Assembly (NCBI GenBank): GCA_017547755.1
Contig: JAFYOX010000061.1
Coordinates: forward strand, 1 to 64,000
From: Clostridia bacterium
GTDB taxonomy: Bacteria; Bacillota; Clostridia; Oscillospirales; CAG-272
DNA length: 64,000 nt
Direction of reading: 5' to 3'
A program made the position numbers and the translations under genes. Within the stretch, counting starts at the first letter, position 1. Each line of letters starts with the position of its first letter. Below are positions 1 to 64,000 of this stretch, one piece after another. The notes under the pieces were generated by a model. It saw only the letters and a program-made list of their open reading frames with translations, was not told where the DNA came from and did not search any database.

Positions 1-458
1 ACGATCGTGCTGACGTACTGCGTGGCGCCGCCCAGAATGGGGCTTGCCGCCAGAACGAGCAGGTAGAGCGCGTAATAAACCATCGTGAGGGTCAGATTCC
101 GTTCCGCAGTGCGGATGAGCTTTGCGGCATCGGCACCGAGCGAGATCCCGCGGATACCGAGGAACATCGGCACGTGCATGAAGCACGCTGCAGCAGATTT
201 CGCCACATTGACCGCTACAGCGATATTTCCCGCCGGATCGTACAGTTCAAACATCAGGGATGCCGCACTGAACGCGCCCAAACCGAGGAATGCAAGACAG
301 CCCCACATCGCCCAGACGAAATACCGGTTATACTCCGAGAGCTTCGAAAACGCGTACAGCGTAATCCCTGCTCCGATGATGTCCGCGAAAAAGTACACCT
401 GTGACAGCGAAAACGCGAACATGATAAAATATCCAAAAAATAAAGTTCCAAATCCCAT
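1..458 (-). CDS. Integral membrane protein of unknown function, cut by the left edge
   Basis: The frame is open from an ATG at 458 down to base 1 on the minus strand, giving at least 152 residues with no stop. The start reads MGFGTLFFGYFIMFAFSL. Four or five hydrophobic segments alternate with short polar loops, so this is a multi-pass membrane protein. I recognise no family motif. It begins 16 bases past the hairpin that follows secA and no clear Shine-Dalgarno precedes the ATG, so the start is uncertain. The long opposite-strand open frame here is low-complexity and reads as a shadow. Confidence 0.6.
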   Translation of the reverse strand, partial: MGFGTLFFGYFIMFAFSLSQVYFFADIIGAGITLYAFSKLSEYNRYFVWAMWGCLAFLGLGAFSAASLMFELYDPAGNIAVAVNVAKSAAACFMHVPMFLGIRGISLGADAAKLIRTAERNLTLTMVYYALYLLVLAASPILGGATQYVSTI

Positions 459-473
459 AGTGAATATATATCT

Positions 474-508
474 CGGGGAGGAACTTTTCTGAAAAAGTTT
501 CCTCCCCG
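474..508 (-). terminator. Terminator-like hairpin after secA; member of the dispersed repeat family
   Basis: A stem of about 15 bp (CGGGGAGGAACTTTT paired with its complement, one bulged base) lies 17 bases past the secA stop. The GC base and A/T-rich apex match the hairpins at 5862, 6049, 21191, 23791, 50377, 52207 and 53835. The conserved downstream tail of that family is not visible here. Confidence 0.65.
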
Positions 509-525
509 ATGAATTCCTTTATTGA

Positions 526-3297
526 TTATTCCCCGGCTTCTTCACCCTTGGGGGCACCGCAGCAGTTCTTGTACTTCTTGCCGCTTCCGCAGGGACAGGG
601 ATCGTTTCTGCCGACCTTTTCGCCCTTGTTTACCACGGGTTTCTTGACTTCCGGCTGCTTTTCGCCGCCCGCAAAGCCTTCGCTGACGGGTTTTACGACT
701 TCGACACGCTTGATTTCCGCCGGCTGCTGTTCAGGATTCCGCGGCTTCGGAACGGAAAGAAGCGTACGCACGGTATCGTCGCGGATCTCGGTGATCATCT
801 GGTCGAACATATCCGCACTCGTGAGACGGTATTCGGAGATCGGATTTCTCTGGGCATACGCCTGAAGACCGATCATTTCACGCAGAGAATCCATCGCTTC
901 GAGATGATCCATCCACTTCTTGTCGACCTGCTGGAGCAGGGCAACGCGTTCCAGTTCGCGCATTCTCTCACCGAAGATCTGTTCCTTCGCGTTGTAGATC
1001 ATCATCGCACGGTCGTGGAGCGTCTTGCGGATCTCTTCACGCTGCGCCGCTGCATCGCCGGTCATTTCCTTGAAATCGTCCGGACCGCAGAGGAGACCGA
1101 AATACTTGCCGCGGAGACCTTCGATATCCCATGCGGAAGTTTCTTCTTCATGGAGATAGGTCGCAACCGCGTCGCCGATATTGCTTTCGATCATGCCGAG
1201 GATCTTTTCGCGCAGGTCGGCGTTGTCAAGCACTTCCGCTCTCTGATTGTAGATAACGGTACGCTGCTGGTTCATAACGTCGTCATATGCAAGGACATTC
1301 TTACGACGGTTGAAGTTCTGACCTTCGAGCTTTTTCTGTGCGGATTCGATGGAACCGGACAGGATCTTTGCGTCGATGGGAGTATCTTCATCCAGACCGA
1401 GACGTTCGATGGTTCCGGCAATACGTTCGGAACCGAAGAGACGCATGAGGTCGTCTTCGAAGGAGAGGAAGAAACGGGATTCACCCGGGTCACCCTGACG
1501 TCCGGAACGGCCGCGGAGCTGGTTGTCGATACGGCGGGACTCATGACGTTCGGTACCGATAACGAACAGACCGCCCGCTTCACGTACCTTTTCGGCTTCC
1601 GGCTTGATCATATCCTGATACTTTGCGTAAAGTTCCTGGAAATGGAGACGTGCTTCACGGATATCATCGCTGACATCGAGAGAAGAACCGGTGGACGCTG
1701 CGATCAGCGTTTCTTCCATGCCTTCCTTACGCATCTGCGCCTTAGCGAGCCATTCTGCGTTACCGCCGAGCATGATGTCGGTACCACGGCCTGCCATGTT
1801 GGTGGAAATGGTGACCGCACCGTACTTACCTGCCTGTGCTACGATATCCGCTTCCTTTTCGTGATACTTCGCGTTGAGGACGGTGTGCGGGATACCTGCA
1901 CCCTTGAGCTTTCTGGAAAGCTGTTCGGATCTTTCAATGGAAACAGTACCGACGAGTACGGGCTGACCCTTGTCGTGGCATTCCTTGATCTGCTTGATGA
2001 TTGCCGCTTCCTTACCGTTTCTGGTACGGAAAACGGAGTCCGGATGGTCCTTACGGATCATCGGCTTGTTGGTGGGAACTTCGACAACGTCGAGGCTGTA
2101 GATTTCACGGAATTCGTCTTCTTCGGACAGAGCGGTACCGGTCATACCGGACAGCTTGTCGTACATACGGAAGTAATTCTGGAAGGTGATCGTCGCAACG
2201 GTACGGTTTTCACGCTGGATCTGTACATGTTCCTTTGCTTCGAGCGCCTGATGGAGACCGTCGGAGAAACGGCGGCCGGGCATGATACGGCCGGTGAAGG
2301 AGTCAACGATGAGAACTTCGTTGTCCTTGACAACGTAGTCGATGTCGAGGTGCATGGTACCGTGTGCCTTGATCGCCTGATAAACGTGGTGGTTGATTTC
2401 CGCGTTTTCCGGATCCGCAAAGTTTTCGATGCCGAAATAGCGTTCTGCCTTTGCGATACCTGCCTTGGTGAGCGTTGCGCTCTTCGCCTTTTCGTCGACA
2501 ATATAGTCGGCCTTGATATCGTCGTGGTCTTCCTTGGAGTCGAGTTCCTTGATCACGTGCTTGGACAGAGTTCTGGTGAAACGGTCCGCCATGTCGTACA
2601 GCATATTCACTTCATCGCCCTGACCGGAGATGATCAGAGGAGTTCTTGCTTCGTCGATGAGGATGGAGTCCACTTCGTCGACGATGGCAAAACGATGACC
2701 TCTCTGAACGCGATCCTGCTTGTAGAGCGCCATGTTGTCACGGAGGTAGTCGAAGCCGAATTCGTTGTTGGTACCGTAGGTAATATCGCAGTTGTAAGCG
2801 TTCTGCTTTTCCGCCTTGTTCTGACCGTGGACAACAAGACCGGTGGTCAGACCGAGGTATTCGTGAATACGGCCCATTTCTTCGCAACCGACGCGTGCGA
2901 GGTAGTCGTTGACGGTAATAATGTGTACGCCCTTGCCTTCCAGCGCGTTGAGATAGGACGGAAGGGTCGCCATGATGGTTTTACCTTCCCCGGTCTTCAT
3001 TTCCGCGATTCTGCCCTGATGGAGCAGGATGCCGCAGAGAACCTGTACGTCGTAGGGACGCTTGCCGAGGATACGGTAGCCGGCTTCACGTACGCAGGCA
3101 AATGCTTCGGGAAGAAGATCATCGAGCGTGGAACCGGAAGCCAGTCTCTTACGGAAGATATCCGTCTGTGCGCGCATATCCGCATCGGACATCGCCTTGT
3201 ACTTGTCGGAAAGCGCGTTCACCTGATAAAGCAGCGGTCGGATCTTGCGGATCTGACGGTCGCTGTAGGTACCGAATACTTTTGTAACTAAACTCAT
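526..3297 (-). CDS. secA: Preprotein translocase ATPase subunit SecA
   Basis: SecA is the cytosolic motor that drives unfolded precursors through SecYEG. The 923-residue product has the DEAD-like motor with Walker A (MKTGEGKT), the DEVD box (VDEVDSILIDEA), the preprotein-binding insert, the second helicase lobe (TNMAGRGTDI) and a C-terminal SEC-C zinc motif (CPCGSGKKYKNCC). The start at 3297 (MSLVTKVFGTYSDR) matches the family N-terminus. A TTG 39 bases upstream would add an atypical extension, and neither start has a strong Shine-Dalgarno. It appears monocistronic, with a promoter at 3375-3403 and a hairpin downstream. Confidence 0.97.
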   Translation of the reverse strand: MSLVTKVFGTYSDRQIRKIRPLLYQVNALSDKYKAMSDADMRAQTDIFRKRLASGSTLDDLLPEAFACVREAGYRILGKRPYDVQVLCGILLHQGRIAEMKTGEGKTIMATLPSYLNALEGKGVHIITVNDYLARVGCEEMGRIHEYLGLTTGLVVHGQNKAEKQNAYNCDITYGTNNEFGFDYLRDNMALYKQDRVQRGHRFAIVDEVDSILIDEARTPLIISGQGDEVNMLYDMADRFTRTLSKHVIKELDSKEDHDDIKADYIVDEKAKSATLTKAGIAKAERYFGIENFADPENAEINHHVYQAIKAHGTMHLDIDYVVKDNEVLIVDSFTGRIMPGRRFSDGLHQALEAKEHVQIQRENRTVATITFQNYFRMYDKLSGMTGTALSEEDEFREIYSLDVVEVPTNKPMIRKDHPDSVFRTRNGKEAAIIKQIKECHDKGQPVLVGTVSIERSEQLSRKLKGAGIPHTVLNAKYHEKEADIVAQAGKYGAVTISTNMAGRGTDIMLGGNAEWLAKAQMRKEGMEETLIAASTGSSLDVSDDIREARLHFQELYAKYQDMIKPEAEKVREAGGLFVIGTERHESRRIDNQLRGRSGRQGDPGESRFFLSFEDDLMRLFGSERIAGTIERLGLDEDTPIDAKILSGSIESAQKKLEGQNFNRRKNVLAYDDVMNQQRTVIYNQRAEVLDNADLREKILGMIESNIGDAVATYLHEEETSAWDIEGLRGKYFGLLCGPDDFKEMTGDAAAQREEIRKTLHDRAMMIYNAKEQIFGERMRELERVALLQQVDKKWMDHLEAMDSLREMIGLQAYAQRNPISEYRLTSADMFDQMITEIRDDTVRTLLSVPKPRNPEQQPAEIKRVEVVKPVSEGFAGGEKQPEVKKPVVNKGEKVGRNDPCPCGSGKKYKNCCGAPKGEEAGE

Positions 3298-3374
3298 TTT
3301 ATCTGTAACCGGCCGGATGACCGGTACACCTTTCAAAAAATTCTTTAAACTAAAGGACTTTTAACCATTGTATG

Positions 3375-3403
3375 ATTATACCATAGAATTAAAATAATTT
3401 CAT
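3375..3403 (-). promoter_or_regulatory. Probable sigma-A promoter of secA
   Basis: On the minus strand TATAAT (3375-3380) is preceded by TGG and lies 17 bp from ATGAAA (3398-3403), a 4/6 match to the -35 consensus. It is about 75 bp upstream of the secA ATG. Confidence 0.5.
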
Positions 3404-3505
3404 CCACCTAAATGTAAATTTATTGATAATGAAGGAAAGAAAAATTTCTCTTTTTCACATATATTTCCTCTGTACGCCGTTTTTTCCCCGGATCTGCCGG
3501 AAAAA

Positions 3506-5050
3506 TCACATCAGCGGTGCGAGCAGTTCCAGCACACCCCGCCACAGACGCCGGAGAAAACTGCACTTCTCTTCCGTCACGCGGGTGCACTGCGCGAACG
3601 TCTCTTCGAAATCCGCGCGGATGTCCGCGAGACAGCCGGGACGGTACATCCAGACCCCGCACTCAAAGTGAAGATAGAGACTGCGGTAATCGAGATTGAC
3701 GCTGCCTACGGAGGCACAGCGGTCATCGCATAGGAAAGTCTTGGCGTGCAGGAACCCGGGCGTGAACTCGTAAATCTTCACGCCGTGCGCAATGAGATTG
3801 GGATAATAGGAGCGGGTATTCTCATAAACCAGCTTCTTGTCCGGGACCCCGGGAGTCACGATGCGGACATCCACACCGCTCATGGCCGCACGGCAGAGTG
3901 CCTGTTCCATCGGCTCATCGATAATGAGGTACGGCGTCATGATCCAGACATACTCCCTCGCGGAAGCGATCATCCCGAGGTAAACGTTCTCCCCGACCGG
4001 CTCATCATCCAGCGGATTGTCCGTATATGGCTGGACTACGCCGTCTCCGGCACAGGCACGCAGTTTCTCCGGCGACGGACGGTATTCGGCGTAGCATTCG
4101 CCGGCACGGCGCTTCTGCATCGTGAGGTAATCCCACATGGTCAGGAACATCACCGTAAAGCTCCACGCCGCGCTTCCCTTCAGACGGACGGCGGTATCCT
4201 TCCAGTAGCCGAAGCGGTCGGCGGCATTGATATACTCGTCCGCAAGGTTGATACCGCCCGTGAAGGCGCACATACCGTCGATCACGCAGATCTTCCGGTG
4301 ATCGCGGTTGTTCTGCCGTGCGGAAAGGATCGGGATGAATTTATGGAAGACCCGGCAGCGGATGCCCTCGTTCTCCAGTCTCTTCGGAAATTTCCGGTCA
4401 AGGGTGGTAATACAGCCCATATCATCGTAGATCAGCCGTACATCGAGCCCCTGTGCTGCCTTTCTCCGGAGAACATCATGGATCCGATCCCACATCACAC
4501 CGTGATCGATGATGAAGTATTCCAGAAAAATATAGCGCTCCGCACGTTCCAGCTCCGCAAGGAGATCCCCGAACATGGCTTCCCCGGAAGGATAGTAAGA
4601 GGTGCCGGTATCCCGGTACGGCGGACAGAGCGACGTATTGCGGATGTAGGACGCCTGTCTTCCGGCGTCGGGATCCTGTGCGGCAAGCTGTTCGAGAATA
4701 TCGTCATTCCGGTCGGCGGCGGTCTCCGTGATCGTCGTGATGCTGCTCATCGCCTTCCGCAGGGCGCCGGACATCCGGTTTCCGCAGAAAATGACATACA
4801 CCGTCCCGCCGAACAGAGGAAAGAGGAGGATCACCACGACCCACGCGAGCTTGTACGCCATACTCTGGCGGGAGTAGATGATCTGCAGGACAAACCCGAG
4901 GGACAGAGCGGTCATCAGCCCGTAATAGATGGAGAAATATTCGTTGAATTCAAGAATTGCCGCAAATATAAAGAAAAACTGAACAAGGATCATCAGTCCG
5001 ACGATATAGAGACGGTTGATCCGGCTGAGTTTTTTCAGTTTCCGCCGCAT
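3506..5050 (-). CDS. cls: Cardiolipin synthase
   Basis: This enzyme condenses two phosphatidylglycerol molecules into cardiolipin at the membrane. The 514-residue protein has two N-terminal transmembrane helices (about residues 12-85), then two phospholipase D domains with both HKD motifs visible: HRKICVIDG in the first half and HAKTFLCDD near the C-terminus. The length is normal for bacterial Cls. The ATG at 5050 follows a good Shine-Dalgarno (CCGGAGGTACCGT). It is transcribed alone, upstream of secA. Confidence 0.93.
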   Translation of the reverse strand: MRRKLKKLSRINRLYIVGLMILVQFFFIFAAILEFNEYFSIYYGLMTALSLGFVLQIIYSRQSMAYKLAWVVVILLFPLFGGTVYVIFCGNRMSGALRKAMSSITTITETAADRNDDILEQLAAQDPDAGRQASYIRNTSLCPPYRDTGTSYYPSGEAMFGDLLAELERAERYIFLEYFIIDHGVMWDRIHDVLRRKAAQGLDVRLIYDDMGCITTLDRKFPKRLENEGIRCRVFHKFIPILSARQNNRDHRKICVIDGMCAFTGGINLADEYINAADRFGYWKDTAVRLKGSAAWSFTVMFLTMWDYLTMQKRRAGECYAEYRPSPEKLRACAGDGVVQPYTDNPLDDEPVGENVYLGMIASAREYVWIMTPYLIIDEPMEQALCRAAMSGVDVRIVTPGVPDKKLVYENTRSYYPNLIAHGVKIYEFTPGFLHAKTFLCDDRCASVGSVNLDYRSLYLHFECGVWMYRPGCLADIRADFEETFAQCTRVTEEKCSFLRRLWRGVLELLAPLM

Positions 5051-5153
5051 ACGGTACCTCCGGGAGCAAAGGATTGGATATTATTATTCTACCGAAGAAA
5101 TATGGATAAATCAACAAATCCCCGAGAACGAACGGTGAATTGCGGAAATCCTG

Positions 5154-5182
5154 TTGCAGAAACCGTCCAAGTATGGTATACT
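5154..5182 (+). promoter_or_regulatory. Sigma-A promoter of the SGNH hydrolase gene
   Basis: TTGCAG (5154-5159), a 17-bp spacer and TATACT (5177-5182) lie about 50 bp before the ATG at 5234. Confidence 0.75.
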
Positions 5183-5233
5183 GTCCTCAACAAAAACGCC
5201 GTCCGCGGCAAAATCAAAAACGGAGGACATCTC

Positions 5234-5854
5234 ATGAAAATCTTATTCCAGGGCGACAGCATCACCGACGCGGGACGTGACCGCGCGGATATTCACAACC
5301 TCGGCCACGGTTACCCGAAGTACACCGCCGAACTCATCAAGAACCGCCATCCCGGTACCGATTTCGAATTCATCGACCTCGGCATCAGCGGCAACCGCGC
5401 AGAAAACCTGCGTGACCGCTGGACGGAAGACTGCATCGCGCATCAGCCCGACCTCGTCTCCATCCTCATCGGCGTAAACGATACCTGGCACCGTTCCGGC
5501 GACCAGAACTGGATGCCCCACGAATATTTCGAAGAATGCTACCGCTACTGCCTGACCGAAATCAAGGAAAAGACGAACGCGAAGATCATCATCCTTGAAC
5601 AGTTCCTCATCCCCGTGGATGACAAGAACTTCTTCCGCGTCGACCTCGACCCCAAGATCCAGGTCACCCGTAAGCTCGCACGCGAATTCGCCGACGCCTT
5701 CATTCCGCTCGACGGCATCTTCGCTTCCCACTGCATCGGCGAAACTCCCACCCTCTGGGCAGCCGACGGCGTTCATCCCACCGAAGCCGGTGCACGCCTC
5801 ATTGCCGACTACTACGCCGACGCCTTCGACAAGATTTTCGCTTCTATGAAATAA
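5234..5854 (+). CDS. SGNH/GDSL-family esterase or hydrolase
   Basis: The 206-residue protein has the SGNH blocks in order: GDSIT (block I serine, residues 6-10), the GISGN glycine block, GVND (block III asparagine) and a terminal DGVHPT with the catalytic Asp and His. The family hydrolyses ester bonds, often acetyl groups on carbohydrates or lysophospholipids. There is no signal peptide, so a cytosolic role such as carbohydrate de-acetylation is likely; the substrate is not readable. The start is fixed by GGAGG seven bases before the ATG. It has its own promoter and converges on spoIVA. Confidence 0.85.
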   Translation: MKILFQGDSITDAGRDRADIHNLGHGYPKYTAELIKNRHPGTDFEFIDLGISGNRAENLRDRWTEDCIAHQPDLVSILIGVNDTWHRSGDQNWMPHEYFEECYRYCLTEIKEKTNAKIIILEQFLIPVDDKNFFRVDLDPKIQVTRKLAREFADAFIPLDGIFASHCIGETPTLWAADGVHPTEAGARLIADYYADAFDKIFASMK

Positions 5855-5861
5855 TTTTCAG

Positions 5862-5958
5862 CCGGGGAAACCTTTTTGCAAAAAGGTTTCCCCGGACCCT
5901 TTCCAAAAAACTTTAAACGATTCTATCAACAAAGCAAGTGCAGATCTGAAGTTACAAA
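5862..5958 (+). repeat. Dispersed repeat unit, plus orientation (hairpin, tail, GTGCAG box)
   Basis: A hairpin at 5862-5895 (CCGGGGAAACC, A/T apex, GGTTTCCCCGG) is followed by the tail ACCCTTTCCAAAAAACTTT (5896-5914), TATCAACAAAG (5924-5934) and AAGTGCAGATCTGAAG (5936-5951). It starts 7 bases past the SGNH stop and could terminate that gene. The unit is mirrored by 5981-6082. Confidence 0.75.
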
Positions 5959-6003
5959 CCGTCCGTGAACCGGCTGAAATTTTGTAACTTCAAATCTGCA
6001 CTT
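5936..6003. repeat. 23-bp inverted repeat at the centre of the nested palindrome
   Basis: Arms 5936-5958 and 5981-6003 are complementary at 22 of 23 positions around a 22-base loop. There is no T-run after it. The arms are the distal ends of two repeat units facing each other. Confidence 0.8.
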
Positions 6004-6082
6004 TCTATGTCATCCCATATCGTATAAAAGTTTTTGAAGATGGGGTTTGGGGAAGGGACTTTTTGGAAAAAGTCCCTTCCCC
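5981..6082 (-). repeat. Dispersed repeat unit, minus orientation, after spoIVA
   Basis: Read on the minus strand: hairpin 6082-6049 (GGGGAAGGGAC, A/T apex, GTCCCTTCCCC), tail AAACCCCATCTTCAAAAACTTTT, then AAGTGCAGATTTGAAG. The hairpin begins 11 bases past the spoIVA stop and is plausibly its terminator. Confidence 0.75.
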
Positions 6083-6093
6083 AATAACTCCCC

Positions 6094-7620
6094 TCATAAA
6101 ATAATGCAGATCAGCCCCTGGCTGCCTTCATTGATGATTTTGGAAAGGGTTTCGCCGAATTTCTGACGGGCGTCTTCGGGCATACGGTCGAGCTTGGTGG
6201 TGAGGCCGTCGCCGACAAGTTCATAGAGGGATTTACCGAACATATTCGACTGCCAGATCGCTTTCGGATCGTCCTCGAATTCGCGCATGAGGTATTTCAC
6301 CATTTCCTCCGACTGCTGTTCGGTACCGACGATCGGGTTGATCTCCGTCTCGATATTCGTGCGGATCATGTGGACGGAGGATGCCGAGGCACGCAGACGG
6401 ACGCCGTAACCGCCTGCCTGACGGACGATCTCCGGATCCTCCAGATGCAGGTCATCCACATCCGGCATGACGATGCCGTAGCCCTTTTCGTTCACCTCCG
6501 CAAGAGCCGAGCGGTATTTGTCGAATTCCCGTTTTGCGGAGGACAGACCCTCGAGTGCTTCCAGAAGATCCGTCTCGTTTTTCATGGGTATGCCGGTGAT
6601 TTCCGAGATCACGTCGTAGTACAGACCGTCCGGAAGGCGGACACGCAGAACCGTTGTTCCGCTGCCGGTATCCGTTTTCTCGATATCTGCGCGGATCTCG
6701 TCCGGATCCGCACCGTATTCCCCGACCGTGGCGGCGGCTTTCCGGATCCCTGCAAGGAGCGTCTGCATGAATTCTCCGCGGATATCGCGCAGGCGCTTCA
6801 TCTTCTTCGCCGCGGCGGATGCCGCTTCGCAGATCCCGCGCTTCAGCCGGTGATCCTCCGGCAGGACGGACATCCACGGCGGAAGGATCACATCCGCTTC
6901 CTTCGCCGGAAATTCGTCGAGCAGCATCTCCAGAATATGCGCGATATCCTCCGCGTCCAGTTCGCGGCAATTCACCAGAGCGACGGGCGCACGGTACTTC
7001 TCTTCCAGCGTCATCGCCAGCCGGACAGATTCCTCCGCTTCCGGATGCGCAGAATTTAAGATCACCGCAAACGGTTTGCCGAGTTCCGTCAGTTCCGCCG
7101 CGACCCGTTCCTCCGCCGCGCAGTAGTTTTCTCTCGGAAAATCCCCGACCGAGCCGTCCGACGTCACGAGCATCCCGATCGTCGCGTGCTCCGCGATCAC
7201 TTTCCGTGTCCCGTATTCCGCCGCTTCCCCGAACGTCACCGGTTCGCTGTGCCACGGCGTATGCACCATGCGTCCGCCTTCCTCTTCGCTTCCGCCGGAC
7301 TGCGCATCGGGAATCATATAGCCGACGCAGTCGACCAGCTTGACGCGCAGAACGGTACCCGCATCCACGGCAATGCAGACGCCTTCGTCGGGAATGAATT
7401 TCGGTTCGGTCGTCATCACGGCGCGTCCGCCCGCACTCTGCGGCAGTTCGTCGCGTGCGCGTTCCCTGTCCGCATCATTTTTGATGTTCGGGATCACTAC
7501 CGCTTCCATGAAGCGCTTGATGAACGTGCTTTTTCCGCTGCGTACCGGCCCTACCACGCCGATGTAGACATCTCCGTGCGTCCGTCCGGCAATATCTCTG
7601 TAAATGGAAGTATCGATCAC
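6094..7620 (-). CDS. spoIVA: Stage IV sporulation protein A (spore coat basement ATPase)
   Basis: SpoIVA polymerises on the outer forespore membrane using ATP and is the base for coat assembly. The 508-residue product has the family N-terminus with Walker A GPVRSGKS (residues 24-31), the following TTEPKFIP segment, and an IICIIL-like hydrophobic C-terminus (GLICIIL). The length is close to the Bacillus protein (about 490). The start is a GTG at 7618-7620 behind GGAGG. That Shine-Dalgarno lies in the right arm of a terminator-like hairpin (7627-7669). In Bacillus the gene is sigma-E dependent; I could not pick a convincing sigma-E promoter here. Confidence 0.95.
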   Translation of the reverse strand: MIDTSIYRDIAGRTHGDVYIGVVGPVRSGKSTFIKRFMEAVVIPNIKNDADRERARDELPQSAGGRAVMTTEPKFIPDEGVCIAVDAGTVLRVKLVDCVGYMIPDAQSGGSEEEGGRMVHTPWHSEPVTFGEAAEYGTRKVIAEHATIGMLVTSDGSVGDFPRENYCAAEERVAAELTELGKPFAVILNSAHPEAEESVRLAMTLEEKYRAPVALVNCRELDAEDIAHILEMLLDEFPAKEADVILPPWMSVLPEDHRLKRGICEAASAAAKKMKRLRDIRGEFMQTLLAGIRKAAATVGEYGADPDEIRADIEKTDTGSGTTVLRVRLPDGLYYDVISEITGIPMKNETDLLEALEGLSSAKREFDKYRSALAEVNEKGYGIVMPDVDDLHLEDPEIVRQAGGYGVRLRASASSVHMIRTNIETEINPIVGTEQQSEEMVKYLMREFEDDPKAIWQSNMFGKSLYELVGDGLTTKLDRMPEDARQKFGETLSKIINEGSQGLICIIL

Positions 7621-7626
7621 AAAAAA

Positions 7627-7669
7627 ATCCTCCGCATCTTTCAGCTTTACTGAATCCTATGCGGAGGAC
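7627..7669 (-). terminator. Terminator-like hairpin after polC that overlaps the spoIVA ribosome binding site
   Basis: On the minus strand TCCTCCGCAT pairs with ATGCGGAGGA around a 21-base loop that itself can form TTCAG/CTGAA. A run of seven T follows and runs straight into the spoIVA GTG. The right arm contains the GGAGG of spoIVA. It lies 43 bases past the polC stop. Confidence 0.75.
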
Positions 7670-7711
7670 TTCTGTTTTATGCGGTATTCTGCCTGATCCG
7701 GAAGAGAGAAC

Positions 7712-10700
7712 TCAGCCGAACAGGGAGAGCTGATTGGTCTTGGACATTCCCTTCATCGCGCCGTTCTTTTCCAGCAGTTCGAGAACGGACTTCGATACCT
7801 TTGCACGGGTACGCAGTTCCTCGATCGAGAAAATATCGCCCGTCTTCATGGCTTCCATGATATGGATCGCCGCCGTTTCGCCGAGCCCCGGCAGGGACGT
7901 GAACGGCAGACGGATCTTCCCTCTCTCCGGCAGATACTTCGTCGCGTGCGACTTGTGGATGTCCACCGGCAGGAAATCGTAGCCGCGCTGGAAACATTCG
8001 TTGACCAGCATCAGCGCGTTCGCCGTAGCCGCTTCCGTCGGTGACAGTTCGTTCTTCCGGCGCATCATGTCCGTCAGAGTCGTGCGGACGTGTTCCTTGC
8101 CGCCCATGACGATTTCGCCGTCGAAACCGTCCGGTGCCGCCGAGAAGTACGCCGCGTAAAACTCGACCGGATAGTAGATCTTGTACCACATCAGACGGAT
8201 CGCGTCGATAACGTATGCGGCGGCGTGTGCCTTCGGGAACATGTATCGGATCTTCTGCAGCGAATCGATGTACCACTGCGGCACGCCGGCTTCACGCATC
8301 GCATCCTGCATATCCTGCGGGATGATGACACCTTTCTTGTTCTTACGGACGAATTCCATGATCTTGAACGACAGGCTCTTATCCATGCCGTACTTGTGGA
8401 TCAGCGTCATCATGATGTCGTCACGGCATCCGATAACGTCCGAAATCGTGCAGATCTTGTTGCTGATGAGTTCGTCCGCGTTGCCGAGCCAGCAGCCGGT
8501 GCCGTGCGTCAGCCCGGAGATCTGCAGAAGGTCGGTGAAGTTCTTCGGCTGTGCGGACATCAGTACGCCGCGGATGAACGGCGTACCCATTTCGGGAAGA
8601 CCGAGCGTCGCGGTTTTGGAGTCAATCTGCTCGGGCGTTACGCCGATCGGTTCGGTCGAAGTAAAGCTTTTGTATACCGCCGGGTCGCTCATCGGAACAT
8701 CGAGAACGCTGTAGCCGGAGTATTCTTCCAGTCGCTTGTACTTCGTCGGAATATCGTGTCCGAGAATGTCGAGCTTGAGAATGGTATCGTGGAGGTATTT
8801 GAACTCGAAGTGCGTGGTGATGATGTCGGAGTTCGGGTCGTCCGCCGGATGCTGGACGGGACAGAAATCGTACACGTCGTATTCCTGCGGAACAACGATG
8901 ATGCCGCCCGGATGCTGACCGGTCGTACGCTTTGTACCGACGCATCCCGCGATGAGACGGTCCATTTCCGCACGGTTCACGGAAATCCCCTTGGATTCGA
9001 GGAATTTCGCTGCGAAGCCGTACGCCGTCTTGTCCGCCAGCGTACCGATGGTACCGGCTTTGAACGCCTTTCCGGCACCGAACAGGACTTCGGTGAACTT
9101 GTGCGCGTCGCCCTGGACGTCGCCGGAGAAGTTTAAGTCAATGTCGGGAGTCTTGTCCCCCTTGAATCCAAGGAAGGTTTCAAACGGGATATCGTGACCG
9201 TCGCGGTAGAGATCGGTGCCGCATTCCGGACATTTGCGGTCGGGAAGGTCGAAACCGGAGCCGTATGCGCCGCCTTCGTAGAATTCCGACCAGCGGCAGT
9301 TCGGACAGCGGTAATGCGGCGGAAGCGGATTTACTTTCGTGATCCCCGCCATGGTCGCGGCAAACGATGAGCCGACCGAGCCGCGCGAACCGACCTGATA
9401 GCCCTTTTCCTCGCTGTTTTCCACGAGTTTCCGGGCAATGATGTACATGATCGCAAAACCGTTCTTGATGATCGCGTCAAGCTCACGCGCCAGACGTGCG
9501 GAAACAATCTCCGGCAGAGGATCGCCGTACCAGGACTTCGCAAGCTCCCAGCACTTGGTCGTCAGTTCCTCTTCCGCGCCGTCGATGTGCGGCGGATAGT
9601 TCCCTTCCGGGATCGGACGGCAGACTTCGATCATATCCGCGATCTTGTTCGGGTTCTCGATGACCACTTCTCTGGCAACATCTTCCCCGAGATACGCGAA
9701 TTCCTCGAGCATTTCTTCCGTCGTACGGAAATACAGCTTGGTTTCCTGATCGGCGTCCTTGAATCCGAGACCCGTCAGGATGATGCGGCGGTAGATCTCA
9801 TCTTCGGGATTCTTGTAGTGCGCGTCGCAGGTCGCACAGACGGGGCGGTCTGCCTTCCGTCCGATTTCGACGATGCGGCGGTTGAGATTCCGCAGTCCCT
9901 CTTCATCCGCAACTTTGCCTTCGCGGATCATGAATTCGTTGTTCGCGATCGGCTGGATTTCCAGATAATCATAAAATTTTGCAATTTCAATAAGGTCGGC
10001 TTCCGGTTTTCCTTCCATCATGGCGGTGAACAGTTCACCGGCTTCGCAGGCGGAACCGAGAATCAGACCTTCGCGGTGTTCTTCCAGATTGGTGCGCGGA
10101 ATACGGGGATGACGGTAGTAATATTTGAGATACGAGTCGGAAACGAGCCGGTAAAGATTCTTCATTCCGACCATATTTTTCACGAGAATGATCTGGTGAT
10201 AGGATTTCAGCTTGAGCGGATCGGCTTTTTCCGCCATGACATAGTTCATGCGGGAAATGGTGTCGATCCCTTCCTCTTTGAGACGGTCGATCATGCAGGT
10301 GAAAATAGCCGCCAGCATTTCCGCGTCGTCGGAGGCACGGTGATGATTGAAATCCCCGAGCTGATAGTGCTTCGCCAGCGTATCGAGCTTGTGATTCTTC
10401 AGATTCGGGTTCATGTAGCGCGACATCGCCACGGTATCGAGGTAGGGATTTTCGAATTTCATACCCGATTCTTCGGATGCCTGACGGATAAAGCCCGTGT
10501 CAAACGCCGCGTTGTGCGCGACAAGCATCCGGTCTCCGATGAAGTCAAAGAAATCCTTCAGCACCTCTTTGACCGGAGGTGCGTCCGCGACCATTTCATC
10601 CGTGATCCCGGTCAGTTCGACGATGTTTTCCGGGATCGGCACACCCGGATTGACGAACGAATTGAACTTTCCGAGGATCTCGCCGTTCTTCACGATGACT

Positions 10701-12148
10701 GCGCCGATTTCGGTGATCTTGCACGTCGCGGCGGAAAGTCCGGTCGTTTCGATGTCAAATACGGCAAATTCGTCGTGGAAGGTGATGTCCTCCCCATGGT
10801 AGGCGGCACGCGATGTATCGTCGACGTAGTACGCCTCCACGCCGTAGAGGACTTTGATCTCCTTGTTCAGCTTTTCCATCGTTTCCATGGCAACGGGGAA
10901 ACTCTGGAGGTTGCCGTGGTCGGTGATCGCAATGGCTTTGTGTCCCCATTTGTGTGCGGTCTTGACAATATCGTCCGCCTTGGTGATCGCGTCCATGGAG
11001 GACATACAGGTATGCAGATGCAGTTCCACGCGCTTGTCGGGGGACTTGTCCTTCCGCGGGATCACGGAGATCTGCAGGATGTCCGTGAACTGCATATACA
11101 GGTCGTTATCAAAGGTATCACGCTTGATGTTTCCGCGGATCGCGTATGCTTTGCCCTTGCCGAACAGTTCTTCGGTCTCCAGAGCGGACTCGGCGGGAAC
11201 GGTGATTTTGATGTAGATCGAGGTATCGCGGTCGGTGGCGGCGATGGTGAACATGACCTTATCGCCGCGGCGCGTTTCCTTCTGCTGGATGTCAAAGACA
11301 TCGCACAGGATCACCGCGTTTTTCATCGTTCCCTTGACGGCGCGAAGCGGCGTGATCCCGGAGATCTCGAACAGTTCCCCGTAGATCAGCTTCGGTTCGG
11401 AAATGTCAAACAGGGTCTTGCCGCATCTGATCACGCCTTCCGAAACGGTTTCGGGCGTACCTTCCCCTTCAAACAGGGATGCCACACGCGGCAGAACCAC
11501 TTTTTCTTCTTCTGCGGCTTCCACGACGGCATGTACAGGATCTGCTTTGGCGGCAGCTTCCGCTTCCAGACGTTCGTGATCCGCGATAATGGCCGCCGAA
11601 CGGCTGTTGAGCTTCTGGAGCTGCTGCGCCATGAATTCCGCGTATTCCTCTTCGGCGTCGCGGCTCTGCTTTATTTCAACCTTATACACCAGACCGAATT
11701 CACTGCGGATGATCCCCGCGATGACTTCCGCCGTCTGCGCAAGCTGAAGCAGAGTCAGTCCGCCGTGCGTGAACGGAATAAACATGGTGATGATATCGCC
11801 TTCGATCCGGAGTTCGTATTTGTTAAAAAATCCGTTGATGACGATGCCGACTCTCGCCGCTTCCGCCAGAATCTCGCTCATATAAGCTTCACTGAACAGC
11901 GACGGATCATAGTGTGTGAGGATCCGCACCTGCGACAGTTCGTAGGTCTCTTTGATCAGAGCCTCCAGCGAATAGATCTCCTTTTTGGAAAACAGGCGCG
12001 GCAGAAAACAGCCCACCTCGGCGATGCGCTGTTCTCTGTTGATTTTTACGGTAACCTCCCGTGCAGTCTCGAAGATCTCCAGATGTCCCCCCGAGACGAG
12101 CGGTGCGGTTTTCTTGAAAATATCGGATAAGGTTCGGCCTTCTGCCAT
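7712..12148 (-). CDS. polC: DNA polymerase III alpha subunit, PolC type
   Basis: PolC is the replicative polymerase of low-GC Gram-positives. The 1478-residue protein has an N-terminal and OB region (to about 365), a PHP domain (RVELHLHTCMSSMD from about 373) split by a DEDDh proofreading exonuclease (FAVFDIETTGLS at 461), a zinc-finger pair (CPNC and CPEC), then the polymerase with GDKTPDIDLNFSGD. This is the standard PolC order and length. Its start has AAGAGGTATGAT just upstream and lies 10 bases past the ispG stop, so it is last in the dxr-rseP-ispG-polC run. Confidence 0.97.
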   Translation of the reverse strand: MAEGRTLSDIFKKTAPLVSGGHLEIFETAREVTVKINREQRIAEVGCFLPRLFSKKEIYSLEALIKETYELSQVRILTHYDPSLFSEAYMSEILAEAARVGIVINGFFNKYELRIEGDIITMFIPFTHGGLTLLQLAQTAEVIAGIIRSEFGLVYKVEIKQSRDAEEEYAEFMAQQLQKLNSRSAAIIADHERLEAEAAAKADPVHAVVEAAEEEKVVLPRVASLFEGEGTPETVSEGVIRCGKTLFDISEPKLIYGELFEISGITPLRAVKGTMKNAVILCDVFDIQQKETRRGDKVMFTIAATDRDTSIYIKITVPAESALETEELFGKGKAYAIRGNIKRDTFDNDLYMQFTDILQISVIPRKDKSPDKRVELHLHTCMSSMDAITKADDIVKTAHKWGHKAIAITDHGNLQSFPVAMETMEKLNKEIKVLYGVEAYYVDDTSRAAYHGEDITFHDEFAVFDIETTGLSAATCKITEIGAVIVKNGEILGKFNSFVNPGVPIPENIVELTGITDEMVADAPPVKEVLKDFFDFIGDRMLVAHNAAFDTGFIRQASEESGMKFENPYLDTVAMSRYMNPNLKNHKLDTLAKHYQLGDFNHHRASDDAEMLAAIFTCMIDRLKEEGIDTISRMNYVMAEKADPLKLKSYHQIILVKNMVGMKNLYRLVSDSYLKYYYRHPRIPRTNLEEHREGLILGSACEAGELFTAMMEGKPEADLIEIAKFYDYLEIQPIANNEFMIREGKVADEEGLRNLNRRIVEIGRKADRPVCATCDAHYKNPEDEIYRRIILTGLGFKDADQETKLYFRTTEEMLEEFAYLGEDVAREVVIENPNKIADMIEVCRPIPEGNYPPHIDGAEEELTTKCWELAKSWYGDPLPEIVSARLARELDAIIKNGFAIMYIIARKLVENSEEKGYQVGSRGSVGSSFAATMAGITKVNPLPPHYRCPNCRWSEFYEGGAYGSGFDLPDRKCPECGTDLYRDGHDIPFETFLGFKGDKTPDIDLNFSGDVQGDAHKFTEVLFGAGKAFKAGTIGTLADKTAYGFAAKFLESKGISVNRAEMDRLIAGCVGTKRTTGQHPGGIIVVPQEYDVYDFCPVQHPADDPNSDIITTHFEFKYLHDTILKLDILGHDIPTKYKRLEEYSGYSVLDVPMSDPAVYKSFTSTEPIGVTPEQIDSKTATLGLPEMGTPFIRGVLMSAQPKNFTDLLQISGLTHGTGCWLGNADELISNKICTISDVIGCRDDIMMTLIHKYGMDKSLSFKIMEFVRKNKKGVIIPQDMQDAMREAGVPQWYIDSLQKIRYMFPKAHAAAYVIDAIRLMWYKIYYPVEFYAAYFSAAPDGFDGEIVMGGKEHVRTTLTDMMRRKNELSPTEAATANALMLVNECFQRGYDFLPVDIHKSHATKYLPERGKIRLPFTSLPGLGETAAIHIMEAMKTGDIFSIEELRTRAKVSKSVLELLEKNGAMKGMSKTNQLSLFG

Positions 12149-12158
12149 ATCATACCTC

Positions 12159-13244
12159 TTAATTTTCCTTCAGTGCTTCGTACGTTTCCGCAAGAAGCGT
12201 TTCGATCACTTTGTCCTCATCCACTTTCCGGACGGTCTCGCCGTGCCGGAACAGAAGTGCAAAGCCGTCGCCGCCGGCAATGCCGAAATCGGCTTCTCTT
12301 GCTTCACCGGGTCCGTTGACCGCGCATCCCATGATCGCAACAGTCAGACGTTTGCCGTTCGTGCGGATATTTTCCGTCGCGGCACGGTATTTCTTGCTGA
12401 TATCGATCAGGTCGATCTTCGTACGTCCGCAGGTCGGGCAGGATACGATGTCGATCCCGCCGGCTTTGTACAGTCCGAGCGATTTGAGGATCTCCTTGCC
12501 CGCGCTGACTTCCGTCACAGGATCCGCCGTCAGCGAAACACGGATGGTGTCGCCGATGCCGCGCAGAAGGAGCGCGCCGATGCCCATGGAATTCTTGATC
12601 AGACCGGCAAAATCGTCCCCGGCTTCGGTCACACCGAGATGCAGAGGATAATCGCTCTGCGCGGAGACAAGCTCTGCCGCCGCCGTCATTTCGGAGATAT
12701 CCGAGGACTTGATCGAGATCACGATGTCGGAGAAACCGCAGGCTTCGAGCTGTCCGGCTTCTTCCATGGCAGATTCCGCGAGTGCTTCCGCACAGGGTCT
12801 GCCGTATTTTGCAAGCAGTTTTTTGTCGAGCGAACCGCCGTTGACGCCGATCCGGATCGGAACGCCCGCATCACGGCAGGCATTCGCCACTTCGCGCACC
12901 TTCCACGCTTCGCCGATGTTGCCCGGATTGATCCGGATCTTGTCGGCGCCGCATTTCAGCGATTCGAGCGCGATACGGTAGTCAAAATGGATATCGGCGA
13001 CCAGCGGACAGGAGATGCCGCGCTTTTTGGCTTCGGCAAACACCGCCGCCGCATCCGTATCCGGCACCGCCATGCGGACAATGTCGCATCCGGCAGCCGC
13101 CAGACATTCGATCTGTGCGACTGTTGCGGCGATGTCATGCGCGGGCGTATTCGTCATCGACTGGACGGAGATCGGATGTCCGCCGCCGATTTTCACATTT
13201 CCCGCCGTCACCGTACGGGTAAGTTTTCTCTGTATGTCTTTCAT
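12159..13244 (-). CDS. ispG: 4-hydroxy-3-methylbut-2-en-1-yl diphosphate synthase (flavodoxin)
   Basis: IspG is the [4Fe-4S] enzyme that reduces methylerythritol cyclodiphosphate to HMBPP in the MEP isoprenoid pathway. The 361-residue product has the N-terminal TIM-barrel signature (GGGHPISVQSMTNT) and the C-terminal cluster cysteines (SCPTCGRT, then GCAVNGPGEA). It is followed 10 bases later by polC and preceded 10 bases after rseP. With dxr nearby this shows the MEP route rather than mevalonate. Confidence 0.96.
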   Translation of the reverse strand: MKDIQRKLTRTVTAGNVKIGGGHPISVQSMTNTPAHDIAATVAQIECLAAAGCDIVRMAVPDTDAAAVFAEAKKRGISCPLVADIHFDYRIALESLKCGADKIRINPGNIGEAWKVREVANACRDAGVPIRIGVNGGSLDKKLLAKYGRPCAEALAESAMEEAGQLEACGFSDIVISIKSSDISEMTAAAELVSAQSDYPLHLGVTEAGDDFAGLIKNSMGIGALLLRGIGDTIRVSLTADPVTEVSAGKEILKSLGLYKAGGIDIVSCPTCGRTKIDLIDISKKYRAATENIRTNGKRLTVAIMGCAVNGPGEAREADFGIAGGDGFALLFRHGETVRKVDEDKVIETLLAETYEALKEN

Positions 13245-13254
13245 GTCTCTTGTC

Positions 13255-14307
13255 CTATATCAATGTAAAAATGTCCTTGACCGCGATCACGACCATGAGG
13301 ATCATCAGAAGCACCATTCCCGCAAAATGGACATAGCCTTCGATTTCAGGGCGCACCGGCTTCCGGCGGATCAGTTCGATCAGCTGGAAGAGAAGACGGC
13401 CGCCGTCGAGCGCGGGAAGCGGAAGCAGATTCATCACGCCGAGATTCATGCTGATGACCACGGCAAGATACACAAGATCTCCCACACCGGATTCCGCCGC
13501 TTCGCCGAGCGCCTTCGTCACGCCGACCGGTCCGGAAACGCTTTCCACACCGTAGCGCCCGTTCAGAAGGTCATACAGGGATTCCCAGATCATTTTGATG
13601 GTCGATGTCGAGCGGAACACCGCGTGCTTGAGTACGGTCACGGGCGTTTTCGCTTCCGGTGTTACCTTGAAATCGACGTTCCCGTACCGGATTCCGTGAT
13701 CCGCGATCACCGGAAATATGACATTTTCAATTGTGATCCGTTCACCGTTCCGGAGAACGGTCACATCCAGCGGCTCAATACCGCGGCGCATAACTTCGTA
13801 AATGGTTTCGTTGGCGATCCGGACGCGGACACCGTCGACTTCGAGGATCTCGTCACCGACCTGCAGACCGGATGCCTGCGCGTAGTTCGGAGAACCGTCC
13901 TCATGTTCGATGAACGCGCCGATCACATTGGACGGCAGAACATCCTGCGTCATGACGAGCAGGGACATGACGATCACGCCGATCAGGACGTTCATGAATG
14001 CGCCTGCCGCCGTGACGATGATCCGCTGCCAGACCGGTTTGCGGTGGAATGCGTTTTCGTCGTCCGATTCTTCGTCCTCGCCGACCATGCTGACAAAACC
14101 GCCGATCGGCAGTGCGCGGAGCGAATATGCGATCCCCGTCTTCGGTGAGCGATGGGAGAAGAGTTTCGGACCCATGCCGATGGCAAATTCGCGGATCGTC
14201 ACGCCGAACGCACGGGCTGTCAGATAATGCCCGAGCTCGTGGATAAAAATCAGGAAACCGAAGATGAGAAGTGCGAGCAGAATATGCGAAATATTAATGA
14301 AAATCAC
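13255..14307 (-). CDS. rseP: Site-2 intramembrane zinc metalloprotease, RseP type (M50)
   Basis: This polytopic protease cuts transmembrane segments, typically of anti-sigma factors or signal-peptide remnants. The 350-residue protein has HExxH within the first helix (FIHELGHYLTARAFG), a central PDZ domain (about residues 115-200) and the second zinc motif LPLPALDGGRLLF near the C-terminus. The start is a GTG at 14305-14307 sharing one base with the dxr TAG stop, with AAAAGG upstream, so translation is probably coupled. The substrate is not shown by context. Confidence 0.92.
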   Translation of the reverse strand: MIFINISHILLALLIFGFLIFIHELGHYLTARAFGVTIREFAIGMGPKLFSHRSPKTGIAYSLRALPIGGFVSMVGEDEESDDENAFHRKPVWQRIIVTAAGAFMNVLIGVIVMSLLVMTQDVLPSNVIGAFIEHEDGSPNYAQASGLQVGDEILEVDGVRVRIANETIYEVMRRGIEPLDVTVLRNGERITIENVIFPVIADHGIRYGNVDFKVTPEAKTPVTVLKHAVFRSTSTIKMIWESLYDLLNGRYGVESVSGPVGVTKALGEAAESGVGDLVYLAVVISMNLGVMNLLPLPALDGGRLLFQLIELIRRKPVRPEIEGYVHFAGMVLLMILMVVIAVKDIFTLI

Positions 14308-15485
14308 TACCTTTTGATAAGATTGCCGCAGATTTCGCGTGCCTGACGTGCGGCTTCGGAAATGCTTTCTTCCGATATATCATAGGATACATCAGCTTTT
14401 CCGAGCGTTTCAAGCACAAGGGATGAAATTTCTGTGAATCCTATCTTTTTTGCGAGGAAAGCGGCGACCGCTTCTTCGTCCGCCGCGATCAGGGACACCG
14501 GAGCGGTTCCGCCGGTACGTACCGCCTGACGCGCCGCATCAAGAAGCGGAAATGCTTCCGTATCAGGGGCTGCAAACGTCAGCGTGCCGAGCTTTGCGAA
14601 ATCAAGCCCCGATGCGTTCACTTTTGCGGTACCCGGCGCCGTCGCGGCATAGCGGATACAGTCGCGCATATCGGGATAACTCAGTTCGGCGAGCACCGTA
14701 TGGTCAGTATATTCCACCATCGAGTGAATTATACTCTGCCGGTGGATGACAACATCCACGCGGTCTTCCGGCACACCGAACAGGCGCACCGCTTCGATGA
14801 TCTCGAAGCCCTTGTTCATGAGCGTCGCGGAGTCGATCGTGATCTTCGGACCCATTTTCCACGTCGGGTGCGCGAGGGCTTCTTCCGGCGTGACGGACTT
14901 CAGTTCTTCCGCGGAACGTCCGAAAAAGGGACCTCCCGATGCGGTAAGCAGAATTTTGTTCAGATTTACGGTACCGTTTCTGCCTTCAAGACAACGGAAA
15001 ACGGCACTATGTTCGCTGTCCACGGGAATAAAATCCCCACCGGACGCGCGGATGCGGTCAAAAATGAGATCCCCCGCCGCGATGATGGCTTCCTTGTTTG
15101 CCATTGCCACACGTTTGCCGGAATCCGCCGCCGCAAAAGCTGTCGCTGTTCCTTCCAGACCGCCGATCGAGTGGAAAATGATATCCGCATCGGTTGTACG
15201 TACGGTGTCGAGAAGATCGTGCGGCGTACAGACGATCTCGGGCGTGTTGTCACCGAGAAGTTCCCGCAGATCCGCCGCCGCTTTTTCATCGGCAACGGAA
15301 ACGGTATGCGGATGAAATTCCCGGATCTGTTCTGCCAGCAGACGCACATTCCGTCCGGCGGCAAGAAAAGCAACTTCCAGACCGAGTTCACGGATGACAT
15401 CCAGAGTCTGTGTACCGACCGAGCCTGTCGAACCGAGAACCATCGCTTTTTCTATGGTTCTTTTTTGTACCGTTAAATCTACCAT
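14307..15485 (-). CDS. dxr: 1-deoxy-D-xylulose 5-phosphate reductoisomerase
   Basis: Dxr converts DXP to methylerythritol 4-phosphate, the committed step of the MEP pathway, with NADPH and a divalent metal. The 392-residue protein has the Rossmann loop GSTGSVGTQTLD (18-29), MANKEAI, the metal-binding PVDSEHSA segment and the flexible-loop region. ATG at 15485 follows AAGGAAG. It overlaps rseP by one base. Confidence 0.96.
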   Translation of the reverse strand: MVDLTVQKRTIEKAMVLGSTGSVGTQTLDVIRELGLEVAFLAAGRNVRLLAEQIREFHPHTVSVADEKAAADLRELLGDNTPEIVCTPHDLLDTVRTTDADIIFHSIGGLEGTATAFAAADSGKRVAMANKEAIIAAGDLIFDRIRASGGDFIPVDSEHSAVFRCLEGRNGTVNLNKILLTASGGPFFGRSAEELKSVTPEEALAHPTWKMGPKITIDSATLMNKGFEIIEAVRLFGVPEDRVDVVIHRQSIIHSMVEYTDHTVLAELSYPDMRDCIRYAATAPGTAKVNASGLDFAKLGTLTFAAPDTEAFPLLDAARQAVRTGGTAPVSLIAADEEAVAAFLAKKIGFTEISSLVLETLGKADVSYDISEESISEAARQAREICGNLIKR

Positions 15486-15517
15486 GAGTTCTTCCTTAAA
15501 TGAGTAAATTTCAGCAA

Positions 15518-16342
15518 TCAGAAAATGATGCCGGAGAATGCGGGGATCTGCGAAAGGATCCAGAGAACCGGCGCAGTCAGAAGCACGCTGTCAAAGCGGT
15601 CGAGAACGCCGCCGTGTCCGGGGAAGATCCAGCCGTAGTCCTTGATGCCGAAGCGGCGCTTGATGACGGACGCGATCAGGTCACCGATCTGCGAGATCAC
15701 GGAAACGATCATACCTGCAATCATCATAACGAGATAATTCGGCGCGGCGGACGCATCAAAGAAATTCTTGATGACGACCGCATAAATAATAAAGGAAATT
15801 CCGGCGAACACAATGCCGCCGATGCTTCCTTCCACCGTTTTCTTCGGGGAAACTTCGGGGATCAGCTTGTGCTTGCCGAAGAGACGTCCGCAGAGATACG
15901 CGAATGTATCGCTTACCCACGGGCCGAGGAAAACGAGGAGATAGAAATATTTGCCGGCATCACGCAGAAAAACGATCGACGTGAACGCCACGGTTACGTA
16001 GAATACGCCAGTGAATGCGGATGAAGCCACGGTAAAATCAAGTTTTCCGCGCGAGAATACCGTAGCCGCAAAGACGGTGATCATGTAAACAATGCAGACG
16101 GCAAACACCGGGGTCAGCGGTTCTTCGGACATCCGCGCGAGCCACGGCAGAACGATCGCCGTAAGATAGGACGGAACAGCGATCCAGACATTCTTCCGAA
16201 GTCCCACGCAGCCGACCATTTCATAAGCCGCAGCCAGCCCGAGGATCGTCATCGCCAGCGGAAGCATGAAAGTCCCGGAAAAATAAAGGAACGGAAAAAA
16301 TACCGCAAAGGCAACGATCGCCGTAATAGTACGTTTTAACAT
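15518..16342 (-). CDS. cdsA: Phosphatidate cytidylyltransferase (CDP-diglyceride synthase)
   Basis: CdsA makes CDP-diacylglycerol from phosphatidate and CTP, the precursor of phosphatidylglycerol and cardiolipin (see cls at 3506). The 274-residue product has about eight membrane helices and the C-terminal signature KRRFGIKDYGWIFPGHGGVL followed by DRFDS. The VSPKKTVEGSIGG segment is also typical. CAGGAG precedes the ATG. It sits 33 bases after uppS. Confidence 0.95.
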   Translation of the reverse strand: MLKRTITAIVAFAVFFPFLYFSGTFMLPLAMTILGLAAAYEMVGCVGLRKNVWIAVPSYLTAIVLPWLARMSEEPLTPVFAVCIVYMITVFAATVFSRGKLDFTVASSAFTGVFYVTVAFTSIVFLRDAGKYFYLLVFLGPWVSDTFAYLCGRLFGKHKLIPEVSPKKTVEGSIGGIVFAGISFIIYAVVIKNFFDASAAPNYLVMMIAGMIVSVISQIGDLIASVIKRRFGIKDYGWIFPGHGGVLDRFDSVLLTAPVLWILSQIPAFSGIIF

Positions 16343-16375
16343 CGTAAGTCTCCTGTCAGTCGAAATGGGGAACCA

Positions 16376-17101
16376 TCAGACTCCGCCCCAGCGGCGTCCG
16401 CGTCCTGCGAAATCCCGTACGGCGAGGTCCACGTCATCCGTGGTATAGTCCGGCCACATCTTCTGCGAAAAGTGGAATTCGGAATAGGTACTCTGCCATG
16501 TCAGGAAATTGGATATGCGCTGTTCGTTGCCGGTACGGACGATCAGATCCGGTTCCGGACATCCCGCGGTATACAGGTATGCCGAAATATCGTCTTCCGT
16601 GACCGGAGTTTTGTCGCCGCGCAGGAGTTTGTCCTGCATCAGACGGTTGACTGCCTGCACGATTTCCGCACGTCCGCCGTAGTTGAGGGCAATGTTGAGA
16701 CGATACGGACGTCCTGCCGTTTCTTTTTCCAGTCCGGCGCACTTTCTGCCGATGTTTTCGCCAAGCCCGTACGCGTCGCCGATGAAACGGAACTCGATAT
16801 CCTTTTCATCCACTGCTTCTGCGATGTAATTGACGAGAAGGGTCATGATCGCTTCGACTTCCCTTTTCGGCCGCTTGATGTTTTCCGTGGAAAACGCATA
16901 CACCGTGCAGCATTCGATCCCGATCTTCTTGCAGTAGCGGACGATGGTCTTGAAGTTCGCCGCACCTGCCCGGTGCCCGAACTCACGCGGCTGTCCCTTG
17001 GCGGTTGCCCAGCGGCCGTTGCCGTCCATAATGAACGCAATATGGCGCAGACCGCTCTTTTCCACGACCTCCGTGACCGGGATATTCGTTAAATCTATCA
17101 T
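16376..17101 (-). CDS. uppS: Isoprenyl (undecaprenyl) diphosphate synthase
   Basis: UppS condenses isopentenyl diphosphate units into the C55 lipid carrier for wall polymers, using the product of the MEP genes in this cluster. The 241-residue protein has the signature FIMDGNGRWA with the catalytic Asp, plus the downstream RTGNEQRISNFLTWQ and E213-type region. There is no recognisable Shine-Dalgarno before the ATG at 17101. A terminator-like hairpin (17121-17153) separates it from frr. Confidence 0.95.
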   Translation of the reverse strand: MIDLTNIPVTEVVEKSGLRHIAFIMDGNGRWATAKGQPREFGHRAGAANFKTIVRYCKKIGIECCTVYAFSTENIKRPKREVEAIMTLLVNYIAEAVDEKDIEFRFIGDAYGLGENIGRKCAGLEKETAGRPYRLNIALNYGGRAEIVQAVNRLMQDKLLRGDKTPVTEDDISAYLYTAGCPEPDLIVRTGNEQRISNFLTWQSTYSEFHFSQKMWPDYTTDDVDLAVRDFAGRGRRWGGV

Positions 17102-17120
17102 ATGAACACCATGTTATTTC

Positions 17121-17153
17121 AAAAACTACGCCCAGAGAATATTCCCCGGGCGT
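17121..17153 (-). terminator. Hairpin between frr and uppS
   Basis: On the minus strand ACGCCC pairs with GGGCGT across a 14-base loop, followed by AGTTTTTG. It could end the pyrH-frr transcript or attenuate entry into uppS. The stem is only 6 bp. Confidence 0.45.
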
Positions 17154-17190
17154 GTATATTCTTTTGAACGAACGACCTTTTCGGGGGACG

Positions 17191-17745
17191 TCAGATTGCC
17201 ATGATTTCCTTTTCCTTGGCAGCGGTGAGGGTATCGATTTCCTTGATGAACTTATCAGTCATGTCCTGAATAGTCTTGTCGGACTGCTTCTGTTCGTCTT
17301 CGGTCATTTCGCTGTTCTTCTTCATTGCCTTGCTCTTGTCGTTTGCTTCGCGGCGAACGTTACGGATCGCAACCTTTGCTTCTTCGCTGTGCTTCAGAAG
17401 GGACTTCTTGATTTCCTTACGGCGTTCTTCGGTGAGCTGCGGGAATACGAGACGGATGATCTTACCGTCGTTCTGGGGATTGATGCCGATATCGGAAGTA
17501 AGGATTGCCTTTTCGATGGACTTGAGAGTGGAAGCATCCCACGGCTGGATGGTGAGAGTCTTGGGGTCAGCAACCTTAACTTCTGCCATCTGAGTGATCG
17601 CAGTAGGAGTTCCGTAGTAGTCTACCGTAATCTTGGAAACAACTGCGGTATTTGCACGGCCTGCACGGATCGTAGCAAGGTTATCCTGATAAACGTCAAT
17701 GGACTTCTGCATTTTTCTTTCGTATTCTTTGGTATCGAGCTTCAT
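17191..17745 (-). CDS. frr: Ribosome recycling factor
   Basis: RRF with EF-G splits the post-termination 70S ribosome. The 184-residue product is full length for the family (about 185). It has the conserved RAGRANTAVVSKI segment, the hinge, and PQLTEERRKEIKKSLLKHSEEAKVAIRNVRRE. The ATG follows AAAGGAGAACACACC. It follows pyrH by 62 bases, the usual order. Confidence 0.97.
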   Translation of the reverse strand: MKLDTKEYERKMQKSIDVYQDNLATIRAGRANTAVVSKITVDYYGTPTAITQMAEVKVADPKTLTIQPWDASTLKSIEKAILTSDIGINPQNDGKIIRLVFPQLTEERRKEIKKSLLKHSEEAKVAIRNVRREANDKSKAMKKNSEMTEDEQKQSDKTIQDMTDKFIKEIDTLTAAKEKEIMAI

Positions 17746-17807
17746 GGTGTGTTCTCCTTTATTTTTCTTCTTGATTTATATAAATTTGAATAAATTCCGG
17801 ATTTGGA

Positions 17808-18560
17808 TCAATAGAGTTCCGCAGCCGTTGCACGGTCGCTGGAAACAAACGTACCGATTTCCTCGCCGTTTACTACCTTGAGGATATTGTCGGGAGAAGA
17901 GAGCGCGAAGACGTACATATCGATCTTCTGCTGTTCAGCAAGTGCGGATGCAGCAACGTCGGTCGCGTGAAGGTCATCCTTCAGGCACTTGTCGTAGGAG
18001 ATCGTCTTATACTTCTTTGCAATGCCCTTGTTTTCTGCCTTGTTCGGGTCGCAGGTATAGATACCGTCGATGTTCTTCGCCATCAGGATGACGTCCGCAT
18101 CGATTTCCGCCGCACGTACAACCGCAGTCGTATCGGTGCTGACGAACGGAATGCCGGTGCCCGCTCCGAAGATAACAACGGTGCCTTCCTTCAGATGAGC
18201 GACTGCCTTGCCGAAATCATACGGTTCCGCGAAGCCGTTCATCGTGATGGGAGTCATGACGGTCGCCTTGCAGTCCTTCTTTTCGATGGCATCCTGCAGG
18301 CGGAGGCAGTTGATCATGGTTGCAAGCATACCCATATGGTCCGCACGCGCACGGGTCACACCCTTGCCGAGCGCACCGCGCCAGATATTGCCCGCACCGA
18401 TAACGATACCGACCTGTACGCCGTCGTCGACCATCTTTTTGATGACGTCGGTGATTTTATCGATGATCTCACAGTCGAAGATTTCTTCGGTTTCGCCGTT
18501 TGCACCCTTTTTGGCGATCGCTTCCCCGGAAAGCTTCAGAAGCACTCTCTTGAATCTCAT
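17808..18560 (-). CDS. pyrH: UMP kinase
   Basis: PyrH phosphorylates UMP to UDP. The 250-residue product is an amino-acid-kinase fold protein with KLSGEA at the N-terminus (residues 9-14), GIVIGAGNIWRG for phosphate binding, ARADHMGMLAT, and DTTAVVRAAEI plus IDGIYTCDP. The start follows GGAGGAAGACAGAC. It has its own promoter and is separated from tsf by a strong terminator. Confidence 0.96.
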   Translation of the reverse strand: MRFKRVLLKLSGEAIAKKGANGETEEIFDCEIIDKITDVIKKMVDDGVQVGIVIGAGNIWRGALGKGVTRARADHMGMLATMINCLRLQDAIEKKDCKATVMTPITMNGFAEPYDFGKAVAHLKEGTVVIFGAGTGIPFVSTDTTAVVRAAEIDADVILMAKNIDGIYTCDPNKAENKGIAKKYKTISYDKCLKDDLHATDVAASALAEQQKIDMYVFALSSPDNILKVVNGEEIGTFVSSDRATAAELY

Positions 18561-18601
18561 GTCTGTCTTCCTCCGAAATGTACTTATATTTTATCTCTCA
18601 T

Positions 18602-18630
18602 ATTTTACAATATCCGTCCGGATTTGTAAA
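18602..18630 (-). promoter_or_regulatory. Sigma-A promoter of pyrH
   Basis: TTTACA (18625-18630), a 17-bp spacer and TAAAAT (18602-18607) on the minus strand lie about 40 bp upstream of the pyrH ATG. Confidence 0.65.
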
Positions 18631-18690
18631 GACCTATTTTGTAAACTAATAAAAAAAGTGTGAAAATCCAGAGAAAATTCCAACTCAGAC

Positions 18691-18721
18691 AAAAATCCCG
18701 CCTGAATCAGGCGGGATTTTT
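18691..18721 (-). terminator. Strong intrinsic terminator after rpsB-tsf
   Basis: A perfect stem CCCGCCTGA/TCAGGCGGG with a minimal loop is flanked by A5 and T5. It lies 70 bases past the tsf stop, so rpsB-tsf and pyrH-frr are separate transcription units. Confidence 0.92.
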
Positions 18722-18790
18722 CTATCGCTTTACGATAAGTTTACGTGAGTATCGTATTGGATATTTTAAATTTATTGTGTAGGGTAAGAC

Positions 18791-19723
18791 TTACGCCTTG
18801 CCGGTGAGCTTTGCGATTTCTTCTGCGAAGTCGTCTTCTCTCTTTTCGAGACCTTCGCCCTTTTCGTAGAGAACGAAGCTGTTGATCTTGATGGAGCCGC
18901 CGAGTTCCTTAGCGGTAGCTGCAACGTACTTAGCGATGGTAAGGCTGTCGTCCTTAACGTAGAGCTGATCTACAAGGCATGCCTTTTCGTAGAACTTGCC
19001 GATACGGCCTTCTACCATCTTAGCGATGATCTGTTCGGGCTTGTTAGCGTTCTTTTCATCGTTCTTGATCTGAGCCATAAGGATTTCCTTTTCTTCAGCG
19101 AGAACGGATGCGGGAACGTCTTCTCTGTTAACGTAGGTCGGAGGAGTACCAGCTGCGATCTGGAGGCAGATGTTCTTTGCGAATTCTGCGAATTCCGGCT
19201 TAGCTGCAACTGCTTCGTCAGCTTCGAACTTAACGATAACGCCTGCCATACCGCCGCCGTGGATGTAGGTGGAGGTTACGCCGTCAACGAGAACGAAACG
19301 ACGGATGTTCATGTTTTCACCGATGGTGAAGATCATGTCCTTGAGCTTAGCTTCAACGGTTTCGAAGGTTTCGTCGAAACGGAGAGCCTTGAGTTCTTCA
19401 ACGGTTGCGGGCTTCTTGTCAACGAGAACCTTGAGGATGCCCTTAACGAATGCCTTGAAGGTATCGTTCTTAGCAACGAAGTCGGTTTCTGCGTTAACTT
19501 CGATCATAGCTGCGGTGCTGCCTTCGGTGTAGATATCAACTACGCCTTCAGCTGCGATTCTGCCGGCCTTCTTGTCAGCCTTGCCGAGACCCTTTTCACG
19601 GAGAACCTTGATAGCTTCGTCGAAGTTACCGTCGGTTTCAACGAGTGCCTTCTTGCATTCCATCATGCCGGCACCGGTCTTAGCTCTGAGTTCGTTTACC
19701 ATCTTAGCGGTGATTGCTGCCAT
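18791..19723 (-). CDS. tsf: Elongation factor Ts
   Basis: EF-Ts exchanges GDP for GTP on EF-Tu. The 310-residue protein has the N-terminal UBA-like helices (LRAKTGAGMMECKKAL), the TDFVAKND core signature, and a duplicated dimerisation/core region. Its codon use is strongly biased (GAA, AAG, GCT), as in rpsB, consistent with high expression. AAGGAG precedes the ATG. It follows rpsB by 56 bases. Confidence 0.97.
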   Translation of the reverse strand: MAAITAKMVNELRAKTGAGMMECKKALVETDGNFDEAIKVLREKGLGKADKKAGRIAAEGVVDIYTEGSTAAMIEVNAETDFVAKNDTFKAFVKGILKVLVDKKPATVEELKALRFDETFETVEAKLKDMIFTIGENMNIRRFVLVDGVTSTYIHGGGMAGVIVKFEADEAVAAKPEFAEFAKNICLQIAAGTPPTYVNREDVPASVLAEEKEILMAQIKNDEKNANKPEQIIAKMVEGRIGKFYEKACLVDQLYVKDDSLTIAKYVAATAKELGGSIKINSFVLYEKGEGLEKREDDFAEEIAKLTGKA

Positions 19724-19779
19724 AATATGAATCTCCTTATCTTAATACTTTATCGATTTTCTGTATGAAAAATGCAGAA

Positions 19780-20523
19780 TTATTCAGCGTCTTCTTCAGC
19801 TTCTGCAGCGGTGATTTCTGCTTCAGCTTCGGTGAGCTGTTCGCCCTGCTTGCCTTCGATAACAGCGTCAGCGATTACGGAGGTGATGAGGCGGATACCG
19901 CGGATTGCGTCGTCGTTGCCGGGGATTACGTAGTCAGCGTCATCGGGGTCGCAGTTGGTGTCAACGATCGCAACAACCGGGATACCGAGCTTCTTGCATT
20001 CGAGAACTGCGTTGTGTTCCTTGCGGGGGTCAACAATGAACACTGCAGCCGGGAGACCCTTCATGTTCTTGATACCGCCGAGGTTCTTGTTGAGGTTGTC
20101 CATTTCCTTGAGGAGAGCAGCAACTTCCTTCTTGGGAAGCATTTCGAATACGCCGTCTTCCTTCATCTTTTCGAGAGAACGGAGTCTTTCGATAGAGGTA
20201 CGGATGGTTCTGTAGTTGGTGAGCATACCGCCGAGCCAACGGATGTTTACATAGTACATGCCGCAGCGTTCTGCTTCTTCGTGGATGGTGTCAGCAGCCT
20301 GCTTCTTGGTACCAACGAAGAGGATGTTGCCGCCTTCAGCAACGGTTTCACGAACGAACATGTAAGCTTCTTCGAACTTCTTGATGGTCTTCTGAAGGTC
20401 GATGATGTAAACGCCGTTTCTTTCGGTGAAGATGTATTCTGCCATCTTCGGGTTCCAGCGTCTGGTGTGGTGACCAAAGTGTACGCCTGCTTCGAGAAGC
20501 TGCTTGATAGATACGATAGACAT
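19780..20523 (-). CDS. rpsB: Small-subunit ribosomal protein S2
   Basis: S2 binds late to the 30S head-body junction. The 247-residue protein begins [20 protein letters not shown], the family N-terminus, and carries [13 protein letters not shown] and the C-terminal [14 protein letters not shown]. The start at 20523 is fixed by AAGGAGGACATTCCT; the frame stays open upstream but that part is the leader. The acidic tail ([14 protein letters not shown]) is unremarkable for Clostridia. Confidence 0.97.
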
Positions 20524-20526
20524 AGG

Positions 20527-20728
20527 AATGTCCTCCTTCGGTTTTTTTCCACCATGCCGCTCTTCGTTCTGCCGCCGTGTATTTTCGCGGAACTTCATCA
20601 GGTGAGACTCTGCAGCCTGTCCTTTGCCGCGCCATGACCCGAAACTTTATCTTTCGGGCGTATTTGGCACCGGGCAGTCACTTCTACCGGCATGTGTGTT
20701 TTTTCGTACGCCGAAATCAACGCACGTG
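20527..20728 (-). promoter_or_regulatory. Long 5' leader of rpsB, candidate S2 autoregulatory RNA
   Basis: About 200 untranslated bases separate the predicted transcription start from the rpsB ATG. Several short stems are possible, for example CCCGAAA/TTTCGGG. S2 leaders are known in Firmicutes and bind S2; I infer the role from position and length only. Confidence 0.45.
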
Positions 20729-20733
20729 AAGTT

Positions 20734-20762
20734 ATTATAACACATCCCGTATCAAAGTGCAA
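20734..20762 (-). promoter_or_regulatory. Sigma-A promoter of rpsB-tsf
   Basis: TTGCAC (20757-20762), exactly 17 bp, then consensus TATAAT (20734-20739) on the minus strand. Confidence 0.85.
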
Positions 20763-20803
20763 CTACATATTTTCATATTCACATAAAGTTTACAATTATT
20801 TTA

Positions 20804-21106
20804 TCAGAACAGCCAGCCGCCTTTTCTGCGCTTTTCCCTGCCGCATTTTTCCGCGCACGGCTCGCAGCAGAAGTTTTCCGGCATCTCAACAAGAACGGCG
20901 TCTTCCCCGATGCAGACGATCTTTTCCCACGGGATGCGTACCGCGTTCCGTCCGCTGAAAACACCGAAAAGCTGTTCGGTCACGTAGACCGCGCAGATCT
21001 TTCCGCAGTCCGTGTCGATCTGGTAATCGCAGATGTAGCCGATCCGGCGGCCTCCGCAGGTATTGATGACATCCTTTTCACGAAGGTCCGATGTATTGAT
21101 GAGCAT
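20804..21106 (-). CDS. YlmC/YmxH-family PRC-barrel protein, sporulation-associated
   Basis: The 100-residue product has the family opening MLINTSDLREKDVINTCGGR followed by IGYICDYQID, a small PRC-barrel as in Bacillus YlmC and YmxH. The C-terminal tail is cysteine- and basic-rich (CCEPCAEKCGREKRRK), which is unusual and might bind metal. The start at 21106 is chosen because GCGGAGG sits right before it; an ATG at 21121 is the alternative. A sigma-E-like promoter lies upstream. The exact function of the family is unknown. Confidence 0.8.
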   Translation of the reverse strand: MLINTSDLREKDVINTCGGRRIGYICDYQIDTDCGKICAVYVTEQLFGVFSGRNAVRIPWEKIVCIGEDAVLVEMPENFCCEPCAEKCGREKRRKGGWLF

Positions 21107-21138
21107 ATATTCCTCCGCCATGCTGAACTTTTCCTTAT

Positions 21139-21167
21139 TATATATGCTAGCGCATCCCTTTATATCC
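21139..21167 (-). promoter_or_regulatory. Possible sigma-E-type promoter of the ylmC-like gene
   Basis: On the minus strand GGATATA (21161-21167), 14 bp, CATATATA (21139-21146) resembles the Bacillus sigma-E pattern (ATATT, 13-15 bp, CATACA.T). An overlapping TATAAT (21137-21142) without a good -35 is the alternative reading. Confidence 0.35.
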
Positions 21168-21190
21168 GCAATAATTTCAAGGAAAGAACG

Positions 21191-21220
21191 CGGGGAAACC
21201 TTTTGAACAAGGTTCCCCCG
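21191..21220 (-). terminator. Terminator-like hairpin, repeat-family member
   Basis: CGGGGGAACCTTG and its near complement CGGGGAAACCTT form a 12-bp stem 15 bases past the stop of the gene ending at 21235. It resembles the other family hairpins but lacks a clear tail. Confidence 0.6.
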
Positions 21221-21234
21221 TATAATCATTCCGT

Positions 21235-22464
21235 TTATTTTGCAGTGATCAGCACGCCGCCGTTCGACTTCATTTCAAACGCATAGCTGCCGTCTTCACG
21301 CTTTGTAAGAGCCACTTCACCCTCGTTGGAGATCGCCCTGACATCGCGGTCGTCCGCACGGAAAGTCACGGTATAGGTCTTCGGAGCTGCATCCTTCGGG
21401 TCGTCCGAACCGCAGATGAAGAGCGCGTATTCTTCGGTTTCCTTTCTGGATACCATCTGACCGACGAGGATCTCTTCGCCGTTTTCCGCACATACATCGG
21501 CAAATACGCCGGTATTCAGCGCGGCGATCGGCTTCTGATTCACCGCGTTCATCCATTCGGAGCCTTCGAAGCCGACGAAATGCGTGGAAACGCGGCGGTA
21601 CTTCATATACTCGTCCGCAAGAACGCGGATTTCGGCATTGACCTTCTTCAGCTTGTCATACTGTTCGGTCTTTTCGCCATTGGCGTCAAGCACCTGATTG
21701 TGCCACCAGCCGGCAGTATAGCATGCCCACGTGATATTTTCCGCACCGAATGCCATCGCGGAGAACGCCTGATAGCGGAGCTGATTTTCGGTGATCCATT
21801 CTTCCGGACGGCTGGAGTTGACCTGCAGAACGATCCACATGCTGCGGCCGGTATTGCGTGCCGCATCCGCAACGATGCGCAGATTTTCGAGCGCGCCGGT
21901 CACGGAAGCCGCGTACATATAATAGTCGTAACAGATGTAGTCGGAGCCGACGTATTCGCAGTACTTGTCAATATGTTCCGCGTAGGTCGGCGTACCGAGC
22001 TGATTGACCGTTTCTTCCGCATTGTTCTGCGAAACGGACGCATAGTTCGGATACAGGTTGAGGTATGCAAACTGGTTCGGGAAATGCTGATCCATGTAGC
22101 GCATTACCTTGCCGTAATGCGGGAAATCGAGCGCAGACGGTTCGTCACCGGCGTCAATCGACCAGATCGCCGGATGATCAGTGAAATTTTTCGCTGCCGC
22201 CACGTATTTTTCAATGGGATTGTTCGCCGCCATCTGTCCGGCGTTGTTGCCGTCGCCGCCCCACCATCCGGGAACGATGCCGCTGACGATCGCGCCGACG
22301 CTGTATTTTTCGAACAGATCAAGGGTCGGCTTGTCGTAATTCATGCAGATGACGAAATCGATGCCGCATTCGCGGAGGTCACGCACATGATCTTCGGTGC
22401 GTGCGTACGGCTGAAGATGATATACGCCGATGTTCAGGCGTTCACGGTTCATACGTTTGTTCAT
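21235..22464 (-). CDS. TIM-barrel protein, glycoside-hydrolase-like, tandem copy 2
   Basis: The 409-residue product has the layout of a clan GH-A type hydrolase: repeated beta-alpha units, WSIDAGDEPSALDF (residues about 100-113, a candidate acid/base Glu in a DEP motif), GSDYICYDYYMY, and ENITWACYTAGWW, then a C-terminal beta-sandwich-like part. There is no signal peptide, so it acts in the cytosol. The start at 22464 has AGGAGG five bases upstream. The neighbour 20 bases upstream (22485-23762) has the same layout with WDEP. Substrate unknown; it might also be non-catalytic. Confidence 0.6.
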   Translation of the reverse strand: MNKRMNRERLNIGVYHLQPYARTEDHVRDLRECGIDFVICMNYDKPTLDLFEKYSVGAIVSGIVPGWWGGDGNNAGQMAANNPIEKYVAAAKNFTDHPAIWSIDAGDEPSALDFPHYGKVMRYMDQHFPNQFAYLNLYPNYASVSQNNAEETVNQLGTPTYAEHIDKYCEYVGSDYICYDYYMYAASVTGALENLRIVADAARNTGRSMWIVLQVNSSRPEEWITENQLRYQAFSAMAFGAENITWACYTAGWWHNQVLDANGEKTEQYDKLKKVNAEIRVLADEYMKYRRVSTHFVGFEGSEWMNAVNQKPIAALNTGVFADVCAENGEEILVGQMVSRKETEEYALFICGSDDPKDAAPKTYTVTFRADDRDVRAISNEGEVALTKREDGSYAFEMKSNGGVLITAK

Positions 22465-22484
22465 GGTATCCTCCTGCTGAAAAA

Positions 22485-23762
22485 TCAAAGGTTCTTTTCA
22501 AGACGGTATTCGATGGTATACGGTTCTTCTGCCGCAGACTGTACGCGGACGAGCACCGCATCCCCTGCCGCAAGGTCAAACGAGAAGGAAGCGCCTTCCC
22601 CATCCCTGAGTTCCTGACGTCCGGTCGCACGGCTGACACTGTACAGACGAACATTTTCCTTGAACTTCAGTTCGACGGTCTTCGCGCTGTCGAAATCGCG
22701 GTTGAGAACGAGCAGATAGATATTTCCGTAAGCATCTTCGAATTCACCGACGGAAACACGGTCCGCAAGTTCACCGCAGAGCACCGCGCTGTCCGCGATA
22801 TTGTCGCGGAAGTCGTCGTAATACGGATAATCCGCAAGAAGATCGGCGCTGTGGAAGACGTAACGGTTTTCAAGTGCCATCAGCGTATTGCCGAGACGGC
22901 GGAATTCACCGTGGATTTCCTTCTGTTCTTCGAAGAACTGTCCGCGGCTGCCGTCGCCGTTGATGACGGAGCCGACTGCGGTGAACTGCTGAAGCCCCTT
23001 CACACCGTACATTGCCGCTGCATACATCAGCATCCGCACCATCGGGAATTCGAACTTCTTATATTTATAAAGGTTCATTCCCTGATAATAGAACCACAGC
23101 GGCATCTGATATTCGCGTCCGATCTGGCGCATGAGTCCGAGGTCACACCACATCAGCGAATCGTCGAGCTGCTTTTCGTCGGTGTACCAGCGGAGTCCGA
23201 TGGGATAGAAGTCAAGCGAGAGCTGCGGCGGATCGATGATCTCTGCATAGCGGCGCAGATATGCCGGAAATTCGCCGTTTTCCCATGTATACTTCGTGTT
23301 GTAGCTGGGGATCGCCACGGTAAACGGCAGTCTCGCCGGGTCTTCCTTCTGGAAGAGATCCATCTGATACCGCGTTTCGACGAGCTGATCCTCCACGTAC
23401 GGTTCGTCCCAGACGTAGTAGCCGGCTACGCATTTCCACGGACGCAGTTCGTCCGCCAGCTTCCGTGCCACGGACGGCGCGATGTGGCGTTCGAGATTGC
23501 GTTCCTGCATGCCGCCGAACACGGAGAAATCCTGGTACAGCAGAGGCAGATTCAGTTCTTCGCAGATCCGCAGAGCCTCCTGCGCGTGTTCATGGCTCGC
23601 CCAGCCGAGTTCGACCATGTTGAATCCGGCGTCCGCACAGTTTTCCAGCGCGTCGCGCATACTGTCCCCGTGTGCAGCAAACGTGGAGAGGATGAAATTA
23701 TCCTGGAACCACAGTCTGCGCGGATTTCCGATCGGGTACCGCTTCAAAATCCGATGTTCCAT
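22485..23762 (-). CDS. TIM-barrel protein, glycoside-hydrolase-like, tandem copy 1
   Basis: The 425-residue product shows VELGWASHEHAQEAL, then VAGYYVWDEPYVEDQ (a DEP motif in the position of an acid/base Glu), LSLDFYPIG and a C-terminal beta-rich domain (residues about 340-425) as in clan GH-A enzymes. It has no signal peptide. The ATG at 23762 follows AAAGGAGTACAT. The next gene in the operon is probably a diverged duplicate. A dispersed repeat lies just upstream, in the opposite orientation to transcription. Confidence 0.6.
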   Translation of the reverse strand: MEHRILKRYPIGNPRRLWFQDNFILSTFAAHGDSMRDALENCADAGFNMVELGWASHEHAQEALRICEELNLPLLYQDFSVFGGMQERNLERHIAPSVARKLADELRPWKCVAGYYVWDEPYVEDQLVETRYQMDLFQKEDPARLPFTVAIPSYNTKYTWENGEFPAYLRRYAEIIDPPQLSLDFYPIGLRWYTDEKQLDDSLMWCDLGLMRQIGREYQMPLWFYYQGMNLYKYKKFEFPMVRMLMYAAAMYGVKGLQQFTAVGSVINGDGSRGQFFEEQKEIHGEFRRLGNTLMALENRYVFHSADLLADYPYYDDFRDNIADSAVLCGELADRVSVGEFEDAYGNIYLLVLNRDFDSAKTVELKFKENVRLYSVSRATGRQELRDGEGASFSFDLAAGDAVLVRVQSAAEEPYTIEYRLEKNL

Positions 23763-23790
23763 ATGTACTCCTTTCTTTTGTAAAAGGAAA

Positions 23791-23876
23791 TGCGGGTAAA
23801 ACTTTTTGAAAAAAGTTTTCCCCGCACCCCTTTCAAAAACTTTTAACCAAATATATCAACAAAGTTTTGTGCAGAT
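23791..23876 (+). repeat. Dispersed repeat unit, plus orientation, between two minus-strand genes
   Basis: Hairpin 23791-23826 (TGCGGGTAAAACTTTTT and its complement), tail CCCCTTTCAAAAACTTTTAA (from 23827), TATCAACAAAG (23854-23864) and GTGCAGAT (23869-23876). Both flanking genes run on the minus strand, so the hairpin-tail order is backwards for a terminator. Confidence 0.75.
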
Positions 23877-23958
23877 TGTTCGATTTGCAATTTCTTGATC
23901 CTGTTTTCACAGGCGGAAAGTTTCTGTCGGTGTTTTCCTCACCGGTTACTTCATCAAC

Positions 23959-25050
23959 TTAAAATTCCGCCTTGATTTCCGTCGGAACGACTGCGGGCTG
24001 GCGTTCGTAGGGAGATTCGATCGCTACGGGCGCGTTGCTGCGGCTGCTCTTCTGGAAGGACAGCATGATTTCAAGAACGTGGAGCTGCTGCATATAGTTT
24101 GCACGGTGGAGACGACCTTCTTCCATGGCGTCAACCATTTCGGAGAGACCGAGCGCACGGCTGTTGACCGTGAAGCCGGGAACGAGATCCACCTTTTCGT
24201 ACGGCGCACCGCCGCGCTTGATCGTTACTTCACCGCCGAAGGTGTTCGGGTCGGGTACGTGAATCGAGCCGGTTTCGCCGTAAATTTCAATAAATTCGTT
24301 GCGGTCGGTGTAGCTGTCGAAGGATACCGTCAGCGATGCAACCGCGCCGGACTTGAAGCGGATCGCACCGGTGGAGAACGTATCGACTTCAACATCGATT
24401 ACTTCACCCTTGTGGGGTTCGCTGCCGATCACACGCTGCGGGAAGGAAATACGGCCGTATGCCATAACGGAATCTGCCTGACCGAGCAGGTTTACGAGCG
24501 TGGTAACGTAATACGGGCCCATATCGAGCATGGGACCGCCGCCGTTCTTGTAGAAGAATTCCGGGTCCGGATGCCAGCCTTCAGGACCTCTGCCGAGGAA
24601 GAACACGTTTGCGCCGACGATCTTACCGATCGCGCCTTCATCGATAAGACGGCGTGCCGTCTGGATACCAGCACCCATAAAGGTATCCGGTGCGCCGCCG
24701 AGGTACAGATTCTTTTCCTGTGCCAGAGCAACGAGTTCCTTCGCCTTTTCGAGATCGGTCGCAAGCGGCTTTTCGGAATATACGTGCTTGCCGGCAAGAA
24801 GAGCTGCCTTGGTTACACCGTAATGGTCGTTCGGACGGGTGATGTTCAGTACGATGTCCACTTCGGGATCGGCGAACAGTTCGTACATATCCTTGTAAAT
24901 CTTCGTTACGCCGTACGCCGCTGCCTGATTTTCCGCCTTTTCACGCACAAGGTCGCAGACACCCGCTACTTCCAGATTACGGAACGTCTTGGTAATGTTC
25001 GACAGATAGATACCGCTGATGTTCCCGCATCCAACAAATCCGATTTTCAT
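23959..25050 (-). CDS. Gfo/Idh/MocA-family NAD(P)-dependent oxidoreductase
   Basis: These enzymes oxidise or reduce sugars, inositols and derivatives. The 363-residue protein has the Rossmann loop GFVGCGNISG (residues 4-13), the family EKP motif (YSEKPLATD) with the catalytic Lys, and DMGPYYV in the C-terminal domain. CCGGAGGTAAATC precedes the ATG. It lies upstream of the two TIM-barrel genes on the same strand, which suggests a shared sugar route. The substrate is not evident. Confidence 0.9.
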   Translation of the reverse strand: MKIGFVGCGNISGIYLSNITKTFRNLEVAGVCDLVREKAENQAAAYGVTKIYKDMYELFADPEVDIVLNITRPNDHYGVTKAALLAGKHVYSEKPLATDLEKAKELVALAQEKNLYLGGAPDTFMGAGIQTARRLIDEGAIGKIVGANVFFLGRGPEGWHPDPEFFYKNGGGPMLDMGPYYVTTLVNLLGQADSVMAYGRISFPQRVIGSEPHKGEVIDVEVDTFSTGAIRFKSGAVASLTVSFDSYTDRNEFIEIYGETGSIHVPDPNTFGGEVTIKRGGAPYEKVDLVPGFTVNSRALGLSEMVDAMEEGRLHRANYMQQLHVLEIMLSFQKSSRSNAPVAIESPYERQPAVVPTEIKAEF

Positions 25051-25148
25051 GATTTACCTCCGGTAAAATGTTTGAAATATAATCATACAAACAACGGAAA
25101 AGCAAAAATTTCCCGTAATTTGTAAAATCATATTATTTGAGCTCTTAC

Positions 25149-25181
25149 CAAAACAGACCCGCACATAAGGTACGGGTCTGT
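25149..25181 (-). terminator. Intrinsic terminator after the solute-binding lipoprotein gene
   Basis: On the minus strand ACAGACCCG pairs with CGGGTCTGT across an 11-base loop, followed by TTTGG. It lies 42 bases past the stop at 25223. Confidence 0.8.
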
Positions 25182-25222
25182 AGTTTTGATGGAGCTGTAT
25201 TTTTCGGAAAACGCCGACGGTA

Positions 25223-26923
25223 TTAGCCCGCAGGATAGTTTTCGTCGTACCATGCGCCGTAGATGGACGCGATGGAATTTTCGTTTTCTTCGGTGTCAAG
25301 GAGAGAATTGATGAGTTCGTTGTCCTTGATTTCCTTCTTGATCGCGTCAACGGTGGTCTTCCATTCAGCGAACGGAGTAGCATCGATGGTCGCCTTGTAC
25401 TGCTTGGAAAGTTCAGCAAGTTCAGCAAGCTGAGCCTTGTTAGCATCGTTCACATAGCCGGTAAACTTCATGTACGGGCTGGAGATGGAGTCGATGTTCT
25501 GCTGCTTACCGTATGCCCAGTAATCCATGGAGATGCCTTCGCCCGGGTAGGTCATGTAAACGTTACCGGTCTTGACGATATCCATCTGGTAGTCGTCGCT
25601 GAGGATGGTGATGGTTTCCTTGGTGTCTTCATCATCATAATCCCAGTGAACGCCCTGTGCACCGTACTGAAGAATGGTACGGATATCGGAGCTGGTGTTC
25701 AGGTAAGTGAGAACTTCCATGGAACGGGAAAGGCTCTTGGAGTAGGAGCTTACTGCGAACATGGAACCGTAAGCATCTTCTTCAGTCATCATCGGCTTGG
25801 AGTAGATGTTTACGTAGTATTCGTCTTCGTACTGTTCTACGATGGAAGCGTCGCCGGAGATTACGCCGACTGCGAACTTTTCGCCTTCGTCAACCTTACC
25901 GTCGCCGATGTAGCCGAGTTCGGAGAGTTCCTTCATCATACCAACGGTGTTGATGTATACGTTGGTGGAGAAGATGCTCTTCGGAGCAGCCTTTACATTG
26001 TAGGACATGGTATTGGTGATCTGGGAAGCGAGAACGGACCATTCGTTCGGGTCTTCGCCCCAGTAAACCATGTTGAACGCTTCAACTTCGCCAAGAAGAG
26101 GAGTTACATCTTCAACGCCGTTGTCAACCTGATAGCCCATATCCTTGATGAAGTCCTGGCACTTCAGGAAGGTGCTGAGATCCTTCGGGTTGTAGTCATA
26201 CTTTTCAACGAGTTCCTTGTTTACAAGGAAGTACTGATATTCACCAACCGGATGGTTGTTCGGGATCGCATAAGTACCGCTTACGTTTGCAAGGGTGAGG
26301 TAGGTGGGATAAATATAGGTCTTGAGGATCTTGGAGTTGCCGCTCAGTTCGCCGTCGAGCTGCTGGATCTGTTCGTTTTCAATGTAACGGAGGTAGTTGT
26401 CGTAACCCTGAACAAGGAAGATGTCCAGCTGGTTTGCGCCGACTTCCGGATACTTGATAACGCTGATACCGAGTTCGTTGACGATGGTTTCTTCTTCAGC
26501 GGGTGCTTCAGTGGTTTCTTCTTCGGTTTCTTCTACAGTGATACCCTGAGCCTTGAGTTCCTTGAGTTCCTTTCTCTTGCGTTCCGCTTCTTCTTCTTCA
26601 GCGATGAGCGCAGCAGCAATACGGTCAAGTTCACCATCGATGGTTTCCTGGTACTTGTCTTCCGGAATTGCCTTGAGTTCGATTGCAGTGTCGAACTTTG
26701 CCTGAGTCAGACGGTTGATCTGAGCTTCAGCGAGTTCGATTGCTTCTTCGGTGGTATTCTTGCTGGTAGGCAGCCACAGGGAAAGAGTCATGGAAATACG
26801 AGCTGCTTCTTCAGTATCCGCAGTTGCTTCAACGTCTTCTTCCGTTGCCTGAGAGGAACAACCGGTGAAAGAACCGAGAGCAAGCATCATGGCAAGCAGC
26901 AGGGTTGTGAGCTTTTTATTCAT
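25223..26923 (-). CDS. Extracellular solute-binding lipoprotein with a charged coiled-coil insert
   Basis: The 566-residue product opens with a lipoprotein signal (MNKKLTTLLLAMMLALGSFT, then lipidated Cys22). A solute-binding family 1-like fold follows, but residues about 100-150 form an E/K-rich, coiled-coil-prone insert (EEEEAERKRKELKELKAQ, then EETEEETTEA). Sugar binding is likely from the fold but unproven. The start at 26923 is fixed by AGAGGAGG. No ABC permease or ATPase lies nearby, so it either serves a distant transporter or acts as a sensor. It has a consensus promoter and its own terminator. Confidence 0.8.
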   Translation of the reverse strand: MNKKLTTLLLAMMLALGSFTGCSSQATEEDVEATADTEEAARISMTLSLWLPTSKNTTEEAIELAEAQINRLTQAKFDTAIELKAIPEDKYQETIDGELDRIAAALIAEEEEAERKRKELKELKAQGITVEETEEETTEAPAEEETIVNELGISVIKYPEVGANQLDIFLVQGYDNYLRYIENEQIQQLDGELSGNSKILKTYIYPTYLTLANVSGTYAIPNNHPVGEYQYFLVNKELVEKYDYNPKDLSTFLKCQDFIKDMGYQVDNGVEDVTPLLGEVEAFNMVYWGEDPNEWSVLASQITNTMSYNVKAAPKSIFSTNVYINTVGMMKELSELGYIGDGKVDEGEKFAVGVISGDASIVEQYEDEYYVNIYSKPMMTEEDAYGSMFAVSSYSKSLSRSMEVLTYLNTSSDIRTILQYGAQGVHWDYDDEDTKETITILSDDYQMDIVKTGNVYMTYPGEGISMDYWAYGKQQNIDSISSPYMKFTGYVNDANKAQLAELAELSKQYKATIDATPFAEWKTTVDAIKKEIKDNELINSLLDTEENENSIASIYGAWYDENYPAG

Positions 26924-26992
26924 TAGGGAATCCTCCTCTATCAATTCTTTGGGTCTCTCTGCCAAAAAAATTGCCCATAAAATTCTTACATT

Positions 26993-27021
26993 ATTGTACA
27001 CGATAATCTTCAATATGTCAA
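26993..27021 (-). promoter_or_regulatory. Sigma-A promoter of the solute-binding lipoprotein gene
   Basis: Consensus TTGACA (27016-27021), a 17-bp spacer and TACAAT (26993-26998) on the minus strand. Confidence 0.88.
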
Positions 27022-27177
27022 GCATTTTTTCATGGAATCCCTTCCATAAAAACGCTTTTTTCGCTCCGGTATTTTTTCAGCATCGATAATTTTTTGTGCA
27101 AGCACCCCAAATACACAGTTTTGTATTTGTGGAATGTGACTTTTTTCTTGTATGTTTGCTACAACTGATCCGTCTTT

Positions 27178-27200
27178 AAAATAGTCAAATAATCTATTTT
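27178..27200 (-). terminator. Weak AT-only hairpin after the sigma-like gene
   Basis: AAAATAG (27178-27184) and CTATTTT (27194-27200) can pair, 8 bases past the stop at 27208. The stem has one G-C pair, so termination is doubtful. The rest of 27022-27177 is AT-rich with a second possible stem (CCAAATACA/TGTATTTG) and no gene. Confidence 0.3.
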
Positions 27201-27207
27201 TCTCAAA

Positions 27208-27936
27208 TCAGCTGTTCGTGCGGCGTCCGGCATCCCAGCGTGCGCGGGGTTCTTCGGACTCAGCGTCCGTATCTTCCGTTTCCGCCGTTTCTTCTTCCGC
27301 AGCGGGTTCTCCGTTGTCCTGTGACGCGATCTCCTCCATAAGTTCCATCACGGAAAGGACTTCGTCGAGCGCAAGGCCGGTATCCTCCGCGATCTCCTCG
27401 GGAGTGGCTTCCCTGCCGAGTTTTTCCTCGAGGACCATATCACTGCGTGAAATGGTATTCAGCAGTTCGGTGAGATGCGCGGGAATTTCTCCGGTCATTT
27501 CCGCGTCCGCCACGGCAAATTCCAGCGCATCGACGACGCAGCCGGCAGCATGGAGGCGGAAATCGCCGTCTTCGGACGAGTAGGTTTCCGCCGCTCCGAC
27601 CAGACCGAGGCTTCCTTCCTGCAGAAGATCGAGGAAGGTCACGCCGCGTCCGATGTAGCGCTTTGCCGCGCAGACAACGATGCGCATCAGTCCTTCGATC
27701 AGATCGGCTTTTGCAGCCGGATCGCTGTCGAGGCGGGATGCGAGATGTGCCGCGCCGTCCGCGTCAAGCGCGGGAAGAGAGGCGATCTCGGAGAGGAAAT
27801 TCTTCGCATGGCGGTTGAGATTCACGCCTTCCTGCGTGAGCATCATCTCCATATCGCCGTACGAAGGGATCAGTTCGGATTCAAAAACGATGTCTTCCGC
27901 AAGTTCCGCGGAGACGGGACCGATGTCGTGATTCAT
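27208..27936 (-). CDS. Degenerate sigma-70-like protein lacking region 4, downstream of rpoD
   Basis: The 242-residue product aligns with the neighbouring RpoD across regions 2 and 3.0-3.1. Core-binding region 2.2 is kept (RYIGRGVTFLDLLQEGSLGL, residues 94-113). Region 2.3-2.4 is degraded: the RpoD stretch [17 protein letters not shown] corresponds to FRLHAAGCVVDALEFAV here, losing the Trp pair and the Gln that read the -10 element. GREATPEEIAEDTGL (174-188) matches Rpo[16 protein letters not shown]. After about residue 205 there is only an acidic tail; region 4 is absent. It starts 19 bases after rpoD behind ACGGAGGAAACGG. A core-binding decoy or modulator is an inference. Confidence 0.75.
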   Translation of the reverse strand: MNHDIGPVSAELAEDIVFESELIPSYGDMEMMLTQEGVNLNRHAKNFLSEIASLPALDADGAAHLASRLDSDPAAKADLIEGLMRIVVCAAKRYIGRGVTFLDLLQEGSLGLVGAAETYSSEDGDFRLHAAGCVVDALEFAVADAEMTGEIPAHLTELLNTISRSDMVLEEKLGREATPEEIAEDTGLALDEVLSVMELMEEIASQDNGEPAAEEETAETEDTDAESEEPRARWDAGRRTNS

Positions 27937-27955
27937 CCGTTTCCTCCGTTTTCCG

Positions 27956-29062
27956 TCAGGTCATATCGTTCAGGAAGCCCTTGAGGATCTTCGAACGGCT
28001 CTGGTGACGGAGCTTGCGGAGTGCCTTTGCTTCGATCTGGCGGATACGTTCACGGGTGATGTTGAATTCCTTGCCGACTTCTTCAAGGGTGCGGGTTCTG
28101 CCGTCTTCGAGGCCGAAGCGGAGCTTGATGACCATTTCTTCACGGGGAGTGAGGGTATGGAGCACCTTGTTGAGCTGTTCGCGGAGGAGCTGATAGGAAA
28201 CGGCTTCCGCGGGAGTCGGGGAGGAGTCGTCGGGAATGAAGTCGCCGAGATGGCTGTCGTCTTCTTCGCCGATCGGAGTTTCGAGGGATACGGGGTCCTG
28301 TGCCGCCTTCATGATCTCACGGACCTTGTCCGCGCTCATGCCGAGCTTTTCCGCGATTTCATCGATAGTGGGTTCGCGGCCGAATTCCTGCAGGAGCTGA
28401 CGGGAAGTACGGGAAACACGGTGGATGGTTTCGACCATGTGAACGGGGATACGGATGGTTCTCGCCTGGTCCGCAATGGCACGGGTGATCGCCTGACGGA
28501 TCCACCAGGTCGCGTAGGTGGAGAACTTGTAACCCTTGGTGTGATCAAACTTTTCGACCGCCTTGATGAGACCGAGGTTGCCTTCCTGGATCAGGTCGAG
28601 GAAGTACATACCCTTGCCGACATACTTCTTTGCGATGCTGACAACGAGACGGAGGTTTGCTTCGACCAGTTCGTTCTTTGCGGCTTCGTCGCCGTCGGCG
28701 ATCTTTTCCGCAAGGATGGCTTCACGGTCGGGATCGAGCAGCGGGATCTTGCCGATGTCCTTGAGGTACATACGTACCGGGTCATCCACGGCAACGCCTT
28801 CGTCTGCCAGAAGCTTGTCAATGTCTTCGTTTTCGTCGACATCGCCGGAGGGATCGGCGGTAACATCGTAGCTGTCGTCGTTTTCGAGATAGTTGGTGAC
28901 TTCGATGCCGCTGTTTTCAAGTACTTCGTAGATCTTTTCGATCTGGTCGACATCGTAGCCGGAGAATTCTACGGCTTCCATGATATCGTTGTTCGAGAGT
29001 GAGCCCTGGGACTTCCCCTTTTCGATCAGTCCCTGTACGTCAACTTTCTTTTCGTTATCCAT
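27956..29062 (-). CDS. rpoD: Primary RNA polymerase sigma factor (sigma-A)
   Basis: The housekeeping sigma factor. The 368-residue product has an acidic region 1.1, [11 protein letters not shown] (1.2), [14 protein letters not shown] (2.2), [17 protein letters not shown] (2.3-2.4), the region 3 helices and region 4 with the helix-turn-helix ([20 protein letters not shown]). It follows dnaG by 50 bases, the classic macromolecular-synthesis order, and is followed by a degenerate paralogue. It explains the many TTGACA/TATAAT promoters in the window. Confidence 0.98.
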
Positions 29063-29112
29063 GATTACCTCACATTTTTGTATTTTTATATGCTGAATTG
29101 TGCTTGACGGAT

Positions 29113-30852
29113 TTATGATAACTCCCCGCGTTTCCTTCGAAGGATATCTTCGAGAGAATCGGAGGAACTGCCCTGCTTCAGGGTCTCTTTCCGGAGCGAA
29201 CGCACGAACGTGGCGTACGTCGCTTCGCTGTTGTCGGAAAGCTCGTTGCGCGCGGCAACCATTTCCGACGCGCGGGATACTTCTTCAAAGGAAAATTCTT
29301 CCGAGAGAAGTCCGAGCGAGAAACGGTCTCCGGCTTCCGTCACTTTTTCGAAGAGACGTCTGCCGAGCGCGGTGGTGAAATCATCCGCGGACAGCGGATA
29401 TCCGTCCACCAGACGAGGCAGATATTCCGGATGGATAAAGAGCATCCCGAGAAGGGATTCCTCGATCCGTGCCGCTTTCGGCTGTTTTGCGTAGTCCGGA
29501 TTCACGCGGTCGGCGATGCCGGAGGTGATGCGGATCAGTTCTCCGCGGCGCTTTTTGTCATTTTCCTTTGCCAGACGCCGCATCCGCATATTCACATCGT
29601 TTTCCAGACTCTTCCGGTCGACCTCATACGATTTCGCCGCGCGGTCAATATAGATATCCCTCTCGACGGAGGAATGTATTCCGGCGATGTACGTACAGAT
29701 TTCGGAGATGGCGCGAATCTTTTCCGCGTCGTTTGCGAGATCGTATTTCGCCGCCGTATTCGCCAGAACATAGTCGAATTTCGATCGGCTTTCCTCGATC
29801 AGGGAACGGAACTTTTCTTTTCCGAATTTTTTTATGTACTCGTCGGGGTCCTTGGCGCCTTCCATGTGCAGGACTTTGGTCTCGAGTCCCGCCTTTTCGA
29901 GAAGATCGATGGCACGCGCCGTCGCCTTCTGTCCGGCCTCGTCGCTGTCGTAGGAGATGATCACCTTGCCCGTATACTTCTTCAGCATACGCGCCTGATC
30001 GTCCGTCAGAGCCGTACCGAGCGTTGCGACCGCCATGCCGAATCCGGCATCGTGGAGCGCGATGACGTCCATATAGCCTTCGCACAGGATCATGTAGCCG
30101 GCGTCGGTGTTCTTGGCGTAATTGAGCGCGAACAGGTTGCGGCTCTTCTTGAATGCGGGAGTGTCCGAAGTGTTGAGATACTTCGGTTTGGTGTCGTCGA
30201 GAACGCGTCCGCCGAATGCGATGACATTTCCCGACACGTCAATGATGGGGAACATGACGCGTCCGCGGAAGTAGTCGTAGTAGCCGCGTTCGCTTTTTCC
30301 GGCAAAATACGCGGTCTGGATCTCGTGCGGCTTGAATCCGAGCGAGGTCAGGTGCTTCAGCATCTGGTTTCCGGACGGCGGCGAATAGCCGAGTCCGAAC
30401 CGCTTGATCGCCAGCATGCTCAGTCCACGGTCGACGAAATACCGCCGTCCCGCCGCGCCGATGTTGTCATCGTACAGCATTTTCCGGTAGAATTTTGCGG
30501 CTTCCAGATTCATCTGCAGGACACGGGTACGCGTCACGCCGTCGTCGCGCGGCTTGTCACCGAACTCCGGCAGGGTGATGCCCGCGCGTTTCGCAAGGGT
30601 CTCGACTGCCGACACGTAGTCGAGATTTTCCGTCCGCATGACAAAGCTGATCACGTCGCCGCCTGCGCCGCAGCCGAAGCAGTAGAAACTCTGCGTTTCG
30701 GGATAGACGGTGAACGACGGCGTTTTTTCGCTGTGGAACGGACAGAGCCCCTTGAGATTCGATCCCGCTCTCTTGAGAGAAACATAGGAGGAAATCACGC
30801 TTTCGATATCGCAGCGGTAACGGATATCCTCGATCACATTTGCCGGTATCAT
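29113..30852 (-). CDS. dnaG: DNA primase
   Basis: DnaG makes RNA primers at the fork. The 579-residue product has the CHC2-type zinc finger ([20 protein letters not shown] then YCFGCGAGG, residues about 37-66), the RNA polymerase core and the TOPRIM box ([12 protein letters not shown] with [12 protein letters not shown]). The C-terminal helicase-interaction part is present but diverged. AAAGGAGG lies before the ATG at 30852. It heads dnaG-rpoD-sigma-like. Confidence 0.97.
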
Positions 30853-30950
30853 GCGTGTTTCCTCCTTTATTTTTCAATGAAATGATTCTGCGTTTTTTCC
30901 CGCTGTATATAATATACGCAGGATTTTGCTTTATTTCTTTTTTTGCCGGG

Positions 30951-31637
30951 TCAATTTATTCTGGAAGCGCGTTCTTCGTAGCCGATCACGTCGAATTTGC
31001 CCTTTCCGTAGGTCATTTCGGACACCGTTACGGCAACTTCGTCCGCACGCGGCGCTTCGATGGCACAGAGGACCGTCACGTTTTCGCCGAAATCGCAGGA
31101 ATCCTCCGACGCGCCGAGCTTCTCGAGCGCGACCGTCAGACGCTGATAATCGGAATACGTGACCTCGATCCGCATGATCGCGTACGGCTCGAACACCGCC
31201 AGTCCCGCATCATCGATCGCCAGCTTTGCCGCCGCGCTGTATGCGCGGACAAGACCGCCGGCCCCGAGCAGAATCCCGCCGAAATACCGCGTCACGACTA
31301 CGCAGAGGTCGCACGCGCCGGACATTTTCAGGACATTGAGCACCGGCATTCCCGCCGTTCCCTGCGGTTCGCCGTCGTCGGAATACCGCGCCAGCGCACC
31401 ATCGTTCAGGATATAGGCATAGACATTGTGCGTCGCGTCGTGGAATTCCTTCTTTTTGGCGTCGATGAATGCGCGGGCTTCCTCTTCGCTGCGTACAGGA
31501 GCCGCGTGTCCGATGAAGAGCGACTTGCGCTCTTCCATTTCGCTGGAGACTGTCGACGCGAGAGTCACGCGCTTCTTGACGGCTGCTTCGGGCTCCTTTG
31601 CCTTGTTATCTTTTTCTTTGCTGTCTTTTTTCTTCAT
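30951..31637 (-). CDS. YigZ/IMPACT-family protein (UPF0029)
   Basis: The 228-residue protein carries the UPF0029 core (FHDATHNVYAYIL, SDDGEPQGTAGMPVL, VVVTRYFGGILLGAGGLVRAY) and the C-terminal DUF1949 domain. The family is linked to translation stress (the eukaryotic IMPACT protein inhibits Gcn2), but its bacterial function is unclear. The start at 31637 gives a lysine-rich head (MKKKDSKEKDNKAKEP) that is longer than usual; the Shine-Dalgarno is weak. It follows hflX by 16 bases and is probably cotranscribed. Confidence 0.88.
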   Translation of the reverse strand: MKKKDSKEKDNKAKEPEAAVKKRVTLASTVSSEMEERKSLFIGHAAPVRSEEEARAFIDAKKKEFHDATHNVYAYILNDGALARYSDDGEPQGTAGMPVLNVLKMSGACDLCVVVTRYFGGILLGAGGLVRAYSAAAKLAIDDAGLAVFEPYAIMRIEVTYSDYQRLTVALEKLGASEDSCDFGENVTVLCAIEAPRADEVAVTVSEMTYGKGKFDVIGYEERASRIN

Positions 31638-31653
31638 AATTTTATATCCCCGG

Positions 31654-32940
31654 TTATTCCTCGACGATATATTTTTTGATCTTCGCGTACAGCTTGTCGT
31701 CCACGGTGCAGCGGACGAGAATGCCGTCCTCGAGATAATCCATTTCGATGTCGTCCGCATCCTTGTAGAGAAGTCCCGTGACCGCACCGTCCTGCGGCGG
31801 GATCTTCAGCGTGACGCGGTGCTTTCCGTCAGCCACCAGACGTTCGATCGTCGAAACGAGTGCGTCGCATCCCGCACCGGTGACGGCGGAGATGAACACC
31901 ACGTCGGTATTGGTTCCGGACGCAAGAGACTTCATATGGATGAGCGCGTCGCGGTCGGCGCAGATGTCGCATTTGTTGAAGACGTAGATCGTCGGCTTTC
32001 CTGCCGCGCCGAGTTCTTCGAGAAGATCGGAAGTCACCTGCGTCTGCGCAATGAATTCCGGGTCGGAGGAGTCGATCACGATCAGAAGGATATCGGAGTA
32101 TACCGCTTCGTCAAGGGTCGATTTGAACGCCTTGATCAGATGGTGCGGCAGATTGCGGATGAATCCGACCGTATCGGTGAGGAGAAGCTTCGTCCCGTTC
32201 GGCGTCGTGAACTGACGGGTCGTCGGGTCGAGGGTAGCGAACAGTTTGTTTTCGGCAAGGATGCCCGCACCGGTCAGGTAGTTGAGCAGGGTGCTCTTTC
32301 CGGCGTTGGTATAGCCGACAATGCCGCACTTGGTCAGACCGGATTTGTCGCGCTGACGGCGCATGACGAGACGGTTCTGTTCGACCTTGCGGAGTTCTTC
32401 TTCGAGCGAAGCGATCTTTTCCTTAACGCGGCGGCGGTCGATCTCGAGTTTTGTTTCCCCGGGACCGCGCGCACCGACGGAACCGGACGACGCCGTACCG
32501 CCCTGACGGGAAAGTTCCTTGCCGCGTCCGGTGAGACGGGGCGAGGTGTAGCGCAGCTGTGCCAGTTCGACCTGCAGACGGCCTTCGCTCGTCCGCGCAT
32601 GGTCGGCAAAAATATCGAGGATCAGCATACTGCGGTCAATGACCGTCACTTCACTCTCGATGTCGTCTTCGATCGCCTTGATCTGCGACGGCGTCAGTTC
32701 GCGGTCGAAAATGACCAGGGATGCCCCCTGGGTTTCGCAGAGTTCGGACAGTTCCTTCACCTTGCCGCTTCCGATGACCGTGCGGACATCGGGAGTTTCG
32801 CGGCACTGGGTCAGGATCCCGACGCATTCGCAGTCCGCCGTATCGCAGAGCCGCTCCAGTTCCCCGAGAGAAACCAGACATTCCCGTTCGCCGTTCTGCG
32901 GATGGATCGCGCAGAGAATGACTTTCTGTTTTTCTTCCAT
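31654..32940 (-). CDS. hflX: GTPase HflX, ribosome-splitting factor
   Basis: HflX binds the 50S subunit and rescues stalled ribosomes under stress. The 428-residue protein has the N-terminal HflX domain with the glycine-rich linker (GRGKELSRQGGTASSGSVG), a coiled segment, then the G domain: GYTNAGKSTLL (G1), DTVGF (G3), NKCD (G4). Paired with the YigZ-like gene it forms a two-gene unit linked to ribosome function. Confidence 0.95.
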   Translation of the reverse strand: MEEKQKVILCAIHPQNGERECLVSLGELERLCDTADCECVGILTQCRETPDVRTVIGSGKVKELSELCETQGASLVIFDRELTPSQIKAIEDDIESEVTVIDRSMLILDIFADHARTSEGRLQVELAQLRYTSPRLTGRGKELSRQGGTASSGSVGARGPGETKLEIDRRRVKEKIASLEEELRKVEQNRLVMRRQRDKSGLTKCGIVGYTNAGKSTLLNYLTGAGILAENKLFATLDPTTRQFTTPNGTKLLLTDTVGFIRNLPHHLIKAFKSTLDEAVYSDILLIVIDSSDPEFIAQTQVTSDLLEELGAAGKPTIYVFNKCDICADRDALIHMKSLASGTNTDVVFISAVTGAGCDALVSTIERLVADGKHRVTLKIPPQDGAVTGLLYKDADDIEMDYLEDGILVRCTVDDKLYAKIKKYIVEE

Positions 32941-32957
32941 GATATAATGAAGTTCTC

Positions 32958-33005
32958 GGAAGAAACTTTTCAGAAATCCCTTCCGAACCCCTTTCCATAA
33001 ACTTT
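32958..33005 (+). repeat. Degenerate dispersed repeat unit, plus orientation
   Basis: GGAAGAAACTTTT and TCCCTTCC form an imperfect hairpin (32958-32984) followed by the conserved tail GAACCCCTTTCCATAAACTTT (32985-33005). The flanking genes hflX and rpmE both run on the minus strand, so the unit points against transcription. Confidence 0.6.
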
Positions 33006-33066
33006 CCGGGATGGATTACAGGAAACACACCTGCATTTCCGGCAAAAAATGTGCTTGATGAGAGCA

Positions 33067-33105
33067 GAAAAAGCCGGACAGGACAAGAAACGTCCTGACC
33101 AGCCT
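33067..33105 (-). terminator. Terminator of rpmE
   Basis: On the minus strand GCTGGTCAGGAC pairs with GTCCTGTCCGGC (10 of 12) and is followed by T5. It lies 24 bases past the rpmE stop. Confidence 0.75.
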
Positions 33106-33128
33106 CTGCCAGATAATTTGTATTGGAA

Positions 33129-33344
33129 TTACTTGCGCAGTTCGAGACGCTTCTTGAACTTGTCAACACGTCCGCCTGCATCAACAAACTTCTGCTTACC
33201 GGTGAAGAAAGGATGGCACTTGGAGCAGATGTCCACGCGAAGTTCACCGTTAGCATCACCCTTCGTGGAGCGGGTAACTACAGTTTCACCGCATGCGCAA
33301 CGAATGGTAACTTCTTCATACTTGGGATGGATACCGTTTTTCAT
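33129..33344 (-). CDS. rpmE: Large-subunit ribosomal protein L31, zinc-binding form
   Basis: The 71-residue product has the L31 opening [20 protein letters not shown] and four cysteines (CAC, then CSKC) that bind zinc, so this is the C+ form and can store zinc. The C-terminus [17 protein letters not shown] is the family signature. AGAGGTG precedes the ATG. It is a single-gene unit with its own promoter and terminator. Confidence 0.97.
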
Positions 33345-33380
33345 TGTTTTTCACCTCTGTTAGATACTCACGTAGAACAG

Positions 33381-33409
33381 ATTATATCACAGCATACGCC
33401 AAATTGCAA
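33381..33409 (-). promoter_or_regulatory. Sigma-A promoter of rpmE
   Basis: TTGCAA (33404-33409), 17 bp and TATAAT (33381-33386) on the minus strand, about 37 bp before the ATG. Confidence 0.85.
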
Positions 33410-33438
33410 TAGGTTTTCCAAAAAAATATTCAATATTT

Positions 33439-33855
33439 TCAAAAGCGGTTTCCACAGTTTTTTTGTGGATTCTGCATCCATCGCCGCACCGCTTTCTCCG
33501 CAATCCCAAACAGCGCACATCCGGCGGCATAGCACACGAGATCCGCCCACGAAAATGTACTGCCGAGCAGGATCCGGAAAAACGCAATATCCCCCAGCCC
33601 CATGAGCGAGACGAAATCAAACGCCTGCCCGACTTCCACCGCCGCCGCAAACAGGAACACCCACAGCGGAAGCAGACGCACACCGCATGGAAAAAATATC
33701 CGCAGGAAACAGCAGATCAGCACCGTCACGAGAATATCCCCGCCGTACGGTCTTATAAAATCGTCGCGGACAAACAGCGCGATCAGAAGTTCCGTAAGAA
33801 AAATTCCCGCGAAGCACAGCGCATACACCGTGCGCGGACAGTTCTGTCGTTTCAT
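33439..33855 (-). CDS. DUF2809-like small membrane protein
   Basis: The 138-residue product has about four hydrophobic helices and the DUF2809-type features: DDFIRPYGGDILVTVLICCF, FAAAVEVGQAF and a GLGD..FRILLGSTFSWADL ending. Function unknown. The start at 33855 is set by CGGAGAGAATTTC. The frame remains open upstream through the tRNA gene, but that part is not coding. It follows the tRNA-Pro gene and may be read from the tRNA promoter. Confidence 0.75.
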   Translation of the reverse strand: MKRQNCPRTVYALCFAGIFLTELLIALFVRDDFIRPYGGDILVTVLICCFLRIFFPCGVRLLPLWVFLFAAAVEVGQAFDFVSLMGLGDIAFFRILLGSTFSWADLVCYAAGCALFGIAEKAVRRWMQNPQKNCGNRF

Positions 33856-33935
33856 GAAATTCTCTCCGTTCTCCGGAATTCCGGAAAGTAAAGAAAAAAC
33901 CGGCACACCTTTCGGTATCCCGGTATTTTTCGTTA

Positions 33936-34008
33936 TCTGAGTGACAAGACTTGAACTTGCGGCCTCTACCACCCCAAGGTAGCGCGCTCCCAACTGCGCC
34001 ACACCCAG
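33936..34008 (-). tRNA. tRNA-Pro (anticodon GGG)
   Basis: The minus strand folds into a cloverleaf: acceptor CTGGGTG with CACTCAG (one G-U pair), D-arm GCGCAGTTGGGAGCGC, anticodon stem CTACC/GGTAG with loop TTGGGGT, and T-arm GCAAG-TTCAAGT-CTTGT. The anticodon GGG reads proline CCC/CCU. The CCA end is not encoded. Confidence 0.93.
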
Positions 34009-34032
34009 ATGCTATTCCCTGACAGCTCCTAT

Positions 34033-34061
34033 ATTATAGCACCGCGATTCTTATTTGTCAA
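34033..34061 (-). promoter_or_regulatory. Sigma-A promoter of tRNA-Pro
   Basis: Consensus TTGACA (34056-34061), 17 bp, consensus TATAAT (34033-34038) on the minus strand, ending 24 bp before the tRNA. Confidence 0.92.
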
Positions 34062-34151
34062 TACCTTTTTGAAAGTTTTTTCAATTTTTTCTGATATTTT
34101 TTTCGGGAGCATTTCCGGCGTCTTCCGGGAAATATCCGGAGCCGCCTTCCT

Positions 34152-34185
34152 GTGACAGAAAAGGCACGCACCGATGTTCTATAAT
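34152..34185 (+). promoter_or_regulatory. Candidate Spo0A-dependent sigma-A promoter of spoIIGA-sigE, 22-bp spacer
   Basis: TATAAT (34180-34185) has no -35 match at 16-18 bp. GTGACA (34152-34157, 5/6 to TTGACA) lies exactly 22 bp upstream. The Bacillus spoIIG promoter has the same abnormal 22-bp spacing and needs Spo0A-P. The TGACAGAA overlapping the -35 is only a loose match to a 0A box. The region 34062-34151 is otherwise T-rich without a gene. Confidence 0.6.
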
Positions 34186-34222
34186 GCCGTTGACACGCGG
34201 ACGGAGCACGGGGGGAAAACGC

Positions 34223-35002
34223 ATGACGGTGTACGCGGACATTCTGTTTCTCATCAATTTCAGCATGGATTTTCTGAGTCTCTGCCTTGCCGGACGGCTG
34301 ACGTCGGAACGGATGGAACGCCGCCGCCTTCTTCTGTCCGCCGCCTGCGGAAGTTTTCTCGGTACGGCGGCGATGTTCGTTCTCGACGGTATCGTGTTCG
34401 TCCTCTGCGGACTCGGATGCGCCGTCCTCATGACGCGCATCGCGTTCGGGAAACAGAAACGGACGCGGCTCTTTCGCGGAAGCGTGATCCTGTGGGGAAC
34501 GGGGACCCTGCTCGGCGGTCTGATGACATCCGTCCTCTCCGCCGGCGATGCGGCGGCTGTCCGGGATGCGGATGCACCGTTTCCGGCGGTATTTCTGCTC
34601 TGCTTCGCCGTCTCGTCCATGCTTGTGCGTCTGGCAAAGGGCGTATCCGCAAAAACCGCCGCACGCGTGACGGTTTCCGCCGGCGGCATGACGGTCTCGT
34701 TCGACGCACTGTGCGATTCCGGCTGTCTGCTGACCGAGCCGATCTCCGGAATGCCGGTGATCGTCGCTTCCGCAGAGGTGCTCGGACGGATCGGAGAAAT
34801 GCTGGCGGAAGACCGTCCCGTTCTCCGCCTGCGGATGATCCCGGCGGACGGAGTCTGCGGACGATGCCTGCTGCGCGGTTTTGTTCCGGACCGGGTAAGC
34901 GCGGATGGAAGGGATATTTCCGCCGTCATCGCCTGCGGCGGAACGGGGACGGACTACGGCGGCTATTCCGGCATCATTCCCGCACGTCTGGTGCGGCGAT
35001 AA
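34223..35002 (+). CDS. spoIIGA: Pro-sigma-E processing protease
   Basis: SpoIIGA is the mother-cell membrane aspartic protease that removes the pro-sequence of sigma-E after SpoIIR signalling. The 259-residue product has about five N-terminal membrane helices (residues 1-140) and a cytosolic protease domain with the DSG catalytic motif (CDSGCLLTEPISGMPV, residues about 177-192). The start at 34223 (MTVYADILFLINFSMDF) matches the family and follows a G-run. It is 45 bases upstream of sigE, its substrate. Confidence 0.93.
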   Translation: MTVYADILFLINFSMDFLSLCLAGRLTSERMERRRLLLSAACGSFLGTAAMFVLDGIVFVLCGLGCAVLMTRIAFGKQKRTRLFRGSVILWGTGTLLGGLMTSVLSAGDAAAVRDADAPFPAVFLLCFAVSSMLVRLAKGVSAKTAARVTVSAGGMTVSFDALCDSGCLLTEPISGMPVIVASAEVLGRIGEMLAEDRPVLRLRMIPADGVCGRCLLRGFVPDRVSADGRDISAVIACGGTGTDYGGYSGIIPARLVRR

Positions 35003-35047
35003 AGAGGATGAAGAGGAAATATATTATAATGAAACAAGGAGGAAATC

Positions 35048-35788
35048 ATGGCAGTACATACGGGCACACGCAGCGCGCTGGATGCACTCAGCGAATTCCG
35101 GACCGCCGTCGGGCGGATGATGCTCGCCTTCTTCGGTGAAGGCGGAAACTATTACATCAACGGCGCGGAGGTGCTTCCTCCGCCGCTGACATCGGACGAA
35201 GAAGGCGCGGTACTGGCACGCTTTGAGGAAGACCGCAGTCTCGCGGACGTACTGATCCGCCACAACCTGCGTCTGGTGGTCTACATCGCAAAAAAGTTCG
35301 AAGGATGCGGCACGGGGATCGAGGATCTGATCTCCATCGGCACCATCGGGCTGATCAAGGCGATCCACACCTACCGTACCGACCGCGGCATCAAGCTGGC
35401 GACCTACGCTTCACGGTGCATCGAGAACGAGATCCTGATGTATCTCCGGAAAAACGCCTCCCACAAGGGGGATCTCTCGATCGACGAGCCGCTGAACACG
35501 GACGGTGACGGCAACGAGCTCCTTCTGGCGGATATCCTCGATTCCGGCGAAGGTCCCGTCGGGCAGGAGCTGGAACGCTCAGAGGACGAACGCACCGTCC
35601 GGGAAGCCGTCTCCTGTCTGGAGCCGCGCGAACGTGAGATCATCGAACTGCGCTACGGTCTCGGCGGACGGCGCGAAATGACGCAGAAAGAAGTGGCGGA
35701 AAAAATGGGCATCTCGCAGTCGTACATTTCCAGACTCGAAAAACGGATCATCGCACGGCTGAAAAAACAGATCGCACGACGGGTTTGA
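35048..35788 (+). CDS. sigE: Sporulation sigma factor sigma-E (made as pro-sigma-E)
   Basis: Sigma-E runs the early mother-cell programme, including spoIVA. The 246-residue product has an N-terminal pro-sequence of about 36 residues ending in GNYYINGAEVLPPPL, equivalent to the Bacillus processing region (VYYIGGSEALPPPL). Region 2 (EDLISIGTIGLIKAIHTY, ATYASRCIENEILMYLR) and region 4 (EMTQKEVAEKMGISQSYISR) are intact. AAGGAGG precedes the ATG. The sigG gene that often follows in Firmicutes is not here. Confidence 0.96.
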   Translation: MAVHTGTRSALDALSEFRTAVGRMMLAFFGEGGNYYINGAEVLPPPLTSDEEGAVLARFEEDRSLADVLIRHNLRLVVYIAKKFEGCGTGIEDLISIGTIGLIKAIHTYRTDRGIKLATYASRCIENEILMYLRKNASHKGDLSIDEPLNTDGDGNELLLADILDSGEGPVGQELERSEDERTVREAVSCLEPREREIIELRYGLGGRREMTQKEVAEKMGISQSYISRLEKRIIARLKKQIARRV

Positions 35789-35794
35789 GTTCTC

Positions 35795-35823
35795 TTGACT
35801 TCCGGAATTTCTTCTGATATAAT
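35795..35823 (+). promoter_or_regulatory. Sigma-A promoter of the GH36-like gene
   Basis: TTGACT (35795-35800), 17 bp, TATAAT (35818-35823), 33 bp before the ATG. Confidence 0.85.
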
Positions 35824-35855
35824 GATACAGAATAAATTTCCCAAGGAGAATTCCC

Positions 35856-37472
35856 ATGAAACTCAGACTTCCCGACTGGTATACCGTCTATACCGAAGAA
35901 ACGCAGATCACCTGCGCATATGAGCCGGACATTGCGCTTGACGATATCCGTCTGACCATCGACGAAGCCGCAGACGCACTGTCTCTCCGCATCACCGCGG
36001 ACACCACTCCCCTCAAGTACATCAAGCTCCGCTGGAATTTCACCTGCTGTGAAAAGCGGAACGACAGCATCCACATTCTCGGCGACGACTACGAACGCGG
36101 CTACTCCAACCTCCGTTGGGCAGGCATCGAACCCGAACGCGTAATGCCGTGGTACATGCTCGTTTCCAACGGTTCCGACCGGAATTACGACGTCGCAGGA
36201 CGCTTCACCGAAGGCTTCGGCGTACGCGTACAGTGCGGCTCCATCGTGACCTGGCAGTACGACGGCGCAGGCATCACCATGTGGGCGGACATCCGCAACG
36301 GCGGTTCCGGCGTGCTTCTGGGCGGCCGTACCCTCGACGTATGCACCATCGTCTTCGGCGAATACCGCGATATGACCGCATTCGACGCAGGACGCGCGTT
36401 CTGCCGCCTCATGTGCCCCGTTACCAAGCGCGCCGACCACAAGGTCTACGGCTCCAACAACTGGTACTACGCGTACGGCGACAGCTCCCACGACGAGATC
36501 CGCAGCGACACCAAGATCGTTGCCGATCAGTGTGCAGGTCTTGAAAACATCCCCTACATGGTCATCGACGACGGCTGGCAGAAGTACAGCTGCGACGCAC
36601 CGTGGACGGAAACCAACGAACGCTTCCCCGACATGAAGAAGCTGGCGGACGAAATGCGCGCCGCAGGTGTACGTCCGGGTATCTGGATCCGCTACCTCAT
36701 CGACGGACACCGCGAAATTCCGGAAGCGACCGACGAATGGCGCATGCCGACGGAAGACGCGTGCCTCGACCCGTCCCATCCCGAAGTTATCGACTACGTC
36801 AAGCGCATCACGAAGATGCTGCGCGAATGGGGCTATGACCTCATCAAGCACGACTATTCGACCCGCGACGTCTTCGGCAGATACGGCTTCGCAATGCGCG
36901 AACAGATGACGAAGGACGGCTGGCACTTCTATGACCGCACCCGTACCTCCGCGGAAATCATCGTGGACTTCTATCAGGCGATCCGCGACGCTGCCGGCGA
37001 CGACTGCGTTATTATCGGCTGCAACACGATCTCCCACCTCTGTGCAGGTATGTACGAACTGAACCGTACCGGCGACGATACCTCCGGCTTCGACTGGTCC
37101 AGAACCCGCTGCATGGGCGTCAACACCCTGGCATTCCGTTTGATCCAGAACGACATTTTCTACATGGCAGACGCAGACTGCGTCGGCATCACCGGTGCGA
37201 TTCCGTGGAAGCTGAACCGTCTGTGGCTCGACGCACTGGCGAAGAGCGGTTCCCCGCTGTTCGTTTCCTGCAAACCGGGCGTTCTGAACGACGACGAACT
37301 TGCGGAACTCAAGGAAGCATGGGCGATCAACTCCGTGCAGGCGAATGTAACCCGTCCGCTCGACTGGATGGAAAACGAATATCCGGAAGTCTGGCTCATC
37401 GACGGCGAAGAAGTCCGCTACAACTGGTACGAAGACGAAGGAATCACCTCCTTCAACCCGAATCACAAGTAA
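35856..37472 (+). CDS. GH36/clan GH-D alpha-galactosidase-like hydrolase
   Basis: The 538-residue protein has an N-terminal beta-sandwich (to about 195) and a TIM barrel with clan GH-D marks: MVIDDGWQ, GIWIRYLIDG, LIKHDYSTRDVFG (the Asp is the likely nucleophile) and NRTGDDTSGFDWSR (likely acid/base region). There is no signal peptide, so it would act on imported alpha-galactosides. Exact specificity is open, since GH27/31/36 share this layout. ATG at 35856 follows AAGGAG. It is a single-gene unit between a consensus promoter and a palindromic terminator. Confidence 0.8.
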   Translation: MKLRLPDWYTVYTEETQITCAYEPDIALDDIRLTIDEAADALSLRITADTTPLKYIKLRWNFTCCEKRNDSIHILGDDYERGYSNLRWAGIEPERVMPWYMLVSNGSDRNYDVAGRFTEGFGVRVQCGSIVTWQYDGAGITMWADIRNGGSGVLLGGRTLDVCTIVFGEYRDMTAFDAGRAFCRLMCPVTKRADHKVYGSNNWYYAYGDSSHDEIRSDTKIVADQCAGLENIPYMVIDDGWQKYSCDAPWTETNERFPDMKKLADEMRAAGVRPGIWIRYLIDGHREIPEATDEWRMPTEDACLDPSHPEVIDYVKRITKMLREWGYDLIKHDYSTRDVFGRYGFAMREQMTKDGWHFYDRTRTSAEIIVDFYQAIRDAAGDDCVIIGCNTISHLCAGMYELNRTGDDTSGFDWSRTRCMGVNTLAFRLIQNDIFYMADADCVGITGAIPWKLNRLWLDALAKSGSPLFVSCKPGVLNDDELAELKEAWAINSVQANVTRPLDWMENEYPEVWLIDGEEVRYNWYEDEGITSFNPNHK

Positions 37473-37480
37473 TTTTCATG

Positions 37481-37506
37481 AAAAAAGCACCGTACGGTGC
37501 TTTTTT
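37481..37506. terminator. Bidirectional terminator
   Basis: A perfect palindrome GCACCGTACGGTGC flanked by A6 and T6, placed between the converging genes ending at 37472 and 37516. Confidence 0.93.
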
Positions 37507-37515
37507 CTGTTTTTA

Positions 37516-38598
37516 TCATGCTCCGCGGACGTACGTCTCCGTGATCTCCTGCAGACGCGCCGCCTTTGCCAGAATGTCGTCCGCCAGACAAAGCTGATTT
37601 CTCGCACGCACGAGATTATGCTCCGCATAGTCCGTACGGAAATAGACGTCCCCGCACAGATAATCGTCCAGAAACCGCGCCGCAAGCTCCACGGTCACGC
37701 TGAACGCGCCGCGCACCATGTTCCGCAGTTCGTCCGGCGTCAGCGTGTCCCGCACGGTACCGAGAAATCCTTCGGCAAAATGTGCGAACCGCTCTTCGCT
37801 GAACGAGACTTTCGTCAGATCCGCTTCGTCTTCCGCTGCCGTGTTCGCCAGATACCGCACCGCGTCCCCGAAATCGTACATCGCCATCCCCGGCATCACC
37901 GTATCCAGATCGATCACCGTCAGCGGAAGAAGGGTCTCCCGGTCAAAAAGGACGTTGTTCGCCTTGGTATCGTTATGCGTCACACGCACCGGAAATGCGC
38001 CCGCACGATACCGGTCGGAGAGAAGGATCGCTTCCTTATAGTAAGTACGCAGCCGTGTGAGCTCTCCCGCCGTTTCAAAAACACGCGCATTCTTCATATC
38101 CGTTCTTTCCTTCGCATGGGAAAACAGCGTATCCAGCCGCCGGTGCGTATCGTGGAAATCCGGGATCGTCTCGTGCAGGACGGAGCCGTCGAAATCCGCA
38201 AGCTGCCGCTGGAATTCACCGAAGGCTTCCCCCGTTCCGCGGATCACCTCCGGCGTGAGGCAGGTGTCCGGCGTGACCGAGTCGATGTACGGCGCAGCAC
38301 GCCAGTATTCCTCCCCGATCACCGTATAATTATCCCCCGATTCCGTACAGAGGAACCCGAGGCACGGTCGTGCACCGCATTTTCCGCGGATATGCGCGGT
38401 CACGCGGGCTATGTTCTCCATGATCTCCGCCGGATTTCTGAAGACGGACGTGTTGATCTTCTGAAAAATATAATCTTCCCCGTTTTCGAGGGTCACATGA
38501 TACGTATGATTGATGTTGCCGTTTCCCGTGCGGCGGACGGCGGCAATGGATCCGGGAAGACAAAAACGCCGCCCGATTTCGGAATAAATCTCTCGCAT
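37516..38598 (-). CDS. APH-fold sugar kinase, NahK-like (N-acetylhexosamine 1-kinase family)
   Basis: The 360-residue protein has the aminoglycoside-phosphotransferase fold: nucleotide loop RTGNGNINHTYHV (23-35), catalytic HNDTKANNVLFD and metal-binding VIDLDTVMPGMAMYDFGD. This combination and length match N-acetylhexosamine 1-kinases, which phosphorylate GalNAc/GlcNAc at C1 in host-glycan salvage. The GH36-like and FucU genes nearby fit that idea, but no lacto-N-biose phosphorylase or GalT is in the window. Phosphorylation of another small molecule is possible. AAAGGAG precedes the ATG. Confidence 0.72.
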   Translation of the reverse strand: MREIYSEIGRRFCLPGSIAAVRRTGNGNINHTYHVTLENGEDYIFQKINTSVFRNPAEIMENIARVTAHIRGKCGARPCLGFLCTESGDNYTVIGEEYWRAAPYIDSVTPDTCLTPEVIRGTGEAFGEFQRQLADFDGSVLHETIPDFHDTHRRLDTLFSHAKERTDMKNARVFETAGELTRLRTYYKEAILLSDRYRAGAFPVRVTHNDTKANNVLFDRETLLPLTVIDLDTVMPGMAMYDFGDAVRYLANTAAEDEADLTKVSFSEERFAHFAEGFLGTVRDTLTPDELRNMVRGAFSVTVELAARFLDDYLCGDVYFRTDYAEHNLVRARNQLCLADDILAKAARLQEITETYVRGA

Positions 38599-38686
38599 AA
38601 CTGCTCCTTTGCATCAGAACTCCTTCCAGTATATGCAAAGACTGCGCGGATGTTGCCGGAAGAACTGCGCGAGTACCGCGGACTGC

Positions 38687-38715
38687 TTGACAAACTCCCG
38701 CTTCTCTGCTACAAT
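38687..38715 (+). promoter_or_regulatory. Sigma-A promoter of the UroD-like gene
   Basis: Consensus TTGACA (38687-38692), 17 bp, TACAAT (38710-38715), 39 bp before the ATG. Confidence 0.85.
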
Positions 38716-38754
38716 GAAGCCAACAAAATCCACTTCATTCAAAGGAGCAACGCT

Positions 38755-39756
38755 ATGACATCCAAGGAAATTATCCGCCGTCTGGTCGCACACGACGCAC
38801 CGCCCCGCTTCGGCTACGACTTCCACGGTCTTTCCGACTTCGCGTGGACCTCGTCCCGCCGTTATATCAACGTTCCCGCCAATCCGTACGATGCGTGGGG
38901 CGATTATCCCGAACTCAAGGCGCTCACCGGCTTCAGCGGAGAAGTCCGCCGTGACATCTACGGCAACATTTACGGCCGCTTCAACGGAAAAACCAAGGGT
39001 GAATGCATCCGCGGCGCCATTGAAGACTGGGAAGACTACAATTATCCTCTCCCGGAATTTGATCCGAATCACAGAGAACACCTGCTCTCGCAGAACCTCG
39101 CCGCACACGAAAAATACGTCCTCGCGGGCGGAAATTCCCTGTTCTCCGTTCTCCGCGACGCACGTCTGATGAGCAATGCCCTTGCCGATACGATCACCGA
39201 TCCCGAGGCGGTCTTCGCATTCGTCGATATGCTCGCCGAACACGAAGCGGCAGTTATCCGCAGCATCGCCGGATGCGGCATCGACGGATGGTTCATGGGC
39301 GACGACTGGGGCACACAGGACCGTACGTTCATTTCTCCGGCATCGTTCCGCGAGCTGTTCAAGCCGGCGTACAAAAAGGTCGCGGATGCGGCACATGAAG
39401 CCGGCATGAGCGTATTCCTCCACTCCTGCGGCTACATTCACGCCTTCATGGATGACTTCATCGATGCGGGCATCGATGTCTTCCAGTTCGACCAGCCCGA
39501 CGCATACCCGTCCGAAGTCCTGGCGAAGGAATTCGGCAGCCGCGCGGTCTTCCACTCTCCCGTAGACATCCAGAAAGTCCTCCCGACCGGTGACCGCGAA
39601 TTCATCGAACGCCGGGCGGCGGAAATGTGCGAGGTCTTCCGTGCCGCAGGCGGCGCATGGATCGCCAAGGACTACCCGACCTACCACGACATCGGCGTTG
39701 ACGTCGAATGGGCGAAGTGGGCGAGAGACGTGATCACCGCGAACAGCGCGATCTGA
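38755..39756 (+). CDS. Uroporphyrinogen-decarboxylase-fold protein (MtaA/methyltransferase-like)
   Basis: The 333-residue protein has the UroD barrel with the HxCG motif (VFLHSCGYIHAFMDDF) and DVFQFDQPDAYPSEV. This variant is typical of corrinoid-dependent methyltransferases such as MtaA rather than haem synthesis. Many gut bacteria carry such genes within sugar-utilisation regions, with unknown substrates. No corrinoid protein or other haem gene lies nearby. The start at 38755 follows AAAGGAG. Confidence 0.75.
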   Translation: MTSKEIIRRLVAHDAPPRFGYDFHGLSDFAWTSSRRYINVPANPYDAWGDYPELKALTGFSGEVRRDIYGNIYGRFNGKTKGECIRGAIEDWEDYNYPLPEFDPNHREHLLSQNLAAHEKYVLAGGNSLFSVLRDARLMSNALADTITDPEAVFAFVDMLAEHEAAVIRSIAGCGIDGWFMGDDWGTQDRTFISPASFRELFKPAYKKVADAAHEAGMSVFLHSCGYIHAFMDDFIDAGIDVFQFDQPDAYPSEVLAKEFGSRAVFHSPVDIQKVLPTGDREFIERRAAEMCEVFRAAGGAWIAKDYPTYHDIGVDVEWAKWARDVITANSAI

Positions 39757-39792
39757 CGCTGTCCGGCAGATCCATTCTCCAAAAACCCAAAA

Positions 39793-40275
39793 ATGGAAAT
39801 CAAAACAATTGAAAAGGCGGAACTCCCCGTCTTTCTCGACATAATTCACCGCAGTTTCGCCACCGCTGCCGAAGAATTCGGGCTGACAAGGGAAAATTGT
39901 CCGAAACACACCGCCTTTCTGCCAATCGAATACCTTGAAACGCAGTTCGGCTGGGGATGGCTCATGTTCGGACTGTACGACTGCGGCACTCCCGTCGGCT
40001 ATGTTTCCCTCTCCGCCGAAGACGGCGGGACGTACGAACTGCATCACCTTGCCGTTCTTCCGGAATTCCGTCACCGCGGCGGCGGAAAACGTCTCCTTGA
40101 CCACGCCAAGGCTGTCGTCAACGAAAACCGCGGCACAAAAATCACCATCGAGATCATCGAAGAAAGTACCGTTCTGCGGGAATGGTACGCGGCAAACGGA
40201 TTCCTGCATACGGGAACAGAAAAATTCCCGCATCTGCCGTTCACGACCGGATTCATGGAATGGAGAAACGAATGA
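39793..40275 (+). CDS. GNAT-family N-acetyltransferase
   Basis: The 160-residue product has the GNAT core: beta-strand YELHHLAVLPEFRHRGGGKR with the acetyl-CoA loop (RHRGGGKRLLDHA), and the terminal WYAANGFLHTGTEKF. It has no visible Shine-Dalgarno, so it may rely on readthrough from the UroD-like gene 36 bases upstream. Its TGA overlaps the next ATG (ATGA). Acceptor unknown. Confidence 0.88.
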   Translation: MEIKTIEKAELPVFLDIIHRSFATAAEEFGLTRENCPKHTAFLPIEYLETQFGWGWLMFGLYDCGTPVGYVSLSAEDGGTYELHHLAVLPEFRHRGGGKRLLDHAKAVVNENRGTKITIEIIEESTVLREWYAANGFLHTGTEKFPHLPFTTGFMEWRNE

Positions 40276-41186
40276 AACAGATTTACCCTTCCTATTACAA
40301 AGACTTCCGCTGTATCGCGGGAGACTGCCGTCACAGCTGCTGCATCGGCTGGGAGATCGACGTGGACGACGACACGATGCAGACCTACCGCGCGTTTCAG
40401 GACATCCTGCAGCACATTGACACCTCCTCGGATGTGCCGCATTTCCGCCTTGCGGAAAACGAGCGCTGTCCGTTCCTCAATTCCTGCGGACTGTGCGATA
40501 TCATCCTGAATCACGGGGAAGACCACCTCTGTCAGATCTGCGCCGACCATCCGCGCTTCCGCAATTTCTTCAAAAACCGCACCGAGACCGGTCTCGGGCT
40601 CTGCTGTGAAGCGGCGGCCAGCCTGATCCTCGGCTGTACGGACAAAGTCACGCTGGAGATCACGGGAAACGGCGGCGACTCCGGAAACGAACGCGAATTT
40701 TTCGGAATGCGGGAGCAGATGTTCCGGATCGTGCAGAACCGTGACCGTACGGTCGAAGAACGGGTCACAGATCTTCTGACCTTCGCGGATACCCGTCTGC
40801 CGGACAGATCCCTTTCGGAATGGGCGCAGTACCTCGCGGAGCTGGAATGTCTCGATCCCGTCCGGAACGAGATCCTCGCCCGCGTGACGGACGATCCCTT
40901 CCCGACGGATAAGTTCGCCGTCCCGACCGAACAGCTTCTCGTGTATTTCCTCTACCGCCATCTCGCACCCGCACTTGAAGACGGCATGACCGCCGCACGC
41001 ACCGCATTCGCGGTGCTGAGTACCCGCATGGTGTGCGCCATGGCACAGGCGATCGCGGAAAACGGCGAAGTCACGTTCGGAGATCTCGCGGAAGCGGCAC
41101 GTCTGTACTCTTCGGAGATCGAATATTCCGAGGAAAATCTGGACGACATCCTCTGGGAGCTGGACGATCTGCTGTTCGACATCTGA
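40272..41186 (+). CDS. FliB-like cysteine-rich protein (lysine-N-methylase family)
   Basis: The 304-residue protein has the cysteine pattern of the flagellin lysine-N-methylase (FliB) family: FRCIAGDCRHSCCIGWEIDV near the N-terminus, RCPFLNSCGLCDI, HLCQICADHPRF and LGLCCEAA. These cysteines probably bind an iron-sulfur cluster. No flagellin or motility gene is in the window, so the target, if any, is different or distant. It overlaps the GNAT gene by four bases and is probably translationally coupled to it. Confidence 0.8.
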   Translation: MKQIYPSYYKDFRCIAGDCRHSCCIGWEIDVDDDTMQTYRAFQDILQHIDTSSDVPHFRLAENERCPFLNSCGLCDIILNHGEDHLCQICADHPRFRNFFKNRTETGLGLCCEAAASLILGCTDKVTLEITGNGGDSGNEREFFGMREQMFRIVQNRDRTVEERVTDLLTFADTRLPDRSLSEWAQYLAELECLDPVRNEILARVTDDPFPTDKFAVPTEQLLVYFLYRHLAPALEDGMTAARTAFAVLSTRMVCAMAQAIAENGEVTFGDLAEAARLYSSEIEYSEENLDDILWELDDLLFDI

Positions 41187-41200
41187 AAATCATATGTAAA

Positions 41201-41252
41201 GCAAAACACAGGGAAGGAAAATTTCAAGTTTTCCTTCCCTGTGTTGTTTTTT
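41201..41252. terminator. Strong bidirectional terminator
   Basis: A perfect 17-bp stem (AACACAGGGAAGGAAAA, 41205-41221, with 41229-41245) and 7-base loop, T-rich on the plus side, lies between converging genes ending at 41186 and 41260. Confidence 0.92.
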
Positions 41253-41259
41253 CTTTATC

Positions 41260-42312
41260 TTACAGGCATTCCGGCAGGAATTCGTTGATGCTCCGCTTCA
41301 CATCACCGTTGTGTCCGGTGACGCGGTCCGCCGCCGTCATCGAATTCAGCACGGATTCCTCGACGGCTTCCGCCGCCGCGCGGAATACCGCGTCCATGTG
41401 CCGGTCGTTCAGCGCACGCATCGTCCGGAACGCACCGTCTTCCGCCGCGGAAGAATGCCGGTTCGCGGTCGTGAAGCCGATGACCACATCGCCGCTGCCG
41501 TGTCCGACGAACGATCCCGTCCGTGCCAGCCCGACGACGGCACGCCGCAGAACACGGCCGAGCTGCAGTTCTGACAGCGGAATGTCCGTTCCGAGGACGA
41601 TCATGATCGATCCCTTGTCCGTCTGCGCCTGTTCTTCGCGGATTTTCGCGGTGATCCGTTCGCCGACGGGACGTCCGGCAATCGTCAGATCCGCCGTCCG
41701 TCCGAAATTCGACTGCACCAGTGCGCCGACGGTGTATTCCGTTCCTCCGAGCGTCAGTACGCGGGACGCCGAGCCGATGCCTCCCTTGAGTCCGAAACAG
41801 CTCGTCCCCTTTCCGGCGCCGACATCGCCTTCTTCAAAATCCGCCGATGCACCGGCGATCGCCGCATAGACTTCCGCCTCGCCGAGCGCACGGTCGGCAA
41901 TGTCGTTCAGTCCGGCATCGTTGGTCTCGCCGACCACGGGATTCACGGAAAAACATCCGATCCCGTCCTGTCTGCATCGTTCCAGCGTCCATCCGACGAG
42001 CGCATCCGCCACTTTTCCGACGTTCAGCGTGTTCGTCAGCGCGATGGGCGTTTCGATATACCCGAGTTCATCGACCTGCACGCTTCCGCAGGTCTTTCCG
42101 AACCCGTTGATCACATGGACGACGGCGGTCATTTTCGAGGCAAACAGGTTGTCCTGCGCCGGAAGAATGACGGTCACCCCCGTCTTATGCCGTTCGTCGT
42201 CGAGCGTACAGTGACCGACCGTCACGCCGGGCACGTCCGAAATTTTATTCCGTGCGCCGGGCGTCATATGCCCGATTGCAATGCCGTAATCCCGGATATG
42301 TTTTTTGTTCAT
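41260..42312 (-). CDS. P1-family N-terminal nucleophile aminopeptidase (DmpA-like)
   Basis: DmpA-type enzymes cleave N-terminal or beta-amino acids and are matured by self-cleavage before a Ser. The 350-residue product has GRPVG.., GAGKGTSCFGLKGGIGSASR, ALVQSNFG, RRAVVGLARTGSFVG and GHGSGDVVIGFTTANR; the Ser of GHGSGD matches the self-cleavage site (canonical NGSGD). The start at 42312 has AAGGCAG upstream. It follows the GH-like gene by 16 bases. Confidence 0.88.
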   Translation of the reverse strand: MNKKHIRDYGIAIGHMTPGARNKISDVPGVTVGHCTLDDERHKTGVTVILPAQDNLFASKMTAVVHVINGFGKTCGSVQVDELGYIETPIALTNTLNVGKVADALVGWTLERCRQDGIGCFSVNPVVGETNDAGLNDIADRALGEAEVYAAIAGASADFEEGDVGAGKGTSCFGLKGGIGSASRVLTLGGTEYTVGALVQSNFGRTADLTIAGRPVGERITAKIREEQAQTDKGSIMIVLGTDIPLSELQLGRVLRRAVVGLARTGSFVGHGSGDVVIGFTTANRHSSAAEDGAFRTMRALNDRHMDAVFRAAAEAVEESVLNSMTAADRVTGHNGDVKRSINEFLPECL

Positions 42313-42328
42313 TGTTCTCTGCCTTGCC

Positions 42329-44302
42329 TTATTCCGCAAATACCGTAGCTACCGACCAGCCGTGGATGTCGGGGATGATGACTCTGTATTCCCCGTTTCC
42401 GAGCTCTTCCGCCGGAAGTTCGGTTTCCGCGGCATACTGTCCCATATAGACAAACTTCGTTCCCGCGGGATTGCGGAGGATCACTTCGAGTTTTCCGCTG
42501 TCGCCGACCGATACGTTCGTGATCGTTACTGCCGCGGTCTTTCCGTTTTCGTCCACACGCGGATGCACGATCGCCTGGATCGGCGTGACAAGTTCCGCCG
42601 CGAACTTCTTTCCGCTGATGTATTCCATGATCATCCGGTACTGATCGCGCTTTTCCGAGCTGATGCTGCGTACCCACAGATTGAAGATCGCCGCCCATTT
42701 TGCGCCGTACGGCGTCGTGAATGCCGCTGTTGCCGCGTGCTTTCCTTCGAGAACACTGCCGTTCGTGGTGTAGTATTCCCCGAAAACTTCCAGATCGTCC
42801 CCGAGAATTTCCCAGTCGTCGTTGTGTCCCCACGTGCCGCCCCAGTGATGGCCTGCGATGCCGCGGTTGACGGGATGATCCGTATACCGTTCGGAGAGGA
42901 TCCGCGTGCTGATCGGCTGTGCGTCCGCGCCGATGTCAAAACCGCGTTTTCTGAGAATCCGGATCGCCGCGCCGTCCGTGATGACCGGCTTGTGCAGGAG
43001 ATCGATCACTTCCGCTTCGCTCATACGTCGTGCGTTTTCTGCGTTGAGCAGATATACGTCGCAGTCCGCACGGGTCACCGCCACCGGGATGTTGAAATAC
43101 CGCAGCGGCAGACCGCACCGGAAGGATTCCGAAGAATATTCGAAATATCCGCCGACCTTCGCACGGTATCCTTCGTGCGTCAGCGCGGGCTTCAGACCAG
43201 ACGCATGGGTACGGTTGTTGAGCGCGCACAGCTTTTCCCAGTACGGACGGTGCTTTGCGAATGCGCCGAGCATCTGTCCGTGCCACGACATCGGTTCGTA
43301 ATCGTTCATCAGGATGGCGTAGCTCATCGCGTTGTTCCCGGACGCGAGGTAATACGACGTTTCGAAGCAGGTACCGCCGATGCTCTTGCCGTAGACGATG
43401 TCCGGCAGGCTTTCGATTTCGGGACGGCGGTCGTGGACGTAATCGGGAAGCATGTAGTTCTGATAGCCGATCAGTTCCGCCTTGTCGATGAATTCCACGG
43501 GATCGTGGTCATCGTACGCACCGCCGCCGGGTCTGGACGCGGGATCCTTGCCCGTGGATTTCCGCATCGCGTCGAAAATGAAGTCGTAGGCAAAGCCGGT
43601 GTAGCCGCCGTTCGCGCAGTACTGATAGCCCATCGCGCAGTCCGGCGCACATTCATGGATGACCGTACCCATTTCGTACGTGAAATCGTAAAGTGATTCT
43701 CTGAGGAATTCGATGTGGCGCAGACGCCATGTGACATCTTCCGTGGAATTGAGCGCCGCGACGAGTTCTTCACGGGTGAAGGACGAGCCGTACTTCTTAT
43801 TGAATGCGGCGATGCAGTCCGGGCAGAAGCAGCCGTGGCTGACGGGCGCATGATTGGTCGCGCGAAGGTCGTCATCCGCCCAGAGGGTATGCGGCTGGAT
43901 CGCGGTCACATACGCGCGCAGTTCTTCCATGACGTATTTGCGGAAATTCTTACCGTTCCAGCAGAAGCAGTATTCCGCGACCGTTCCGTCGGGGCCGACC
44001 ATGTGTTCGACGGGAGAACCGTCGTAGATCAGTCCGGAGCAGTCCTGGCTCTGCATATACTGTCCGTGACCGATGCTGTTGCTGAGCTGAAGGGATACAC
44101 GGATCCCGATCTTCCGGAACTTTTCCGCTACTTCGCGGAGAGTTTCGGCGGTCTGACGGTGAACCTCCATGGACGGGAACCCGTAATTGGTGGCAAGCCA
44201 GACTTCATCGCAGCATCCGGGATGCGCGGTAATTTCGGCGATCAGCGCATCGATGAACGCGGGATCCTTCTGGGTCCGGCTTCCGAGTCGTTGAGTAAGC
44301 AT
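42329..44302 (-). CDS. Large TIM-barrel protein, uncharacterised glycoside-hydrolase-like
   Basis: The 657-residue protein has TLWADDDLRATNH and a GCFCPDCIAAFNKKYG motif after an N-terminal barrel part (FPSMEVHRQTAETLREVAEKF). That CxCxxC..F pattern occurs in GH42-like and unclassified barrel hydrolases. A middle domain (about 380-520) resembles a trimerisation-like Rossmann unit, and the end (about 570-657) is a beta-sandwich. There is no signal peptide. I cannot name the substrate. CCAGGAGGTATCATC precedes the ATG, and a consensus promoter lies upstream. Confidence 0.6.
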   Translation of the reverse strand: MLTQRLGSRTQKDPAFIDALIAEITAHPGCCDEVWLATNYGFPSMEVHRQTAETLREVAEKFRKIGIRVSLQLSNSIGHGQYMQSQDCSGLIYDGSPVEHMVGPDGTVAEYCFCWNGKNFRKYVMEELRAYVTAIQPHTLWADDDLRATNHAPVSHGCFCPDCIAAFNKKYGSSFTREELVAALNSTEDVTWRLRHIEFLRESLYDFTYEMGTVIHECAPDCAMGYQYCANGGYTGFAYDFIFDAMRKSTGKDPASRPGGGAYDDHDPVEFIDKAELIGYQNYMLPDYVHDRRPEIESLPDIVYGKSIGGTCFETSYYLASGNNAMSYAILMNDYEPMSWHGQMLGAFAKHRPYWEKLCALNNRTHASGLKPALTHEGYRAKVGGYFEYSSESFRCGLPLRYFNIPVAVTRADCDVYLLNAENARRMSEAEVIDLLHKPVITDGAAIRILRKRGFDIGADAQPISTRILSERYTDHPVNRGIAGHHWGGTWGHNDDWEILGDDLEVFGEYYTTNGSVLEGKHAATAAFTTPYGAKWAAIFNLWVRSISSEKRDQYRMIMEYISGKKFAAELVTPIQAIVHPRVDENGKTAAVTITNVSVGDSGKLEVILRNPAGTKFVYMGQYAAETELPAEELGNGEYRVIIPDIHGWSVATVFAE

Positions 44303-44341
44303 GATGATACCTCCTGGGGAGATGAAATTGATGTTGTCTTT

Positions 44342-44370
44342 ATTATAAGGAATTTCTGATAAAATGTCAA
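44342..44370 (-). promoter_or_regulatory. Sigma-A promoter of the large GH-like gene
   Basis: Consensus TTGACA (44365-44370), 17 bp, consensus TATAAT (44342-44347) on the minus strand. Confidence 0.92.
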
Positions 44371-44395
44371 TCTGTATTCCGGGAAATCCTATTCA

Positions 44396-44445
44396 ATATT
44401 GACAATGTTCTTCAAATGACATATTGACATATCTCTTCAAATGAA
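44396..44445. repeat. Two 25-bp tandem direct repeats between divergent promoters
   Basis: 44396-44420 and 44421-44445 each read ATATTGACA.....CTTCAAATGA, matching at about 21 of 25 positions. The second copy carries the -35 of the plus-strand promoter. They look like paired operator sites. Confidence 0.7.
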
Positions 44446-44452
44446 GTATAAT
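44424..44452 (+). promoter_or_regulatory. Sigma-A promoter of the propeller/solute-binding lipoprotein gene
   Basis: Consensus TTGACA (44424-44429), 17 bp, consensus TATAAT (44447-44452). The spacer contains CTTCAAATGAAG from the second direct repeat. Confidence 0.92.
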
Positions 44453-44565
44453 TAAATCATATACAAACGACATTCATAAAACTAAAAATTTTTTCAGATT
44501 TATGCAGCCAAACCCGATGAAATCCGGTTATATACAGTATCACTCAATTTCACAGGAGGTCTCCC

Positions 44566-46932
44566 ATGAAAAAACTGCGCACATATCTTCCGCTCATCCT
44601 CGTTCTCTGCCTTGTAATCCCATTGTTTGCCGCCTGCAATTCTTCCGGCAGCGGCGGAACGGCAGACCTGTCCGCGCCGGATTCCGGCGAAAATCTGCTG
44701 ACGAATATTTTTGCCGAAACGCCGTCCCAGCTTCCGAAGGAAGCGCGGATCTATGATGAAATTCTCCCGTATTATGACCGCGAAGCCGGAACGATCACCG
44801 AGTTTCTGCTTGAATGGGAGGAAGCTGTCGGAGAAAATGGGATCATCGGAGAGGTATACACCGGCTGGCTCTACACCCTCTCCGAAGACGGTGAACTTCT
44901 GGAACGCACGGAAGTGCCTCTGCCCGAGAACTTCTCTTTCCTGCACTCCGGTGCGGTTTTGGCGGACGCGGTGCTTTACGTCTGTGCATCCAAAATCAAC
45001 CCCACCGTTGTCTATCGCTACGACCGGGCAACCGGCGAGACCACCTCCTCCGGCTCCGTTGAGGAACTGGTCGGAAACAGCGGGTTTTCCCCGAATTCCT
45101 TTGCCGTGGATGCGGACGGACGTTTCTACGGGACGGACAGAAGTTCCGTGTTCGTTCTGAATCCCGATCTCACGCTTGCGTTCATGTACAAGTTCCCGAT
45201 GACGATCTACAAAATGGCACGCGGTGCGGACGGCAGAGTCTGGACGGTGTTCAACGCGGGAATGGAATCCTGCGCCGCCGTGATCGATCCGGAAACGAAG
45301 GAACTCGGCACATATTACACCTTCACCCGCGGCATAGACAGCGGAAACGCTCCTACGCACTATCTTCTCGCTTCGTCCATGAACGCCGGAGAAAGCGCGT
45401 ACAATTTCTTCTATTATGATATGATCGGCGCACTCTGGGGCGTGACGGTCACGGAAAAAGGCGCACTTGAAGAAACACAGGTGTTCGACCTGTTCAATTC
45501 CGGCATCAGCAAGCTGAATACCGGTTCCACCTTCGACTGCGAACTAACCCCCATTGCGTTTCTTACGGACGAACTGTTCCTGACATGGAAGTACAACGGA
45601 CAGGGATATGCAAACCGGCAGGATGCGTTCGTTTTCCACCGCCGTGCCGCCGACATCGACATGAGCGAAATGTCCGTAATCACCATCGCCTACGCTTATC
45701 CTCTGCAGGCATCCGCCGTCGAACACATCACCGAATTCAAGCGTACACGCCCGAATGTGAGCATCGTTCTGGAAGACTACAGCCAGTATGAAACAAAGGA
45801 AAATTTCCGCGCCGGAGAGGAAAAACTGTGCTTCGACCTCGTGAATGGTTTCGTCAAGCCGGATATTGTCATCACCGATACGTCGATTACCTCAGTCAGC
45901 ACACTGAGCGACGACAATGTCATTGCACAGTTGTATCGGAACAATTTATACGTTGACCTTGTTCCCTACCTTGAAAAGGATGACGAGCTGAACTTCGATA
46001 ACCTCTTCGGCTGCATCCGCCGCCTGTTTGACGACGGAAACGGCGGAATGTGGGGCATTTCCACAGATTTTGAAGCCGATGTTCTGCTCGCATCTTCCGC
46101 CCTGATCGGCAAATATGCGGACAAGGGATACTGGAACCTTGCGGAAATGCTCGATTTTATCGGCTCCCTTCCTGAAGATACCGAAAAAGTCTACAACTAT
46201 AATCGGATGCAGATTTACGGTATGCTGATCGCGCAGGGATACGGCTATTTCATCAATGACAATACCGGTTCGTTTGACTCCGAAGAATTCATCCGGTATC
46301 TCGAATTCATGAAAACCGTTCCGGCAGACGGAACGGAATGGCTGCAGACCTCTCCCGTCGCGGACATCCGGAATATTCCCCTTACCGAACGGGAGGATGC
46401 GATCAACAAAGCGATCGGCGAAGGAAGAATCGCCCTTCTCGCCGATTCCCTCAGTACAATGTATCTGGCATCCACTCTGTTTGCCGAAGAAACCGTTCCG
46501 ATCGGCTACGCGACAAAGAACGATTCCGGCTTCCGCGTCCGCGCGGACAGCACCTACGTCATTACCACATATGCCGAAGACGCCGACCTGTGCTTCGAAC
46601 TGCTCAAATCCTTCTTTGCATACGAAGTAAAGTACATCGACACATATTCCTTCAAATGGCCGCTGTTTGCGCGCAAAGATCATATGCAGACAGCCATCAA
46701 AGAGTGTGGTGAAACCTTTACCATCGCCCGTCCGCTGACCGCAGAAGAACTTGCCGAACTGTTCGAAATCTTCGATACCATGGGAAGTCCGATCATCGAA
46801 GATACTCCCGAAGACGTATGGAACATCGTCAACGAAGAAATGTCCGCCTTTTTCTCCGGCATGGGCACAGCGGAAGACTGCGCGAAGAAAATCCAGTCCC
46901 GCGTAAGCATCTGGCTTGCGGAACATGAATAA
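44566..46932 (+). CDS. Lipoprotein joining a propeller-like domain to a solute-binding domain
   Basis: The 788-residue product starts with a lipoprotein signal (lipobox LFAAC, Cys24). Residues about 60-360 form repeated beta units with WLYTLSEDGELL, FAVDADGRFYGTD and ARGADGRVWTVF, like a beta-propeller. From about 370 (ITIAYAYPLQASAVEHITEF) to the end it resembles a family 1 extracellular solute-binding protein (KPDIVITDT, YGYFINDNTGSFDSEEFIRY). No permease is adjacent. It might be a surface sensor or binding protein for a polymer. AGGAGG precedes the ATG. Confidence 0.7.
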   Translation: MKKLRTYLPLILVLCLVIPLFAACNSSGSGGTADLSAPDSGENLLTNIFAETPSQLPKEARIYDEILPYYDREAGTITEFLLEWEEAVGENGIIGEVYTGWLYTLSEDGELLERTEVPLPENFSFLHSGAVLADAVLYVCASKINPTVVYRYDRATGETTSSGSVEELVGNSGFSPNSFAVDADGRFYGTDRSSVFVLNPDLTLAFMYKFPMTIYKMARGADGRVWTVFNAGMESCAAVIDPETKELGTYYTFTRGIDSGNAPTHYLLASSMNAGESAYNFFYYDMIGALWGVTVTEKGALEETQVFDLFNSGISKLNTGSTFDCELTPIAFLTDELFLTWKYNGQGYANRQDAFVFHRRAADIDMSEMSVITIAYAYPLQASAVEHITEFKRTRPNVSIVLEDYSQYETKENFRAGEEKLCFDLVNGFVKPDIVITDTSITSVSTLSDDNVIAQLYRNNLYVDLVPYLEKDDELNFDNLFGCIRRLFDDGNGGMWGISTDFEADVLLASSALIGKYADKGYWNLAEMLDFIGSLPEDTEKVYNYNRMQIYGMLIAQGYGYFINDNTGSFDSEEFIRYLEFMKTVPADGTEWLQTSPVADIRNIPLTEREDAINKAIGEGRIALLADSLSTMYLASTLFAEETVPIGYATKNDSGFRVRADSTYVITTYAEDADLCFELLKSFFAYEVKYIDTYSFKWPLFARKDHMQTAIKECGETFTIARPLTAEELAELFEIFDTMGSPIIEDTPEDVWNIVNEEMSAFFSGMGTAEDCAKKIQSRVSIWLAEHE

Positions 46933-46947
46933 AAAAATTCTCCCGCA

Positions 46948-46976
46948 TTGACAAACTCTCTCCAATACCGTATAAT
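46948..46976 (+). promoter_or_regulatory. Sigma-A promoter of the short Gfo/Idh gene
   Basis: Consensus TTGACA (46948-46953), 17 bp, consensus TATAAT (46971-46976), 35 bp before the ATG. Confidence 0.92.
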
Positions 46977-47011
46977 GGACTCAACCAAACTACGGAAACG
47001 AGGTATTTCCC

Positions 47012-47854
47012 ATGATCAAGATCGGCTTTATCGACTACTATCTCGACGAATGGCACGCGAACAACTATCCCGCGATGATCGAAAAGGCATCGGGCGGCGA
47101 CATGAAGGTCACTTACGCCTACGGGATGATCGATTCTCCCATCGGCGGCATGACCACGGATGCCTGGTGCGAAAAATACGGCATTCAGAAGATCGCTACC
47201 ATCGAGGAAATCGTGGACCTGAGTGACGTTCTCGTCGTCCTCTCGCCCGACAACTGCGAAATGCATGAGGAACTGTGCAAAATCCCGCTGGCGTCCGGCA
47301 AGCGCTGCTACGTGGACAAGACTTTCGCGCCCGATTATGCGGCGGCAAAGCGCATCTTCGCCAACGCGGAAGCGCACGGTACGCCCTGCTATTCCACCTC
47401 CGCGCTCCGTTTCGCGGACGAATATCAGAACATCGACACCGCCGGCATCCGCGCGGTCCAGAGCTGGGGTCCGTCGAGCTTCGAAACCTACTCCATCCAT
47501 CAGCTGGAACCCCTCGCCATGCTCATGAAGGCGGCTCCGAAGCGCATCATGTACCTCCCCGGCGAAGGCTTCTATACCCTCCAGATCGAATACTGCGACG
47601 GCCGCTATGCCTCTGTCGCCGGTTATCGTGACGGCTCCCCGTTCATGATGAACCTCGCCAAAGCGGACGGCAACTGCGTCATCAACGTGGAATCCCCCTT
47701 CTTCGACCGATTCATCGCCAACCTCGTAGACTTCTTCCGCACCGGCGACGTCAAAGTCCCGCACGAAGAAACCCTCCACATCATGGCTCTCCGCGGCGCA
47801 GGCATCGCAGCTCAGCAGACCCCCGGCGAGTGGGTTGACGTGATCGAGGAATGA
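47012..47854 (+). CDS. Short Gfo/Idh/MocA-like protein
   Basis: The 280-residue protein looks like a shortened Gfo/Idh/MocA relative: a Rossmann-like N-terminus (MIKIGFIDYYLDEWHANNYP) that lacks the usual GxGxxG, VLVVLSPDNCEMH, and CYVDKTFAPDYAAAKRIFANAE at the position of the EKP motif (DKT here). The C-terminal domain is trimmed (about 80 residues shorter than the relative at 23959). Loss of the glycine loop suggests altered cofactor use or none. It is 25 bases upstream of the deacetylase-like gene. Confidence 0.65.
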   Translation: MIKIGFIDYYLDEWHANNYPAMIEKASGGDMKVTYAYGMIDSPIGGMTTDAWCEKYGIQKIATIEEIVDLSDVLVVLSPDNCEMHEELCKIPLASGKRCYVDKTFAPDYAAAKRIFANAEAHGTPCYSTSALRFADEYQNIDTAGIRAVQSWGPSSFETYSIHQLEPLAMLMKAAPKRIMYLPGEGFYTLQIEYCDGRYASVAGYRDGSPFMMNLAKADGNCVINVESPFFDRFIANLVDFFRTGDVKVPHEETLHIMALRGAGIAAQQTPGEWVDVIEE

Positions 47855-47879
47855 TATATCAAAAAAAGAAAGGATCATT

Positions 47880-48674
47880 ATGAACATTATCAAATTCAAC
47901 CGTTTTTACGGCGGTGTTTCCCATTGTCTTACGATGAGCTATGACGACGGCGTTCCGGAAGACGCGCGTCTGCTTGAAATCTTCAACAAGAACGGCATCA
48001 AAGGCTCGTTCCACCTCAATTCCGGCAATATTTTCTCCCGTTATCCCGAAGAAACGCTCGCCAGGGTCTACGCCGGTCACGAAATCTCCTGCCACATGGC
48101 AAGCCATCCCTTCCCGGTCGATCAGCCCGATATGGCAGTGCTTCTCGAGATCCAGCAGGACCGCCGCATCCTCGAACGTGCCGCAGGTTACGTCGTCCGC
48201 GGGATGTCCTATCCCTTCGGGAATTACGACAAGCGCGTGATCGCCCTGCTCCGTGCCGCCGGAATCGAATATTCCCGCACCACCCGCGCAACGAACGGCT
48301 ACACGCTCCCCGAAGATTTTCTCGAATGGCATCCGACCTGCCACCACAACGGCGGCATTATCGAAAAGTTCGCCGACTTCATCCAGAACGACCGCTGGGG
48401 ACGTCCGAAGCTCTTCTACGTCTGGGGTCACAGCTACGAATTCCCGCGCGACAACAACTGGGATATGATGGAAGAATTCTGCCGCCTCGCCGGAAACCGC
48501 GATGACATCTGGTATGCGACGAACATCGAGATCGTGGACTACGTCAACGCCCAGAAGGCGCTCCGCTTCTCCGCGGACTGCGACAAGGTCTACAATCCGT
48601 CGTTCACGGACGTCTGGTTCACCGTCAACGGCGAAACCGTCTGCTGCAAAGCCGGAACGGGAATTTCTTTCTGA
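47880..48674 (+). CDS. Polysaccharide-deacetylase-like (NodB/CE4) protein, cytosolic
   Basis: The 264-residue protein has the CE4 metal triad: MSYDDG (first Asp pair) and HMASHP (His-x3-His), then a YPFGNYDKRVIALL motif and WGHSYEF late in the barrel. CE4 enzymes remove N- or O-acetyl groups from sugars. No signal peptide or membrane helix is present, so it would act on intracellular sugars. The last 40 residues are an added beta-rich tail. It is cotranscribed with the short Gfo/Idh protein. Confidence 0.8.
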   Translation: MNIIKFNRFYGGVSHCLTMSYDDGVPEDARLLEIFNKNGIKGSFHLNSGNIFSRYPEETLARVYAGHEISCHMASHPFPVDQPDMAVLLEIQQDRRILERAAGYVVRGMSYPFGNYDKRVIALLRAAGIEYSRTTRATNGYTLPEDFLEWHPTCHHNGGIIEKFADFIQNDRWGRPKLFYVWGHSYEFPRDNNWDMMEEFCRLAGNRDDIWYATNIEIVDYVNAQKALRFSADCDKVYNPSFTDVWFTVNGETVCCKAGTGISF

Positions 48675-48692
48675 TTACAATACATCTGCATC

Positions 48693-48727
48693 AAAAAACG
48701 CACCGTTTTCGTTACGGTGCGTTTTTT
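48693..48727. terminator. Bidirectional terminator
   Basis: CGCACCG and CGGTGCG around a 9-base loop, flanked by A6 and T6, between converging genes ending at 48674 and 48729. Confidence 0.92.
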
Positions 48728-48728
48728 C

Positions 48729-49823
48729 TTATGCTTCCTTCGGATACAGTGCCGCGTCCACGTCGGCTTTCGTGATCTTCATGAGATCCTCTCTGGATAC
48801 GGTTTCCATCGCGGCAATGCGGTTCGCCTGCTCGGTCAGGATCTTTTCAAACGTATTCCGGACACCGCGTGCGTTGCCGAATTCGCCCGCCGCTTCCGAA
48901 ACGGCGGTGAAGTATTCCTTCAGAGCCGCCTTTGCTTCGGCGTCGGGTTCGTAGCAGCTCTTTTTGCACTGCAGGTCGAAGATCCCGGTCATTTCCTCCG
49001 GCGAATAGTCGTCGAAGCTGATGTACTTGTTGAAGCGCGAGCGCAGACCGGGGTTCGAATCAATGAAATCCTCCATCAGATCGATGTAGCCTGCGACGAT
49101 CACAACAAGGTCGTCGCGGTTGTCTTCCATCGATTTCAGGATCGTATCGACCGCTTCAAACCCGAAGTCGTTTTCCGTCTTCGCCGTCAGCGTGTACGCT
49201 TCATCGATGAACAGGACGCCGCCGATGGCACCCTCGAGCACCTTCGCCGTCTTGATCGCCGTCTGTCCGATGTACCCGGCGACCAGTCCGCTCCGGTCGA
49301 CTTCGACAAGCTGTCCCTTCGACAGGATACCGAGCGAATGATAGACCCGCGCCATGAAGCGCGCGATCATCGTCTTGCCCGTCCCGGGGTTGCCGGAGAA
49401 GACCATATGCAGCGACACATCCGCCGTCGGCAGGTTGTTGTCCCGCCGCATCTTGTAGACCGCCGCCATATTAATGAGGTTCTTCACCTCTTTTTTGACG
49501 CTTTCCAGCCCGATGTAGGAATCGAGTTCCCTGCGGAGGTCGTCGATGTTCTCCTTTTCCGGAAGTTTTTCTTCCGGTTCGGCAGGTTTCGCGCCGTCAC
49601 CGCCGTCGGACGCCTTGATGAGGTGCTCGTCGGACGGCTTCGCGGGTGCGGCATTTGCGGGATTTACGGGTGTCTGCGTTTTCTGCGGCGCCTGCGCCGG
49701 ATTCGCGGCTGTACGCGCACTGCCCCAGATGTCGTCGCTCAGCCGGCGGATGTTGTTTTCCGTCATCTTCCGGATGAGATCGAGCTGCAGGTTGATGATT
49801 TCGTCTTTTTTGTCGTTTGCCAT
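48729..49823 (-). CDS. CbxX/CfqX-type AAA+ ATPase (SpoVK-like)
   Basis: The 364-residue protein has a Pro/Ala-rich N-terminal linker (residues about 35-90), then one AAA+ module: LDSYIGLESVKKEVKNLI, Walker A GNPGTGKT, GQTAIKT pore-type region, Walker B VLFIDEAYTL and sensor region SRFNKYISFDDY. This is the CbxX/SpoVK class of remodelling ATPases. The linker is longer than in SpoVK. It starts 9 bases after fucU, an unusual pairing. Confidence 0.85.
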   Translation of the reverse strand: MANDKKDEIINLQLDLIRKMTENNIRRLSDDIWGSARTAANPAQAPQKTQTPVNPANAAPAKPSDEHLIKASDGGDGAKPAEPEEKLPEKENIDDLRRELDSYIGLESVKKEVKNLINMAAVYKMRRDNNLPTADVSLHMVFSGNPGTGKTMIARFMARVYHSLGILSKGQLVEVDRSGLVAGYIGQTAIKTAKVLEGAIGGVLFIDEAYTLTAKTENDFGFEAVDTILKSMEDNRDDLVVIVAGYIDLMEDFIDSNPGLRSRFNKYISFDDYSPEEMTGIFDLQCKKSCYEPDAEAKAALKEYFTAVSEAAGEFGNARGVRNTFEKILTEQANRIAAMETVSREDLMKITKADVDAALYPKEA

Positions 49824-49832
49824 TGCCGCGGA

Positions 49833-50255
49833 TTACTTCACAACGCCCTTTTTCAGGATCACGTTCGCATAGATCGCGCCTTCGCCGGTCACAACGACCG
49901 CGTACGCCTTCTTTGCGCGTTCGTAGAATTCAAAACGTTCCAGGAACACGGGTTCCTTGTCGGTGTGTTCCGCAACGATCTTGCGGTATTCTTCCCAGAT
50001 CGGGATTTCGAGATCGCGGTCACTCTCGGTCTTGTCCATCAGATAGACGTTGTTGTCGTAGGAGTCGAGCGGGAACAGTTCGAGAACGGCGGACAGAAGT
50101 TCCGGTACGCCGCACGCGTCGGAACGGAGAACGATGCGTCCGATGCTTTCGCCCGGGAAGTTGCCGTCCGAGAACACGATTTCGTCGCCGTGACCCATCT
50201 TTGCAAGAATGCAGAGAAGATCGGGAGAGATGATCTTATTGATGCCTTTTAACAT
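49833..50255 (-). CDS. fucU: RbsD/FucU-family sugar mutarotase
   Basis: FucU-type mutarotases interconvert alpha and beta anomers of fucose and related sugars. The 140-residue protein opens MLKGINKIISPDLLCILAKM and has GHGDEIVFSDGNFP with the catalytic His and Asp, plus the late YAVVVTGEGAIYANVILKKG. The start at 50255 is fixed by AAAGGAGATATTCTC. No other fucose gene is present. It is cotranscribed with the AAA ATPase. Confidence 0.9.
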   Translation of the reverse strand: MLKGINKIISPDLLCILAKMGHGDEIVFSDGNFPGESIGRIVLRSDACGVPELLSAVLELFPLDSYDNNVYLMDKTESDRDLEIPIWEEYRKIVAEHTDKEPVFLERFEFYERAKKAYAVVVTGEGAIYANVILKKGVVK

Positions 50256-50352
50256 GAGAATATCTCCTTTGTATGTAGAAATTTCCGTTGGATTTTCCTG
50301 TATTATAGCATATTTTTTCTTCAAAAGAAAGCATAATTCAATAAATTCCCCG

Positions 50353-50407
50353 CCGGAAAGTTTTATAAAAAAACAAGTGGGAAACTTTTATCAAAAAAGC
50401 TTCCCAC
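50353..50407 (-). repeat. Dispersed repeat unit, minus orientation, after tepA
   Basis: Hairpin 50377-50407 (GTGGGAAGCTTTTTT and GTTTCCCAC on the minus strand, A/T apex) followed by a T-run and the tail ATAAAACTTTCCGG down to 50353. It begins 7 bases past the tepA stop and should work as its terminator. Confidence 0.65.
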
Positions 50408-50414
50408 GAACACA

Positions 50415-51119
50415 TTATTTTCTCTCACCGATCTTCTGACGCAGTTCTTCCAGCGCGTCCGACAGACCGCCCACGCGGTCGATCAGCCCCAGCTTTACCG
50501 CCTCTTCACCGTCCACGATCGATCCGACATCTGTGGCGATCTGATCCGTACGCATCAGAAGTTTCCGGAACGCATCTTCCGTCATCCCGGAATGCCTGCA
50601 TACAAAATCGATGATCCGATCCTGCATCCTTTCAAAATAATAATACGTCTGCGGCACGCCGATCACCGTTCCGCTGATGCGTACCGGATGGATCGTCATC
50701 GTCGCGGACGGTACGATGAACGATGTCCCAGCCGACACCGCCAGCGGTACGCCGATCGAATGACCGCCGCCGAGAACAAGCGATACCGTCGGCTTCTTCA
50801 TGCTCGCCACCATTTCCGCAATCGCCAGTCCCGCTTCCACGTCGCCGCCCATCGTATTGAGCACCATCAGCATCCCGTCGATCTCTTCGCTTTCTTCGAT
50901 CGATACCAGCAGCGGGATGATGTGCTCGTATTTCGTCGCCTTCTGTCCGTCCCCGAGGATATAATGCCCCTCGATCTGTCCGATGATCGTCAGGCAGTGG
51001 ATCGTTTTGTCCCCCGCACGGGAGATCACGCTCCCGCTTTTGATGATGTCCTCCATCCGGTTCTCGCCGTTTGCTTTGTCCGGCAGATCTTTTTCCGTGA
51101 TCCCGTCGTTGTTCCGCAT
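50415..51119 (-). CDS. tepA: ClpP-like serine protease TepA
   Basis: TepA (translocation-enhancing protein) is a cytosolic ClpP-fold protease that helps secretion, possibly by digesting signal peptides. The 234-residue product has IIGQIEGHYILGDGQKATKY, MLNTMGGDVEAGLAIAEMV, GGGHSIGVPLAVSAG (nucleophile Ser) and MTIHPVR (His). The start is uncertain: ATG at 51119 with GTGGGTAGG upstream is preferred; 51185 and 51056 are alternatives. Confidence 0.85.
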   Translation of the reverse strand: MRNNDGITEKDLPDKANGENRMEDIIKSGSVISRAGDKTIHCLTIIGQIEGHYILGDGQKATKYEHIIPLLVSIEESEEIDGMLMVLNTMGGDVEAGLAIAEMVASMKKPTVSLVLGGGHSIGVPLAVSAGTSFIVPSATMTIHPVRISGTVIGVPQTYYYFERMQDRIIDFVCRHSGMTEDAFRKLLMRTDQIATDVGSIVDGEEAVKLGLIDRVGGLSDALEELRQKIGERK

Positions 51120-51342
51120 CCTACCCACTCTCTTTTCTCTGAAATTTTCTTCAGTAGTTTTCCCCGTCCTTCCGCTTTTATGCACAGGTATTTATTTGCA
51201 TATTAAAGTATATACATGAATAAATCCTGCGAATATTTAAAATACCGTCCGATATCCCCCGATATCCGGCGGATTCGGGAAAATCTCCGCAGAAAAACAC
51301 GAAAAAAAATTCAGATTTGCTGAATATTTTTTTATAAAAGGC
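51120..51342. other. Gene-free stretch between tepA and the amino acid importer
   Basis: AT-rich, with no coding signal. It holds a short repeat, CCGATATCC twice around 51248-51266 (GATATC palindromes), and no clear promoter for tepA. Confidence 0.5.
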
Positions 51343-51371
51343 TTGCTTTTCCGAAGAAGCGGTGGTATAAT
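51343..51371 (+). promoter_or_regulatory. Sigma-A promoter of the amino acid importer
   Basis: TTGCTT (51343-51348), 17 bp, TATAAT (51366-51371), about 60 bp before the binding-protein ATG. Confidence 0.8.
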
Positions 51372-51431
51372 AGCCGTACATTTGCATTGAATGTAAATTT
51401 TATTATATTTTTATCAGGAGACTGAAACATC

Positions 51432-52187
51432 ATGAAAAAGATTCTCACTCTCGCACTTGCAGCGCTCATGACCATGCTCGCATGTGCATCCTGCGGCGGC
51501 AGCGGTGACGCTCTCGTTATGGCTACCAACGCGGAATTCCCGCCGTATGAATACTTCGAAGGTGACAAGATCGTCGGTATCGACGCTGAAATCGCTGAAG
51601 CGATCTCCGCAAAGATCGGTGCAGAACTCACCATCGAACACGTTGACTTCGACTCCATCATCCCCGGCGTTCAGAGCGGCAAGTACGACTTCGGTATGGC
51701 TGGTCTTACCGTAACCGACGAACGTAAGGAACAGGTTGACTTCACCACCTCCTACGCTACCGGCGTACAGGTTATCGTTGTTAAGGAAGGTTCCGCGATC
51801 ACTTCCGCTGACGATCTCTTCGCAGAAGGCGCTTCCCACACCATCGGCGTTCAGCTCGCTACCACCGGTGACCTCTACACCACCTGGGACCTTGAAGACG
51901 CTGGTCTTGCTACCATCGAACGTTATAACAAGGGCGCAGACGCTATCATGGCTCTGACCTCCGACAAGGTTGACTGCGTTGTTATCGACAACGAACCCGC
52001 TAAGGTATTCGTTCAGAACAACCCCGGTCTCGTTATCCTTGATACCGAATACGTTACCGAAGACTACGCGATCGCAGTCGGCAAGAACAACACCGAACTG
52101 ATGAACAAGATCGAAACCGCTCTCACCGAACTCATCGCTGACGGTACCGTTGCTTCCATCATCGCAAAGTACATCCCTGCTGAATAA
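51432..52187 (+). CDS. Polar amino acid ABC importer, substrate-binding lipoprotein
   Basis: The 251-residue product is a family 3 binding protein: lipoprotein signal with Cys21, then MATNAEFPPYEYFEGDKIVGIDAEIA, GVQSGKYDFGMAGLTVTDERKEQVDFT and TTWDLEDAG. It delivers a polar amino acid, as in GlnH/HisJ-type systems; the specific ligand is not readable. Codon use is as biased as in rpsB/tsf, pointing to high expression. A hairpin after the gene (52207) may keep its mRNA level above the permease and ATPase. Confidence 0.93.
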   Translation: MKKILTLALAALMTMLACASCGGSGDALVMATNAEFPPYEYFEGDKIVGIDAEIAEAISAKIGAELTIEHVDFDSIIPGVQSGKYDFGMAGLTVTDERKEQVDFTTSYATGVQVIVVKEGSAITSADDLFAEGASHTIGVQLATTGDLYTTWDLEDAGLATIERYNKGADAIMALTSDKVDCVVIDNEPAKVFVQNNPGLVILDTEYVTEDYAIAVGKNNTELMNKIETALTELIADGTVASIIAKYIPAE

Positions 52188-52206
52188 GATTTTACTTGAA
52201 ATAATT

Positions 52207-52260
52207 TGGGGAGAAACTTTTTGAGAAAAGTTTCTCCCCAAACCCCTTTCCAAAAACTTT
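52207..52260 (+). repeat. Dispersed repeat unit, plus orientation, after the binding-protein gene
   Basis: Hairpin 52207-52240 (TGGGGAGAAACTTTT and its complement) and tail AACCCCTTTCCAAAAACTTT (52241-52260). It sits between the binding protein and permease of one operon. Confidence 0.75.
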
Positions 52261-52279
52261 CAGCCAGAAAATGGATAAC

Positions 52280-52301
52280 AAGTTTTTTCGGAGGGGTTCG
52301 G
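52280..52301 (-). repeat. Partial dispersed repeat, inverted tail
   Basis: Read on the minus strand this is CGAACCCCTCCGAAAAAACTT, a copy of the tail 52241-52260 in the opposite direction. The hairpin part is degenerate. Confidence 0.45.
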
Positions 52302-52353
52302 AAAACTGGGGACTTGGAATGTCCTCATTTTTTACTGTAAAGGAGTTTATACT

Positions 52354-53079
52354 TTGGATTGGTTTACCAAACTTGCGAATGAGTTTGAAGTCGCGTTCAT
52401 TGTTGACAACCGCTGGAAGTACATCGTATCCGGGATCGGCAGCACCCTTCTGCTGACCTTCCTCTCCCTTGTACTCGGCGTTGTGATCGGCATCGTGATC
52501 GCGGCAGTTCGCTCCACCTACGACAAGCAGTACACCGATATGCGTGCCGGCATCGGCAAGACGCTTCTCAACATCGGCAACGGATTCTGCAAATGCTATC
52601 TGACCATTTTCCGCGGTACCCCGGTCATGGTCCAGATCCTTATCATCTTCTTCGTCATCATGGCAAGCTCGCGGAACAAGATGCTCTGCGGTGTCGTTGC
52701 GTTCGGTCTGAACTCCGCGGCGTACGTTGCGGAAATCATCCGCGGCGGTATCATGAGCATTGACCCCGGTCAGACGGAAGCCGGACGTTCCCTCGGTCTG
52801 AACTACGTGCAGACGATGGCGTACATCGTTCTTCCGCAGGCATTCAAGAACATTCTTCCGGCCCTTGCGAACGAATTCATCACCCTGCTGAAGGAAACGT
52901 CCGTCGCCGGTTATGTTGGTGTGACCGACCTGACCCGCGGTGCGAACATCATCCGCGGTATTACATACCAGAGCTTCTGGCCTCTTTTCGCAATCGCAGC
53001 CATCTATCTGGCGATGGTCATGTTCTTCACATGGCTCGTCGGCAAACTCGAAAGGAGACTGAAGAACAGTGAACGGTAA
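52354..53079 (+). CDS. Polar amino acid ABC importer, permease (HisM/GlnP type)
   Basis: The 241-residue protein has about five membrane helices and the EAA loop ([26 protein letters not shown]). N-terminal [16 protein letters not shown] is of the GlnP/ArtQ type. It has a TTG start at 52354 behind AAAGGAG. It overlaps the ATPase gene by 11 bases. The permease works as a homodimer with two ATPase copies. Confidence 0.93.
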
Positions 53080-53818
53080 TAACGATATTCTCATCAGCGT
53101 ACGCGATCTGAAAAAGTACTACAAGGGCGACAAGATCAAAGCTCTTGACGGCATCTCGAACGACATCCGCCGCGGCGAAGTCGTCTGCATCATCGGACCT
53201 TCCGGTTCCGGGAAATCGACGTTCCTGCGCTCGCTGAACCTTCTCGAAGTTCCAACCGGCGGATCGATCAACTTCGAAGGACAGATCCTCACCGACAAGA
53301 AGACGGACATCAACCTCTGCCGTCAGAAGATGGGCATGGTGTTCCAGCACTTCAACCTTTTCCCGCACATGACGGTTCTCCGCAACATGACACTGGCTCC
53401 GATGAAGCTCCTGAAAAAGACGCAGGAAGAAGCGGAAGCACGTGCCATGCAGCTTTTGACCCGCGTCGGTCTCGCCGATCGTTCGCAGGCGTATCCGTCC
53501 CAGCTGTCCGGCGGTCAGAAGCAGAGAATCGCGATCGTCCGCGCAATGGCGATGGATCCCGACGTAATCCTGTTTGACGAACCGACCTCCGCGCTCGACC
53601 CGGAAATGGTCGGCGAAGTTCTCGACCTCATGAAGACCCTCGCGGAAGACGGCATGACGATGGTCATCGTCACCCACGAAATGGGCTTCGCACGCGAAGT
53701 TGCCGACCGCATCATCTTCGTTGACGGCGGTAAGATCGTCGAAGAAGGCACTCCGGATGAATTCTTCAACAACCCGAAGAATCCGCGGCTCAAGGACTTC
53801 CTCTCGAAGGTATTATAA
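53069..53818 (+). CDS. Polar amino acid ABC importer, ATP-binding protein (GlnQ type)
   Basis: The 249-residue ATPase has Walker [10 protein letters not shown], the Q-loop region [14 protein letters not shown], signature LSGGQKQR, Walker [12 protein letters not shown] and the switch His (VIVTHEMGF). It is the GlnQ/HisP class. It starts with GTG at 53069 inside the permease end, behind AAAGGAG with a longish 11-base gap. The three-gene importer is complete. Confidence 0.95.
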
Positions 53819-53834
53819 AACAACTTATTTCATT

Positions 53835-53888
53835 GGGGGAAAACTTTTCAAAAAAAGTTTTCCCCCGATTCCTTTTCAAAAACTCTTT
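53835..53888 (+). repeat. Dispersed repeat unit, plus orientation, after the importer
   Basis: Hairpin 53835-53866 (GGGGGAAAACTTTT with AAAAGTTTTCCCCC) and tail GATTCCTTTTCAAAAACTCTTT. It lies 16 bases past the ATPase stop. Confidence 0.7.
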
Positions 53889-53928
53889 GTCAAAGGAAAA
53901 TCGATATCTCTATTAAAAGGAGACTGCA

Positions 53929-56346
53929 ATGATCAAGCATACTGCCCTCTGTTTTATTGTTTTTCTGCTTCATATATCTCTTCTGCTGTTTTCCTGCACC
54001 GGTGAGACAGCCGTACCGGATTCCGACGCATTCGAGTCTGCCAATTCGGAAACAGTTGCTGTCGATTCTCCGGAAACAGAAGAGACGACTGCTGCGGAGC
54101 CAACGGAATCCCCAAAAACGCTGCCGATTACGGTATCCCTGCCCGATGTGTACGATACTGCCGATCTGACATACGAATGTGAAGACGGATCGATCCTGTA
54201 TACCTTCAGCGGAAAAACGGAGAAAGATTTTACTGCTGTCTGCGATTTTTATACCGGAAAGAATTTCCATGTGTACAGTTCCCTGAATCAGGATGAAAAC
54301 CGTGCCGTCACGTTCGTCGGTCAGTCGGTGATGGCGCATGTTTACTGGACAAAGTACAAAGAAGAACTGAACATCGTCCTGTCCGATACTGCCGCCGATA
54401 CCCTGCCTCCGTCCGTTCCCGAAGTGACGGACGGGGAATTCCCCTGCACGGTCGGTCAGATTGAAGACATCCAGAACTTTATCGGCATGTGTTATGTCAT
54501 CCGGCTCCGGGACGGTTCCTTCCTGATCTATGACGGTTCCTTCGCCAATCAGGCGTCAAAGGTTCTGCAGTATATCCGTCAGAACCACGAAGGAGAAGGG
54601 AAACCGATCATCCGTGCATGGGTTCTCACCCACTCCCACAACGACCATTACCCTGTCTTTGAGGTCTTTTCCAACCGCGAAAGCCTGCGGAATCAGTTCA
54701 TTCTGGAGCACATTATCGTATCTCCGCTGAATGACCGCGATTATACGCTGGACGATGTGGAGGAATTCTACCTCAGCACCAAGTTCTGGGACGATGCCGC
54801 TTTATGGGAGGGCACGAAGGTCGTCTTTGCCCACACCGGCATGAAGTTTTCCTTCTGCGATCTGAATATGGAGATCCTGTATGCCCCCGAAAGCACCTAC
54901 AAATATACCCGTGAAACAGGGAATTTCAACAATACTACCATCGTTTCCCGCCTGTACGACGATTCCTATTCGGCACTCTTTCTGGGGGATATCAGCACCG
55001 TGGGGGTAGATTTCCTCATGAACGCTTACAGCGAAGCGTATCTGAAAAGCAATATGTGCCAGGTTTCCCACCACGGGGTGGAAGGCTCGTATATTCTCCC
55101 GTTCTATGACATGGTCGCTCCGCAGATCCTGTTCTATCCTGCTTCCTTTGCTCTCTTTGACAGTACGGATACCATATACAGTCCACAGGTTCATAAAACG
55201 CTGGAAACCCGTGATTATGTCAAGGAAATTCTGGTTCACGGGGTGGGGCAGTACACCCGGGAATGGGGAACTGTCTTTGCAGACGATATACCTGTCTCCA
55301 TTCCGGATTATGAACCCAGAACCACGCCCGTTGCCGAACTGAAGATCCCGGACGGTGCCCCGCTTCTTTCAACGGACAAAACAATTTACGCCATCGGCGA
55401 ACCTATTATGGCAACAGCTTACGGAACCGGAAACGACTGGGTAGGGATCGTGCGGAAAGATGAAACGACCCCGCTGCGCTGGTGGTATCTCCAGCCCGTG
55501 CGCTTCTCGCTGAACGCATGGAGCGGAAAAGTCTTTGATCTGACCGCGCTCCCTGCCAATACGGAAAGTACGGATCCCCTGATTCCCGGTGAATACCGTG
55601 TCGTACTTGTCAGGGACGGCAAAACCGTGGAGGACACCGAAGCGGTGACATCCATCGATATTACCATCATCGCCGGGGATGCAGAATCTCCTGTGGAAGA
55701 GGACAGCGGACTTGCCCCGATCCTTCATATCCCTTTCAACGGCTCCGCGGAAGATATTGTCGGTCAGGCTTCGATCCGGACCGTCGGAAAATCCGCATAT
55801 ACCGAAGGTGTAGACGGACAGGCTGCCATCGTAGGAAGCAGTTATTTTGCACTTCCCGGATTTGATCCCGGTGCGAACAGTTTTACCGCGATGATCTGGG
55901 CAAAAGTCTCGGAAATCACCGGTGACCCCGCGCTTATCTCTACAAAAAACTGGGCAAGCGGAAGCAATCCCGGCTTTGCCCTCGGCATCAACGGTACCGA
56001 AAACACCCATGCGAACATCGGTGACGGATTCGAAAACCGTGTAGATATCAAGCCCGCCCTGCCCGAGGATTTTCTGGATACATGGGTACACTACACCTTT
56101 ACCGTGGATCGTACCGCGCAGACGATGAAAGTCAGCTATAATTTCGGCGAATACCATACCGTATCCATTCCTGCCGAACTGGTCAACGCACCGTACGAAG
56201 GAGTGGGCGCACTCATCATCGGACAGGATTCCACCGGAAAATATACCTACGGTTCCATGATCTGCGCCGTGGATGATTTCATGCTCTTTGACCGCGCACT
56301 GACCGAAGACGAACTGACGGAGCTGAGTACGCGTTACGGAAATTAA
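53929..56346 (+). CDS. Lipoprotein with metallo-beta-lactamase and LamG-like domains
   Basis: The 805-residue protein has a lipoprotein signal (Cys23), a Thr/Glu-rich linker (25-65), a small domain (65-150), a metallo-beta-lactamase fold with THSHNDH (234-240) and downstream QVSHHGVEGSY and HGVGQY, an Ig-like segment (about 460-580), and a C-terminal concanavalin/LamG domain (about 595-805: HIPFNGSAEDIVGQ, LPGFDPGANSFTAMIW, DDFMLFDRALTEDEL). It is exported and membrane-anchored. It could hydrolyse a surface polymer or ligand; substrate unknown. AAAAGGAG sets the start. Confidence 0.75.
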   Translation: MIKHTALCFIVFLLHISLLLFSCTGETAVPDSDAFESANSETVAVDSPETEETTAAEPTESPKTLPITVSLPDVYDTADLTYECEDGSILYTFSGKTEKDFTAVCDFYTGKNFHVYSSLNQDENRAVTFVGQSVMAHVYWTKYKEELNIVLSDTAADTLPPSVPEVTDGEFPCTVGQIEDIQNFIGMCYVIRLRDGSFLIYDGSFANQASKVLQYIRQNHEGEGKPIIRAWVLTHSHNDHYPVFEVFSNRESLRNQFILEHIIVSPLNDRDYTLDDVEEFYLSTKFWDDAALWEGTKVVFAHTGMKFSFCDLNMEILYAPESTYKYTRETGNFNNTTIVSRLYDDSYSALFLGDISTVGVDFLMNAYSEAYLKSNMCQVSHHGVEGSYILPFYDMVAPQILFYPASFALFDSTDTIYSPQVHKTLETRDYVKEILVHGVGQYTREWGTVFADDIPVSIPDYEPRTTPVAELKIPDGAPLLSTDKTIYAIGEPIMATAYGTGNDWVGIVRKDETTPLRWWYLQPVRFSLNAWSGKVFDLTALPANTESTDPLIPGEYRVVLVRDGKTVEDTEAVTSIDITIIAGDAESPVEEDSGLAPILHIPFNGSAEDIVGQASIRTVGKSAYTEGVDGQAAIVGSSYFALPGFDPGANSFTAMIWAKVSEITGDPALISTKNWASGSNPGFALGINGTENTHANIGDGFENRVDIKPALPEDFLDTWVHYTFTVDRTAQTMKVSYNFGEYHTVSIPAELVNAPYEGVGALIIGQDSTGKYTYGSMICAVDDFMLFDRALTEDELTELSTRYGN

Positions 56347-56389
56347 GGCGATACCGCAGTCAGGCTCAAAGTATTGTAAAACAGCATAG

Positions 56390-56423
56390 AAAAAACGGTA
56401 TGATTCCGGTCATACCGTTTTTT
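56390..56423. terminator. Bidirectional terminator
   Basis: ACGGTATGA and TCATACCGT around a 6-base loop, flanked by A6 and T6, between converging genes ending at 56346 and 56436. Confidence 0.92.
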
Positions 56424-56435
56424 GCATCCTGTCGT

Positions 56436-57203
56436 TCAGATGACCCCGTATCCGCAGGAATCGACGATTTCCGCCTCAATCCCCGTCAGTTCACGCACCG
56501 CTTCCGCGATCACGCGGCAGACCGGCGCTTCGCTGTGATAATGTCCCGCTTCGATGGTGACGAGTCCGTCTTCGGCAGCATCTTCCGCCATATTGTAGCC
56601 CGCGTCGCCGGTAATGTACGCCTGACATCCGGCGGCAAGCGCGGGATAAATGAAGTCCTTCCCGTCTCCGCCGCAGAAAGCGATCCGCGTCACGGTTCTG
56701 TTAAGATCTCCGTTCACGCGGACGGAAGTACAGCCGAGCTTTTCCTTCACCCGTTCCGCGAGTTCTCCGGCGGTCATCGCCGGAACTTCCGCGATCCGTC
56801 CGAGCGTTTCCATATCGTCTTCGCCGAACGATCCGCACGCTTCAAAGCCGAGCACACGGCAGAGTTCATCGTTGACGCCGCCTTCCGCCGCGTCAAGACG
56901 GGTATGGAACGACAGCACGGATACGCCGTTTACGAGAGAATCAACGATGCGCCGGCCGGTGAGCGTTCCCGGCGTGACATTTTTTGCACCCTTGAAGATC
57001 ATCGGATGGTGCGTGATAACAGTATCAAATCCGTTTTCCGCCGCATATTTGATGACCGCATGGGTCGCGTCGAGCGCGACGAGCACTTTTTTCACTTCCG
57101 CATTCACATCGGCACAAACCATGATGCCGTCGTTATCCCACGCGGCGGAAAGCGTCTTCGGCCAGCGTTCGGTCAGTTTTTCATGCAAGGTTTTTACGTT
57201 CAT
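56436..57203 (-). CDS. Nif3/YqfO-family dinuclear metal protein
   Basis: The 255-residue protein has WDNDGIMV, the metal-binding THHPMIFKG motif, TRLDAAEGGVNDEL and a late AGHYHSE motif; together these form the two-metal site of the Nif3/YbgI family. It is often annotated as a GTP cyclohydrolase I type 2 homologue, but the function is unsettled. It overlaps trmK by three bases, the standard trmK-yqfO pairing next to rpoD in Firmicutes; here it is not near rpoD. Confidence 0.93.
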   Translation of the reverse strand: MNVKTLHEKLTERWPKTLSAAWDNDGIMVCADVNAEVKKVLVALDATHAVIKYAAENGFDTVITHHPMIFKGAKNVTPGTLTGRRIVDSLVNGVSVLSFHTRLDAAEGGVNDELCRVLGFEACGSFGEDDMETLGRIAEVPAMTAGELAERVKEKLGCTSVRVNGDLNRTVTRIAFCGGDGKDFIYPALAAGCQAYITGDAGYNMAEDAAEDGLVTIEAGHYHSEAPVCRVIAEAVRELTGIEAEIVDSCGYGVI

Positions 57204-57904
57204 ATTCTTCCCTCCACAGCGGTTTCGACGGACGCAAGGTCGGCTTCTTCCTTCGCGGTATCGAGACCGCCTTTTTTCATGCCGTCGATCTGCGTTTTCA
57301 GACGGCGGATCGTATTTTTCGCATAGCCTTCAAACAGCGGTTCCCGTTTTTCGATATTGCTCTCCCCGAGGATCAGCTCCGCCGGCGTATATGTCCGTAC
57401 TTCACCGTCATACGCGGCGTGGATGCAGGTATAGATCTTCCCCGCAGCTTCGCAGAGACGTTCTTCCAGGATCCGGAAGCCGTTGTCCCACAGATACTGC
57501 CGCAGTTCCGGCGCGCAGGTCATCGGCTGGAGGATCAGGCGGACATCCGGCTTTCTCGTATACGACGAGGCATCCACGATCCGCGCGATCAGCTCGCCGC
57601 CCATCCCGCAGATGATGATCTCGTTCACGCCGTCCTTTTCCGGCTGAACGCCGTCCAGTCCGTCCGCAAGAACAAACCGGATCTTGTCCGTCACGCCATA
57701 TTTCGCCGCACTCCAGCGCGCACGTTCGAGCGGTCCTTCATTGATATCGCACGCGACCGCGCGCACCGCGATCCCGCGCTGGATCAGATTCACCGGCAGA
57801 TACGCGTGATCCGTCCCGACATCGCACACCACGGAATCCTTCCGCACAAACGACGCCGCACAGGACAGCCGCCCGTCAAGGGTACATAATTTTTCGTTTC
57901 CCAT
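57200..57904 (-). CDS. trmK: tRNA (adenine22-N1)-methyltransferase TrmK
   Basis: TrmK makes m1A22 in the D-loop of certain tRNAs. The 234-residue product has the SAM motif SVVCDVGTDHAYLPVNLI, ACDINEGPLERAR and EIIICGMGGELIARI. The ATG at 57904 has TTAGGAATT upstream. It is coupled (ATGA) to the Nif3-like gene. Confidence 0.93.
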   Translation of the reverse strand: MGNEKLCTLDGRLSCAASFVRKDSVVCDVGTDHAYLPVNLIQRGIAVRAVACDINEGPLERARWSAAKYGVTDKIRFVLADGLDGVQPEKDGVNEIIICGMGGELIARIVDASSYTRKPDVRLILQPMTCAPELRQYLWDNGFRILEERLCEAAGKIYTCIHAAYDGEVRTYTPAELILGESNIEKREPLFEGYAKNTIRRLKTQIDGMKKGGLDTAKEEADLASVETAVEGRI

Positions 57905-57915
57905 AATTCCTAATC

Positions 57916-57944
57916 AAAAAGACGGAGGTTTCTCCGCCTTTTTT
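57916..57944 (-). terminator. Terminator after the DUF1858 gene
   Basis: AGGCGGAG and CTCCGTCTT form an 8-9 bp stem with a G-U pair, followed by T5 on the minus strand, before trmK. Confidence 0.75.
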
Positions 57945-57949
57945 CCTTT

Positions 57950-58153
57950 TTATTTCTTGTTCTTGAAATATTCGTTGAGCTTTTCGATGAGTTCGTCCGG
58001 GTCTACGCCGTGAACGATGCAGGCTTCTTCCACGGTTTCCATGCGGGAAACCGGGCAGTCGATGCAGTGCATACCGCATTCCAGGAAAATGTCCGCGGTA
58101 TCTTCGTCGAAATCAACGATATCGCCGATAATGGTTTCGTAGGTTACTTCCAT
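57950..58153 (-). CDS. DUF1858-domain small protein
   Basis: The 67-residue protein has the DUF1858 core: TIIGDIVDFDEDTADIFLEC, then GMHCIDCPVSRMETVEEAC and an amphipathic C-terminus (VDPDELIEKLNEYFKNK). The CxxC suggests redox or metal chemistry; the domain is also found attached to hybrid-cluster-type proteins. It follows murA by 24 bases. Confidence 0.9.
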   Translation of the reverse strand: MEVTYETIIGDIVDFDEDTADIFLECGMHCIDCPVSRMETVEEACIVHGVDPDELIEKLNEYFKNKK

Positions 58154-58177
58154 TTTATATATCCTCCGTATAAGAGA

Positions 58178-59467
58178 TCAGTTTGCTTTTTTGATTTCCA
58201 CCGGATCGGGGCAGGTGATCTTTTCGATGTCCGCGCCAAGCGCACGGAACTTCGCACAGACTTCATCGTACCCGCGTTCGATGAGATGAATATCGGAAAT
58301 TTCCGTCTTTCCTTCCGTTGCCAGTGCCGCGATCATAACTGCCATACCGCCGCGCAGGTCGGTTGCAATGACCGGTGCGGGAGTCAGCGGATTGCCGCCT
58401 TCGATGACAACGATCCGGCCGTCGACCTTGATCCGCGCACCCATGCGGCGGAGTTCTTCGACATAACGGAAACGGTTTTCGAAAATGCTTTCATTGATAT
58501 AGCTCACGCCGTCCGCCATACAGAGCAGAGCGGACATCTGCGGATGCATATCCGTCGGGAAACCGGGATAAGGCAGGGTCTTGACGCTGGTTCTGCGCGG
58601 CTTGCCGTTTGCGGTAACATGAACGGCATCGTCGAATTCTTCGATTTCCGCGCCGGTTTCTTCCAGCTTCGCCGTGATGGATTCCAGATGCTTCGGAATG
58701 ATGTTGTCGATCCGTACCGAACCGCCCGTTGCCGCAGCCGCTACCATGAAGGAGCCGGCTTCGATCATATCGGGAATGATCGCGTACGTACAGCCGTGAA
58801 GTTCCTTGACACCACGAATCTTGATAACGTCCGAACCGGCACCGCTGATCTTTGCGCCGCAGGTGTTCAGGAAATTCGCACAGTCTACTACATGGGGTTC
58901 CTTCGCCGCGTTGTCAAGGATGGTCGTACCTTCCGCCGTAGCCGCCGCGATCATAACGTTGATGGTCGCGCCGACGCTTTCCACGTCAAAGAAGATATTG
59001 TTCCCTTCCGCACCGCGCTGGGATTCGATTTCCACATAGCCGCCTTCGGTATTTACTTTTCCGCCGAGTGCTTCAAAGCCCTTGATGTGCTGGTCGATCG
59101 GGCGTACGCCGAAATTGCATCCGCCGGGAAGACCGACTTTTGCACGTCCGAAACGTCCGAATTCCGCACCGAGAAGATAGTAGGAACCGCGGATCTTGCG
59201 TACCAGGTCGTAATTGGACTTGCCGGGTCCGACGTTCGTACAGTCCACTTCATAAGTCGTACGGTCGAGAAGACGGATCTTCGCGCCGATGCCGCGGAGA
59301 ATTTCAAAGGAATCCGCAATATCACTGATTGCGGGGATATTTTCAAGGATACATTTGCCGCGCACAAGGACGCTGGCGTAAATGATCGGAAGAGCCGCAT
59401 TTTTCGAGCCGGAGATTTCCACTCTTCCGCACAGGGGATTTCCCCCGTTTACGATGATTTTTTCCAT
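58178..59467 (-). CDS. murA: UDP-N-acetylglucosamine 1-carboxyvinyltransferase
   Basis: MurA adds enolpyruvate to UDP-GlcNAc, the first step of peptidoglycan synthesis and the fosfomycin target. The 429-residue core has GGNPLCGRVEISGSKNAALP, the catalytic cysteine loop (LPGGCNFGVRPIDQH) and PGFPTDMHPQMSALL. ATG at 59467 gives the family N-terminus. The frame is open to ATGs at 59560/59563 next to GGGAGG and a TATAAT, which would add about 31 residues. It directly follows walI. Confidence 0.95.
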   Translation of the reverse strand: MEKIIVNGGNPLCGRVEISGSKNAALPIIYASVLVRGKCILENIPAISDIADSFEILRGIGAKIRLLDRTTYEVDCTNVGPGKSNYDLVRKIRGSYYLLGAEFGRFGRAKVGLPGGCNFGVRPIDQHIKGFEALGGKVNTEGGYVEIESQRGAEGNNIFFDVESVGATINVMIAAATAEGTTILDNAAKEPHVVDCANFLNTCGAKISGAGSDVIKIRGVKELHGCTYAIIPDMIEAGSFMVAAAATGGSVRIDNIIPKHLESITAKLEETGAEIEEFDDAVHVTANGKPRRTSVKTLPYPGFPTDMHPQMSALLCMADGVSYINESIFENRFRYVEELRRMGARIKVDGRIVVIEGGNPLTPAPVIATDLRGGMAVMIAALATEGKTEISDIHLIERGYDEVCAKFRALGADIEKITCPDPVEIKKAN

Positions 59468-59573
59468 GTATATATTACCGAGCCTTTCCAGAAGACGGAA
59501 CTGTGATAGCATTTCAGAGGCATAATGACCGTTTTTTGTCACAACAGACGGCTCGACCATCATACCTCCCTAT

Positions 59574-59579
59574 ATTATA
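59574..59579 (-). promoter_or_regulatory. -10 element of a possible murA promoter
   Basis: TATAAT on the minus strand lies about 11 bases before the upstream in-frame ATG pair. No good -35 is seen at 16-18 bp (TTTATT is the best). GGGAGG follows directly, so a transcript from here would be almost leaderless. Confidence 0.4.
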
Positions 59580-59668
59580 ACAGTTTATGTGAAGGAATAA
59601 AAGAGGTTTTTTGCAGGATTTTCATAAATTTCATACATATTATAAGTTTGCGCTATATTTATTTCCGG

Positions 59669-60610
59669 TTACTCCAGTATTTTTGTGTAAAGTTCACCAT
59701 TCACGGCATTATAAATCAATTCTCCCCGTGTATCGGTAGTGATCTGCCAGCAGGGGATCAGGCAGAAGTTCTCCTTCTGACCGAAAAAGTACAGAGAGTA
59801 ACAGGATTTGATGGACTTGATCGTTACTGCGGGGACTTCTCCTGCTTCCGCATCCCCCGTCAGTGCCGGCACAAGTTCCTTTTTGACATTAAACAGTATA
59901 TTGAGAATATCGGCGAGTTGTGCGGAATCGGAGGTACCCTGCGTAAAGAAACACCAGGTTCCGTACGCCGCCGTCACTTTTCCTTTTTCCACGGTGCAGA
60001 GAACCAGATTCCCCGTGATCTCCACATCGTCGATCTTCCGGGAACACAGTACATAGCTGATCCCCGCATAATTCCAGATTTCATCGACCACGACTTCCAC
60101 ATTCAGTCCGCTGCTGTCGAAAGAACGGCTTCCGTTTTCCAGAAACGTACTCACTGCTTCCACGAGCACTTCCTCATTCTCCGTAAGTACTGGAGCGGCA
60201 TATCGCCGGAGATCCATAATATTCGGAGAAAACGAATCGGCATCTTTCGCCTGATACCGGAACGTAAAATTCTCACCGAATTCACACCGGTCTCCGTTTT
60301 CAAGAATAAGCAGTTCACCGTCCGGAACCGCGTAGGTCTCCTTCACTGCGGAACCGCTCAGCAGCTGTGCGACGATCCCGGAATATCCGTCGGAATTGAA
60401 CACATACACCGTGCCGTTTTCACGTTTTCTGGAAATAATATTCCGGTCGATCCGGACGCCGTCTTTCTCCATCACCGCGACAAGGTCATCCACCGCCGCA
60501 GAGGAAACATAATCCATCGTGTAATTGATCCGCACCAGCGTAACGGCTACAATCCCGCAGGCGATCAGAAGAATGACCGCAAGCAGACGCATAATCCGAT
60601 TATTTTCCAT
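59669..60610 (-). CDS. walI: WalI/YycI-like regulator of WalK
   Basis: The 313-residue protein has one N-terminal membrane helix (RIMRLLAVILLIACGIVAV) and an extracytoplasmic YycI-type domain ending YNAVNGELYTKILE. WalI with WalH controls the WalK kinase from outside the membrane. Start at 60610 (MENNRIMR) follows ACGGAGGCAGAGT. It overlaps walH by 11 bases, so the two are coupled. Confidence 0.8.
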   Translation of the reverse strand: MENNRIMRLLAVILLIACGIVAVTLVRINYTMDYVSSAAVDDLVAVMEKDGVRIDRNIISRKRENGTVYVFNSDGYSGIVAQLLSGSAVKETYAVPDGELLILENGDRCEFGENFTFRYQAKDADSFSPNIMDLRRYAAPVLTENEEVLVEAVSTFLENGSRSFDSSGLNVEVVVDEIWNYAGISYVLCSRKIDDVEITGNLVLCTVEKGKVTAAYGTWCFFTQGTSDSAQLADILNILFNVKKELVPALTGDAEAGEVPAVTIKSIKSCYSLYFFGQKENFCLIPCWQITTDTRGELIYNAVNGELYTKILE

Positions 60611-62009
60611 ACTCTGCCTCCGTTTCCGCAAAAATCAGTTTCTCTGCCGCCCATTCCGCGGATACGGTATCGGAAACAAAGTCGCTCCGGTATACAAGCC
60701 GGACGTCCGAAGAAAAATCATCGAGCGTTGACGCATACCACCATTCACTGTAAGGGAAACTGCGTTCCGCAAGGATCCGTACGGTCATGGTGTACAGCAC
60801 CGCACTGGTGACACGTCCGGCAGAAAAGGTGATCCGGAAAGCGTCCTGCACATCACTGATCCGCAGATTATTGACCGTATACAGGAACCGGAGGGTCACT
60901 TCCCCATTTTCCGACGATACCGAGCGGAGCATCAGATCCGCTTCGCCGCCGATGTAAACCGGATTGACCGCAGCGATACTCTCATACAGCAGAATTGCCG
61001 CATGGATATAATCCGTCAAAACCTCTGCTGCGCTCCGGCTCGGCGAGAAGGCTCTCCCGAGGATATCGGAAACACTCCGTCCGTTGTCTTCGGACGAACG
61101 CAGATACTCAAAGGTGCTTCTCCGGAAATTCACGATGCCCCGGGTATCGTAATACCCGGCGGAACCGTCCGCTTCACTGTGGACGTTCAGAAGTTTATCG
61201 GGATTCAGTCCGAAAACACGGAGGATTTCTTCCCGTTCCTCGGAACTGTTCTGGATCAGAACGGACGTTCCGTCCGTCATGATCAGTTCTCTCGCCGAAA
61301 GTTCTCCCGTAAAAATCGGTTCGCTGATGGAAAGATTCTCATATTTTCCTTCATTAAATATAAAGGAAGTCATCGACGAACTGTAGGAGCGTACAAAACG
61401 TTCCAGTTCGCCTGTACCGACCGATGCCTTGTGTCCCGGGATCACATACATCCGCAGTTCACCGGAATCGCTCCGGGTCATCATAACGGTATCCTCCGAA
61501 ACAGATTCGGGAGGCAGAATGAAGATCTCCCGTACGTTTCCGCGGAATGCGATCGTATCGGAGCCCGAATTGGTCTCCATTCCGGCGAACAGCGCAAGGA
61601 TTCCGTCCGGCAGTTCGCTGTGATATTTGATATAAACCGAATTCTCCGCCGATATGCCGTCCTCCCAGTTCCCTTCTTCCAGCGGAACCGTGTAGAAAAA
61701 CGCACTGCGCAGTGTCGGCGTCAGAAGTGAGTACAGTTCGGAAACAATATTCACCGAACCCGCTATGCCGCTGCGGACACCTTTCACGGTGACTCCGATA
61801 AACTCCGGCAGAAGATAGTCGGAAACATCCGTGTCCGTCTGCCGTGCCTCGTTGGTCAGATCTTCCAGATCAAAACCGTCTGCCGTCCGGCTGCTCCCGC
61901 TGATCGCGGAAATCGTCAGGTATGTCAGAAGACAGAGCACAGCAAAAAGAACCGGCACAGCAATCCGGCTTCCGATTTCGCGGGAAGATTTGGATACGTT
62001 TTTCTTCAT
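60600..62009 (-). CDS. walH: WalH/YycH-like regulator of WalK
   Basis: The 469-residue protein has a single N-terminal helix (IAVPVLFAVLCLLTYLTISAI) and a large external domain with YycH-type layout. Sequence similarity to Bacillus YycH is low by eye; the call rests on position between walK and walI, topology and length. Confidence 0.75.
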   Translation of the reverse strand: MKKNVSKSSREIGSRIAVPVLFAVLCLLTYLTISAISGSSRTADGFDLEDLTNEARQTDTDVSDYLLPEFIGVTVKGVRSGIAGSVNIVSELYSLLTPTLRSAFFYTVPLEEGNWEDGISAENSVYIKYHSELPDGILALFAGMETNSGSDTIAFRGNVREIFILPPESVSEDTVMMTRSDSGELRMYVIPGHKASVGTGELERFVRSYSSSMTSFIFNEGKYENLSISEPIFTGELSARELIMTDGTSVLIQNSSEEREEILRVFGLNPDKLLNVHSEADGSAGYYDTRGIVNFRRSTFEYLRSSEDNGRSVSDILGRAFSPSRSAAEVLTDYIHAAILLYESIAAVNPVYIGGEADLMLRSVSSENGEVTLRFLYTVNNLRISDVQDAFRITFSAGRVTSAVLYTMTVRILAERSFPYSEWWYASTLDDFSSDVRLVYRSDFVSDTVSAEWAAEKLIFAETEAEYGK

Positions 62010-62034
62010 GACAGAACTCTTTTTCCGATCGTTT

Positions 62035-63870
62035 TCAGTTTTTATTTTTCTCGTTCACATCCAGACGGCATTCCACCGGGAGATCGATCGTAACGGTCGT
62101 TCCCTCTCCGAGCGTACTCTTCACAAAAATCTGTCCGCCGTGTGCTTCGACAAGCTCTTTCGCAATGGCAAGCCCGAGACCGGTGCCGCCCGCATCCTGC
62201 GTACGTGACTTTTCCACCCGGTAGAAACGCTCGAACAGATGTCCGATGTCGTCGTCCGGGATCCCGACGCCGTTGTCGGCAATTTCGATCCGCAGGAATC
62301 CCTTCGGAATCTGTGTGAGCCGGATATCGATCTTCCCGCCGTCGGGCGTATATTTGATCGCGTTGGAGAGTATATTGAGGATGACCTGTTCGATCCGCTG
62401 GCGGTCGGCGGTAATGTCGGGAAGAGCGCGCTGACAGCCGAAGGTAATATGATGCTTGTGTTCGCTGACCTGTCCGCGCATGACTTCGCAGAGACGGCGG
62501 ATGGAAAAACGCAGGTCGAAGGTCTCAACGCTCCAGTTCGTCCGCTTGTTGTCAAGACGGGACAGAACGAGAAGGTCGGAAACGATCCGGTGCATCCGGT
62601 CACTTTCGCTGAGGACGATGCCGAGGAAGTATTCGCGGGTCTCCGCGTCCATATCGGGATCGGTCAGGATCGTTTCCGTGTACGCCTTGATGGAAGTCAG
62701 CGGCGTCTTCAGTTCGTGAGAAACGTTCGATACAAATTCGCGCCGGCTTTCGTCAAGCTCGTACCGGCTGGTGACATCGTGGATAATGATGACGCACCCC
62801 GACGACTGCCGTTTTCCGGCAACATAGCGGATGACCGCGAAGCTGACGTCGTACACTCTGGCTCCGCAGGTACGGTCACGGAAGATGAAGCCGTCCTTCG
62901 TGTGTTCCGCTGCCGCATCGGGCGAAGTCAGACGAACGCTGCTGTCTTCCAGAACCAGAGGAATATCCAGAATTTCAAAGCACTGCTCCATTCCGAGGCT
63001 CTCGCTTTTCAGCGGTTCGCCGAAAAGTTCCACGGCGCTGTTGTTGAAATGCAGCACCCGTCCGTCGGCGGTAAACGCAAGAACCGCGTCACGCATACAG
63101 GACAGCACGATATCGAGTTTTTCGCGTTCTCCGTCCACTTCTTCCAGAGTCGCGCGGAGACGCTCTTTCATATAGTTGAAGTTGTCGGCGAGAACGCCGA
63201 TCTCGTCCGAGGAACGGACTTCGATCTCATGGGAAAACTCCCCGGATGCAACGAGCTGCGTATCGTACGTCAGGCTCTGCAGCGGAGAGGAAATGGCTTT
63301 CGCCAGAAAGAACGAAAGGAGCACCGCGATCAGGATCCCGATCAGCATCGCCTGCAGGACGATGGTGAACAGGATCTGGTTGAGCTGGCGCATTTCTTCA
63401 AGGGAGTCCTTGATGTAGACGATGCAGTCCTTCTCACCGCCGCGCAGACGGACGGCCCAGTCGGCATATTCCATCCCGCCCATACTGATGTTTTCCCCGG
63501 AATTATTGATGGCGGAAAGAATATTCGGAGTCACCGGCAGTTTTGCGCCCAGATCGATATCGGATCCCGCAAGCATTTCCCCGTCGGTATTGAGAACGTA
63601 GTAATTCCGGTACTGGTCGATCCCGAGAAGGCTGCCGTAAGAAGACAGCACCTGCTTCATGGAATCCGCATACTGTTCACCGGACCGGACACGTTCCAGT
63701 TCCGTCATCAGAAGTCCGTCGTCCGCAAAGCATTCGGTCATCTGTCCGGTGAAATCGCGGATATAGAACGACGTGACGCCGTTCATCAGGATCGCACCGA
63801 CAGCGCACATGACCGCAATGATGAAGATTAAGAGGATCAGTACGATTTTAAAATACAGACTTTTCAGCAT
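62035..63870 (-). CDS. walK: WalK sensor histidine kinase
   Basis: WalK monitors cell-wall metabolism and phosphorylates WalR. The 611-residue protein has a helix at 9-30, an external sensor domain (31-165), a second helix (166-190), HAMP (190-242), a PAS domain (about 250-370), HisKA with phospho-His385 (FVSNVSHELKTPLTSIKAYT) and HATPase_c (DNGVGIP, GGTGLGLAIAKELVEAHGG). This is the full WalK layout. It starts 6 bases after walR. Confidence 0.93.
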   Translation of the reverse strand: MLKSLYFKIVLILLIFIIAVMCAVGAILMNGVTSFYIRDFTGQMTECFADDGLLMTELERVRSGEQYADSMKQVLSSYGSLLGIDQYRNYYVLNTDGEMLAGSDIDLGAKLPVTPNILSAINNSGENISMGGMEYADWAVRLRGGEKDCIVYIKDSLEEMRQLNQILFTIVLQAMLIGILIAVLLSFFLAKAISSPLQSLTYDTQLVASGEFSHEIEVRSSDEIGVLADNFNYMKERLRATLEEVDGEREKLDIVLSCMRDAVLAFTADGRVLHFNNSAVELFGEPLKSESLGMEQCFEILDIPLVLEDSSVRLTSPDAAAEHTKDGFIFRDRTCGARVYDVSFAVIRYVAGKRQSSGCVIIIHDVTSRYELDESRREFVSNVSHELKTPLTSIKAYTETILTDPDMDAETREYFLGIVLSESDRMHRIVSDLLVLSRLDNKRTNWSVETFDLRFSIRRLCEVMRGQVSEHKHHITFGCQRALPDITADRQRIEQVILNILSNAIKYTPDGGKIDIRLTQIPKGFLRIEIADNGVGIPDDDIGHLFERFYRVEKSRTQDAGGTGLGLAIAKELVEAHGGQIFVKSTLGEGTTVTIDLPVECRLDVNEKNKN

Positions 63871-63876
63871 GGCGGT

Positions 63877-64000
63877 TTATCTTGCACAGAGATAGTATCC
63901 GACGCCGCGCTTGGTCATGATATATTCCGGCTTCGCGGTATCTTTTTCGATTTTGCTGCGGAGACGGTTGACCGCGACGTCCACGGTGCGGATATCGCCG
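63877..64000 (-). CDS. walR: WalR response regulator, C-terminal fragment cut by the right edge
   Basis: The last 40 residues are readable: [20 protein letters not shown] then [17 protein letters not shown], the recognition helix and wing of an OmpR-type winged-helix domain. With walK-walH-walI downstream it is WalR. The receiver domain lies outside the window. Confidence 0.9.

Follow-up and report, generated by a model that had tools for sequence, protein, structure and literature searches.

A reduced sigma-A paralogue encoded directly behind rpoD in one clade of Clostridia

In sigma factors, binding to core RNA polymerase and promoter reading are the work of adjacent helices within a single small domain. 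In the window analysed here, a 64,000-nucleotide stretch of DNA from a Clostridia bacterium, the gene directly behind rpoD encodes a homologue of the housekeeping sigma factor that is under purifying selection. Its core-contact residues have been kept, most of its DNA-reading residues have been lost and region 4 is absent. From this pattern we infer a sigma-like fold, binding to core, competition for it and a physiological role as a regulator of the polymerase.

The reduced gene and its surroundings

The reduced sigma-A paralogue (P0001) extends over 27208..27936 on the (-) strand and encodes 242 residues plus a stop codon, as the initial annotation had it, with regions 2.1, 2.2, 3.0 and 3.1 recognisable. 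It begins with an ATG preceded by a GGAGG-type ribosome site (GGAGGAAACGG-ATG), 19 nt past the stop codon of rpoD (27956..29062, (-)), whose product, the housekeeping sigma A (copy 1 in what follows), has 368 residues and every region present. Since dnaG, the DNA primase gene (29113..30852, (-)), lies upstream of rpoD in the same direction, a dnaG-rpoD-reduced-gene operon is likely, and co-transcription with rpoD is suggested by a consensus scan that detected no promoter-like site in the 19-nt gap. On the other side lies a lipoprotein gene (25223-26923, (-); 566 residues from the likely start), solute-binding-like to the eye and with no Pfam or NCBIfam family match, which has its own near-consensus sigma-A promoter in the consensus scan (TTGACA-17-TACAAT). 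Similar promoters are visible in most of the other downstream stretches inspected.

A 21-nt AT-rich inverted repeat, AATAGATTATTTGACTATTTT, has been found just past the stop codon of the reduced gene (27178..27198, (-)). It is identical in the three loci that carry the reduced form (window 27178-27198, L045:2100-2120 and L046:4416-4436), unchanged across three species despite far-diverged synonymous sites, and no exact match occurs in the loci of the other genomes compared. The repeat is perhaps an operator or a terminator. Elsewhere in the window, at 34184-35788 (+), there is a spoIIGA-like and sigE-like pair, with a weak SpoIIGA match (74.6 bits against a cut-off of 209.6) and a SigE match under its cut-offs. 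Taken with the presence of Spo0A in 22 of the 25 genomes of the genus, this pair makes the organism probably a spore former. As Spo0A occurs with and without the reduced form, the tie to sporulation proposed in the initial annotation was not borne out.

Homology of the reduced protein to RpoD is far beyond chance. Its best family is the NCBIfam RpoD model (6.1e-34) and its nearest solved relatives are SigA chains (to 2.4e-30), in agreement with its description as a sigma-A paralogue. Family cut-offs are not reached, with 117.9 bits against 572 for the RpoD family and 92 against 354 for TIGR02393; the window's own RpoD scores 567.9, narrowly under the first cut-off, and passes the second with 400.9. 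Two Pfam domains have been detected above their curated cut-offs, Sigma70_r2 at residues 79-131 (profile positions 1-54 of 71, 3.8e-7) and Sigma70_r3 at residues 157-228 (1.2e-9). Searches at E up to 1 gave no Pfam r1.1, r1.2 or r4 and no receiver, NGN or KOW domain, leaving sigma domains only.

Along the protein, the N-terminal part (residues 1-40; 27817..27936, (-)) aligns with the linker ahead of region 1.2 in the intact second sigma genes described below. It is identical among the three orthologues in 24 of 37 ungapped columns and includes a nearly invariant stretch, VFESELIP.YG.MEMML. Region 2.1 (residues 75-98; 27643..27714, (-)) is followed by region 2.2 (residues 99-118, VTFLDLLQEGSLGLVGAAET; 27583..27642, (-)) and by the former regions 2.3-2.4 (residues 119-152; 27481..27582, (-)). 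Region 3.0-3.1 (residues 153-203; 27328..27480, (-)) shows the highest conservation of any part of the three orthologues, with 40 of 51 ungapped columns identical. Only the start of region 3 had been claimed at first; region 3.0-3.1 can in fact be recognised along most of its extent. The acidic tail (residues 204-242; 27211..27327, (-)) is identical in 6 of 33 ungapped columns. It had been described as a replacement of region 4, which fits the failure to find that region in the protein but is incomplete, region 3.2 having been lost too. A region 4 displaced by a frameshift was also sought, and six-frame translation downstream of the three reduced-form loci gave no match.

Two further candidates were set aside. 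For a phage origin, a viral-contig scan with two short peptide patterns only gave 79 pattern stretches and no relative. For a defence-system link, the sole PADLOC match was MzaA, which is uninformative, as MzaA is named a sigma70-family factor in NCBIfam and the match lies over the shared sigma region.

Orthologues, tandem sigma genes and descent

Comparison of 25 genomes of the genus, the window's own (G000) included, has revealed the reduced protein just behind rpoD in three: the window, G013 (L045:1362-2096) and G004 (L046:4445-5197). The two orthologues, found in the same place, are 74% (G013) and 65% (G004) identical to the window protein, and the rpoD1 products of these genomes are 97-98% identical to the window's. 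No intact rpoD2 was found in the three carriers, which are assemblies 70-75% complete. In 19 of the 25 genomes, a second sigma keeps the Trp pair and its neighbours, the promoter-reading residues. It is complete through region 4 in 18 of these 19, the contig of G020 ending past region 3 of its copy, and in 18 it lies directly behind rpoD or behind a contig-start-cut rpoD remnant; in G023 the two sigma copies are on different contigs. Tandem rpoD1-rpoD2 loci are L047, L048, L050, L051, L053-L063 and L066, with cut copies at L049 and L064. The rpoD2 branches are longer than those of rpoD1 in many, not all, species, and the literature searched gave no account of this genus-wide pair.

Other arrangements have also been observed. 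A divergent second copy in G019 (L065:3739-4596, (-); 46% identical to the window RpoD; the contig begins inside the gene) has kept the Trp pair, carries an acidic stretch in place of the 3.2 finger and has an altered C-terminus, which is perhaps another route of change. G002 carries a divergent copy-2 sigma (L060:4511-5638, (+); 62% identical to the window RpoD). In G006 and G016 nothing rpoD-like was detected at E 1e-15 or better, probably as a result of missing contigs, even though G016 is listed as 91% complete. A third sigma-A-like gene in G021 (L071:3475-4608) groups with the RpoDs of other families and may be foreign sequence, that assembly being listed as 6% contaminated. Neighbouring rpoD-like pairs are also present in other genera or families of the order (L068 of G042, L069 of G051, L067 of G025, and in G081 and G183); those of G025, G042 and G051 look like separate duplications, as each groups with itself in the tree.

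Beyond the genus, a three-sequence profile reached E 1e-52 only in the window's own genome among the genomes drawn at the level of the order (394) and of the class (391). Among 295 genomes of the family the next best match after the window was the intact copy 2 of G007, at 174 bits against 480. Both G013 and G004 are absent from the matches of these draws and so were not drawn, and other carriers may likewise have been missed. A single-protein contig scan, which detects close relatives only, returned three loci, none of the reduced form: an RpoD each from Asaia and Microvirga and a 289-residue sigma from Oscillospiraceae. In the genomes searched, the reduced form is restricted to one clade.

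What the initial annotation called a paralogue is most likely rpoD2 in reduced form, orthologous to the second member of the tandem pair, which is intact in 19 other species. The reduced gene occupies the place of rpoD2, since the same lipoprotein gene is next downstream, as it is directly downstream of the second sigma in all seven loci inspected (L045, L046, L047, L050, L058, L060 and L065). When scored against copy-2 and copy-1 profiles, with each copy-1 and copy-2 member left out of its own profile, the reduced proteins gave log-odds of +74, +82 and +86 in favour of copy 2; the corresponding values were +105 to +171 for copy-2 members, -60 to -164 for copy-1 members and +7 to +66 for 11 single RpoDs of other genera. 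In the tree, copy 1 forms a clean clade (support 100) and the three carriers are grouped by their copy 1 (support 92). Quick trees placed the reduced proteins nearest to copy 2 in one case and inside copy 2 in another. The first was built without two contig-end fragments (G011 copy 1 and G021 copy 1), and the second, like the AU test and the profile and diagnostic sets, also without the G019, G025, G042 and G051 copies and the G021 third sigma. The stem of the reduced proteins amounts to 5.5 changes per column, as against 0.26-0.69 for the tips; with so long a branch the tree does not decide, and descent is judged from position and profile score.

A fresh duplication of rpoD1, which would leave the present function the same and bears on origin, not mechanism, is distinctly improbable. 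The AU test does not reject a grouping with copy 1 (p 0.714), whose log-likelihood is 5.4 higher than that of the free quick tree. Nonetheless, such a duplicate would have to lie where rpoD2 lies, with rpoD1 on one side and the same lipoprotein gene on the other, and the profile log-odds favour copy 2, lying above those of all 11 single RpoDs. At 12 diagnostic positions, four match copy 2, one matches copy 1 and seven are neither or gaps; the four are weak evidence, as the copy-2 state is often also that of single RpoDs. Profile scores and shared position together make descent from rpoD2 the better reading.

Residues kept, residues lost and selection

Residues are given here in Escherichia coli (Eco) numbering, which equals RpoD + 247 from an equal-length match of RpoD 126-366 to Eco 373-613, with region limits set by us. 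Positions were counted as conserved when they reached at least 97% conservation across 50 intact sigmas (20 copy 1, 19 copy 2 and 11 single RpoDs), a set without the contig-end fragments G011 copy 1 and G021 copy 1, the divergent G019 copy, the G025, G042 and G051 tandem copies and the G021 third sigma. The positions kept in all three reduced proteins number 2/9 in region 1.2, 8/14 in 2.1, 11/15 in 2.2, 3/11 in 2.3, 2/15 in 2.4, 2/8 in 3.0 and 2/4 in 3.1. The difference between region 2.2 and regions 2.3+2.4 (11/15 against 5/26; Fisher p 0.001) supports well the claim that promoter reading has been lost, and including region 2.1 gives a similar picture (19/29 against 5/26; Fisher p 0.0009).

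The conservation of region 2.2 noted initially is evident, the window's FLDLLQEG aligning with FLDLIQEG of RpoD. Eco D403, Q406 and E407, which we take to be classical core-binding positions, correspond to window D103, Q106 and E107 and are kept in all three reduced proteins, together with L402, L410, V387 and V388. Contacts of sigma32 with the clamp helices have been described for D77, E81, I84 and M87 (PMC10216364, partial text); by the pairing of W108 with W434 in the same source these map to Eco 403, 407, 410 and 413, where the reduced protein has D, E, L and V. Four of the 15 conserved positions of region 2.2 are nonetheless lost, and N409 is Ser in all three proteins. On the polymerase side, the beta-prime clamp helices of G000 and G004 are of the same kind as in congeners such as G009. 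These residues point to region 2.2 as a putative contact for the beta-prime clamp helices, with region 2.1 as part of the same presumed core-binding face.

The residues that act on DNA have fared otherwise. In sigma70, Q437 and T440 read position -12, W434, R436, R441 and R451 influence how duplex promoter DNA is bound, melting is served by Y425, F427, Y430, W433 and W434, and the extended -10 element is touched by H455 and E458 (PMC2613000, partial text); the W-dyad holds the upstream fork (PMC4593229, partial text). All three reduced proteins have lost W433, W434, R436, Q437, R441, Q446 and R451 (Lys in G013), Y425 is deleted, the Q437 position is D or E and position 440 is Glu. In the window copy the WW pair has become GC, with Y430 replaced by H, Q437 by D, R436 by V and R441 by F, so that F427 is the sole survivor of the -10 reading and melting residues checked in 2.3-2.4. 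The absence of a Trp pair, Gln and Tyr, as first described, thus holds in all three proteins for Trp and Gln, but both orthologues retain Y430; F427, H455 and E458 survive in every one of the three. As W433A sigma70 still associated with core (PMC4593229, partial text), loss of W433 need not cost core binding.

Charge has changed along with these residues. Regions 2.3-2.4 carry a net charge of -7, -7 and -3 in the three reduced proteins, as against +2 to +4 in the 19 copy-2 proteins and +4 in the 20 copy-1 proteins, and region 3 carries -11, -12 and -11 as against 0 to -4 (copy 2) and 0 to -2 (copy 1). Whole-protein charge (-33 to -38) stays inside the copy-2 range of -23 to -47, so the change lies in the DNA-facing stretches and not in the total. 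In the alignment of the 2.4 helix, Eco I435, A438, I439, A442 and I443 correspond to V/V/I, A, L, A and V, on the side with aliphatic and small residues, presumably the buried one. Given the retention of these residues, the helix seems to have been kept while its DNA face was remade, and the simplest reading would be that the fold has been retained with a face that repels or resembles DNA.

The gene is maintained under purifying selection and is not a pseudogene. Whole-gene pN/pS (Nei-Gojobori, three orthologue pairs) is 0.29, 0.34 and 0.33, and bootstrapping puts the upper limits at 0.38, 0.44 and 0.42; these ratios are rough and, if anything, too high, since synonymous sites are near saturation in several regions. 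The corresponding ratios are about 0.04-0.07 for rpoD1 in these three species and about 0.08-0.31 over 45 pairs among ten intact copy-2 genes. By region, with wide and overlapping intervals, values are 0.16-0.17 for 2.2, 0.14-0.21 for region 3, 0.18-0.43 for 2.1, 0.28-0.33 for 1.2 and 0.27-0.40 for the N-terminus, while 2.3-2.4 reaches 0.30-0.51 (upper limit 1.08 in one pair) and the tail 0.47-0.66 (upper limit above 1 in two pairs). Constraint on region 2.2 has therefore not been lost. That it exceeds constraint on 2.4, a prediction of the initial annotation, agrees with the point values (intervals overlap), and identity among the three orthologues is suggestive, not significant (15/20 against 15/32 columns in 2.3-2.4; p 0.08). 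Conservation in region 3 clearly exceeds that in 2.3-2.4 (40/51; p 0.004).

Whole-gene pN/pS is near the upper end of the range of intact copy-2 genes, differences fall mostly on third codon positions (40/29/105, 53/50/129 and 50/41/127 in the three pairs), and the frame is open in all three species, where a neutral simulation at about half the closest-pair synonymous distance gave a mean of 6 stops and none in 0.2% of 2000 runs. A functionless, decaying rpoD2 relic is consequently refuted for the clade as a whole and retains hardly any credibility, even with fast evolution (65-74% identity as against 97-98% for rpoD1) and weak constraint in 2.3-2.4 for one pair and in the tail for two. Later loss of the gene in single strains is possible.

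Competition for core and its alternatives

It is tentatively proposed, at a little under an even chance, that the reduced protein is a promoter-blind competitor for the clamp helices, made together with RpoD. The fold of sigma domains 2 and 3 would be kept, and region 2.2 would bind the beta-prime clamp helices of core RNA polymerase. The protein would neither read nor melt the -10 element, most aromatic and polar DNA contacts being gone and the same stretches acidic, and it would not reach the -35 element or the beta flap, region 4 being missing. Produced from the same mRNA as RpoD, a protein with a kept clamp-helix contact would compete with RpoD and with other clamp-helix factors for core, and the pool of active holoenzyme would be lowered or tuned. 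The modulator, decoy or sigma-A antagonist role suggested initially is plausible. RpoD/SigA and the intact rpoD2 products share with the reduced protein the homology over regions 1.2-3.1, the core-contact residues of 2.2 and the place behind dnaG-rpoD; they differ in having the -10 reading and melting residues that it has mostly lost, the 3.2 finger, region 4 and DNA-facing stretches that are not acidic.

Several observations sit less easily with a clamp-helix competitor. Residues that act on DNA in sigma70 have been kept (H455, E458 and F427 in all three proteins, Y430 in two), the Ser at N409 and the four lost positions fall in region 2.2 itself, and the identity contrast between 2.2 and 2.3-2.4 reaches p 0.08 only. 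A fragment with sigma domains 2 and 3 and no sigma 4 may bind core too weakly, and the carriers are three incomplete genomes only. Furthermore, region 3, no less conserved than 2.2, may bear the main constraint, and its role is left unexplained by the competitor model; region 3 and the VFESELIP.YG.MEMML stretch are poorly explained by all models.

A more specific version, to which we give somewhat less credence, is that in this clade the second tandem copy was turned into a dedicated sigma-A antagonist, a stoichiometric brake made from the rpoD mRNA. Anti-sigma factors, among them FlgM and RseA (PMC4598750, partial text) and also AsiA and Rsd, bind sigma; the reduced protein is itself a relative of sigma and would bind core. 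The likeness would lie in a possible net effect, less active holoenzyme. No promoter-blind sigma-A paralogue has been described in the literature searched, most subscription journals lying outside its scope.

An unlikely alternative, though one worth retaining, is a sigma mimic that would titrate an anti-sigma-like protein off region 2 of RpoD and so free RpoD, in the manner of PhyR and NepR. Anti-sigma factors often cover region 2.2, and PhyR of alphaproteobacteria, likewise descended from a sigma, has ceased to work as one (PMC4598750, partial text); a conserved region 3 and a lineage-specific N-terminal stretch would suit a protein partner other than core. The conserved residues of region 2.2 are, however, those that contact core, and no anti-sigma gene was recognised adjacent to the locus, where the same-strand neighbours are rpoD, dnaG and the lipoprotein without a family match. 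PhyR, moreover, is ECF-like (sigma 2 and sigma 4), is fused to a receiver and binds the anti-sigma NepR (PMC4598750, partial text), whereas the reduced protein is sigma-A-derived, consists of sigma 2 and 3 and has neither the receiver nor the sigma-4-like part.

Since NusG uses the same clamp-helix site as sigma and the two can be in competition there (PMC3382729, partial text), an effect on elongation has also been considered, in which the protein would sit on the clamp helices without reading DNA and alter pausing or keep NusG or sigma off. NusG and RfaH, both able to compete with sigma (PMC3382729, partial text), would have in common with the reduced protein the beta-prime site proposed here; unlike them, the reduced protein shows neither an NGN nor a KOW domain. 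An acidic surface that keeps off DNA would be apt in a factor that has to avoid sigma-dependent pauses, and the kept F427, H455 and E458 are in keeping with such a factor, but no feature of the sequence favours elongation complexes over free core, and we regard this explanation as rather improbable. Least credible among the active roles is half of a split sigma, an altered -10 reader working with a separate sigma-4 protein. The pair SigO-RsoA of Bacillus subtilis is split in this way and reads promoters; the reading surface of the reduced protein has changed beyond recognition, the Trp pair being gone, Q437 replaced by D or E and T440 by E. Although sigmas of this kind exist, with regions divided over two proteins, one without region 4 (PMC10141391, partial text), and although H455 and E458 of region 3.0 are kept, no sigma-4-only gene was noticed among the neighbours of the locus, and this possibility is very slight.

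Core binding and promoter reading have seemingly been separated here by evolution, with the reading residues erased and the binding residues kept under selection, and the intact sister genes in 19 related species provide before-and-after controls. The genus-wide tandem pair of primary sigma genes is worth study by itself. If the reduced protein does bind core, the gene behind rpoD would encode a regulator of the housekeeping polymerase that derives from a sigma factor, and would offer a simple way to ask how the supplies of sigma and core are balanced. Should the antagonist reading be true as well, an anti-sigma activity would have evolved from a sigma factor.
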